Positions 1-38,456 of a stretch of DNA of 38,456 nt are shown in pieces. Numbering within the stretch: the first letter of the stretch is position 1; each line of letters begins with the position of its first letter. The position numbers and the translations under genes are program-made. Source of the DNA: Fibrobacter sp. UWR4 (GTDB lineage Bacteria > Fibrobacterota > Fibrobacteria > Fibrobacterales > Fibrobacteraceae); the NCBI RefSeq assembly GCF_003149045.1, contig NZ_QGDU01000032.1, forward strand, positions 1-38,456, written 5' to 3'. The notes beneath the pieces were generated by a model. That model searched no databases. It worked only from the letters and a program-made list of their open reading frames with translations, and was not told where the DNA came from.

Positions 1-54
1 TTCAATATTAATCAAAGGATTTCTTTTTTCATGACCGCCAGAAGGCTTTTACGG

Positions 55-77
55 AACTACCGGCCTAGCCGGTAGTT
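55..77 (+). terminator. Hairpin, probable terminator of a gene left of the window
   Basis: A perfect 10-bp inverted repeat (55-64 with 68-77) with a 3-base loop is followed by TTC on the plus strand. No plus-strand gene precedes it in the window, so it would end a transcript starting further left. The T run is short, so termination is an inference from the stem. Confidence 0.45.
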
Positions 78-88
78 TTCAGTTATAC

Positions 89-116
89 AAAAAAGTCCAG
101 TCAAATGACTGGACTT
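89..116 (-). terminator. Rho-independent terminator of tRNA-Val
   Basis: A perfect 11-bp stem (93-103 with 106-116) with a 2-base nominal loop is followed on the minus strand by a run of six T (complement of 89-94). It begins 8 bases after the 3' end of the tRNA, which is where the terminator of a single-gene tRNA transcript should sit. Confidence 0.8.
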
Positions 117-123
117 CTTTCAG

Positions 124-197
<74 letters not shown>

Positions 198-211
198 ATT
201 AAGGTAGCCCA

Positions 212-240
212 ATGATAGAAATGTTATAGGGCTTTGTCAA
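212..240 (-). promoter_or_regulatory. Consensus promoter of tRNA-Val
   Basis: On the minus strand TTGACA (complement of 235-240) is separated by exactly 17 bases from TATCAT (complement of 212-217). The tRNA 5' end lies 14 bases past the -10 box, giving a leader of about 8 bases. This is a near-perfect housekeeping-sigma promoter. Confidence 0.85.
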
Positions 241-264
241 GGGTTTTTGAACTTTTTTGTTGAA

Positions 265-822
265 TCAGTCCCTTTCGTCGTCAGGAATCCAGTAACGTAG
301 ACGCCCTGTAACGTGGATGGGGGGCAAATTTTCGTCACAGGAGTCCTCTCGGCGACAGTCCACGAAGTATAAGTTTAAATCGGCCGTATAGAGGGAATCC
401 TTGATAATTTCGTCAAAATGGATATAACTCTTGTGTGTACTGTCATTTACAAGAGGTGCTTCCGAATGACCATCTACGCGCATCCAGGTAATTTCCTGAA
501 GGTGCCCGTTGATGTTGGCCCTGCTGACGGGTGTCATTTTTTTTGCGGTAACAGGACTCTGTACAAGAAGGGATAATTGGTCGCCTCTATCACTTTTGTC
601 CAAGTCCGTCTGTAAATAGAAGTAGGAGTGGCTGTTGTTGACGTAGAAGGGCGGTTCTGCATCGTTCTTGGATAGTTCGATGGTGTAGGGACCTTCTCCG
701 TTCACCTTGTATTTGATATAGCCACCGCCGTCAATTTCCCAACTGCTATTGATATCACTGCAGCCCATGAACATGATGCCGGCGATCATTGGAAGAGTTG
801 TTTTGACAGTCCTGAACTTCAT
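265..822 (-). CDS. Small lipoprotein of unknown function
   Basis: A 185-residue protein with a lipoprotein signal peptide: a basic start (MKFRTVK), a hydrophobic stretch, and a lipobox-like FMGC with the lipidated Cys at about residue 21. The mature part is mostly polar, with alternating beta-type stretches (IKYKVNGEGPYTIEL, LNLYFVD) and a C-terminal Cys pair (CRREDSC) that could form a disulfide. I recognise no domain. It is divergent from the phosphopantetheinyl transferase gene, with only 39 bases between their starts, so both promoters must lie in or overlap that gap. It is most likely an envelope-anchored protein; no function can be assigned. Confidence 0.8.
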   Translation of the reverse strand: MKFRTVKTTLPMIAGIMFMGCSDINSSWEIDGGGYIKYKVNGEGPYTIELSKNDAEPPFYVNNSHSYFYLQTDLDKSDRGDQLSLLVQSPVTAKKMTPVSRANINGHLQEITWMRVDGHSEAPLVNDSTHKSYIHFDEIIKDSLYTADLNLYFVDCRREDSCDENLPPIHVTGRLRYWIPDDERD

Positions 823-861
823 AACCCTAAACTAGAAATTATCTTTGGGTAGGACTCTTCT

Positions 862-1473
862 ATGGCGGACAATTTCAACATCAGACGGATGGATGTGGTC
901 ACTCCTTGTGGGGTGGTTCATCTGGCTGCGTTCCCTAAAGGAGGGGATGGTATCCCGCCTCATCATGAGGTCATCTTTAGGATATTGTCCGACTATATAG
1001 GCGCCCCTGTAACTGCAGGGGACCTTCTTTCCGTAGAGGGCGAATCCGCGAGCGTTACCCCTAGACCGACATTCCCCAAACTGGATTTTGATGTCAACTG
1101 GACTCACTCAGGAAAGGAATGTGTGGTGGCTTATGGTCCCCGCGGCTCTCTGGTCCAAAACGTGGGGCTCCATCTTGGTGTTGATATGGAAGTCCATAAT
1201 CCCAAACATTTGCGGGTTGCAAAACGCTTTTACGCCCCGGAGGAAAACGTCTGTCTGGAATCCTTGGATGAGGGCTTGCGTTCCCAGGAATTTTTCCGTC
1301 TGTGGTGCCGTAAGGAAGCTCTCTTTAAATGTGTGGGCGGATCGTTCTTTGAGGGGTCTGTAGGTCGGAACGTCCTGGTGAATCCTCTTTCTGACGGAAA
1401 TCGTCTGGTCCATTTCGTGGACCTTCCATGGGATGGTCCTTCTAGCCTTTGTGTGGCTGTGTGTAAGGATTGA
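862..1473 (+). CDS. 4'-phosphopantetheinyl transferase (Sfp/AcpT superfamily)
   Basis: A 203-residue protein with the hallmarks of Sfp-type phosphopantetheinyl transferases, which move 4'-phosphopantetheine from CoA to a serine of acyl or peptidyl carrier proteins. The Mg-binding motif GVDME lies at residues 106-110 (Asp108, Glu110). The second signature FRLWCRKEALFK is at 145-156, with the metal-binding Glu152 and the conserved Lys151. NWTHSG at 79-84 matches the NxSH motif that contacts CoA. The length is typical of the short Sfp/AcpT group. AGGA at 851-854 supports the ATG at 862. No polyketide or peptide synthase gene is nearby, so its partner is probably the fatty-acid ACP or a remote cluster. 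It is transcribed alone, ending at a bidirectional hairpin. Confidence 0.9.
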   Translation: MADNFNIRRMDVVTPCGVVHLAAFPKGGDGIPPHHEVIFRILSDYIGAPVTAGDLLSVEGESASVTPRPTFPKLDFDVNWTHSGKECVVAYGPRGSLVQNVGLHLGVDMEVHNPKHLRVAKRFYAPEENVCLESLDEGLRSQEFFRLWCRKEALFKCVGGSFFEGSVGRNVLVNPLSDGNRLVHFVDLPWDGPSSLCVAVCKD

Positions 1474-1475
1474 AA

Positions 1476-1503
1476 AAAGCCCTCGTATGTGAACGAGGGC
1501 TTT
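1476..1503. terminator. Bidirectional terminator between convergent genes
   Basis: An 11-bp inverted repeat (1476-1486 with 1493-1503; core AGCCCTCGT/ACGAGGGCT) with a 6-base loop and A/T flanks on both sides. It serves the transferase gene on the plus strand and the DUF6941-like gene on the minus strand. Confidence 0.85.
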
Positions 1504-1523
1504 CGTAATGACTTGCCTTGAAA

Positions 1524-1994
1524 TTAAGCGTTGCCGTCTACGGGACCGTCACCGAGGGAGTGTTCGCCTTCGGCAATAGGTGCGCCCGGCTGCTTGGGGG
1601 CTTCCAGGACGTACAGCGGCAGGCTGATCAGTTCTTCTCCATCCACAGAGAGGCGGATAATGTACTTGTCCGGACGCTGGATGGGGAGGCGCTGCAGGTT
1701 CAGGACCAAGTTCACTGCTGCGGTATCGAAACCCTGTGCAACCGGTTCCAGAGGAATCTTGGACTGCATGGGGGGGACGATGGGCTTGCCGACCACGTCT
1801 TCGAATACAAGGGACAGGTCGTGCTGGCCTGCTTCTGCACGCTGGTAGCGGATGCGGAATGCTGCAGAGCACTGAGGAATTGCCATGGGGAACTGCGGTG
1901 CAAAAATACGGTCAAATGCGCCCAGCATGTTCAGGCGGCCGCCCATGCCGTTTGCGGTTGCTGCGTCACAGATTGCTGCAATTTCAATATTCAT
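1524..1994 (-). CDS. DUF6941-like conserved protein, coupled to the giant lipoprotein
   Basis: A 156-residue soluble protein without signal peptide. The N-terminus (MNIEIAAICDAA, then LNMLGAFDRIFA at about 22-33) has the layout I associate with the DUF6941 family: an opening beta strand followed by a (L/V)(N)(L/V)LGAFD-type motif. The rest is predicted beta-rich and ends in a Gly/Pro/Glu-rich tail from about residue 135. Function is unknown. Its ATG overlaps the TAA of the upstream 1792-residue lipoprotein gene (TAATG at 1992-1996), which implies translation by termination-reinitiation and a matched production ratio. The bidirectional hairpin at 1476-1503 ends the operon. Confidence 0.75.
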   Translation of the reverse strand: MNIEIAAICDAATANGMGGRLNMLGAFDRIFAPQFPMAIPQCSAAFRIRYQRAEAGQHDLSLVFEDVVGKPIVPPMQSKIPLEPVAQGFDTAAVNLVLNLQRLPIQRPDKYIIRLSVDGEELISLPLYVLEAPKQPGAPIAEGEHSLGDGPVDGNA

Positions 1995-4900
1995 TAATGG
2001 ATCTCCCAGTTGTCGGCCACATACTTCATGAGGATGGGCCCGTTGTTATTAGACTTGTCGCCAGTTGCTCGGCCTAGCATGGATACAAGGACTTTTCCGT
2101 CGTTGTCCATTGCCAGGTTCGGACTGGAACCGCGTAAGTTGTATACTTTAGCATTGTAGAAAACTGCACTGAAGTATGGCAACTGGTTTTCTCCGTAGAA
2201 GGTCCATTTGTCGTCATTCAGTCTAAATACGTGGACTTGGGAGGTGCCGGGACGTCCTGCATCGTCAATTGCGACGTAGACTTTTTCGTTGCTTGCTACA
2301 AGACTAATATGGTAGGCGATATAGCCTTCATACAAGGGCTTGGAGAATGCGTTGCCAGTCTTTGTCCAGGAAATCTTTGTTCCACTTACAGTTCCCTTGT
2401 GGACGTAGGGACCGTAACTTTCCACATCTCTATTCAGGAAGCCCATATAGAATGTGCTAGAATTTGCAACGGCAAGGTTGATTCCATTTACATTCTTGGC
2501 GAAATTTTCATTTGAACTTTGCTGGGTGTAGGTGCTGTTGAGCAATGCGCTGGAGGCGTTATACTCGGATGTGGTATCCACAGCGACGACAACCAAATTT
2601 CCATTGGGCATGAACTCTGCAGCGATTTCGCGGAATTTCATAGACCTTTTATCTTTCTGTATAGACAGGATGTTCTTGCTTGACCAACTGGTCCCGCTAA
2701 GAGTTGCCAGATAGTTCAGCTTATCGGATTTCTTCACGTATACAACGATAGGAGCCTTCGTAGATGGATTACAAAGCAGCTTGGGACTTGTGACGGAGGA
2801 AATGGATGTTGCATTACCGAAGTCGGAGGTTGCCTTTGCGGATTTGTAAACACTGAACTTATTGGAGGTTTCAAGAACACCGACGTATAGATCTGTTCCG
2901 TCCGTAGCCATCTTGATGGTTGTAATGGAATCTGTGGTGGTTGCGGAGGCAACGGGAGCCAGTGTGCCGTCCTTCAAGGTGCCGACCTTCACGGTGTTCT
3001 TGTCAGAGAGGTACGCAACCACAGGGATGTTGTTCACCATGGTTAGAACAGGAGCGGTATTCATCTTGGAAACGGCAAGAACCGTGTCTTTACCCATGTT
3101 TCTCCAGGCCTTCTTGAAGTAGACCGTATGGCTTACCGTTTCAGCCTGGTGTCTAGCCTTGAAGGCTGCGGTGGTGGGGTTCATGGTACTGTCATAGTAG
3201 TCCAAGGTGATGGTCATGGAACCTTCACTGGTGCTTCTGATAAAGGCTGCGTTGAATTCGTATTTGCTTGTGTCCAGGGTGCCGTCAGGTTCTCCTCGGT
3301 AGAAACTGTTGCTCTTATCGCCGAGGTTGCTGAATTTCCAGTTAAAGGTCTGGCTGTTCTTGTTGCCCAGTTCGCCCAGTTTGGAATTCATTCCACCCCA
3401 TTTGTCTGTGTAGAAGTAGATGGCCTGGTTATCGACTGCATCATCACCGCTCCACGGATAAACTGTATCGGCGGCGGTAATGACACCTACAGGGTGCTGC
3501 TTCATGATACGTATGGTCGTAGTGTCGCTGAAGGTTGCCTTGGTGCTGGCTTCCTCTGCAGAAACGATACAGTACATGTCCACACCCTTTTCTGAGTAGG
3601 ATGAATCTTTGGGAACAGCGAAGGACTTGTTGTTCTTTTCGTAATCGTATTTGGTTATGGACTTCTCAAGAGAACTTCCATCCTTGATGGATTTACATTC
3701 CCAGGTGAACCAGTTGATGCCTTGCCATACATCGTTCACCTTTGCGTTTAATGAGAATCCATCGCCAATATTGAGAGTAAGCTGTTCGTCTGTCACCCAG
3801 ATCTTGGGCTGGTCGGTGGAGAACTTCAGGGTCATGGTATCGGTAGCTACGTTACCGTCGTTGTCAGTTGCGCGGGCGACGCAGTAGTAGAAGGCTTCCG
3901 GAGCGGGGGCTTTCCATACGGTATCATAGGCGGCGACAGTCTTCCAGTTTACTGCAATCTGTTCAGGAGTGCCGCAGCTCCATTCTCGCTTGACAATGGA
4001 TCCCGGATCGGAAGGAACTCTGTTGTCGTCAGTTGCTGTTGCCCCTAACTGGATGTTGTAACCTTCGCGGATGGTCAGGCTTTCATTGTTGACCGTTACG
4101 GTGGGCGGTGCAAGAATGATATTGATGGAAACGGTGTCCTTGGCCGTGTTTCCGTCATCATCGGTGACTCGGATGACGCACTTGTAATTGTCCTGTGCCG
4201 TGGATGGCATGCGTAGTTTGGCGTAGGAACTGGATGTGCTGGTAACATTCATACCGATGTTGACAGATCCTGCTGAGCCGCAGCCCCATTCATATTTCAC
4301 CAGCGTGCCTAAGGAGTCCTTGGCGATGGCGTTAACTTCGATAGTATCGTTGATGGTGACGGTCTCGTAAACTTCCGGAAGCATGGCTGTTACTGAGGGA
4401 CGGCCGACTACGATCTTGTAGGTGGCGGTGTCGCGAGCTTCGTTTCCGTCATCATCCTTGACCATGACGACGCAGTAGTACTTGTCCATGTCGTTGGACG
4501 GCATCTTGACGGATGTTTCTGCACCGGGCATTACGGTCCAGCTAGGATCGGAAAGTTCTCCCAGATTATCGCTGCAAGCGACGTTGTATTCTACAATGGA
4601 ACCGAGTTCGTCGTTGGCGATTGCCTTGATGGGGGTAACTGCATTGATCTTTACGGTGGCGGACTTCGTTGCCAGGGTGACGGTGGGAAGGTCGAGCAAT
4701 GTCTTGAACACGAGAGTGTCCGGTTCACTTTCTTCGCCATCATCGTCCATTGCCTTGAAGTAGCAGGTGTAGCTATCTGTTTCTGTACCCGGCAGTGTGA
4801 TGGTAACACTTTCGGTAATGCTTGCGGCTGGAGTTTCGATAGCCTTTTCCTGGTCCGGATCCAGGATGGGGGTCACGCCCTTCTGGGCGTTGAAGCAATT

Positions 4901-7372
4901 CCACTTGAGCTTGTTGACGGTGCCAAACTTATCGTTTGCGGTTACCTGAATATCAACTTTGCTATGGATCTTGTAGCCCTTGCTACTGGGATCCTTGACG
5001 ATTGCGCTTACGGAAGGAGGATCGCTAATTACTGCCACGATGACAGTGTCTGCGCCCTTCTTATCGGGTTCTACAACGTCAGTCACGCTAGCGATAACCT
5101 TGTAGGTTCCTGCCTTGCTGAAGGCGAGCGTGCCGTTTTCTTCGTTAGTGGGGCAGGTGTAACCGCTGGAAATATTTTCGCCACATGTCCAGCTGATCGT
5201 AAAGTCGTTGCCGCCTTGACCCTTGACTGCCTTTACCTTGAAATCAATGGGGTCGTTGACTGTGACGGTGGCCTTGAAACCTGGTTCCGTGAACATGATT
5301 ACAGGGTTCAGACCGAGAACGCCGAACTTGACCTGGCGTTCCAGAAGAACTCCGTTTTCTTCGTAGGTGGCGGTCATCAGGTAGTCCACATCCGGCTTGG
5401 CGGTGGGGATGTCGTCAAATGTGATGGTGAGGGTCGCCTTGCCGTTTTCATCGGCGTTGGTCTTCTTGGTCTTTGTCACGATCTTGTCGCCATCCTGTTC
5501 TTCCCAGGTCCATGTAATGGACTGGGCTGCCGGCAGGGCGTTGTTGACTTGGGCTGTAAACACCAGGGATTCGGTGGATGAGATCACTTCCTTCTGGGCG
5601 CCGTTTACATCCAGAGTCATGGTTGTTGCACTTACGACGATGTCCTGTTTGACTTCGGTCTTGTTGCCGGAGATGTCCTTTGCGCCGTATACGAGATGGT
5701 GTACTCCATCCGTCAGTTCGGTAAGATTTGCCTTGCAGTTGGAAACAGGTTCTCCATGGACCTTGCCGCAGGTCAGAGCCTGCTTTGCGTCGTCCAATGT
5801 AGCGTATACAGTGTCGATATGGCTACCCAGGTCGCGAGTGTACACGGTCATGCTGTATTCGCGAACGCTCAGGGTATCTACATTGTCCACCAGCAGGACT
5901 GGAGCGGCAGTGTCTTTCAAAATCATTTCCGGCACAGGGTATTCGCCAGATTCAATGTATAGTTCCTTTATGGTGTAGAGGGCGTATTCCTTTTCTGTAG
6001 AGGACTTTGCCGTGACGTTGAAGGTTCCGCTGCTATCTACGGTAACGGTGTAGTTTCCGTTGGCGTCAGTCACCGCGTCATAAATCTTGTTGCCATCGCT
6101 GAATTCCACACGGATTCCGGTATGGTTGGTTCGGTTTTCGAACTTGGCAACGCCGGTAAAGACCGCTTCCGTGGAATTTTTCTGCCCGATAAAGAAGTTC
6201 CAGGGACGGCTGGTATTGCTGTTGGTCTTGATGCGTTCCATCCAAACGGTGTCGTAACCATCGGTAGCCAGCATTTCCCAATAGATTCGTCCTTCCAAAC
6301 TCTTAGAGGGATTGTTTAACAACGTGATGACATTTTCCCCGGCCGCATTGCGAGGTTCAAACATATTCAGAACGTAGTTTTCCACAATCAGGTCATCGTC
6401 TGTAAATGCTGTGGTAGGAGCCTTGCCGCTTAGGGACTTCTGTGCCCATATTGTGTAGCGGATGTCCTTGGGATTGTCTACGTCCGTCACCTTGTAGTAG
6501 AAGAAGAATGCTTCTTCTGAAGTGTAGTGGCGGGAGCCGTCTTCCGGACTAATAATGGAAAGTTTCGGAAGCTGGTTGAAATGGAGGTTTACGCTGTCCT
6601 GGGTTTCGTTGCCGTCATCATCAACGACGATGACGTAAATTTTTTGGTTGCCCATGGAGTCAATATAGGCGGTGTCGTTTTCGATGGTCAGGTTGAATAC
6701 ATCGTCCTTGTCTTCGGGTTGAGTGTATTTCCATTCCTTAGCTTCGCCCTTTCCGCTTGCATCCAGATCCACCAGAATTTTCTCGATGGTCCCGAAAGAA
6801 TCTGTTGCGGTGATGGGGAAGGTGATATTTCCGTTATGACGGGTCCAGAGGGTGTCCTTAGGAACCTTGAGAACGGGCTTTGTGTTGATGACCTTAATGT
6901 AGGCACGCTTGGTGTTCGTTCCTGCTGTGTCGGTTGCGTTGTTACCGTCCGTTGCAATAAAGAGGGGATAGTAGACGCCTTCTTCGGCATAGGCCCAGGC
7001 TTGGGGTTTGGCGTTATCACCGATGATAACGGTGTCCTTGCCGTCCTTCTTAGTCAGATTCCACTGGAAACGGTAGATCTTATCCACATTGCGAGGAAGG
7101 ATGCCCATCATGTAGACGGTGTCGTTTATGGAAACCGTCAGAGTGTCGGGCAGGGAATCCGCCTCGTTTACCGGGGTATTAGCGAGAGAATCCAGGAATG
7201 CCTGGGGGTTCTCGAAGTTGGTGGTGGATACGTAGACTCTGGAATGATTATTCTGCAGACTGACGTTTTCCTTGAGAGGAGACTCTCTGGAACAGTTGAC
7301 CAGAGCGCCCAATAAGGCTAAATCAAGGACGATTGTGAGAAAACGATGTAAACCCATGGCAAAACCCTTCAT
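1994..7372 (-). CDS. Giant multidomain Ig-repeat lipoprotein (1792 residues)
   Basis: The signal sequence is hydrophobic and followed by NCSRES. The Cys at about residue 27 is a probable lipid site, although Asn at -1 is unusual for a lipobox. The second Met (MGLHRF) is an alternative start. Ig/PKD-like modules run from about 160 to 400. A carboxypeptidase-regulatory-like module at about 403-490 contains the DANGNYTVTVDSSGTFNV signature. At least six further Ig-like repeats cover about 690-1290, each with a paired Cys pattern (W-x-C near the start; Y-x-C or Y-Y-C near the end, followed by DDDGN). About residues 1440-1792 carry repeated short beta motifs of the VVAYL, LYVGVL and PIVVYV kind, which suggests a beta-propeller. 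Likely role: a cell-surface binding or adhesion protein. No catalytic motif was seen. It is first in an operon with the DUF6941-like gene. Confidence 0.88.
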   Translation of the reverse strand: MKGFAMGLHRFLTIVLDLALLGALVNCSRESPLKENVSLQNNHSRVYVSTTNFENPQAFLDSLANTPVNEADSLPDTLTVSINDTVYMMGILPRNVDKIYRFQWNLTKKDGKDTVIIGDNAKPQAWAYAEEGVYYPLFIATDGNNATDTAGTNTKRAYIKVINTKPVLKVPKDTLWTRHNGNITFPITATDSFGTIEKILVDLDASGKGEAKEWKYTQPEDKDDVFNLTIENDTAYIDSMGNQKIYVIVVDDDGNETQDSVNLHFNQLPKLSIISPEDGSRHYTSEEAFFFYYKVTDVDNPKDIRYTIWAQKSLSGKAPTTAFTDDDLIVENYVLNMFEPRNAAGENVITLLNNPSKSLEGRIYWEMLATDGYDTVWMERIKTNSNTSRPWNFFIGQKNSTEAVFTGVAKFENRTNHTGIRVEFSDGNKIYDAVTDANGNYTVTVDSSGTFNVTAKSSTEKEYALYTIKELYIESGEYPVPEMILKDTAAPVLLVDNVDTLSVREYSMTVYTRDLGSHIDTVYATLDDAKQALTCGKVHGEPVSNCKANLTELTDGVHHLVYGAKDISGNKTEVKQDIVVSATTMTLDVNGAQKEVISSTESLVFTAQVNNALPAAQSITWTWEEQDGDKIVTKTKKTNADENGKATLTITFDDIPTAKPDVDYLMTATYEENGVLLERQVKFGVLGLNPVIMFTEPGFKATVTVNDPIDFKVKAVKGQGGNDFTISWTCGENISSGYTCPTNEENGTLAFSKAGTYKVIASVTDVVEPDKKGADTVIVAVISDPPSVSAIVKDPSSKGYKIHSKVDIQVTANDKFGTVNKLKWNCFNAQKGVTPILDPDQEKAIETPAASITESVTITLPGTETDSYTCYFKAMDDDGEESEPDTLVFKTLLDLPTVTLATKSATVKINAVTPIKAIANDELGSIVEYNVACSDNLGELSDPSWTVMPGAETSVKMPSNDMDKYYCVVMVKDDDGNEARDTATYKIVVGRPSVTAMLPEVYETVTINDTIEVNAIAKDSLGTLVKYEWGCGSAGSVNIGMNVTSTSSSYAKLRMPSTAQDNYKCVIRVTDDDGNTAKDTVSINIILAPPTVTVNNESLTIREGYNIQLGATATDDNRVPSDPGSIVKREWSCGTPEQIAVNWKTVAAYDTVWKAPAPEAFYYCVARATDNDGNVATDTMTLKFSTDQPKIWVTDEQLTLNIGDGFSLNAKVNDVWQGINWFTWECKSIKDGSSLEKSITKYDYEKNNKSFAVPKDSSYSEKGVDMYCIVSAEEASTKATFSDTTTIRIMKQHPVGVITAADTVYPWSGDDAVDNQAIYFYTDKWGGMNSKLGELGNKNSQTFNWKFSNLGDKSNSFYRGEPDGTLDTSKYEFNAAFIRSTSEGSMTITLDYYDSTMNPTTAAFKARHQAETVSHTVYFKKAWRNMGKDTVLAVSKMNTAPVLTMVNNIPVVAYLSDKNTVKVGTLKDGTLAPVASATTTDSITTIKMATDGTDLYVGVLETSNKFSVYKSAKATSDFGNATSISSVTSPKLLCNPSTKAPIVVYVKKSDKLNYLATLSGTSWSSKNILSIQKDKRSMKFREIAAEFMPNGNLVVVAVDTTSEYNASSALLNSTYTQQSSNENFAKNVNGINLAVANSSTFYMGFLNRDVESYGPYVHKGTVSGTKISWTKTGNAFSKPLYEGYIAYHISLVASNEKVYVAIDDAGRPGTSQVHVFRLNDDKWTFYGENQLPYFSAVFYNAKVYNLRGSSPNLAMDNDGKVLVSMLGRATGDKSNNNGPILMKYVADNWEIH

Positions 7373-7456
7373 AAATCAAACACAAAATTATCAAGTATAA
7401 TCTATCTTTTTTTTTACAAAAGGTGATAAGGTTCAACGCACGGATGGAGCTTTGAA

Positions 7457-8338
7457 ATGGATGTAATACCTCTCTGGTACTGGTTGATCGTGTTTTTTGT
7501 TTTCGGCGCCTGCGTTGGGAGTTTCTACAACGTAATTGTGTACCGTATGCCTCGCGGAATCTCCCTGGTGAATCCTCCTTCCCATTGCCCACTTTGCAAG
7601 AAAAGAATCCCCCTCTACTTGAATTTGCCTATTATTGGCTGGATTATTCTAAGAGGGAAGACCGCCTGCTGCCATAAGCCTTTGAACATCATCTATCCCA
7701 TTGGGGAATCCCTGTGCGGTTTGCTGGGGGCCCTTGCCCTTTTTGCGGCCGTAGCGGTAAACTATGGTGGTGTGGTTCCTGAACTTTTCAGTGCCCCGGT
7801 GGTGGCGCCTGCGGTGTGGGCCGATGCCTTGGCCATGTTCTGGCTGTTACTTGCTGTATATCCGGTTTGTGCCGTGGATTTTAAGTACAAGCTGATTCCG
7901 GATTCCATGAGCATTGGCGGCATTGTTGCCGGACTTGCCCTGTCTTTTATTCCTGGCGGGATTACACCGCTGCAGAGCTTGATCGGTGCAGTTGCTGCAG
8001 GGGGTGGCCTCTGGCTTCTGGGCGTTATTGCTAGCAAGGTCTTCAAGAAGGAAGCCATGGGCTTCGGGGATGTAAAGCTTCTCGCGGGATATGGCGCCCT
8101 CATGGGCGTCCAGTCTGCATTTATGATTCTGGTCATTGCCGCCATCGTAGGCATTATCGTCATGATTCCTTACGCCAAGATGCAGGCGAAGGTGGCCGCC
8201 AAGGCATCCGTCGACGACTCCGAAGACGCTCCGGGCCAGATCCCCTTCGGGCCGTTCCTTGCCATTGCCGCTCCCGTAATTTACCTGTGGGGCGGTACGC
8301 TGCTGCAGATGTATTTGCAGTTTGTCATTGGGGAATAA
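7457..8338 (+). CDS. pilD: Prepilin peptidase (type IV leader peptidase, A24 family)
   Basis: A 293-residue polytopic membrane protein that cleaves and N-methylates type IV pilins and pseudopilins. The N-terminal domain starts with GACVGSFYNVIVYRMPRG, followed by the zinc-type cysteines C44-P-L-C47 and Cys71-Cys72. The aspartyl protease core has Asp141 in AVDFKYKLIPD and Asp205 in GFGDVK (about 202-207), both in canonical context. Around seven or eight hydrophobic helices follow the family pattern. The second zinc pair is altered: Thr69 stands where the first Cys of CxxC is expected. GGAG at 7446-7449 sets the ATG at 7457. It is divergent from the giant lipoprotein gene, with 84 bases between the starts. 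No pilin or pilus assembly gene is adjacent. Confidence 0.95.
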   Translation: MDVIPLWYWLIVFFVFGACVGSFYNVIVYRMPRGISLVNPPSHCPLCKKRIPLYLNLPIIGWIILRGKTACCHKPLNIIYPIGESLCGLLGALALFAAVAVNYGGVVPELFSAPVVAPAVWADALAMFWLLLAVYPVCAVDFKYKLIPDSMSIGGIVAGLALSFIPGGITPLQSLIGAVAAGGGLWLLGVIASKVFKKEAMGFGDVKLLAGYGALMGVQSAFMILVIAAIVGIIVMIPYAKMQAKVAAKASVDDSEDAPGQIPFGPFLAIAAPVIYLWGGTLLQMYLQFVIGE

Positions 8339-8360
8339 CTGGTTTTTAAGTTTACAAGTC

Positions 8361-8390
8361 GATTTTACCCATTTTTACCCATTTTACCTA
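8361..8390. repeat. Short direct repeats leading into palindrome 1
   Basis: Three consecutive versions of ATTTTACC(C/T) follow one another (GATTTTACCC, ATTTTTACCC, ATTTTACCTA) just after the prepilin peptidase stop. The third forms the left arm of the first palindrome. Confidence 0.6.
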
Positions 8391-8426
8391 TAAACGGGCT
8401 TTAATTGCAGCTTTTATAGGTAAAAT
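8381..8426. repeat. Palindrome 1 (14-bp arms)
   Basis: ATTTTACCTATAAA at 8381-8394 is perfectly inverted at 8413-8426 around an 18-base loop. It lies between convergent genes and is AT-rich, so it is not a typical GC-rich terminator. The same arms recur at 8540-8582. Confidence 0.8.
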
Positions 8427-8539
8427 GTTATTTTGTTTGTAAAAAAAGTCGCCCGTTGCATGCCTAAAACCGCTGAAAAAGCTGTTTGACGGGCCTAAGT
8501 TGACGAAAAAATGTCTTTTTTTGCTTGTTATGTCCCGAC

Positions 8540-8582
8540 TTTTACCTATAAAACGGTGTGAAAACTCGCTTTTATAGGTAAT
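8540..8582. repeat. Palindrome 2 (12-bp arms), same sequence family as palindrome 1
   Basis: TTACCTATAAAA at 8542-8553 is inverted at 8570-8581 around a 16-base loop. The arms and adjoining bases (CGG after the left arm, GC before the right arm) match palindrome 1, so the two are direct repeats about 158 bases apart. Together they bound a segment of about 200 bp with matching terminal inverted repeats. Confidence 0.8.
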
Positions 8583-8607
8583 TTCATGCAAAAAACGAAT
8601 TCAAAAG

Positions 8608-10308
8608 CTATTTGCTGAACGTCTGATGGGTGATAAGCCAGGCCTTCAGGCGGTTCCAGTTGCTTTCTCCGTTTTTCCTAATGTTGCTGGGCATTCCGAA
8701 CATTACAAAGTCCCTTAGTTCCACATTGCCAATGTTCATGAAGGAATTTCCGCCTTCGTAATAGGGGAAACTGTCGCCCAACTTTAGGTCGGTATCGCGA
8801 AGAATCCCGCCGTCCACTGCTACGGAAAGGTGGTTTCCGACCATGACCATGGAGAAGATGTGCTCTTCGCCATCGAGCAAGTTTGCCTTGCCGTAGACGA
8901 CCGTATCTGTTACCACGGAATCAGTACCGCTGTAGACGCGGACGCAAACGCTCTTGGAGCCGGCCTCGCACTGAAGGATTTCGTAACCCTTAGGACGGCC
9001 GCTTTCAGTGGAATCTACGGTGCTTAGGAGAACCGCGGCTTCCTCGAACTCGCTGCCGTCGGCCTTGACCTTGAAGCTGAATCCCATATAGGTACGGTTC
9101 CAGTAGGCGGAACTGTTGACCAGGGCGGTGTCAGCCAAGGATTCCACAGCTGCAAAAATACTGGTTCTGCTGGAATAGGGGATTTCGTCAAAGAGAACGT
9201 AACTTGTAGCGTTCGTATCGATGAACGAGATTTCGGCCCAGTAAAGATCCTTGCTGCCTGCAGAAACGAGCTTTGTGATGCTGTTGCCGTTGATGATGTA
9301 AGGCTTTTCGGCGCTGGTCTTTACAGGGACCAGGATCCTTTCGATGGATTTATCTGATAGGGAATCTATCTGGTTGAGAACACTTTCCGGAAGCTCAAAA
9401 CTCAGGGTGTCCACCGCATCCTTAGCAATGATGGGTTCGCTTAACATTGCGCAGCGCATGGAAACCATTTCTTCGTCGCCGCTTGTTTTTTCGGTTTGTA
9501 CGGCACAAAGCTTTTGGTAAACTCCCTGAGGAACGTTTTTCATGACGAAGGTTCCCGCTTCGATTTCGTCGGCGCTCATCACGTGGCAAACGCCGATGTC
9601 ATCCAGGCAAGCGTTGTCGCCCTTCTGGAAGGCCTTGGCGGGGAGGGTGATGTCTGTTACCTTGCCTGCGGACTGTTCAGGAATTTCAAGATAGACGCTG
9701 TCGCCTTCGCCCATGCGCTTGTAGTCCTTGAAATTGATGGTGTGGACGCTTGCCAAGGTGCTGTCGCTGGAAGCCACCAGCAACTTGTAGTCGATGTAGG
9801 TGACGTGGGTAGCGTCGTCCACCTGTTCAAATTCGCCGTCTTCAAGGGGTGCAAAACCATGGTAGGTGGCCTTGTAGACTACGTTATCGAACTTGTAGGT
9901 TCCGTTGTCGTCGGTGGTGGTTTCTTTTCCGGAGCCACCGAAACTGGACAGGCGGACTCTGGCCAGTTTCAACGGGGAACCGCTTTCATCTGTGGCTGTG
10001 CCCTGGACGCTGACCATGGCGTAAGTGCGGTCGTAGGTGATGCAATTGGTTGTAACGTTGGATTTTAACAGGGCCTTCGTTGCATTCTTTTTTCCGATGT
10101 TTTCGGGAATGCTGTTGCTGCAGCTTTCAACATCTACAAGCCAGTCGCCATTGGCAGCCTGTTGGCCGGACTCGGTTTCGGTCCATACGCTTGCTGTGTT
10201 GGGATCGGAACAGCCCACGATGCCCGCGAGACTAAGACCAGCGATACCCACGCCAGCAATGAAACCACAAGCCTTCTGCAAATCGTAACTCATCATTCGC
10301 AATTTCAT
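8608..10308 (-). CDS. Large lipoprotein with carboxypeptidase-regulatory-like and LamG-like regions
   Basis: A 566-residue protein with a clear lipoprotein signal peptide: hydrophobic core GVGIAGLSLAG and lipobox IVGC, lipid Cys at about 33. Residues about 97-175 form a carboxypeptidase-regulatory-like beta sandwich (VQGTATDESGSPL, then TTTDDNGTYKFDNV). Residues about 395-545 resemble a LamG/concanavalin-like sandwich (strands GFSFKV, HIFSMVMVG, LSVAVDG), a fold common in polysaccharide-binding modules. No catalytic residues are recognised. It is translated immediately after the TIGR02147 regulator through a TAATG overlap at 10306-10310. A perfect palindrome lies 13 bases upstream of its start. 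The context suggests an envelope protein made under control of its own upstream regulator. Confidence 0.88.
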   Translation of the reverse strand: MKLRMMSYDLQKACGFIAGVGIAGLSLAGIVGCSDPNTASVWTETESGQQAANGDWLVDVESCSNSIPENIGKKNATKALLKSNVTTNCITYDRTYAMVSVQGTATDESGSPLKLARVRLSSFGGSGKETTTDDNGTYKFDNVVYKATYHGFAPLEDGEFEQVDDATHVTYIDYKLLVASSDSTLASVHTINFKDYKRMGEGDSVYLEIPEQSAGKVTDITLPAKAFQKGDNACLDDIGVCHVMSADEIEAGTFVMKNVPQGVYQKLCAVQTEKTSGDEEMVSMRCAMLSEPIIAKDAVDTLSFELPESVLNQIDSLSDKSIERILVPVKTSAEKPYIINGNSITKLVSAGSKDLYWAEISFIDTNATSYVLFDEIPYSSRTSIFAAVESLADTALVNSSAYWNRTYMGFSFKVKADGSEFEEAAVLLSTVDSTESGRPKGYEILQCEAGSKSVCVRVYSGTDSVVTDTVVYGKANLLDGEEHIFSMVMVGNHLSVAVDGGILRDTDLKLGDSFPYYEGGNSFMNIGNVELRDFVMFGMPSNIRKNGESNWNRLKAWLITHQTFSK

Positions 10309-11147
10309 TATTTACCCCCGTTGTTCTCAAGATTTGAGAACATATGCAAATTCAGCTGATATACGCCGTCGGCCTTTTCCTTGTCTTGTGAAATAATCTG
10401 GCGGGCCTTTGCCTTGAATTCCTGCACCGCCTCCTCCAATTCCTTATAGGCGTTGCTAGACGCGCTAAAGGTCAAAGTGCTCATGATGGCCGGAGCCTTA
10501 GGAGGCGTCATCAGCGCCTGCTTGGAAAGTTCAAAACACTGCAGCTGGTATTGCTTGATCAGCTCCGCGTTGTTGTAGGGTCCGCTGGAAATGGATTCCT
10601 TGGTAGGCTTCCAGAAACCGTCTTCATTCTTGCGGGTAAGTCCCAGTCGCTGCAACAGGTCCAGAGAATCCTTTAGCTTACCCAGGGGAACCTTGGGGAA
10701 AATTCTCTTCTGGACGGGGGCCATGTCGTCTGTAACGTCCATGGCGTCCAGGATGGCGAACAGGGCGCTGTTATACCAGTGGTTGTAATATTCGTAGGCG
10801 TCCGTGTTCATGATGTGCTGCGGATTGGGGTGCATCTGCAGCAGTTCTTCCATGGCTTCCTTGCGGAGGTTGTCGTTCTTGGCCTGGTCCACCTTCACCA
10901 TGATTTCGAAGTACTTGGCTTCCTTCTTTTCGAGGCCAAGGACTTCAATAAACTTGGCTACCATACGGGGGCTGACCTTTTTACCGCGGAGCACGTCGGC
11001 AAAGTAGCTGCGGGATTTTTCCATGCCCAGCAGGTTGCAGATTTCGGTACGGGTAAAAGTGGGCTCGGACTGCACGCGGGCGGCCTGGTATTCTTCCAAA
11101 TACTTACGGAAGTGAGTAAACTGAAAAATGTCGATATAGTTTTTCAC
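10308..11147 (-). CDS. TIGR02147/DUF4423 family regulator (paralog 1)
   Basis: A 279-residue soluble protein of the TIGR02147 family, a Fibrobacter-expanded group carrying DUF4423. The N-terminus (IFQFTHFRKYLEEYQ at about 7-21) and the following segment (FTRTEICNLLGMEKSRSYF, then VLRGKKVSPRMVAKFIEVLGL) look like an Xre-type helix-turn-helix. The C-terminal part has the family KEAKYFEIMVKVDQAK and SSGPYNNAELIKQYQ patterns. The start is GTG at 11147; no better start lies upstream and no strong Shine-Dalgarno is visible. An operator-like half-site TTTGAGAAC abuts the GTG. It is coupled to the lipoprotein gene by TAATG and divergent from the M6 protease gene. A DNA-binding role is inferred. Confidence 0.85.
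   Translation of the reverse strand: MKNYIDIFQFTHFRKYLEEYQAARVQSEPTFTRTEICNLLGMEKSRSYFADVLRGKKVSPRMVAKFIEVLGLEKKEAKYFEIMVKVDQAKNDNLRKEAMEELLQMHPNPQHIMNTDAYEYYNHWYNSALFAILDAMDVTDDMAPVQKRIFPKVPLGKLKDSLDLLQRLGLTRKNEDGFWKPTKESISSGPYNNAELIKQYQLQCFELSKQALMTPPKAPAIMSTLTFSASSNAYKELEEAVQEFKAKARQIISQDKEKADGVYQLNLHMFSNLENNGGK
10322..10342. promoter_or_regulatory. Perfect palindrome, candidate operator
   Basis: TGTTCTCAA (10322-10330) and TTGAGAACA (10334-10342) are exact inverted repeats around a 3-base GAT spacer. The element sits in the last codons of the regulator gene, just upstream of the lipoprotein start. The half-site matches those beside the regulator's own start, so it could be an operator or an RNA hairpin affecting coupling. 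Confidence 0.6.
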
Positions 11148-11198
11148 GTTCTCAAATATAACTATTTTTTACATAAAAATGAGAAAATTTTTGAGAAC
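11148..11198. promoter_or_regulatory. Inverted half-sites at the regulator start
   Basis: GTTCTCAAA (11148-11156) and TTTGAGAAC (11190-11198) are exact inverted repeats with a 33-base spacer. The first touches the GTG start codon of the regulator gene. They share the core of the palindrome at 10322-10342, which supports an autoregulatory operator pair. Confidence 0.55.
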
Positions 11199-11304
11199 TT
11201 CCTAGCGTTGTGACGAAACCGACAATTTTTGCCCTATTTCGTTGATCCTGGAAGTTTTTTAGTTGTTGTTCGGGATCGTTTTGCTCGATAATTACACGTT
11301 TTTT

Positions 11305-11350
11305 GTACTCAAAAGGTCCAATTTGCCCAAAAAAGGGGTATTTTTGAGAA
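11305..11350. promoter_or_regulatory. Second inverted half-site pair, ahead of the M6 protease gene
   Basis: GTACTCAAA (11305-11313, one change from GTTCTCAAA) faces TTTTTGAGAA (11341-11350). The pair lies just before the ribosome-binding site AGAGG (11351-11355) of the protease gene and mirrors the pair at 11148-11198 in orientation and size. Confidence 0.45.
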
Positions 11351-11363
11351 AGAGGTATTATTT

Positions 11364-13328
11364 ATGGGCGTTTTTAATCACGGGATTTTTATTTCTGCAG
11401 GCTTGCTTGGTCTAAGCCTTTGTTCTACCCTTTTTGCCCATCCTGCAGCTCCCGATGCGCCAAAGACTGTAAAGAATGCCGATGGTTCCGAAGTAACCCT
11501 TCAGTTCTATGGGGATGAACATTACCATTACGCCACGACTCAAGACGGGTACTTGGTTGTTTCGGATAGTGGTTCCTTTGTGTATGCCGACGAAGATGGT
11601 AAGCCTACGAAGGTGAAAGCCCGTAATGAGCACAAACGTACGGAAAAGGAACAAAAATTCCTAAAGGGACTGGATCGTCAGAAGTCCAAAAAAATGCACC
11701 GTGCAAGACATGTGGATAAATATCCCGAAGAATCTGCGGAGGTCGACTCACTTGGCCCCGTAGCGCTCCGTAAGGCTCCTGCCGCATTGAATCGTCCCAC
11801 ACCTCAACGGTGGGTGGTGGGAGAACGTTGGATTCCAGTCCTTCTCATTGGAACTACGGACAAGCCTTATGCGGATTCCGCCGAAGTTTATGCCATGCTG
11901 AACCAGGAAGGCTATAATAAGGAAGGGAATATTGGCAGCCTTAGAGATTACTATCTGTTTTCTTCCGGTGGTAAGTTTAGCCCTCACTTTGATGTATATC
12001 CATTACAGTTGAATGTCCCCTTGACCAGTTTTGGTAATGGGGATAGCTATAGCGAAGGAAACTTCACCAAGGCGGGGGTAAATGCCCTGACCGCTCGCAA
12101 GGATTTCCAGCAGAATGCTTCCAAGTATTGTTCTAGCGGAACCGCAGTGGACGGATTCATTTTCCTATTTCCGGGAAAGGAAGTGGATGCCCTTAAGCAG
12201 AGCGAGAAGTTTTGGGGGCATCAGTACTGGATGCAGTACAATGGAGCGGGATCCTCCTGGTCTAAAGGTTATACTAGCCAGGGGTATACCTTTAACACAT
12301 ATTTGTTTATTGCACAGTATGACGATTATCCGCAGAGTCGTACCTTGACTGCCATGGGTATTTTTGCCCACGAATTCAGCCATGTGTTGGGCCTTGCTGA
12401 TTTGTATTCCGTTTCCAATTCTTCCATTAAGGGTCCCTCTCCTTATGATGTGATGACCACTGGCATGTATAATGGAAACTGGCAGACTCCGCCCTCTTTT
12501 TCCGCCTTTGAAAGGGAGTCCATGGGGTGGCTTACCTTGGAAGAACTTTCCCAGAATAAGGTTTATTCTCTCGGTCCTTTGTCCCAGATGCAGGCCTATT
12601 CGGTAACCAATCCCAACAGTAAGGACGAATACTATGTGGTGGAGTATAGGCCTGCAGAAAAGTACGATGCCTATATTGGGCAAAATAAAAACGGCATTTA
12701 CTTGTGGTATATCGATTATGATTACACAGCCTTCGAGACGGACAACGACCCTAACAAAAACGTGTTGCATCAGCGAGTGGCTGTAAAGCAGGTGATGGGT
12801 AGCGACAATAGCTACTACACAGATTTTTCCTATACAAATGCTGGTGGAACGGCTTTGATTCCTGGCATCTACAATTTGAAAATTCTGAAAGGAAAACAGG
12901 CCTGCTTTGCTACCGGTGCAAATCTATCCGTGGATTGTCAGCTGCGTTCATCCTCCAGTAGCCAGGTCGCGCTATCTTCCAGTAGCCTGGTTGTTCAATC
13001 CTCCAGCAGCCAGATTGCTCAATCCTCCAGCAGCCAGATTGCTCAATCTTCCAGTAGTTTGTCCGCTCCGTCCTCCAGTAGTCAACTTGCGCAATCGTCT
13101 AGCAGTTCCGAGAGTTTGCGCATCACCAATCCGTTGTATTGGGATTCTCAGACTGGTGTCAAGACCGTTAAGGTATTTGATCTTCAAGGGAACCGAGTCT
13201 ATATGGGTCAAGTAGATGGAGTTCTTTCCGCCTTCCATCTGGAAGGAATTCTTCCTGCGGGGGCCTACGTCATGCATGTTTCTCGAAACAATCGAACTCT
13301 TGGAATTCGGAAAATCAGAATTCCGTGA
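11364..13328 (+). CDS. Secreted M6-family metalloprotease with polyserine linker and C-terminal sorting-like domain
   Basis: A 654-residue protein with a Sec signal peptide, predicted to be cut after STLFA at about residue 25. A propeptide-like region reaches about 145. The catalytic domain (about 150-500) carries HEFSHVLGLAD at 336-346: zinc ligands His336 and His340 with catalytic Glu337, and the HExxHxxGxxD pattern of M6 (immune inhibitor A-like) peptidases. PYDVMTTGMY at about 360-369 provides the Met-turn. Residues about 530-577 are six 8-residue SSSSxxxx units. The C-terminal 65 residues (VKVFDLQGNRVY, then LPAGAYVMHV) form a beta module like those used as anchoring or secretion tags. 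AGAGG at 11351-11355 supports the ATG. The predicted role is extracellular protein digestion or processing. Confidence 0.93.
   Translation: MGVFNHGIFISAGLLGLSLCSTLFAHPAAPDAPKTVKNADGSEVTLQFYGDEHYHYATTQDGYLVVSDSGSFVYADEDGKPTKVKARNEHKRTEKEQKFLKGLDRQKSKKMHRARHVDKYPEESAEVDSLGPVALRKAPAALNRPTPQRWVVGERWIPVLLIGTTDKPYADSAEVYAMLNQEGYNKEGNIGSLRDYYLFSSGGKFSPHFDVYPLQLNVPLTSFGNGDSYSEGNFTKAGVNALTARKDFQQNASKYCSSGTAVDGFIFLFPGKEVDALKQSEKFWGHQYWMQYNGAGSSWSKGYTSQGYTFNTYLFIAQYDDYPQSRTLTAMGIFAHEFSHVLGLADLYSVSNSSIKGPSPYDVMTTGMYNGNWQTPPSFSAFERESMGWLTLEELSQNKVYSLGPLSQMQAYSVTNPNSKDEYYVVEYRPAEKYDAYIGQNKNGIYLWYIDYDYTAFETDNDPNKNVLHQRVAVKQVMGSDNSYYTDFSYTNAGGTALIPGIYNLKILKGKQACFATGANLSVDCQLRSSSSSQVALSSSSLVVQSSSSQIAQSSSSQIAQSSSSLSAPSSSSQLAQSSSSSESLRITNPLYWDSQTGVKTVKVFDLQGNRVYMGQVDGVLSAFHLEGILPAGAYVMHVSRNNRTLGIRKIRIP
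12951..13094 (+). repeat. 24-bp coding tandem repeat (SSSSxxxx x 6)
   Basis: Six in-frame 24-bp units encode SSSSQVAL, SSSSLVVQ, SSSSQIAQ twice, SSSSLSAP and SSSSQLAQ. Units three and four are nearly identical in DNA, which points to recent slippage or unequal recombination. The product is the flexible linker between the protease and its C-terminal domain. Confidence 0.85.
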
Positions 13329-13391
13329 TTGTAAAGGAATAAGATGGTTTTTAAATAATACATGTTGTATCATTTATAGACGAGTATCGGT

Positions 13392-13417
13392 AAATCACGG
13401 CTAGAAAGTCGTGATTT
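13392..13417 (+). terminator. Probable terminator after the M6 protease gene
   Basis: AAATCACG (13392-13399) pairs with CGTGATTT (13410-13417) around a 10-base loop and is followed by TCTTATT. The stem is short, so this is a moderate call. Confidence 0.55.
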
Positions 13418-13486
13418 TCTTATTCAGAGGCTTGCTCTTGATTTTTGATGAAGTTAATTTTTCTTTGTAAGAGTGGAGGTTAGTCT

Positions 13487-14188
13487 ATGAATACACGCAA
13501 GATTTTTACCAAGTTCGTTTTGACGGTTGCGGCCTTTTTCTGGGCAGGCTGTGGAGATGATTCTGATTCGAAACATCCCGTTGTAGGGCCTATCTCGGAC
13601 TGTTCTGACGACGATTCGTTGAACAATGGAAATATGTCCTCTCACTGTGGCGGTGGTATGATCGCCCTTTATGGGGTGGCGCCTGTCTTTGATGAAAGCT
13701 CCTCTTCTATTTCCAGTTCCGATAGCTGCGAACAGGGCTGCGATGAAATGATCAGCAGCTCATCCGCAATGGTGGATAAGGAAGCTGCCCTTGCTCGTGG
13801 GCAGGTTCTTTGTGAAGATCATGGCGGAGTTGAACGTGCTATTCAATATGAACCTCCTTGGGGAAGTCCTGAAACTAGAGGCGAGTCGCAAGCTCGTTTT
13901 GAGGTTATGAAAAAAATTGACTCTACCTTAGAATCAAAGAAACTTTCTTCTTCTAAAAAGCGGTGCCTGGAAAATGTAAAAGAAGAACTTGATATGGGTA
14001 TGGTCGCCTTGTATGGGGCTCCCATGTTCGACAATCCCAATGACATCTGGAAATACGACTGCAAGGATGGAGAGTCCGTGATGGATGAAAAATACAAGGA
14101 ACTGTACGACGCTGATGTGGCTGCGGTGGAAGCTGCGAAGCGGGGACACCTTGCTGAATTTCAAAAAAGTCTAGACAAGTGCAATTGA
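13487..14188 (+). CDS. Cys-rich lipoprotein with duplicated GM(I/V)ALYG motif
   Basis: A 233-residue protein with signal peptide and lipobox WAGC (lipid Cys about 22). GGAGG at 13475-13479 supports the start. The mature part has acidic and Ser-rich spacers (SSSSISSSDS) and several Cys. Its striking feature is a motif present twice: GMIALYGVAPVFD at 57-69 and GMVALYGAPMFD at 171-182, about 114 residues apart, each followed by an acidic stretch. Between them lies a helical, charged region (about 95-165). I recognise no domain. Short YG(x)P-type motifs occur in Bacteroidota lipoproteins associated with radical SAM enzymes; the resemblance is only suggestive and no such maturase is adjacent. It sits between the M6 protease gene and a strong terminator. 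Confidence 0.85.
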   Translation: MNTRKIFTKFVLTVAAFFWAGCGDDSDSKHPVVGPISDCSDDDSLNNGNMSSHCGGGMIALYGVAPVFDESSSSISSSDSCEQGCDEMISSSSAMVDKEAALARGQVLCEDHGGVERAIQYEPPWGSPETRGESQARFEVMKKIDSTLESKKLSSSKKRCLENVKEELDMGMVALYGAPMFDNPNDIWKYDCKDGESVMDEKYKELYDADVAAVEAAKRGHLAEFQKSLDKCN

Positions 14189-14217
14189 ATTGCCAGAAGT
14201 TGCTCCATTGAAAACGA

Positions 14218-14248
14218 AAAAATCGCAGGCGCGGAACCTGCGATTTTT
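14218..14248. terminator. Strong bidirectional terminator
   Basis: A 12-bp perfect stem (14218-14229 with 14237-14248; core ATCGCAGG/CCTGCGAT), 7-base loop, and A and T runs on both sides. It ends the plus-strand lipoprotein gene and the minus-strand regulator gene that converges on it. Confidence 0.9.
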
Positions 14249-14309
14249 GTATTGAAGAGAGAAATTTTTTTAGCGGGCTTGCTCTGCGTTGCCTATTTAT
14301 CTGCTTTGC

Positions 14310-15167
14310 CTACTTGTCCGCCTTGCCGCCCACCTGGAATAGGGCGAATTCCATCTGGAATACTTTATCGCTGCCGGCATCTTCTTCGGCGATGAGGGCG
14401 ATTTCCTTACGGAAAGCGTTGATACGTTCCACGATGCGTTCGTAACCTTCCTGGCTGATGCCGAGGGTTAGGCCTGAGATATGGCGCTTGCCCGGCGGAT
14501 CGCGGTCGATGGAATCGGCGCCCATCTTGAGGCAATTCTGGTGGTAACCACGAAGTGCCAGTTTGGAGGTGCGGTCACCGGTGGTGATGGCGCTTTCCGT
14601 CAGGATGTACTTGCCGTTCTCGTCCTTCTTGATGAGCTGGCACTCTTCCAGGAGTTTTACCGACTGCTTGGCTTCTTCAGGTGTGATTTTGGGATTCACC
14701 AGTTTTGCTAATGCCCCGTAGTCTCCGTCAAATCCGAACATTCCAATCAAGCTTCGGATAAAAAGATGGCGGGGATGGGAGTAGATCATGTACTGTGCGT
14801 GACCTAATAAATGCTGTTTTTCGGCGAAACGGACTACCTTTAAGGCTGCCTGCATTTTTTCGAATGCGGTATTGCGGTCTTCGGTGGTTTCTGCCTGGTT
14901 GAATTCTACAAGACCGATGAAAAATTCCGTCTCGTGCTTTCCTAGGCGAAGTCCGGAGGCTACCTTAGGAATGCTTTGCTGGCTCAGGTTCTTTTCGCCA
15001 TTCATGACTCGGCTGATGAAGTCCTTGGCCTTGAAGCCAATCTTGTCAGAAAATACGCGCAGGGAGAAAGCGGCGTTTGCAGCCTTCTTCTGGTTGTAAT
15101 AGTCTTTCAGAAATTCCCTGTAATCCAGGTATTCGAAGACTTTTTTCTGTTTTTTCGTTTCAGCCAT
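14310..15167 (-). CDS. TIGR02147/DUF4423 family regulator (paralog 2)
   Basis: A second member of the same regulator family, 285 residues from the ATG at 15167; a TTG two codons upstream (15173) is possible but less likely. The N-terminal signature VFEYLDYREFLKDYYNQKK (about 11-29) is classic for TIGR02147. A helix-turn-helix-like stretch follows (FSLRVFSDKIGFKAKDFISRVMNGEKNLS). The C-terminal half has the DUF4423 patterns (KLLEECQLIKKDENGKYILTE; SGLTLGISQEGYERI). Like paralog 1 it lacks a clear Shine-Dalgarno and has T-rich TTTGAG just before its start. It is divergent from the pectate lyase gene, so that enzyme is a natural candidate target. Regulation of it is inferred from position only. 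Confidence 0.87.
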   Translation of the reverse strand: MAETKKQKKVFEYLDYREFLKDYYNQKKAANAAFSLRVFSDKIGFKAKDFISRVMNGEKNLSQQSIPKVASGLRLGKHETEFFIGLVEFNQAETTEDRNTAFEKMQAALKVVRFAEKQHLLGHAQYMIYSHPRHLFIRSLIGMFGFDGDYGALAKLVNPKITPEEAKQSVKLLEECQLIKKDENGKYILTESAITTGDRTSKLALRGYHQNCLKMGADSIDRDPPGKRHISGLTLGISQEGYERIVERINAFRKEIALIAEEDAGSDKVFQMEFALFQVGGKADK

Positions 15168-15351
15168 GCTCAAAATGTAAGAAAATGTTCAAAAATAGGA
15201 ATGAAAAAAACATTTTTGCCGTTGTCTAGGAACAACGATATTCTGTGATGAAAAGAAAAAAGGGTGGTTAAAATCACACTTTTAGGGTACATTTTACATG
15301 TGTTTGGATGCGACGGTTAAAATAAGGCCGTTGTCTAAAAAGGGATGTAAA
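15168..15351. promoter_or_regulatory. Divergent control region between regulator 2 and the pectate lyase
   Basis: 184 bases hold both promoters. Visible structure: near-direct repeats ATGCTCAAAA and ATGTTCAAAA about 19 bases apart next to the regulator start (about 15165-15195); GCCGTTGTCTA at 15218-15228 and exactly again at 15327-15337; and CGTTGT/ACAACG inverted around 15220-15237. The repeated 11-mer flanks the presumed lyase promoter and is a candidate regulator binding site. Confidence 0.45.
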
Positions 15352-17736
15352 ATGGGAAAGTGTGTAATGGGAAAGATGGTTGCAGGTATGGTTCTGGCCA
15401 GTACGTTTGGAGTGTCTCAGGCCGCCATATCTGCAGGAGAAGTAGTGACGCTTCCTGCGGATGCGAATTTGGGAGGTGGCGATAAGGTGGGTTCCCAGCT
15501 TATTGCTGCTACATACAACGCAGGAAAAGGCCCCGGAGTGTGGATTGTGGCAGACGGCGGATATCGCCTCTACCATAACGGAGCCTTGCTGGCTGAAGAT
15601 AATCAAGCCGGACGCGTCCGCTTCATCCCCATGACTCTTCTTCCTGGAGAAAATGCCTTCTCTGTGGTGGGCGTTAATGGTGCAGGTGCTCCTGGCGTAA
15701 TGGTGCAGATTGATGACCTGGATCGTTCCTACTACAGTGGCAGCGATTGGAAGTCCAAGCCTGGTGTCGGTAGCTCTTCCTGGAAAAATAAAGGTCGAGA
15801 CCTTTCCCAGTGGGGTGGTGCAACTGTTCTCAGCTATTCCAATACGAAGATGCCTAGTGGCGCCGCTTTAAATGGTTTTGCTCCCAACACTCAGGCGAAG
15901 TGGATCTGGACGAACAGCGAAGAGGACGAAAAAGCGATTTTGCTGTTCACTCTGAATATAAAGGCTGAGGGTTTCGGTGCCGTTACTACGGGCGGTGATG
16001 CCGGAAAGATTGTGATTGCGTCTGATACTGCGACAATTATCAAGAACTTGAAATCCAATGACGCCGTTACGATTCTTATTCCGGAAGGAACTTATGACTT
16101 CCGCAAGTTCCGTAATGCGGTGACTGAAGCCAAGAGCAAGAACCGTACGTGGTGCAAAAAGACCTGCGACGGTAAGAATGCTGTAACAGGCAAGCAAAAC
16201 GTTTTTTACCGCATCAATTTCAAGGCAAATACTTGTGCGGACCTGAATGAAGCTGGAATTCAGATTGTGCAGGAAAGTGAAAACCTGCAACAGTGGGAAA
16301 ACTGGATTACCATTCGCGGTAACAAGAGCCTGGTCGGTATGGGTCGTGGGGCGAATCTGCGTGGCGCCTCCCTGAACAACCGCTGGAACGAAGGTGGCCA
16401 TAATAATATTTATCGTAACCTGGCGATTTATGATGTGAATCCGCACTTGATCGAAGCTAGCGATGGCCTTGAAACTTCCGGTGATGCCAACAACCATATT
16501 AAGAATTTCTGGGCAGACCATATTAGCTACAAGTGGATTTCCGATGGCATGGATATGGAGTTTGTCGACAATGCCACTATCAGCTATATGGAAAACGATG
16601 GTGCCAACGAATACAACTGCTGGGGCACTGATCCCTACATGGCTCTTGTAGAGGACGCTCACTTGACTTATGCCAATAACTACTGGCACAATACCTATGG
16701 ACGAGTTCCGAAAGTCACTGGCGAAAGTAACGGCTCTCAGGTGCATATCTATAACCAGCTGGTAGATGGCAACAACTTTTTCATTGCTGGCGCAAATGGT
16801 CATAGCTCTACTGCAAAGGCTTACGTTCGCTATGAAAACAGCTACATCAAGAATGGCAATGGCTATTTGGCTGAATGGGGGGACAATGGTTACGTCTACT
16901 TTAGCGGTGTAACCTTCGATAACACCAAGCAACAGCACCGCTACAATAACACTGTGACTCAAGGCGTTCCTCAGGCTGCCACATTCAATCCTAGCTATAG
17001 TTGGGAAAAACGTGATGTGGCAAGTATTCCTAAGGATTTGCCGAACCTTGTGGGTGTTGGCGGTCGATACGGTTCTATGCCCTCCTACAACCAGACTTTT
17101 GGAGTAAGCAATAAGGCTGCTACCGTATCCATGACTGCTCCTACAGCTGGTGCAAAATTTGATGCAGGAGCATCTGTGACTCTGACGGCTTCCGCCAAGG
17201 ATTCCGATGGTTCTGTAAAGAGCGTTGATTTCTATATCGGTAACGACAAGGTCGGGGCTGCAACCGCTTCTCCTTACGCTGTGGAGGTCTCTGGTCTTCC
17301 AGCAGGAACTTATTCTGCGGTTGCCGTGGTGACGGATAATTCCGGTCTTACCCAAATGTCTGAATTCGTGACTTTTGAAGTGATCGGTGCTGCGGTTGTT
17401 CCTGAAAGTTCTTCCAGCGTAGAAGAGACTCCCGCTTCCTCAGCTTCTGCTCCGAGCAGTTCTTCCGCAGTGATTGCAAGTAGCTCCTCCGAAAATCCGG
17501 CTGTCGATCCTGTAGAAGAATCTAGTAGCAGTTTTGAGGCTGTCATTGCGATTCGTTCTGTGAAGAAATTGGCAACAGAAACTGAAGCTGGCTTCTATCG
17601 GATTTTTGATATGCAGGGCCGCCCCCTGTTCTCTGGCGAAGTTAAACCGAGTAAGATGCCTGCTGCCCGCGTAGTGGTGGTTGAAATGACGAAAAATGGT
17701 GGTTCCGTCCTTCGTCGCTACATCCAGACTCGTTAA
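15352..17736 (+). CDS. Secreted pectate lyase, polysaccharide lyase family 1, with Ig domain and C-terminal tag
   Basis: The start chosen is ATG at 15352, because the signal peptide begins there and AAGGGA precedes it by about 8 bases; an in-frame ATG at 15298 would only add 18 polar residues. The protein has 794 residues. A signal peptide ends near residue 24 (VSQAA). A beta-rich accessory region covers about 26-205. The PL1 parallel beta-helix is at about 215-575: WADHIS (387-392), DGMDMEFVDNATIS with metal-binding-type acidic residues (398-411), and YGRVPKV (449-455), where Arg451 is the likely catalytic base. PL1 enzymes cleave polygalacturonate by Ca-dependent beta-elimination. A bacterial Ig-like domain (about 590-678), Ser-rich linkers and a 65-residue C-terminal module (YRIFDMQGRPLFSGEV) follow. 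Predicted role: pectin breakdown outside the cell or on its surface. Confidence 0.92.
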   Translation: MGKCVMGKMVAGMVLASTFGVSQAAISAGEVVTLPADANLGGGDKVGSQLIAATYNAGKGPGVWIVADGGYRLYHNGALLAEDNQAGRVRFIPMTLLPGENAFSVVGVNGAGAPGVMVQIDDLDRSYYSGSDWKSKPGVGSSSWKNKGRDLSQWGGATVLSYSNTKMPSGAALNGFAPNTQAKWIWTNSEEDEKAILLFTLNIKAEGFGAVTTGGDAGKIVIASDTATIIKNLKSNDAVTILIPEGTYDFRKFRNAVTEAKSKNRTWCKKTCDGKNAVTGKQNVFYRINFKANTCADLNEAGIQIVQESENLQQWENWITIRGNKSLVGMGRGANLRGASLNNRWNEGGHNNIYRNLAIYDVNPHLIEASDGLETSGDANNHIKNFWADHISYKWISDGMDMEFVDNATISYMENDGANEYNCWGTDPYMALVEDAHLTYANNYWHNTYGRVPKVTGESNGSQVHIYNQLVDGNNFFIAGANGHSSTAKAYVRYENSYIKNGNGYLAEWGDNGYVYFSGVTFDNTKQQHRYNNTVTQGVPQAATFNPSYSWEKRDVASIPKDLPNLVGVGGRYGSMPSYNQTFGVSNKAATVSMTAPTAGAKFDAGASVTLTASAKDSDGSVKSVDFYIGNDKVGAATASPYAVEVSGLPAGTYSAVAVVTDNSGLTQMSEFVTFEVIGAAVVPESSSSVEETPASSASAPSSSSAVIASSSSENPAVDPVEESSSSFEAVIAIRSVKKLATETEAGFYRIFDMQGRPLFSGEVKPSKMPAARVVVVEMTKNGGSVLRRYIQTR

Positions 17737-17772
17737 TCACAAAAAAGTTCCTCCAACAAACCCAACCAAAGG

Positions 17773-17798
17773 GCTGATCCGAAAGGATCAGCTTTTTT
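17773..17798 (+). terminator. Rho-independent terminator of the pectate lyase gene
   Basis: GCTGATCC (17773-17780), GAAA tetraloop, GGATCAGC (17785-17792), then a T run. This is a textbook terminator placed 37 bases after the stop codon. Confidence 0.92.
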
Positions 17799-17825
17799 CT
17801 TGACTTATGTTTGTTCGGTTTGTGC

Positions 17826-19388
17826 TTATTCGGCTTGGGCTTTGGGCGGTTCAGCCTCATTGGATGAACTTGCTGCCTTGGCGTCGGCAATTTCCAGCAT
17901 GCGGCGAGCCTGTTTTGCCATCATGTCATTTTCGTTCATCTCGATCACTTTCTTAAGTCGCTTGACGCCTTCGCTTAGTTCAATTCCATTGCTAACGCAG
18001 ATCACGCCTAGAGTGTAGAGTGCTCGGCGAGCGAAGTTTTGATTCTGTTCTAGAGATAGTCCCTTCTTCAGTAGAAGGATGGCTGCTTCTGGAGCGTTTT
18101 TCGTCTTGGCTATTTCGCCCCATTCCAACCACTGGTTGCTGGTGAAGTCTACAAAGCAGTCGGAACCTGTTAATCGTTCCGTCAGGTTTTTTACCAGGGC
18201 GATGTCTATAGGATGCTCCTGCAACAGATTGTTGAATGCTTGTCCCAAAATCCGCTGGGCATTTTCCATCAGCCCTTCCTTGGCAGCCTTGAAACCTTCT
18301 TCAATGGATGCTCGGGTCTTAGCCTTTCGTTCCGCCATCGGATTTCTGTTTGCGTTATTGCGGAGCTTTTCTTCCAGGGCCGCACGGGCAATTTCTTCTT
18401 TTGTCTTCTTGCGGGTTTCGATCTTCAAACCTGCTGTGGCACCCAGTCCAAACATTATCGGAGCAAGAACTGTTGCCTCCCCGAATATGTCCGGATTGAC
18501 GGTCCAGTTGATAATCATGTCCAGCAGAGTGCCGCCGATAGCGATGCCTTTGACTAGCTGAGTGATTTCAAGTCGCTTAGGGCCGAAAGCCGCTGCGCCA
18601 AGCATAAATGCCAGAGGTAGGCTGAGACCCATATAGCGTTCACCCGCATAGTGGTTAAAGAAGCTTGTAGATGCAAGTGCGTAAATGAGGAGGCCGCCTG
18701 CTGCGATGGTGATTACGAATGCGCCCATGAAGAGAGTGAACCTCCAACGGGATTCCAGCTGCAGGAATGCGAAAATGAAGAAACCTGCAAAAATCAGAAA
18801 GCTGATGACGCTAGGGGAAAGTATCCAACTGGTCGCCAAGGTTTCCAGGTTGTCTTTCTTGGGAACTAAGGCCATGTTGTAACGTAAAATCTGGCTGGTG
18901 TACTTGCTTACGTACTTGTCTTCCAGTTTGTCGTAGTCTTTAGGGGTAGGGAATCTTCCGGTTTCCTGGAAAAACTGGTCTCGTCCTCCATTATAGTCCC
19001 ACCATTCCTTGTATTCCGCCTTCAGTTGTTTAATTCGGGTTTCGGGAATGAGTGATGGATTCTGGGCCAAATACTTTTCACGATAACGTGCGAACTCGTC
19101 GGCCTTGATTTTTTTTGAGGGAAGAATTCCTACGGAACGGAACTGTTCTTCGCCTGCGTCGACCCACCACTGATTGAATGTCTTTTCAATATTGGCTTCT
19201 CGCTTGTGCTGTTTCATGTAAGGGGAAAGTGCCGTGACGGCATTGAAAATGCCCAATCCGAGAATCAGGACGATAATGACGTAGTGACTAAATTTCAGAT
19301 GATGCACGGCCTTCTTCAGAAGGTTTATGGCATGTTTGAAAAAACGTTTAAATGTCTCTTTGGATACTTGCATATATAGAATATACAT
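17826..19388 (-). CDS. Polytopic membrane protein with WW-repeat region and helical-repeat tail
   Basis: A 520-residue protein of unknown function. One membrane helix lies at about 35-53. A polar region (70-165) holds two copies of a roughly 38-residue unit with the pattern WWxxxGxxxQF...GxxP...KY (about 73-107 and 128-162). Further hydrophobic helices lie at about 188-210, 215-238, 253-270, 278-296 and 305-321. The C-terminal half is a cytoplasm-type helical region: a basic, possibly coiled-coil stretch (325-375) and TPR-like repeats (430-500), ending in an Ala/Glu/Pro-rich tail. The 188-321 block has the spacing of a rhomboid core, but the GxSG serine site reads GLSL (254-257) and no catalytic His is seen. 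A rhomboid-like pseudoprotease is therefore a low-confidence idea. The gene is 53 bases downstream of the kinase gene on the same strand. Confidence 0.8.
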   Translation of the reverse strand: MYILYMQVSKETFKRFFKHAINLLKKAVHHLKFSHYVIIVLILGLGIFNAVTALSPYMKQHKREANIEKTFNQWWVDAGEEQFRSVGILPSKKIKADEFARYREKYLAQNPSLIPETRIKQLKAEYKEWWDYNGGRDQFFQETGRFPTPKDYDKLEDKYVSKYTSQILRYNMALVPKKDNLETLATSWILSPSVISFLIFAGFFIFAFLQLESRWRFTLFMGAFVITIAAGGLLIYALASTSFFNHYAGERYMGLSLPLAFMLGAAAFGPKRLEITQLVKGIAIGGTLLDMIINWTVNPDIFGEATVLAPIMFGLGATAGLKIETRKKTKEEIARAALEEKLRNNANRNPMAERKAKTRASIEEGFKAAKEGLMENAQRILGQAFNNLLQEHPIDIALVKNLTERLTGSDCFVDFTSNQWLEWGEIAKTKNAPEAAILLLKKGLSLEQNQNFARRALYTLGVICVSNGIELSEGVKRLKKVIEMNENDMMAKQARRMLEIADAKAASSSNEAEPPKAQAE

Positions 19389-19441
19389 CCCGCCAGGAAA
19401 TTGGGATGCCCTAAAAGAAAAATGTATAGGGAAAATGGAAC

Positions 19442-20539
19442 TTAGTGATTGTACTCACGGAGCTGGTTCCATAGGAAGTCCGTGTTTACGTCGCGATATC
19501 CCTGGGCGTTTACCTGTTCACGAAGCTTGTGGGCGATGTCGAAAAGATTGGGACTGTTCTGCATTCTTTCGAAGCTGTCGAACATGGTCAAGCAATCCAT
19601 CCACTGGGCAAGATAAGGGAATCTTGAGTCATGGAAAACATTTTCTCGTCCGTGTTTGATGTATTCCAGGTAACGGTCCGTAACCCGATAGCCGTCTTCC
19701 ATGAAAATATCCATGGCTTTGGGGAACAGCTTCCTTCCGGTTAGGTATTCGTGTGCAATCATACCGAAACTGAAGTAATCTACGGAAGCCGAGAGATTCT
19801 CGCCCATGATAGCTTGTTCTGGGGCGCTGTAGTAAGGAGTGATCTGCCCGCCGTATTCCGTGATGGTTTCTCGCATCTTTGCCTGAGCGTAACCGAAATC
19901 GCAAACCAGTATCTTGTGGTTATTCTTGTGTTCGGGATTTTGGCACAATAAAAGGTTTTTGGGCTTCAGGTCCTTATGCACAACCTGGTAGTAGTGTAAC
20001 TGGCTGATGGTGTTTGCCAGATAGGCAAGTTGCGCGACACGATGAAGAATGTCGTCATCGCTAAGTCCTTCGCGGAAAGTCTTGTCCAGGGAACAGCCCT
20101 TGATGAATTCCATTTTCAGGTAAGGATGTCTTCCTGCGGTTCCGCCGCCCATGCTTTGCACCACGCCTTCGATGTTAGTGGCGCGGATTAGGTTGTTGAT
20201 GCGGATTTCATCCTGGAAGGCACTCAAGGTCATGTTTAGACGATGAATACGATTTTTTCCGGGAGGCACCCAATATTTGCAAATCTTGACCACAATTTCT
20301 TGCTCGGCAGTTTTGTGGCCTGTCTTGGGCTGTTCAAGCCAGTAGTTGGCTCGATAAAGATTGTTGGTTCCTTCCAGGGCCAGCGGTGCGGTAAGTTCGA
20401 TTTTCTGAATAGCACCGTTATGAAGAAACTTCGGATTCTGGTCAAACCAACGCTGATACTCCTCCATCGTGTAATGGGGGCGCATGGCCAAATTACGGGC
20501 CAGGCGATCAAGGGTTTCAGCCAGGATGTTTCGAATCAT
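19442..20539 (-). CDS. Serine/threonine protein kinase (Hanks type)
   Basis: A 365-residue soluble kinase. The ATP-binding Lys is in VVKI (Lys85), with a partner Glu in DEIRI (Glu111). The catalytic loop HKDLKPKNLL has Asp190 and Asn195. The Mg-binding DFG is at 214-216. The activation segment ends in APEQ (239-242), and the structural Asp is in VDYFSFG (Asp254). All essential residues are present, so it should be active. No transmembrane or PASTA segment is present. The glycine-rich loop is weak (EGTNNLYRA in place of GxGxxG). The C-terminal about 60 residues are helical without a recognised domain. It lies between the LOG-family gene and the polytopic membrane protein gene, whose product could be a partner or substrate (inference from adjacency). 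Confidence 0.92.
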   Translation of the reverse strand: MIRNILAETLDRLARNLAMRPHYTMEEYQRWFDQNPKFLHNGAIQKIELTAPLALEGTNNLYRANYWLEQPKTGHKTAEQEIVVKICKYWVPPGKNRIHRLNMTLSAFQDEIRINNLIRATNIEGVVQSMGGGTAGRHPYLKMEFIKGCSLDKTFREGLSDDDILHRVAQLAYLANTISQLHYYQVVHKDLKPKNLLLCQNPEHKNNHKILVCDFGYAQAKMRETITEYGGQITPYYSAPEQAIMGENLSASVDYFSFGMIAHEYLTGRKLFPKAMDIFMEDGYRVTDRYLEYIKHGRENVFHDSRFPYLAQWMDCLTMFDSFERMQNSPNLFDIAHKLREQVNAQGYRDVNTDFLWNQLREYNH

Positions 20540-20568
20540 GACCTAAAGATAGTTCTTTTGCAGTACGA

Positions 20569-20592
20569 AAAAAAGGTACCGATAGGTACCTT
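20569..20592 (-). terminator. Terminator of the LOG-family gene
   Basis: AAGGTACC (20573-20580), loop GATA, GGTACCTT (20585-20592), followed on the minus strand by a run of T (complement of 20569-20574). It separates the LOG-family gene from the kinase gene, so the latter probably has its own promoter. Confidence 0.85.
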
Positions 20593-20623
20593 CTTGTTAG
20601 TTTTTACAGAATTTGTTCGAATA

Positions 20624-21421
20624 TTAATCCTTGGATTGTTTTTCCAAAGTTTCCGTAACAATCTTGTATGCTTCATCCACGCTGTCGCAGAAATGGAACA
20701 GTTTCAAGTCTTCCTTGTTGATCATACCTGTTTCAGCAAAGTATTCCCAGTTTACAGTCTTTTTCCAGAATTCACTGCCGAAGACAATGATGGGCATCTG
20801 CTGGGCGTACTTGTTGGTCTGCACCAGGGTCAGCATTTCGAAAAGTTCGTCCATGGTGCCGAAGCCGCCGGGGAATGCGATCAGGGCACGGGCCTTTTTC
20901 AGGAACCAGTACTTACGCACAAAGAAGTAACGGAATTGCAGGTTCAGTTCGTCGTCGATGTAAGGATTCGGATGCTGTTCAAAAGGCAGCTTGATGTTCA
21001 AGCCGATAGAGGGTGTGCCAACATCGCTTGCGCCTCGATTGCCGGCTTCCATAATGCCAGGACCGCCGCCAGTCATGATGGCGTAGCCTTCCTTACGCTT
21101 GTTTGCCCATTTGCCAAGCATGGCGCCAAGCTTACGGGCGTCATCATAATAACGAGCCACCTTTTCCAGGGCATTCAGCCTGGCCAGTTCCTTCTTGTTG
21201 GTGCATCCTTTGCGGCGTTTGGTGATTTCGCTCATGGGCAAGGTGCGTGCGGAACCGAAGAAGACAATGGTGTTATGGATGTCTTCCTGCTCAAAAACCT
21301 GGTGGGGGCCTAAAAATTCAGAAAGAATACGAATCGGACGGCCTATGTCGCTTTCCATGAATTCGGCGTTGTGGTAGATCATCTGGCCTGGGGCCGGGTG
21401 GAGCTGTTTTTTCTTTGCCAT
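20624..21421 (-). CDS. LOG-family (TIGR00730) nucleotide phosphoribohydrolase
   Basis: A 265-residue Rossmann-fold protein of the TIGR00730/LOG group, often mis-annotated as lysine decarboxylase. The defining motifs are GGGPGIMEA at 118-126 and PGGFGTMDE at 184-192, the latter containing the catalytic Glu and the phosphate-binding loop. Characterised members release ribose 5-phosphate from nucleoside 5'-monophosphates, including cytokinin precursors. The N-terminal extension of about 50 residues is longer than in minimal LOG proteins, as in the larger bacterial subgroup. It is transcribed alone up to the hairpin at 20569-20592. Confidence 0.9.
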   Translation of the reverse strand: MAKKKQLHPAPGQMIYHNAEFMESDIGRPIRILSEFLGPHQVFEQEDIHNTIVFFGSARTLPMSEITKRRKGCTNKKELARLNALEKVARYYDDARKLGAMLGKWANKRKEGYAIMTGGGPGIMEAGNRGASDVGTPSIGLNIKLPFEQHPNPYIDDELNLQFRYFFVRKYWFLKKARALIAFPGGFGTMDELFEMLTLVQTNKYAQQMPIIVFGSEFWKKTVNWEYFAETGMINKEDLKLFHFCDSVDEAYKIVTETLEKQSKD

Positions 21422-21506
21422 AATTCACTTCCTTTTCAAAATTTGTATGAAACTTCGATTTTTATCATAATATATGCTCTAAAATCGGAATATGATGCAA
21501 ATTTTT

Positions 21507-21535
21507 TTGCAGAATCCTCCTACTTGGAATAAAAT
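21507..21535 (+). promoter_or_regulatory. Possible promoter of the 70-residue protein gene
   Basis: TTGCAG (21507-21512) and TAAAAT (21530-21535) are 17 bases apart. The expected start site would fall about 10 bases before the ATG at 21551, giving a very short leader. The match is moderate. Confidence 0.4.
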
Positions 21536-21550
21536 CTTTATATTTGAGCT

Positions 21551-21763
21551 ATGCTCGTAAAAATTTGGACAGACAGTTTTATTATCACTGGCGAAATCGA
21601 CACCCTTCGTGACGAACGCCTGACGGACTATATTCGCGAAAACAAGGATTTTATCGCGGTGACCCAGGTACGTGTTAGTGACCGTAGCGAAAAGGATTTG
21701 TTCCGCACACACTTCCTCAATGTGAGCACTAGCCACATCGAGATCATTCTCCCGGCTGAATAA
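21551..21763 (+). CDS. Small conserved protein, DUF6812-like
   Basis: A 70-residue soluble protein. Its pattern (KIWTDSFIITGEI, then ERLTDYIRENKDFIAVTQVRV, then FLNVSTSHIEIILP) resembles a small beta-rich family I associate with DUF6812 (a strand, a GEI turn, an RLxDYI helix, and F(L)NV near the end). Function is unknown. It is a stand-alone gene, divergent from the LOG-family gene by 129 bases. It converges on the radical SAM gene with a hairpin between them. Codon use and the coherent family-like pattern make it a real gene despite its size. Confidence 0.75.
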   Translation: MLVKIWTDSFIITGEIDTLRDERLTDYIRENKDFIAVTQVRVSDRSEKDLFRTHFLNVSTSHIEIILPAE

Positions 21764-21786
21764 AGTCCGCTCGAGTAGAACGTTAT

Positions 21787-21814
21787 AAAAAAGCCGCCCG
21801 TTTCCGTGGCGGCT
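21787..21814 (-). terminator. Terminator of the radical SAM gene
   Basis: AGCCGCC (21792-21798) pairs with GGCGGCT (21808-21814). On the minus strand the stem is followed by six T. It may also act weakly for the small plus-strand gene. Confidence 0.85.
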
Positions 21815-21839
21815 AAAATTGTTGGTGTTCGCCGATGCT

Positions 21840-24425
21840 TTAGAAATCCATTGCGATTTTCTTGATTAGGAACTTTCTTGTTTCGTCATCAACTTTCTTA
21901 GGATCGTATTCCTTGCCGAGAAGACCTGCGTAAATGCTGAAGGGGCTTGCGGTGCCGCCTTGATCGTTGCACTTTGCCTTCACGAGGATGGTCTTGCCCT
22001 GAATCTGTAGATCCAGAATATGTTCGTTCAGGTTGATTTCCTGGCCGCGGTGGTTGAGTACTACGGGAAGGTTCTTGACGCTGAACTGCTCGCGAATGTT
22101 CTGTGCCTGAGCGTCATCCATGTCGTCGGCGGTATAGCTGTAGACCATGGCCTTGGGGAAGTGTTTGGAAAGCTTGTCGGTCAAAGGCTCGATGTTCACG
22201 ATTTCCATGCCGCGGGGGAAGGGGGCGGAAAGTTTCTTCATGGTTTCCGGCAGGCCTTCCTTGGAAATATCCAGAGGCTTCAGAAGTTCCACGCTGATGA
22301 TTTCGCAGTAGGTTTCAAGACCCAGGGGCAATGCGCCCATGTTCACGATGCGGGGCTTGGGGCTGAAGCCTTCGCTGAACTTGATGGGAATGCCTGCGCA
22401 GAGGAAGGTACGTTCGAAGAAGCTCAGCATGTTGTGATGGGGCAGGAAACGGCTGAGGCCAGTTTTCTTGAAGGTGATCTTGTAGCTGAAACAGTCCTTC
22501 TGCTTCGGACGACGTTCTGCCACCAACTTCTTGATTTCTTCGGGAGTGCGGCTAGGTGCCTTGTGGCGCACCGGGTCGTTTGCCAAATGGATTTCTGCAC
22601 CGAAGCCCGGAATGCCGCACTTCTGGCAATCGCCCCACTTGCAGTTGGGAACGGGTGCGGAGTCTTCCTTGAAGGCCTTTTCCCATTCACGACGGAGGTA
22701 CTGCTTGGTAGTGCCTGCGTGAATGAAGTCCCAGGGGAACACTTCATCCTTTTCGCGGGTGCGGTACACCCAGCTGGTGTCGTAGCCACATTCTTCCCAG
22801 ACCTGAAGCCACTTGTCGTAATCGAATCGGTAGGCGTCGCTTTCGAAGGTAAGACCTTTCTTGTAGGCTTCGTAAATCACGGGAGCCAGGCGACGATCGC
22901 CGCGGCTGTAAACCGCTTCCAAATGGCTCATTTCCCAGCCGGCCCAGTTCACCTTCACGTTGGGGTGCTTGAAGAATCTTTCGCGGACAAAGCGGATGTG
23001 CTTGAGGGCGGTTTCCTTGTCCATGAAGGGTGCCCACTGGAGGCCAGTAAAGGACTTGGGAATGAGGATGCCCATGGAAACGGCGATCTGGCAACCACGC
23101 AGGTACTTGCGGCCAATCTTCACCAGGTTTTCGATGAGTCCGCAGAAGGCTTCCATGTCTTCCAGGTTTTCAGTGGGGAAGCCGATCATGGTGTACAGCT
23201 TGATCTTGTTGAAACCGCTACTGAAAGCGTGTTCTGCAGCGTTGTACATGTCCTGGTCGCTGATGGTCTTGTTGATCATCTTGCGGATTCGTTCAGAACC
23301 TGTTTCGGGAGCGAAGGTGGCGCTGCGGCCGCCCTTCAATGCGGAAATCTTCTGAGCCAGAGTTTCGCCGAAGGCGTTCACGCGGATGGAGGGGAGGCTT
23401 ACGTCCACGGTGTCGAAGAACGGGTCGTCGATGATGGAGTCGGTAAGGCCTTCCACCGGCTTGTAGTCTGCGGTAGAAAGGGAAAGCAAACCGAGCTCGC
23501 GCTCGCCTGTGGCCTGGATGCCTTCCTTGGCGATTTCAAGAACGTCATCTGGATCTAATTCACGGCAGGGACGGTACCAGATACCAGCCTGGCAGAAACG
23601 GCAACCCTGGGCGCAACCGCGCATGACTTCCACGCTGAAACGGTTATGGACCAGCTGCATGTTTGCAATGAGGTTCTTGATGGGATAGTTCTTGCGGTCC
23701 ATGACGGGAATGAACTGGCGGCGCACACCATTGGTCTTTTCGTAGGGACCTGCGGCAGGGGCTGCGGGAACCACGTCGCCGAATTCATTGATGACTGTCG
23801 GGGTAAGGCTTGGAATGTAGACGCCGTCAATCCTGGACAGGTTTTCTAGAATCTGCTTGCGGGGGAGTCTTGCCTTGCGGCCCTCGCCAACGCAGCGCAG
23901 GAACTTCACGATTATGTCTTCGCCGTCGCCGATCATGAAGGCGTCAAAGAAGTCCGCCACCGGTTCCGGGTTTGCCATGGCGGGGCCTCCGGCCACCACG
24001 ATAGGGTCGTCTTCCTTACGGTCCTTGCTCCACACGGCAACGCGGGCCAGGTCCAGAACGTAGGGGACGTTGGTAAAGTTCAATTCAGTCTGGAGGGTCA
24101 TGCCCAGGACTTCAAAATCTCGAACGGGAGTGTAGCTGGCATAGCTGTAAAGAGGAATGTCGTACTTCTCCATTTCCTTCGCCATGTCTTCCCAGGGAGC
24201 GAAGCTCACTTCGCAAAGCAGGTCCGGCTCCTTGTTGATCACATGGTACAGAATGCGGATGCCGTTGTTGCTCATGCCGATTTCGTACTTGTCGGGGAAC
24301 ACGAAGGCCATGCGGCAAAGCATCTGGCTGTGATCTTTGACCACGCTGTTGGCTTCACCACCCATGTATCGGGCGGGGGATTCAACGGCAGGGAGGGCGA
24401 GGGCAATCTTGTCGAGAATAGTCAT
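21840..24425 (-). CDS. TIGR03960-type B12-binding-like radical SAM protein fused to a DUF2344 domain
   Basis: An 861-residue protein with three regions. An N-terminal cobalamin-binding-like Rossmann region is at about 35-190 (VFPDKYEIGMSN; VVAGGPAMANPEP; IGDGED). The radical SAM core begins at MRGCAQGCRFCQAG, where Cys271, Cys275 and Cys278 form the CxxxCxxC cluster site, with the supporting PETGSERIR motif downstream. A DUF2344/TIGR03936 domain covers about 640-861 (FKKTGLSRFLPHHNML; FSEGFSPKPR). The two modules are often adjacent genes elsewhere and are fused here, as in many TIGR03960 members. A cysteine cluster near residue 600 (CKWGDCQKC) may bind metal. The exact reaction is unknown. 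It is divergent from the GGDEF-like gene. Confidence 0.93.
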   Translation of the reverse strand: MTILDKIALALPAVESPARYMGGEANSVVKDHSQMLCRMAFVFPDKYEIGMSNNGIRILYHVINKEPDLLCEVSFAPWEDMAKEMEKYDIPLYSYASYTPVRDFEVLGMTLQTELNFTNVPYVLDLARVAVWSKDRKEDDPIVVAGGPAMANPEPVADFFDAFMIGDGEDIIVKFLRCVGEGRKARLPRKQILENLSRIDGVYIPSLTPTVINEFGDVVPAAPAAGPYEKTNGVRRQFIPVMDRKNYPIKNLIANMQLVHNRFSVEVMRGCAQGCRFCQAGIWYRPCRELDPDDVLEIAKEGIQATGERELGLLSLSTADYKPVEGLTDSIIDDPFFDTVDVSLPSIRVNAFGETLAQKISALKGGRSATFAPETGSERIRKMINKTISDQDMYNAAEHAFSSGFNKIKLYTMIGFPTENLEDMEAFCGLIENLVKIGRKYLRGCQIAVSMGILIPKSFTGLQWAPFMDKETALKHIRFVRERFFKHPNVKVNWAGWEMSHLEAVYSRGDRRLAPVIYEAYKKGLTFESDAYRFDYDKWLQVWEECGYDTSWVYRTREKDEVFPWDFIHAGTTKQYLRREWEKAFKEDSAPVPNCKWGDCQKCGIPGFGAEIHLANDPVRHKAPSRTPEEIKKLVAERRPKQKDCFSYKITFKKTGLSRFLPHHNMLSFFERTFLCAGIPIKFSEGFSPKPRIVNMGALPLGLETYCEIISVELLKPLDISKEGLPETMKKLSAPFPRGMEIVNIEPLTDKLSKHFPKAMVYSYTADDMDDAQAQNIREQFSVKNLPVVLNHRGQEINLNEHILDLQIQGKTILVKAKCNDQGGTASPFSIYAGLLGKEYDPKKVDDETRKFLIKKIAMDF

Positions 24426-24502
24426 AGGCCTAAATTTAGAATATCAAACGGAAAGAGCCTATGCCACGAAAGTTATAAATAAGTAAATTAGGGAGCATGA
24501 CT

Positions 24503-25867
24503 ATGATTACCTATATCGTTTGGCTCATCGCCTTTGTGGCTGGTGTGGCAGCCGCGTTCATTGCTCCTGAGGCTTCTGTTCCTCTTGCTGCAAAGTTTGT
24601 CTTTTTGGGTGCCTGGGGTGCGGTCCTGGGATTTGTCCTCTACACGATCTGCAAGAAAACGATCGAAAGTACGGAAAACGATTTTAATGAAAATCTCATG
24701 CATCTGAAGGAAAATAAAATGGAATTTTCTTCGGGTATTTCCAGGGATGAGGATCTTAATCGTCAGGAAGAGGAAGATTTGATTCCTGAACCGAAATTGG
24801 AATTACCGAAGGGCGCTGTTTCTGCAAAGGAGGCCCTGGAACAGATGGAAACGGCTGCGTTCTCCGTTGGAATTCCTCTGGAGCCATGGAAGGCTTTTTC
24901 ACGATCAATCCTTAAGAATCGTCCTTTCAAGGAAGTGATTAAACCTCTCCAGGAATTGCTACCCCAGTTGTTCCCCAAGGCTTCGGGCGTCCTCTACATG
25001 TATAAGGGTGCTCAGACGGATCTCCACAAGCTTCTTTCTTTTGGGGATCAGGTCATTAGTGATGATGTTATCCACCCGGGTGAATGCGCCAGTTTTGATG
25101 CTGGGGATATTGTCGTTACGGATTATTCCAAGACTAACCTGACAGGGGGCTGCACCCATCTGCATCATCATCCCAAAGGCATTGCATTCTGTGCGCCTAT
25201 TGAAGGCCTGGAAGAACATTTCGGTATTCTTACCATGCAGACGGATGTGTTGCCGGATCAGGAAAGCGTGGAAGATTGGCATGCCAAACTTAGCGCCTTG
25301 ACGACAGCATTTGGCCTTTATGTGGCTAACCAGAACTTGAATGTCCGATTTGAACAGCATAGCATTCGAGACAATTTGACGGGCTTGTTCAACCGCCGCT
25401 ATATGGAAGAATCCTTACAGCGCGAAGTTACAGCTGCAATTCGTCATAAGACTCCCATTGGTCTTATTATGATCTATCCGGATATGATCAACGAAATCCA
25501 GAAAAATCGTGGTCATCACGCTGTGGAACAGTTGCTTTGGGAACTGGGTCAGCGTCTGCCGGGTTATATCCGTTCCGAAGACATTCCTTGTCGTTATGAA
25601 GGAGAAGTCTTCTGCGTTATTCTGCCGGGTGCAGATTTGCAGATTACTCGTCAGCGTGCAGAAAAGATTCGTAATGAAATTTCCCAGCTGCAGATTGCCT
25701 ATGGGGATGGAATTCTTTCCTCGACCCTCAGTGTGGGTGTTTCCGTGATGCCGGCTCACGCAAATGATGCCGCTTCCCTCCTGTATGCCGCGCAGGCCTC
25801 CATGCAGTACGCCGTGCAGGCCGGTTCTAATCGCGTAATCTTGGCTGACGTTCTTGCCCAGCGCTAA
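24503..25867 (+). CDS. Membrane-anchored GAF-like protein with degenerate GGDEF domain
   Basis: The start chosen is ATG at 24503, because GGGAG (24491-24495) is then 7 bases away; the ATG at 24497 would leave only one base. The product is about 454 residues. Two membrane helices (about 4-22 and 30-50) form an N-terminal hairpin. An acidic linker follows, then a GAF-like domain at about 135-270. A GGDEF-fold domain at about 285-450 begins with RDNLTGLFNRRYMEE. The signature GG(D/E)EF reads EGEVF (about 366-370), and the metal-binding segment normally DxDxFKxxND reads YPDMINEIQKN. Both changes argue against diguanylate cyclase activity and for a sensory or binding role. It forms an operon with the RND transporter, whose ATG lies 21 bases after this stop. 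Confidence 0.85.
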   Translation: MITYIVWLIAFVAGVAAAFIAPEASVPLAAKFVFLGAWGAVLGFVLYTICKKTIESTENDFNENLMHLKENKMEFSSGISRDEDLNRQEEEDLIPEPKLELPKGAVSAKEALEQMETAAFSVGIPLEPWKAFSRSILKNRPFKEVIKPLQELLPQLFPKASGVLYMYKGAQTDLHKLLSFGDQVISDDVIHPGECASFDAGDIVVTDYSKTNLTGGCTHLHHHPKGIAFCAPIEGLEEHFGILTMQTDVLPDQESVEDWHAKLSALTTAFGLYVANQNLNVRFEQHSIRDNLTGLFNRRYMEESLQREVTAAIRHKTPIGLIMIYPDMINEIQKNRGHHAVEQLLWELGQRLPGYIRSEDIPCRYEGEVFCVILPGADLQITRQRAEKIRNEISQLQIAYGDGILSSTLSVGVSVMPAHANDAASLLYAAQASMQYAVQAGSNRVILADVLAQR

Positions 25868-25888
25868 GCGGGTGGAGGTAGGAAAATT

Positions 25889-28489
25889 ATGAATCAGAAT
25901 AAAATCGAGGGCTTTGCCACCCGTTATGTGAATTTTGTTGAGAAAAACAAGTGGAAAAGTCTGCTTGTGATTATTGCAATTCTGGTCCTTAGCCTTATTC
26001 CGACAGCCACCAAGCTTAAGATTCATACGGACTTGGCTACCTTGCTGCCTAAGGATACTCCAAGCGTTATTGCTCTGGAAGAATCCTACGAACGTTTCGG
26101 CAGCACCGACCGTTTTATGATTGCCATCCAGGCGAAGGATCCTTATCTGGTAGCTCGCCTTCAGGATAGTGTCCAGGCCTATATTGACGCTAACTGGCAG
26201 GATGACATTATTACCAAGCCTCAGGTGAAGAATGACAATAGCTTCTTTACCCGTAATGCCCTGATTTACCTTCCTGTCGCCCATCTGGAAAGAATCCGCG
26301 ATAACCTGGAAGATATCCAACTGGAAATCGGACGTAAGAATGGTCCCCTGGTTGTGGACCTTCTGGACGATTCCTCCAGCGAATCTGCAACTGCAGACTT
26401 CGCCAGTGAAAAGCCTGCAAAGAAGGAGCGCGTCTGGTTTGATGCCAACCTGCCTCAGGCTCTTGGCCTTCCCGATGAAGCTGCGGATGCCTTTGATTCC
26501 TTCTTCAAGAAGAAGGATGAATCTGAAAAGGCTGCAAAGGACGACGGACCCAAGCGTAATGTTCCTAAGGATTTGAAGACTCGCCTAATTGGCGAGGACA
26601 AGCACGATTCCACCCTGTTTAATGGTGTGGTCCAGTGTAAGCTGAATCGTCCATCCACTGATGTGGACTACGTCAAGCATATTCTTCTGCGTTCCGATAC
26701 CTTACTTGCCAAGTTCCGTTCCGTGGATTATGGCCAGCCGGTCCTTATGACTGTGGAAGGCTCTTACGAAGGCTTGAACGAAGTGAACGATATCATGAGC
26801 GATAGTACCATTTCCATGGTCATTGCCGTGGTACTCATCTTCCTCATTGTGGCCGTATTCTTCCGTAGTGCAATCAAGGCTCCTCTGATCATGCTTGCCC
26901 AGGTGCTTCTGGCTTGCTCTTTGGCAATGTGCTTTACCACTTTCTACTATGGCGCCCTGAATCCTTTTACGGTTCTTGTAGCAAGCATTATCCTTGGCAT
27001 GGGCGTGGATTATTCCATTCATTTTATGGGTACCTGCCAACGCTGGTACACGGAATGTGGTGACTTGAAGGTTGCCATGGAAAAGACGGTGTCCCACCTG
27101 ATGCAGCCGATGGCGCTAGCCGCCATTACTACCATCGCTGGACTTCTCTCACTGCTGATTGCGAAATTCGTTGGCTTCTATGAATTTGGCGTGATCTCCG
27201 CTGTGGGTATTTTCTTCAGCTTCGTGTCCGCCATGTTCGCTATGCCGGTATTCATCTTTGTTGCGGGAGGTCTTCCGCCCCGTCCCCGCAATTCCTTCTT
27301 CCCCAAGGCATGGGATGATAACCGTATCAAGGCTTTCTTCAAACGAGGCGTGATTGCTGCCTTTGTGTTTACTGTAGTCATCGCATTCTTCCTGCCGAAT
27401 CTGGAATTCGAATACAATTTCAAAAATCTCCGTCGTCCGCCTAAGGAAAATGTGGAGACCGTAAAGAAGTCCATTAGCACGGGTAATGCCTTGGCTTCTA
27501 ACCGCAAGAGTTCTACTCCTGCGGCGGTGATGTCTACTCGCCCGGAACTTCTGGATTCCTTGTACGACACTTTGATGGTGCGTATGCATCAGGAACATGA
27601 TTCCACTCTTCGTAGTTTCCTGACGTTGAAGACGTTCCTGCCTTCCGAAGCGGACCAGGAAGCTCGTATGGAAGTCATTGACGAAATTAGGGATTTGGCT
27701 GAGGCCCGAATTTTTGACCGTGCAACGGGTGAGGATAGCGCAAACATTGCTAAGCTTCGCCAGCTGGCAGAGGAGGTTCATTCCTTTACCGTTGACTCCC
27801 TGCCGGAATGGGCTTCTGATTTGCTTCGCGAGAAGGATGGGTCTGTGGGCCGTATCGGCTTTATCTATGGCCGCTATAACAGTTCTGACGCCCGTGAAGC
27901 AGCTGCCTGGCAGGACCGCTTCGGTCACTGGGAATTCGGTGGCGAAAAACTGAAGGTCTTCAGTAGCCAGTTTATCCTTGCTGATGTGGTCCGTGCGGTA
28001 AAGTTCGATTCCGTGCGCATGGCGTTTGTGGTGCTCATCGTGATTATCCTGATTCTTGCCTTCTCCTTGAGAAAATTGAACCTGGTTTTGGTTTCTGCAG
28101 GGTCCCTGATCATGGGCTTGTTCTGGAGTGCTGGACTTCTAGGCTTACTGAACGTCCTTTTGGGAGTCGGTCACATTGGCATTTACAATGTGGTGGTGGT
28201 ACCGGCTGTCCTTGGTCTTGCCATCGACTCCACAATTCACCTTCTGGTGGGGTGGACTCAGAATAAGGATATGACTGTTCGTTCCCTGGTGGATAATATT
28301 GGTCGCCTGGTCATGGCAAGTTCCGTGACTACCGCTGCCGGTTTTGCTGGAGCACTGGGTGTGGAACATAGGGGCTTGAGGACTATTGGTGAACTGGCGG
28401 TAACCTCCATTATCGCCTTCCTGGCGGCTTCTTTGGTGTTTACCATCTTCTTCTGTATCACATTCCTGAAGCGGGATTCGAGAAGCTAG
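25889..28489 (+). CDS. RND-superfamily exporter (HAE3/MMPL type)
   Basis: An 866-residue inner-membrane transporter with 12 predicted helices: one at about 24-40, five at 309-458, one at 486-503 and five at 711-860. Two large periplasmic loops lie at about 42-305 and 505-708. Each half carries the family acidic helix motif: GMGVDYSIH (370-378, Asp373) and GLAIDSTIH (776-784, Asp780), which fit proton-coupled RND/MMPL carriers. HTDLATLLPKD near residue 46 is typical of the HAE3 group (hopanoid or lipid-type exporters). The first loop holds a charged, Ser/Lys-rich insert (about 160-230). GGAGG precedes the ATG. The substrate is unknown. Co-transcription with the degenerate GGDEF protein suggests a paired function. 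Confidence 0.92.
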   Translation: MNQNKIEGFATRYVNFVEKNKWKSLLVIIAILVLSLIPTATKLKIHTDLATLLPKDTPSVIALEESYERFGSTDRFMIAIQAKDPYLVARLQDSVQAYIDANWQDDIITKPQVKNDNSFFTRNALIYLPVAHLERIRDNLEDIQLEIGRKNGPLVVDLLDDSSSESATADFASEKPAKKERVWFDANLPQALGLPDEAADAFDSFFKKKDESEKAAKDDGPKRNVPKDLKTRLIGEDKHDSTLFNGVVQCKLNRPSTDVDYVKHILLRSDTLLAKFRSVDYGQPVLMTVEGSYEGLNEVNDIMSDSTISMVIAVVLIFLIVAVFFRSAIKAPLIMLAQVLLACSLAMCFTTFYYGALNPFTVLVASIILGMGVDYSIHFMGTCQRWYTECGDLKVAMEKTVSHLMQPMALAAITTIAGLLSLLIAKFVGFYEFGVISAVGIFFSFVSAMFAMPVFIFVAGGLPPRPRNSFFPKAWDDNRIKAFFKRGVIAAFVFTVVIAFFLPNLEFEYNFKNLRRPPKENVETVKKSISTGNALASNRKSSTPAAVMSTRPELLDSLYDTLMVRMHQEHDSTLRSFLTLKTFLPSEADQEARMEVIDEIRDLAEARIFDRATGEDSANIAKLRQLAEEVHSFTVDSLPEWASDLLREKDGSVGRIGFIYGRYNSSDAREAAAWQDRFGHWEFGGEKLKVFSSQFILADVVRAVKFDSVRMAFVVLIVIILILAFSLRKLNLVLVSAGSLIMGLFWSAGLLGLLNVLLGVGHIGIYNVVVVPAVLGLAIDSTIHLLVGWTQNKDMTVRSLVDNIGRLVMASSVTTAAGFAGALGVEHRGLRTIGELAVTSIIAFLAASLVFTIFFCITFLKRDSRS

Positions 28490-28665
28490 AATTCCGAAAT
28501 CCCAGCTTGAAAATAGAAGGAAAAGAGGCGAAAGCCACTTTTTTTTGCGTTTTTACGTGATTTTAACCTTATGAAAATACGAATGTTAAGATTTCCTTAC
28601 CTTTGTAAACATTTCTTTATTATTTTTGATGTTGGGTGGTGTACGAGTGAATCTGGGAGGTTCAT
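28490..28665 (+). promoter_or_regulatory. Leader and promoter region of the giant surface protein gene
   Basis: 176 AT-rich bases without a gene. A small GGC-GAAA-GCC hairpin followed by a T run (about 28527-28547) may weakly end the transporter operon. GGGAGG at 28655-28660 is a strong ribosome-binding site 5 bases before the ATG. I cannot single out one convincing -35/-10 pair. Confidence 0.4.
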
Positions 28666-31600
28666 ATGTTTTTTGATAGATTACGTTCGTATTTTTTAGT
28701 CCTGGTTACGACAATATCCGCGGTTTTCGCTGCGGATGTAGGTCCCATGTATTTTGAAGATGTCGCAGATTCACTGCAGCAGAAATATTGGGAAAATTTG
28801 ATGACGTTTAAATTCTGGGGTACGACAGGCTTCTACATGATGCGTGGAACTGCTCCGGATACGAGTGGTGCTATTGGTACCGCTAGCGGTGACGTCATTT
28901 TTGATGCTGATAACATTATTGTGGGTGGTAAGACCCTTGTCGGTAAGGACCTGAAATTCAAATCTGGTTCCGGTACGCTGCTTAAGGGACCTGTGCGTAC
29001 GTTAGGCGATTTCTCTTCTGGAACAAATGGCAACCTTTCTTATCAAGGAACATTCTGCATTGAGGGAGAAGCGGATTATGGTGCTGCTTTAGGTATTGCG
29101 CAGGCAGGGGGTACTCTCCTGACTGGTGAAAATGCAAAAACAGGAAAGTGCTCCTGTGATGCTGTGTCTGCGGTGTTCAATTCCCTGAAGGTCCCTAAAA
29201 TCGTGGATTCTACTGAATTGTATGATGATGGGGGCTCCATTGACGTATCTGGAGAAATCCGGTATATTGACGTTCCTAGAATCGAGGAAGGGGAAGGAAA
29301 ACTATGGGATTTGTATTTCAAGAAGATTGACATTCATAACGGAGGCGAATTACGAGTCCGCTTGCCCCCCAATGGTGGTGGTCGTCTGGTTCGCATTTTC
29401 CTTGATGAATCCATTAATTTCTATGCAGGCTCAAAATTACGTGTTCAGTACGTGAACGAAGATGCTGAATTTGTAGGGGGGGCTTGGACCAAGGTTACGA
29501 CAGATGCCCTTTCCCATAAGGATTATGCGGGCAATCTTCTGGTTTACATGAAAAACGATGTAAATTGGGATTCTTTCCAGGCTGCAGATAGTATTCAGGG
29601 GTCCCTGATTACGCAAGGCACTATGACTGTAGGCAGTAATCTGCATTTGGCAGGTCAGCTCATTGCCGAAAACCTGAATATCAATGCAGAATTTGATGGT
29701 AAGGGCTTCCGCTACGTTCCTTTTGATCCGGCAATTCTTGACCCGAAATTGTTCGCTACCGTTGATTTTGAAGAATCAGGGAAACTTGTGGAGGTGCCTG
29801 TCCGCCTTGATACTAATACACTTGCAGATGTCTACTTCAACTACTGCTTTGATCTGACAGATGAAGAACCTGTCAACGGAAAGACTTCTGACCAACGTGC
29901 GGATCTTACGGACTTTGATTCTATCCCTTATCTCTGCGGTGTGGATACTGGTCGTGTAACCATTTTGGCTGGCAGCAAGTACCCGACCGAAGATTCCAAG
30001 ATTTATATCAATGTTGCACTGGATCCCTATAAGGAAGCTTATGGCTCAGACATTAAGGAACAGTTTACCCTTAAGGTCTTTGATATGGTGGGTGCAGTCC
30101 TTAGGGACAATGCTCGAGAAGGATCCTTTACGCTGAACGTTGTCGATAAGAACATTTATCCGGTAACTAGGGATACTACTTTTGCTGTGCTGGAAGATGA
30201 TACACTTCGCTTTGTATCTGATATGTTCCCCTATTATTCCCTGATTGACGCGAAAATGACAGGCGTTCGTATTGAACAATTGCCCAATTCCAAGTTTGGC
30301 TCCCTAATTTACAAGGGAGAACTCGTTAAGAAAGACCAGATTGTCCCTGTAGATTCCCTTGTGGATTTGATTTTTGTTCCGGTTGCGAATTTCTACGATG
30401 CTGATATTGATGCTTCCCAGACAACTGTGAAATTCGCAGTAGTGGATGCCAACGATGCAATCAGTTCCGAAGACAAAAATACGGCGGGTGAACCGATTGG
30501 AAATAAGGAATTTGTCATTACGGTAAATCCCGTAAATGATGCTCCTGTTACGGGTCCTGCTACATTCACTATTGGCGGTCACGCAATTCCTGGTGGCACC
30601 AACTTGAAGGGCTCTATCTCCGTTAAGGATGTGGATGATACTGTATTCACTTACGCATTTGACAAGAATCATGAAAACTATGCCCTTGTGGATTCTCTCT
30701 TTACGATTGATCCGAATACAGGCGTAATCAGTGTAAAGGAAGGAATTACCCTTAAGAGGCTTACCAATGATTCTCTGTTTACCATTGGCGTGGTCGTAAG
30801 TGATAAAAGTGCTTCTACCGGTAAGGAGGAAGACATCCTCTCCGCAGTTTCAGACGTGACCATCAAGGTGGACTATGGATACAATCCGCCTGCTGTGGAC
30901 ATTGTGGAAGGAAAGAATCCTGAAAACAAGTGGCCTGATCCTATCATTATTAGAACCCATATTCCTGAAATGGAATTGAGTTGCACTCATAATGGTGGTA
31001 AGGATGTGGAAGTCTGTATGGATACAGTTCTCGTAGAAGGCTGCCGTTATTATTCCGTAAGTTATTGGGATGACGATCACGATGGTATCGCCTATGACTC
31101 TGTACAGGTTTGCTTGAGCACTGCAACGCCTTTTGTGTCTGTGGATGCGGATCGAAAGGAAATTGTCGCCGACAATATCTATACCATCGTGGAAGAGGTG
31201 GATGCGGATGATCCTAGATTCTATGTGAATACCATTACGAATAACATCCATATCGTCGTGAAGGATTCCGTTGGCGGGGTAAATAAGGATTATACCATTG
31301 CCCTGGACTTGGATACTGCAGGTGTTTCCAAGAGTACCCTGGACAAAATGAGTACTGTAATCAAGGCCAATATAGGCCTGGACGAAACAAAGCCTGCGAC
31401 GATTGTTTCCGTGAATGGTGATACCACTCTTCATTCCTACAAGGTGGCTTATCAGGGAAACGACTCCGTAACGGTTTCCTATAAGACCGGCAAGGATGGT
31501 GACGTCGTGAAGGTCCCTGTAGTTAATAGCGAAGGAAAGGTGGACTCCGTTGAAGTCTTTATGGTTACCTATGTTACTACCATGAATGGCAGGGAAGTGT

Positions 31601-32886
31601 CTGTCTCCTATACGGCAGATGCTGCTACCGGAGCGATCCTGATGGTAGATTCAGATGGAAACCTGATGACCGAAGACGCGGCTTCCAAGAAAGGTGTAAA
31701 TGCGGTACCCTACACGGTTTCTTACGACTACGTGGATTCTAATGGCAATACCGTGAATATTTCCTACGGAGTCGACGAAGATGGAAACCTGGTGACAAGC
31801 GAAGCCGGTGATATTGGCTATTGCGTGTCCTATACCTACATCAATGAATACGGTAATTCCGCTACAAAGTCTGTCACTGTAGTGCTGGACCGTATAGGTC
31901 CCAAGGTTGAAATTACTTCTCCCGAAAAGGGCGCCCGAATTCGTGCGAACTTTGTTGCCGTGACTTGGGAGGTGAATGGTGTTGAACAGGATACCCTCAC
32001 TCAGCAGAGCCTAGAAAAGGGCGTGAATAAGATTAAGCGCATCTATAAGGACAAGGCTGGTAATGTTGCCAAGGATTCTGTCCTTGTGTTCATGAAGGAC
32101 GCAAAGGACGTGGCTGTTTCTGAAGAACAGCCTGTGACCTTGATTACCAAGGACAAGGTTGATGAATACTACGCCTCCAATCCTCCTGAGAAGGGGCAGA
32201 ACTACGCTGTTAGTATTCGTAACCCCAAGACAGGAAAGGAAGTTGAAACCCTGAAGGGAGGCGCCTTTGGTAGAAAGTCCGGTAGCGGAGAGGCTCCCTA
32301 TCCTGGTCTTGAAGAAGAAAACCATCTAGGTCCCACTCTTGTTATGGAAATTAAGCTTCCTGTGGTGAATTCCATTGGTGGCCTCGCAACTTTAGATGAC
32401 TTGGTGGATTCACAGGGCAACGTTTCTATTGATGGTCTGGATGCTGCTAATAGCAAAAAGATGTCTAAAGAAGAATACGTGAAGACTTATTGTGAAGACG
32501 GCTTTGATTTCGACGATCCGTCCAAGGCCAATCTTTATGATATTAAGTCCAATGTGAAAATCTGGATTTATACCACCTTGAGTAATTTTGTGGGATACTA
32601 TAACTTCTCCCAGGAACTGAACGATCCCTCCTACACGAATGATGTGGGTATGCTTCAGATGTTCTTTGAACAGAAGCCCGATAAGGATGGTAATGTTCGA
32701 GATAAGAGTGGACGTTTGCTGGGTACGGGGGCTTACCTCTACAAGGTGGAAGTAGGCATGAAGTCAAAGCTTAGATGTACCCTGCCTCCCGTTAATGACG
32801 AAAATGGTAAGAAGAAAGGCGATGTTATCCGAACCAGCGACAATATGCTGAGACCCTTCGGTTACATGCGTCCCGAATCCAAATAA
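28666..32886 (+). CDS. Giant secreted surface protein with cadherin-like and Ig-like regions
   Basis: A 1406-residue protein with a Sec signal peptide cut near SAVFA-AD (residue 22). Residues about 25-360 are a beta-rich region of short Gly/Asp strands (VIFDADNIIVGGKT; LHLAGQLIAENLNI), reminiscent of beta-helix or pilus-like adhesin modules. Residues about 500-745 look like tandem cadherin-type repeats (FVITVNPVNDAPVTGP; SLFTIDPNTGVISVKEG). Strand repeats at about 930-1070 share a (V)SYxxDxxG pattern. An Ig-like domain at about 1080-1145 starts DRIGPKVEITSP and ends DKAGNVAKDSVLVF. The C-terminus (DKSGRLLGTGAYLYKVEV) resembles FlgD-like or type IX-type C-terminal beta domains. No enzyme motif is seen. 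Likely an adhesin or surface-layer-like protein. It is followed directly by the 71-bp repeat array. Confidence 0.88.
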   Translation: MFFDRLRSYFLVLVTTISAVFAADVGPMYFEDVADSLQQKYWENLMTFKFWGTTGFYMMRGTAPDTSGAIGTASGDVIFDADNIIVGGKTLVGKDLKFKSGSGTLLKGPVRTLGDFSSGTNGNLSYQGTFCIEGEADYGAALGIAQAGGTLLTGENAKTGKCSCDAVSAVFNSLKVPKIVDSTELYDDGGSIDVSGEIRYIDVPRIEEGEGKLWDLYFKKIDIHNGGELRVRLPPNGGGRLVRIFLDESINFYAGSKLRVQYVNEDAEFVGGAWTKVTTDALSHKDYAGNLLVYMKNDVNWDSFQAADSIQGSLITQGTMTVGSNLHLAGQLIAENLNINAEFDGKGFRYVPFDPAILDPKLFATVDFEESGKLVEVPVRLDTNTLADVYFNYCFDLTDEEPVNGKTSDQRADLTDFDSIPYLCGVDTGRVTILAGSKYPTEDSKIYINVALDPYKEAYGSDIKEQFTLKVFDMVGAVLRDNAREGSFTLNVVDKNIYPVTRDTTFAVLEDDTLRFVSDMFPYYSLIDAKMTGVRIEQLPNSKFGSLIYKGELVKKDQIVPVDSLVDLIFVPVANFYDADIDASQTTVKFAVVDANDAISSEDKNTAGEPIGNKEFVITVNPVNDAPVTGPATFTIGGHAIPGGTNLKGSISVKDVDDTVFTYAFDKNHENYALVDSLFTIDPNTGVISVKEGITLKRLTNDSLFTIGVVVSDKSASTGKEEDILSAVSDVTIKVDYGYNPPAVDIVEGKNPENKWPDPIIIRTHIPEMELSCTHNGGKDVEVCMDTVLVEGCRYYSVSYWDDDHDGIAYDSVQVCLSTATPFVSVDADRKEIVADNIYTIVEEVDADDPRFYVNTITNNIHIVVKDSVGGVNKDYTIALDLDTAGVSKSTLDKMSTVIKANIGLDETKPATIVSVNGDTTLHSYKVAYQGNDSVTVSYKTGKDGDVVKVPVVNSEGKVDSVEVFMVTYVTTMNGREVSVSYTADAATGAILMVDSDGNLMTEDAASKKGVNAVPYTVSYDYVDSNGNTVNISYGVDEDGNLVTSEAGDIGYCVSYTYINEYGNSATKSVTVVLDRIGPKVEITSPEKGARIRANFVAVTWEVNGVEQDTLTQQSLEKGVNKIKRIYKDKAGNVAKDSVLVFMKDAKDVAVSEEQPVTLITKDKVDEYYASNPPEKGQNYAVSIRNPKTGKEVETLKGGAFGRKSGSGEAPYPGLEEENHLGPTLVMEIKLPVVNSIGGLATLDDLVDSQGNVSIDGLDAANSKKMSKEEYVKTYCEDGFDFDDPSKANLYDIKSNVKIWIYTTLSNFVGYYNFSQELNDPSYTNDVGMLQMFFEQKPDKDGNVRDKSGRLLGTGAYLYKVEVGMKSKLRCTLPPVNDENGKKKGDVIRTSDNMLRPFGYMRPESK

Positions 32887-32890
32887 ATAA

Positions 32891-33353
32891 TCCATAGGGC
32901 GGGTTAAATCCGCGCCCTTTGCGTAACGAAATCATTTCAGGTAGGCTGTAGGGGGAGGGAGTCCATAGGGCGGGGGAATTCCCCGCCCTTTGCGTAACGA
33001 AATCATTTCAGGTAGGCTGTAGGGGGAGGGAGTCCATAGGGCGGGTTAAATTCCCGCCCTTTGCGTAACGAAATCATTTCAGGTAGGCTGTAGGGGGAGG
33101 GAGTCCATAGGGCGGGTTAAATTCCCGCCCTTTGCGTAACGAAATCATTTCAGGTAGGCTGTAGGGGGAGGGAGTCCATAGGGCGGGTTAAATTCCCGCC
33201 CTTTGCGTAACGAAATCATTTCAGGTAGGCTGTAGGGGGAGGGAGTCCATAGGGCGGGTTAAATCCGTGCCCTTTGCGTAACGAAATCATTTCAGGTAGG
33301 CTGTAGGGGGTGGGAGTCCAGAGGGCGGGGGAATTCCCCGCCCTTTGCGTAAC
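32891..33353. repeat. 71-bp tandem repeat array, six full units plus a partial seventh
   Basis: Units start at 32891, 32962, 33033, 33104, 33175, 33246 and 33317, an exact 71-base period; the seventh stops after about 37 bases. Each unit contains an inverted repeat of the type AGGGCGGG...CCCGCCCT, then TTTGCGTAACGAAATCATTTCAGG, then a G-rich stretch (TAGGGGGAGGGAG). The stem centre varies by unit: TTAAATCCGCG, GGAATTCCCC, TTAAATTCCC three times, TTAAATCCGTG, GGAATTCCCC. The array begins 4 bases after the stop codon of the giant surface protein gene. No coding frame is supported. It looks like amplification of a terminator-like intergenic segment. Confidence 0.95.
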
Positions 33354-33391
33354 AAAAGAACACCTCAGCGAGTGCCGAGGTGTTCTTTTTG
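33354..33391. terminator. Strong terminator closing the repeat region
   Basis: AAAAGAACACCTC (about 33354-33366) pairs with GAGGTGTTCTTTT (about 33377-33389) around a 10-base loop and continues into a T run. The flanking A and T runs would serve either strand. It is the only conventional terminator after the surface protein gene. Confidence 0.9.
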
Positions 33392-33576
33392 GGGGTTAGG
33401 AGGAGAACAAAGAGTTCTTGAACACAAAGATACCTTAATTCACCTTTTAAGGGAATACCCTCCCTATTCCAAAGTGAAACAAGTGTTGAGGAATTCTCAA
33501 TGGGGACATCAACACCCCCTATAAGCGCTTGTTAGCTAACGTGTTGAACATCAAACCTTTACAAAGCCATGTGGTG
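33392..33576. other. Non-coding stretch before the membrane protein gene
   Basis: No gene is supported here. The one structure I see is GTGTTGA (33483-33489) inverted as TCAACAC (33509-33515), a 7-bp stem with a 19-base loop. A third GTGTTGA occurs at about 33541. Otherwise I see nothing. Confidence 0.4.
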
Positions 33577-33605
33577 TTGTCTTGTTTTTCATTTTTTACT
33601 AAATT
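33577..33605 (+). promoter_or_regulatory. Possible promoter giving a leaderless transcript
   Basis: TTGTCT (33577-33582) and TAAATT (33600-33605) are separated by 17 bases. The predicted start site falls at about 33612, directly at the ATG at 33613, which has no Shine-Dalgarno sequence. The -10 match is weak. Confidence 0.35.
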
Positions 33606-33612
33606 TCACTGT

Positions 33613-34644
33613 ATGAAGAAGTTTATTGCTCCTGCTGTACTGTTTGTCCTGGCTCTCGCGCTGGTGATTTACCTGTGTGGCGGCCTGTTTGGTAATCAGT
33701 CCTCCTTTGATTCCCGTTCTTATTTGGACGTTCGTTCCAAGATCGACTCTCTGGAAATTGCTCTTTGGGACGCCCAGCACAATCCGGAAGCGCAGGTTGC
33801 GATCCGTGCCGAACTGGATGCTTCCTGGGATACTCTTGCAAGCCTTCGTCGCGCTTCTGAAAAGAAAACTGTTGATGCTGACGCTCCTGTACAGGATTCC
33901 GGTGTTGATGTTCTGCCTGCCGAATCCATCAAATGGGTGGTTGGCGGCGTTGTGGCTATTATTCTGTGCATCGTGTTGCTGGTGTTTATCCTCAAGCGTC
34001 GTAAGGAATACCTGACCCGCCAGATGGAGACCATCAAGACTGAAGTTCCTGCGGTGAATTCTCGTGAGGATGAAGCTACCTTGGTTCCTCCCACACCTCG
34101 TCCTAAGAAAACTTCCATCATTGCCGATGCAGAAGCTTACGCCGCAAGAAAACGTGAAACCTTGGCCCAGCAGGCTCAACCTGCTTCCCAGGCCGCCGCT
34201 CCTCAGACGATTTCTCAGGCAAAGCCTGTAGAACCGCCTAAGGCTGAACAGGAAGAAATTCAGAAGGTTGCTTTTGAAGATGAAAACGGCCTTCCCGAAA
34301 ACAAGATATTGACTGGTTTCCCCAGCAGCAAGCCCACTCTTCGCCCCACCGCAAGACAGCGAATTACTTCTGCCATGCAGAATCTTTCCGATGTGTTGCG
34401 TGCTCCTCGCGGTCTTTCTCGCGACGTGACCATGAAGCTCCGTGCGCAGAGCCGTAACGCCACAGGTGATCCCAAGCTTGCTGGCAGTAACCCGCTGGAA
34501 ACATCCCGCTTTGATCGTGAAGATACGGAAAAGGTCCGCATCCTCCAGTTGTCCCGTCGCGGTTTCCCTGCCTCTGCCATTGCCTCTACCTTAAAGATTC
34601 CTCAGGATAAGGTGGAAGCAATTATCAAGGAAAATCAGATCTAG
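33613..34644 (+). CDS. Bitopic membrane protein with C-terminal helix-turn-helix-like segment
   Basis: 343 residues from the ATG at 33613. A longer reading from TTG at 33529 adds 28 residues of non-signal character and is less likely. Two membrane helices at about 5-24 and 106-128 enclose a short extracytoplasmic region with a heptad-like helix (SYLDVRSKIDSLEIALWD, about 40-75). The cytoplasmic part is Pro/Ala/Glu-rich and poorly structured from about 135 to 250. The last 40 residues (VRILQLSRRGFPASAIASTLKIPQDKVEAIIKEN) look like the HTH motif found at the end of DUF2802/DUF6115-type proteins. Function is unknown. The stop is one base from the truA start, so the two are co-translated or co-transcribed. 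Confidence 0.82.
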   Translation: MKKFIAPAVLFVLALALVIYLCGGLFGNQSSFDSRSYLDVRSKIDSLEIALWDAQHNPEAQVAIRAELDASWDTLASLRRASEKKTVDADAPVQDSGVDVLPAESIKWVVGGVVAIILCIVLLVFILKRRKEYLTRQMETIKTEVPAVNSREDEATLVPPTPRPKKTSIIADAEAYAARKRETLAQQAQPASQAAAPQTISQAKPVEPPKAEQEEIQKVAFEDENGLPENKILTGFPSSKPTLRPTARQRITSAMQNLSDVLRAPRGLSRDVTMKLRAQSRNATGDPKLAGSNPLETSRFDREDTEKVRILQLSRRGFPASAIASTLKIPQDKVEAIIKENQI

Positions 34645-34645
34645 C

Positions 34646-35398
34646 ATGCGCTATCGTTTCCGTTGTGAGTACTTGGGGAGTGCCTTCTACGGCTGGCAAG
34701 CTCAGAACGAAGGTGGCAAGACCAAGTTCGTGACGGTTCAGTCTACGCTGGAAACAGCTTTTACTACAGCTCTTCGTGCTCCTATCCGTATATGGGGCTC
34801 CGGACGCACGGATACGGGGGTTCATGCTCGGGGGCAGTGCTGCCACTTTGATTATGATGGTGCACTGGACCTGGAGAAGACGGTTCGTTCCATCAATGGT
34901 TTGACTCAGCGCTTGGTTCGCATCCGTGATTTGCAACCTTGCGATCCGGAATTCAATTCCAGATTTGATGCTACTTGCCGTTACTACCAGTATACCATGT
35001 TCACCCGTCCTGTAGCTCTTATGAGGGACTTTGGCTGGGAGTGCGGTTCCCTGAATATTGATCTGGATGCGATGGAAAGGGAAGCTCAGTCTTTCCTGGG
35101 ACATCACGATTTTATCGATTTCTGTATTCCCAGAAACGATGGGAAGCCTACGGATTGCATCCTGACGGAGTTCCGCCTGGAACGTCTGAATGACTGGAGC
35201 ATCATGTTCCATATTAAGGGAAACCGTTTCCTGCACCGTCAAGTTCGCGCCATGGTGGGTACCCTTTTTGATGTGGGGCGAGGTAAACTTCCGCCAGGAA
35301 CGGTAAACCAGATTTTTGAGAAAAAATTTAAGGGAGAGCGCACATGGGCTCCCCCTCAAGGTCTTGTTCTTCAGAACGTGGAATACAAAGACTATTAA
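34646..35398 (+). CDS. truA: tRNA pseudouridine(38-40) synthase TruA
   Basis: A 250-residue TruA homolog that isomerises uridines at positions 38-40 of the tRNA anticodon stem to pseudouridine. The catalytic motif GSGRTDTGVHA (51-61) has nucleophile Asp56. FDATCRYYQYTM and FLHRQVRAMVGTLFDVGRG (about 195-213) are further family blocks. The length matches the family. It is directly downstream of the membrane protein gene (one-base gap). Its TAA overlaps the pdxJ stop codon on the opposite strand, so no terminator fits between these convergent genes. Confidence 0.96.
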   Translation: MRYRFRCEYLGSAFYGWQAQNEGGKTKFVTVQSTLETAFTTALRAPIRIWGSGRTDTGVHARGQCCHFDYDGALDLEKTVRSINGLTQRLVRIRDLQPCDPEFNSRFDATCRYYQYTMFTRPVALMRDFGWECGSLNIDLDAMEREAQSFLGHHDFIDFCIPRNDGKPTDCILTEFRLERLNDWSIMFHIKGNRFLHRQVRAMVGTLFDVGRGKLPPGTVNQIFEKKFKGERTWAPPQGLVLQNVEYKDY

Positions 35399-36111
35399 GC
35401 CTTCATTGCCTTGGTCATGTCGCGGATGGCGGTGTCGATACCGACCAGAGCGGCCTTGCTTACGATGCTGTGGCCAATGACCAGTTCCTCGATACCTTCG
35501 ATTGCAGCGATAGGACCGACGTTCCTGTAGTTCAGGCTGCGTCCAGCCTTGACGCGAAGACCGTACTTGCGGGCAAGAACTGCCATGTCCTGAATAGCTG
35601 AAATTTCACGGTCAACTTCTTCTGCGCTGCCGAGGCTGCAGGAAGTTGCGTAACGTCCGGTATTCAGTTCCACGAAATCGATACCCAGCTTCTTGGCTGC
35701 CTTCACCTGTTCGGTTTCGGGATCAATGAATGCACCGACGGAAATGTCGTTGCTCTTCAAGGTCATGATTGCCTTTGCGAGTTCGTTCACCTTTGCTGCG
35801 ATATTCAGTCCGTCATCGGTATGGACTTCCGGAACGATGGTGACGGAATCCGGCTGATTGCTAATAGCTGTCTGGACCATTTCGGGGAATAGGCTCATTT
35901 CCAGATTCAACTTGGTGGTAACAGTTGCTCGAAGCTGTGCCACATCGCGGTCCTGGATATGGAGCTTGTCTTCGCGGAGGTGGGCGGTGATGCTATCGCA
36001 ACCAGCGAGTTCTGCAATGAGTGCTGCAGCAACGGGATCCGGTTCGCGGAACTTACGTGCTTCGCGGATAGTTGCAATATGGTCCACATTAAAGCTAAGC
36101 TTGACTGTCAT
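35395..36111 (-). CDS. pdxJ: Pyridoxine 5'-phosphate synthase PdxJ
   Basis: A 238-residue PdxJ, which condenses 3-amino-2-oxopropyl phosphate with 1-deoxyxylulose 5-phosphate to form pyridoxine 5'-phosphate, the last ring-forming step of the DXP-dependent vitamin B6 pathway. Family motifs: NVDHIATIREAR (8-19), DSITAHLREDKLHI (about 39-52), LNLEMS, VTIVPE, and the C-terminal GIEELVIGHSIVSKA. The length is normal and the motifs are complete. AAGGAG sits 8 bases before the ATG. The upstream gene (degenerate deacetylase) ends only 12 bases before this start, so they probably share a transcript. Confidence 0.97.
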   Translation of the reverse strand: MTVKLSFNVDHIATIREARKFREPDPVAAALIAELAGCDSITAHLREDKLHIQDRDVAQLRATVTTKLNLEMSLFPEMVQTAISNQPDSVTIVPEVHTDDGLNIAAKVNELAKAIMTLKSNDISVGAFIDPETEQVKAAKKLGIDFVELNTGRYATSCSLGSAEEVDREISAIQDMAVLARKYGLRVKAGRSLNYRNVGPIAAIEGIEELVIGHSIVSKAALVGIDTAIRDMTKAMKA

Positions 36112-36123
36112 ACAAACTCCTTA

Positions 36124-37230
36124 TCAGTACGTCATAAAAGTAGATAAATTTACCAGCGTTGTTCCCTGCTTTTCCACCTTTTTGGAAAGCTCGGTCACAT
36201 AGCCGATCGTTTCCATGGTCAGGGGGAGAATCATAGCGGCTAGTCCACTCTTGATGGCTTCGCGATTTTTCTGCTTCACGTAATCCTGCAGGGAGCTGTT
36301 GTCTGGATTGTAGGGATTGGAAATCTTGCAGCGGGTCTCAAAATCCTTGCAGGCGTCCATCACTTTGGATTGCTTGTTGGACGAAATATCCAGGAACCAG
36401 AGTTTGTTCTTTTCTACAGGTTTGATAATGGCTTGCAGCAACTGCTTGTGTTCTACAGCTTGTTCGCCGAATCTTGTCGCGATTCCCTTTGCATACGGAA
36501 TAGTCTTTACCGCGTCATTGATCACCGTTTCAATTTGATCTTCCGTGTGGTGAATTCTTAGGGGTCTGTACTTGTTGTGGGATTTGTTCAGTCGGGTGGA
36601 TTCCATGGTGAGCCATAGAATGACTTCCTTTTCCTTTACTTTGTCCAAATTTTCATAGACGTTTTCTTTCAAGCCGAAAGGAGGGACCAGCAAATCAAAT
36701 GGAATGTCCAACTGGTTCAAGGCGGAGATGATTTCGGGGGTAAGATCCGTCACCTGGAAGCCTATGGAAAGTACGGATGCGTTAGATCTAAAAATATTTT
36801 CGGAGACCTGAAGTTCCAGTTTAAGTGTATCACCATCGGGTTTGAGCAAATCTACTTCGGCAGACTGGAATGCAGAACTTTTATAAAGCTGTTTCATGTT
36901 GAGTACGGTGCCACCGTGACTCTGAATAAAACGCTGTGCTTGCAGCAGATATACAATAATGGTCTGGCCTCTTCCCAAAGTCCATATATTACGAGCTTTC
37001 TTCTTATTGTATCGGGCTTCAATAATCTGCAACTGTTCTTTGAAACTGTCTTCAAAGGAAACCGTCGTGTCAACAGGTGCTTGTGTTACGGAATCCGTAG
37101 TGGCTTCTTCCGAATTTGCAACTTCATGATTCTCTGCGTCGGGATTTCCCAGCAGGGACAGTCCAAAGCAAATTCCGCCCATGACTGTAAGAACAATGAT
37201 AATGGCAATAATGTGTTTTGATTTTCTCAT
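36124..37230 (-). CDS. Degenerate divergent polysaccharide deacetylase-like protein
   Basis: A 368-residue protein anchored by an N-terminal membrane helix (about 7-27) with a Glu/Thr/Ser-rich periplasmic stalk. The domain at about 150-300 follows the divergent polysaccharide deacetylase (YibQ-like) layout: SIGFQVTDL where an Asp-Asp pair is usual, PFDLLVPPFG, EVILWLTMEST in place of the HxPMEP block, PYAKGIATRFGEQAV in place of GVNNHMGS, then LWFLDISSNKQSKVMDAC in place of FVDSxTxxxS. The acidic pair, the catalytic His and the HxP residues are all missing, so hydrolytic activity is unlikely; a binding role is an inference. It precedes pdxJ on the same strand and is divergent from miaA by 30 bases. 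Confidence 0.75.
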   Translation of the reverse strand: MRKSKHIIAIIIVLTVMGGICFGLSLLGNPDAENHEVANSEEATTDSVTQAPVDTTVSFEDSFKEQLQIIEARYNKKKARNIWTLGRGQTIIVYLLQAQRFIQSHGGTVLNMKQLYKSSAFQSAEVDLLKPDGDTLKLELQVSENIFRSNASVLSIGFQVTDLTPEIISALNQLDIPFDLLVPPFGLKENVYENLDKVKEKEVILWLTMESTRLNKSHNKYRPLRIHHTEDQIETVINDAVKTIPYAKGIATRFGEQAVEHKQLLQAIIKPVEKNKLWFLDISSNKQSKVMDACKDFETRCKISNPYNPDNSSLQDYVKQKNREAIKSGLAAMILPLTMETIGYVTELSKKVEKQGTTLVNLSTFMTY

Positions 37231-37260
37231 CTTGCTTGCAAATATAACTACATTGAGCCC

Positions 37261-38169
37261 ATGCCTATTTTGTTTGCCTTAGTCGGTGCTACGGGAATTG
37301 GAAAATCTAACCTTTCCTTAAAACTTGCAGAACATTTCAATGCTGAAATTATCGGAGTAGATTCTCGACAAATCTATCGGGGTTTCTCGATTGGTACTGC
37401 ACAACCCGATAAGGCAAGCCTTTCCAGAGTCAAGCATCACTTGGTGGATTTTCTTGATCCTCGTGAATCTTATTCTGCAGGAGCATTCTGTAGAGATGTA
37501 AAGAAAATTCTAGAAGAAAATCCTGGGAAGAATTTCATTCTTGTCGGTGGAACTGGTCTTTACATACAAAGTCTTATGCTGGGCCTGCCGCAAATTCCTG
37601 ACATTTTGAAAGAGATTCGAGAACGTTTAGAACAAACGATTACTGACGGTGGTCTTGATACGTTGTACAAAAAAGCTTGCGTTGTGGATCCTGAAGCGAT
37701 GGAAAAGGTGGAGCCTAATCATGCGAGCAGAATCGTTCGAATCCTGGAAGTGTACGAGGGGACTGGGCGTAAGCTATCCGAATATCAGAAAGAACGTGTT
37801 GGAGGAATAGGGAAGATACCTGTATTCTGGTTGCAGCGCGATCGTGCAGAACTTTATAAAAGGATTGACCAGCGTGTTGACCAGATGATAAAGGATGGTT
37901 GGGTTGAAGAGGCTTTAGAACAGGCGAAAACGGTGCCTTTGGATGCCCCTGCTTGGCTTAGTTTGGGGTATAGAGAGCTGTTGCAAGCTAAAAATGGGTC
38001 GGAAATCGCTTCTATAGTGGAAGAAGTGAAGAAAAAGACCCGAAATTATGCCAAAAGACAGCTTACATGGTTCCGTTGGCAGGTAAAAAATGTCCCCATT
38101 GAACTTGATTTTGAAAATCAGCCGGGATTTTTTGAAAACGTCCTGAAAAAAGTTGTGAATAGTTTGTGA
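37261..38169 (+). CDS. miaA: tRNA dimethylallyltransferase MiaA
   Basis: A 302-residue MiaA, which transfers the dimethylallyl group to N6 of adenosine 37 in tRNAs reading UNN codons. P-loop GATGIGKS (9-16), then GVDSRQIYRG (about 31-40) and VGGTGLYIQ (about 94-102) for substrate and tRNA contacts. HASRIVRILEVYEGTGRKLSEYQ and NYAKRQLTWFRWQ complete the family signature. The length is typical. The start has only a weak GAG upstream. It is divergent from the deacetylase-like gene across a 30-base gap that must hold both promoters. Confidence 0.97.
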   Translation: MPILFALVGATGIGKSNLSLKLAEHFNAEIIGVDSRQIYRGFSIGTAQPDKASLSRVKHHLVDFLDPRESYSAGAFCRDVKKILEENPGKNFILVGGTGLYIQSLMLGLPQIPDILKEIRERLEQTITDGGLDTLYKKACVVDPEAMEKVEPNHASRIVRILEVYEGTGRKLSEYQKERVGGIGKIPVFWLQRDRAELYKRIDQRVDQMIKDGWVEEALEQAKTVPLDAPAWLSLGYRELLQAKNGSEIASIVEEVKKKTRNYAKRQLTWFRWQVKNVPIELDFENQPGFFENVLKKVVNSL

Positions 38170-38218
38170 ACTGTTCGTGGGCGACTTGAAGAAGACTAGT
38201 TTTCTTTTCGTTTTTTGG

Positions 38219-38254
38219 AAAAAAATGCGAAAAAATGAAAAAAAGTTCAAAAAA
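38219..38254 (+). promoter_or_regulatory. Phased A-tracts (UP-element-like)
   Basis: Four runs of six or seven A (38219-38225, 38230-38235, 38238-38244, 38249-38254) are centred about 10.5, 8.5 and 10.5 bases apart, close to the helical repeat. They lie immediately upstream of a -35 box. Such tracts bend DNA and contact the RNA polymerase alpha subunit at very strong promoters. Confidence 0.65.
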
Positions 38255-38259
38255 TGCCC

Positions 38260-38287
38260 TTGCAAAGTTTTCTCAAAATTCTATAAT
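38260..38287 (+). promoter_or_regulatory. Strong promoter at the right end
   Basis: TTGCAA (38260-38265), 16 bases, TATAAT (38282-38287). With the A-tracts upstream this is the strongest promoter in the window after that of the tRNA. Transcription should start near 38294. Confidence 0.75.
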
Positions 38288-38293
38288 TGGCGT

Positions 38294-38430
38294 CGTTCCT
38301 GAGAGGGACGGCTGAAAAAGCCGAAACGAAAAAGGAACTAACGAGAATCCGAGAGACTCTTGAGCAGTTTGAAGGAATCGGAGATGTGCTTAGTGACGGA
38401 CCTTAGAAGAAATTCAAGGAAGTCAATTTT
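38294..38430 (+). ncRNA. Structured 5' leader, including a boxB-like hairpin
   Basis: About 137 bases of leader. CGTTCCT/AGGGACG forms a first stem (about 38294-38310). CGGCT-GAAAA-AGCCG (38309-38323) is a 5-bp stem with a GAAAA pentaloop, the same form as the lambda nut boxB hairpin. TCCGA and TCGGA further on (about 38347 and 38379) could close a larger stem. I see no boxA. The leader could belong to an rRNA operon or to a highly expressed protein gene. Confidence 0.4.
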
Positions 38431-38456
38431 ATGAACGTGATTACGGGACCAAGACT
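38431..38456 (+). CDS. Start of an unidentified gene, cut by the window end (tentative)
   Basis: An ATG preceded by AAGGAAG about 8 bases upstream begins MNVITGPR before the window ends. Eight codons are not enough to recognise a family. If the leader upstream is an rRNA leader, this is a chance frame. Confidence 0.3.

Follow-up and report, generated by a model that had tools for sequence, protein, structure and literature searches.

In Fibrobacter, which DNA word does a TIGR02147 regulator read, and which genes does it control? Within the window, a stretch of 38,456 nucleotides from Fibrobacter sp. UWR4, one such gene is followed directly by a lipoprotein gene, and copies of a short half-site lie around the regulator. 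The genome paper of F. succinogenes S85 described the transcriptional control of cellulase genes as an unanswered question, with few regulators nearby (PMC3079729). Our search of openly accessible literature found no function, operator or regulon for TIGR02147 (Fsuc_second)/DUF4423; TIGR02147 was not mentioned, and DUF4423 appeared once, in a Bdellovibrio table. From the analysis below, we consider it likely that the regulator reads pairs of the word GTTCTCA and controls its own operon together with secreted pectate lyases and glycoside hydrolases, most likely by repression. The features of the locus are as follows.

8608..10308, minus strand: lipoprotein, second gene of the operon, with a lipobox (GC33), an ASVWTETESG segment, a CarboxypepD_reg-like domain and a C-terminal concanavalin/lectin-like domain
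10308..11147, minus strand: TIGR02147/DUF4423 regulator of 279 aa with a GTG start (profile searches, 49-member alignment, AlphaFold model, structural neighbours)
Regulator residues 43-56: putative recognition helix EKSRSYFADVLRGK within the N-terminal HTH (alignment of 49 family members)
10322..10342, no strand assigned: perfect 9+9 palindrome TGTTCTCAA-GAT-TTGAGAACA, 14-34 nt before the lipoprotein ATG
11148..11155, minus strand: extra half-site TTGAGAAC between the regulator -10 and the GTG
11155..11160, minus strand: predicted -10 box TATATT of the regulator-lipoprotein operon, read from the sequence; TATATT is kept in orthologs
11180..11198, minus strand: predicted operator, direct repeat GTTCTCA-N5-TTCTCA with a 12-bp period, upstream of the regulator -10 and covering the -35 region

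The regulator and its lipoprotein partner

The regulator is a full-length member of NCBIfam TIGR02147 (286.1 bits against a curated cut-off of 50, residues 5-273), and its C-terminal side matches DUF4423 of Pfam (81.2 bits against a cut-off of 30, residues 108-271). At the N-terminus, Pfam HTH_31 scored 18.4 bits, under its cut-off of 27, and this region of the model matches the HTH of HigA/PA4674 with Z of 7-8; the assignment of an N-terminal HTH thus rests on the family alignment and a medium-confidence model. The DUF4423 region (about 112-200) matches a winged-helix fold in the model (VIA-align Z 6-7 over 60-90 residues). Because Foldseek with the model returned no match at E<=0.001, the fold claim is limited to an HTH and a winged-helix-like domain. 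Pfam and NCBIfam searches of the regulator and its lipoprotein partner gave only DUF4423 and HTH in the former and CarboxypepD_reg in the latter, with sensor kinase, response regulator, sigma and anti-sigma domains absent from both. The UWR4 genome contains 26 TIGR02147 matches (25 near full length and one fragment) and its relatives contain tens, and the named relatives of the regulator are all from Fibrobacter. A second TIGR02147 paralog lies in the window (14310-15173, minus strand); no lipoprotein was found after it, and neither inspection by eye nor a k-mer count revealed a clear repeated word upstream of it.

To place the locus in the genus, 80 Fibrobacter genomes were sampled, in which orthologs of the regulator are termed class A and its paralogs with 57-64% and 43-48% identity are termed classes B and C, respectively. 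The regulator TAA overlaps the lipoprotein ATG (TAATG), so the two genes are taken as an operon; an overlap between the stop of a TIGR02147 gene and the start of the following lipoprotein gene is often seen. A lipoprotein with ET[EN][ST]G is encoded downstream of nearly all class A, B and C regulators, and a lipoprotein follows about 21 of the 26 TIGR02147 matches of UWR4. Among class A lipoproteins, which share 22-57% identity, V41 and E44-T45-E46-S47-G48 are invariant after the lipid-bearing cysteine. An AGxxxET[EN]xG/N segment after the lipobox cysteine recurs in the window (8608-10308), in L001-L025 and in L237-L287, although these proteins are otherwise highly divergent. The segment may serve as a signalling or export peptide. 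Pfam PF13620 (CarboxypepD_reg) was found in the lipoprotein of the window, and the C-terminal domain of its model resembles CBM40, galectin and other lectin-type folds, a fold common to many unrelated proteins. Toxin binding domains, which top the list of fold matches, were set aside since they share only this common lectin-like fold. Downstream of the TIGR02147 paralog L003 (G000:C37:5098-7954), the lipoprotein reading frame includes a PL1 pectate lyase domain (L201), tying the lipoprotein partner directly to substrate.

The predicted -10 box is only 7 nt from the GTG, so the regulator mRNA is probably leaderless. The same probably applies to the regulator mRNAs of classes A, B and C, as most of their -10 boxes, read from the sequences, end a few nucleotides from the start codon.

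Half-site words in regulator promoters

Exact half-sites GTTCTCAA/TTGAGAAC were found at 10323-10330, 10334-10341, 11148-11155 and 11191-11198, and those around the regulator lie where the first-pass annotation had located them. The window contains six exact copies compared with 1.6 in first-order Markov simulations, and four copies within 900 nt occurred in 0/300 simulations. The copies at 11148 and 11191 had been read as an inverted pair touching the GTG. Both half-sites are present, but the conserved unit is the direct repeat at 11180-11198, of which only half had been noticed. The extra half-site at the GTG is restricted to close relatives (L027-L030, L032 and L034, plus L078 with 67% identity), and it occupies the same place relative to the -10 as the operators of pectate lyase genes described below.

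Class A orthologs (79-95% identity) are present in 52 of the 80 genomes, and a relative with 67-68% identity in two more (hand tally). The word GTTCTCA occurs in the promoters of all 53 sampled class A-type orthologs, compared with about 0.7 expected from shuffles, identifying a conserved candidate operator in the regulator's own promoter. These promoters carry GTTCTCAAAAAnnTTCTCA or arrays like it; in most of them TATATT comes next, with the start codon a few nucleotides further on. Since the 53 promoters form 29 clusters at 75% identity, conservation of the word does not merely reflect unchanged DNA. The arrangements vary: some promoters have a pair at the -35, others one half-site between TTGACA and TATATT, and others a triple repeat reaching the -10. 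A constant word with shifting placement fits site turnover under one reader. The centres of neighbouring half-sites are 12 bp (32 pairs) or 13 bp (12 pairs) apart among the 44 class A pairs. We defined the paired site as GTTCTCAN4-8TTCTCA and searched for it genome-wide, with the reversed pattern as control; across the genus it gave 139 matches compared with 30 for the control (hand tally). The first-pass annotation had staked its operator idea on conservation of the motif at orthologous loci above background, and the idea survives that test, because the motif is kept at orthologs and stands far above background. Its proposal that the regulator controls itself and the lipoprotein is likewise plausible, given that almost every ortholog has the lipoprotein gene behind it in one operon.

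The palindromic geometry fared less well. The pattern TTCTCAA-N-TTGAGAA had been put forward as the operator; it has no exact match in the window and one match with three mismatches compared with 2.8 expected, and the common form is the 12-bp direct repeat. The palindrome at 10322-10342 exists with its 9+9 arms, but its centre is 3 bp rather than 1 bp, and instead of being intergenic it occupies the last codons of the regulator (..HMFSNLENNGGK*). Its half-site centres are 12 bp apart. No other exact TTCTCAAN3TTGAGAA occurs in the 3.6-Mb genome, and this pattern with two mismatches allowed is not above the reversed control genome-wide. The palindrome is found in 5-6 close relatives and is absent from most class A and from all class B and C loci, so that it gives no support to a general operator of the lipoprotein's own. 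In the near clade, it could act as a lineage-specific accessory operator or as an mRNA hairpin. That it is unrelated to the operator, arising as a coding by-product or as a hairpin that tunes lipoprotein translation, has only slightly less than an even chance: FSNLE is a conserved protein sequence, and a 9-bp RNA hairpin (z -1.7) is predicted just before the GGGGG ribosome site. Such an unrelated origin is harder to reconcile with a 9-mer identical to that of the promoter operator, with the rare serine codon TCA (5%) retained in about half of class A, and with a probability of 6e-4 for the arms from codon usage alone. Moreover, five close relatives use identical codons for F, S, L, E and N (background 31% per codon), and the sole change within the palindrome is in its 3-nt centre.

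We further asked whether other TIGR02147 groups have words of their own, and sampled two paralog groups, L001 and L013, beyond classes A, B and C. Class B promoters carry GTACTCA (22/22, compared with 0/53 in class A) and class C promoters GTACTA (11/11). The word is TGTTCCC in L001 orthologs (30/30), GTATCAT in the SPT/I/V/S proteins of the L013 group (18/19) and GTATA[AG] in its SPN proteins (11/11), the last being a short word with a higher shuffle background (3.2 of 11). Outside class A, GTTCTCA was found in 0/22 class B, 0/11 class C, 3/30 L001, 0/19 SPT/I/V/S and 0/11 SPN promoters. The cross-group table of these six groups is nearly diagonal, with off-diagonal counts at or near shuffle level except for GTTCTCA in L001 and GTATA[AG] in class C (6/11). 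Recognition-helix residues are RSYFAD in class A, RSY[YF]ND in class B and P[NH]TRSYFND in class C, with SPT/I/V/S or SPN in the two subgroups of L013; as read from the alignments, the half-site word changes along with these residues across TIGR02147 groups. The 12-bp spacing recurs in class B (42 pairs), class C (14) and SPN (9), the L001 group favours 11 bp (24) over 12 bp (7), and the GTATCAT group is mixed, with inverted half-sites 21 bp apart in seven and 12 bp apart in four. The class B site was found hardly anywhere but at the class B regulator genes, which leaves class A as the one class for which a regulon emerges. A mixed site, GTACTCAAnnnnnTTCTCAA, with a B-type half-site followed by an A-type one, recurs in one group of genomes at the following loci.

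G005:C2:325737, G042:C1:560089, G045:C6:75608, G046:C2:346104
G052:C15:28913, G057:C3:3488, G067:C42:20230, G075:C44:7248

Enzyme promoters and the predicted mode of regulation

The paired site follows the presence of the regulator. The 54 genomes with the regulator contain 130 paired sites (2.4 each), whereas the 26 genomes without it contain nine (0.35 each, control 0.38; hand tallies). Pfam searches of the ORFs adjoining 83 non-regulator sites identified 44 PL1, 8 PL9, 11 BNR-repeat, 8 GH5 and 1 GH9 proteins; the BNR-repeat ORFs are read from their sequences as GH74-like. By tblastn, a PL1, PL9, GH74-like, GH5 or GH9 gene lies within 1.5 kb of 72/83 site loci compared with 0/30 control loci (Fisher 1.5e-18, a value that overstates independence because the target loci are related). 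The 82 target sites form 20 clusters at 70% identity, 11 enzyme-adjacent and nine not, the latter being about the number expected from chance matches. Site conservation, class-specific half-sites and the association of sites with enzymes and with the regulator are thus direct results of the computation. In the UWR4 genome, both exact non-regulator sites precede PL1 pectate lyases (promoters at C15:17501-17526 and C4:87735-87753), and a third PL1 gene (promoter at C2:101594-101606) has the half-site TATATTTTGAGAAC right after its -10, so that three of the six PL1 promoters carry a site. Two further candidates, TATATTTGAGAA at C9:76522, ahead of a gene identified by eye as FtsK-like, and C44:14801, have a half-site only or one mismatch, occur at the control rate and were regarded as chance. 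The genes predicted as main targets encode pectate lyases and glycoside hydrolases and are unlinked to the regulator; the first-pass annotation had missed them.

The placement of the sites bears on the sign of regulation. The usual order in 49 enzyme promoters is a -35 (TTGACT/TTGCTT), 17 bp, a -10 (TATATT/TAAATT) and then the operator TTTGAGAAnnnnTTTGAGAACA; the spacer is 17 bp in 43/49, and the operator starts 0-1 nt past the -10 in 44/49. Class B operators fill the spacer between -35 and -10. Because most enzyme operators directly follow the -10 and class B operators fill the spacer, repression is favoured and is the most likely mode of the regulator on sequence grounds. At 22 target loci, and in the regulator promoter of the window, the site is placed at the -35 or further upstream; activation also fits there, and looping may occur. 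The same regulator could accordingly use the same sites mainly to activate its own gene and those of the enzymes, a reading we regard as unlikely. In its favour, no -35 is recognisable in the regulator promoter of the window, where the operator covers that position, and the GH74-like, GH5 and some PL1 targets have a site upstream of the -35. However, the 44/49 sites of the commoner arrangement directly follow a good -35/-10 pair, and the class B sites, together with some of class A, fall into the -35/-10 spacer, where activators rarely act.

The first-pass annotation had instead described three local site pairs, through which the regulator would act on its own gene, on the lipoprotein (by the 3' palindrome) and on the divergently encoded M6 protease. 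Ahead of the M6 gene, the halves of the near-match pair, GTACTCAA at 11305 and TTTCTCAA at 11344, each have one mismatch, and one-mismatch half-sites in the window are at background (36 compared with 38 expected). No position of a half-site is conserved upstream of M6 genes in relatives, so the protease drops out as a target. We therefore hold this local layout improbable. In its favour, exact half-sites do lie at the regulator and in the palindrome, five close relatives keep the codons of the palindrome to an unusual degree, and an M6-like divergent gene accompanies about 24 class A loci. Against it, the M6 pair does not exceed background, and the palindrome is missing from most class A loci and from every class B and C locus. 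The M6-family metalloprotease gene itself (window 11364-13328) is a recurrent divergent neighbour, and M6 promoters share a conserved upstream element of their own, AAAAAGGGnTTATTTT.

It is more improbable still that a different DNA-binding protein reads the repeats and happens to regulate TIGR02147 operons and the enzymes, since, although conserved promoter elements alone do not identify a binding protein, six regulator groups have six half-sites that each track their own recognition helix, and the number of sites drops to background in genomes lacking the class A gene.

Returning to the regulator as a repressor reading GTTCTCA pairs, we infer physical binding, repression, a cue and a role for the lipoprotein as follows. 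The regulator would be a one-component regulator whose N-terminal HTH reads the half-site GTTCTCA, with an operator made of two half-sites at a distance of 12 bp that mostly point the same way. It would control its own regulator-lipoprotein operon and, in trans, the genes of secreted enzymes: in UWR4 through the promoters of three of its six PL1 pectate lyase genes, and in relatives also through those of PL9, GH74-like, GH5 and GH9 enzymes. Bound just past the -10, it would block polymerase at most enzyme promoters, and a plant-polysaccharide cue would relieve repression. The co-transcribed lipoprotein, with its lectin-like domain, would be the best candidate for sensing or surface contact and could serve in surface sensing or adhesion.

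Meaning and relation to known systems

Autoregulated one-component regulators are already known; what is new is a proposed operator word, a lipoprotein partner and a computed regulon for an uncharacterised and highly expanded family. A large unnamed regulator family gains a DNA word, a correlation with its recognition helix and a list of enzyme promoters, which opens the question of fibre-enzyme control to direct tests that need one purified protein and a few 60-bp probes. This offers a testable answer to how secreted pectin and plant-cell-wall enzymes of Fibrobacter are switched on and off, and predictable means of steering the pectin and hemicellulose enzymes of rumen bacteria. More tentatively, and with the odds somewhat against it, the roughly 25 TIGR02147 proteins per Fibrobacter genome might be parallel, mutually insulated switches, each with its own operator word, regulon and co-transcribed surface lipoprotein (post-cysteine ET[EN]xG/N), and together a missing regulatory layer of plant-fibre degradation in the phylum. 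In such switches, the signal would go from an outer-membrane lipoprotein to a soluble repressor.

Compared with what is recorded for TIGR02147 (Fsuc_second)/DUF4423, of which the regulator is a full-length member, the class-specific operator and the enzyme regulon proposed here are different. HigA/PA4674-type HTH (XRE) autorepressors resemble the N-terminal HTH of the regulator model and also occupy their own promoters, whereas the regulator is without a toxin partner and has an additional winged-helix-like domain, 12-bp direct repeats and predicted CAZyme targets in trans. The likeness of its DUF4423 region to MarR/ArsR/MecI/PadR repressors is confined to the winged-helix fold (Z 6-7). Polysaccharide sensing in Bacteroides (SusR, hybrid two-component systems, ECF/anti-sigma) likewise pairs the regulation of secreted enzymes with surface proteins. 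In contrast, the regulator-lipoprotein pair is without a sensor kinase, an anti-sigma factor or a membrane-spanning part; its partner is a lipoprotein, and its predicted targets are unlinked in the genome.
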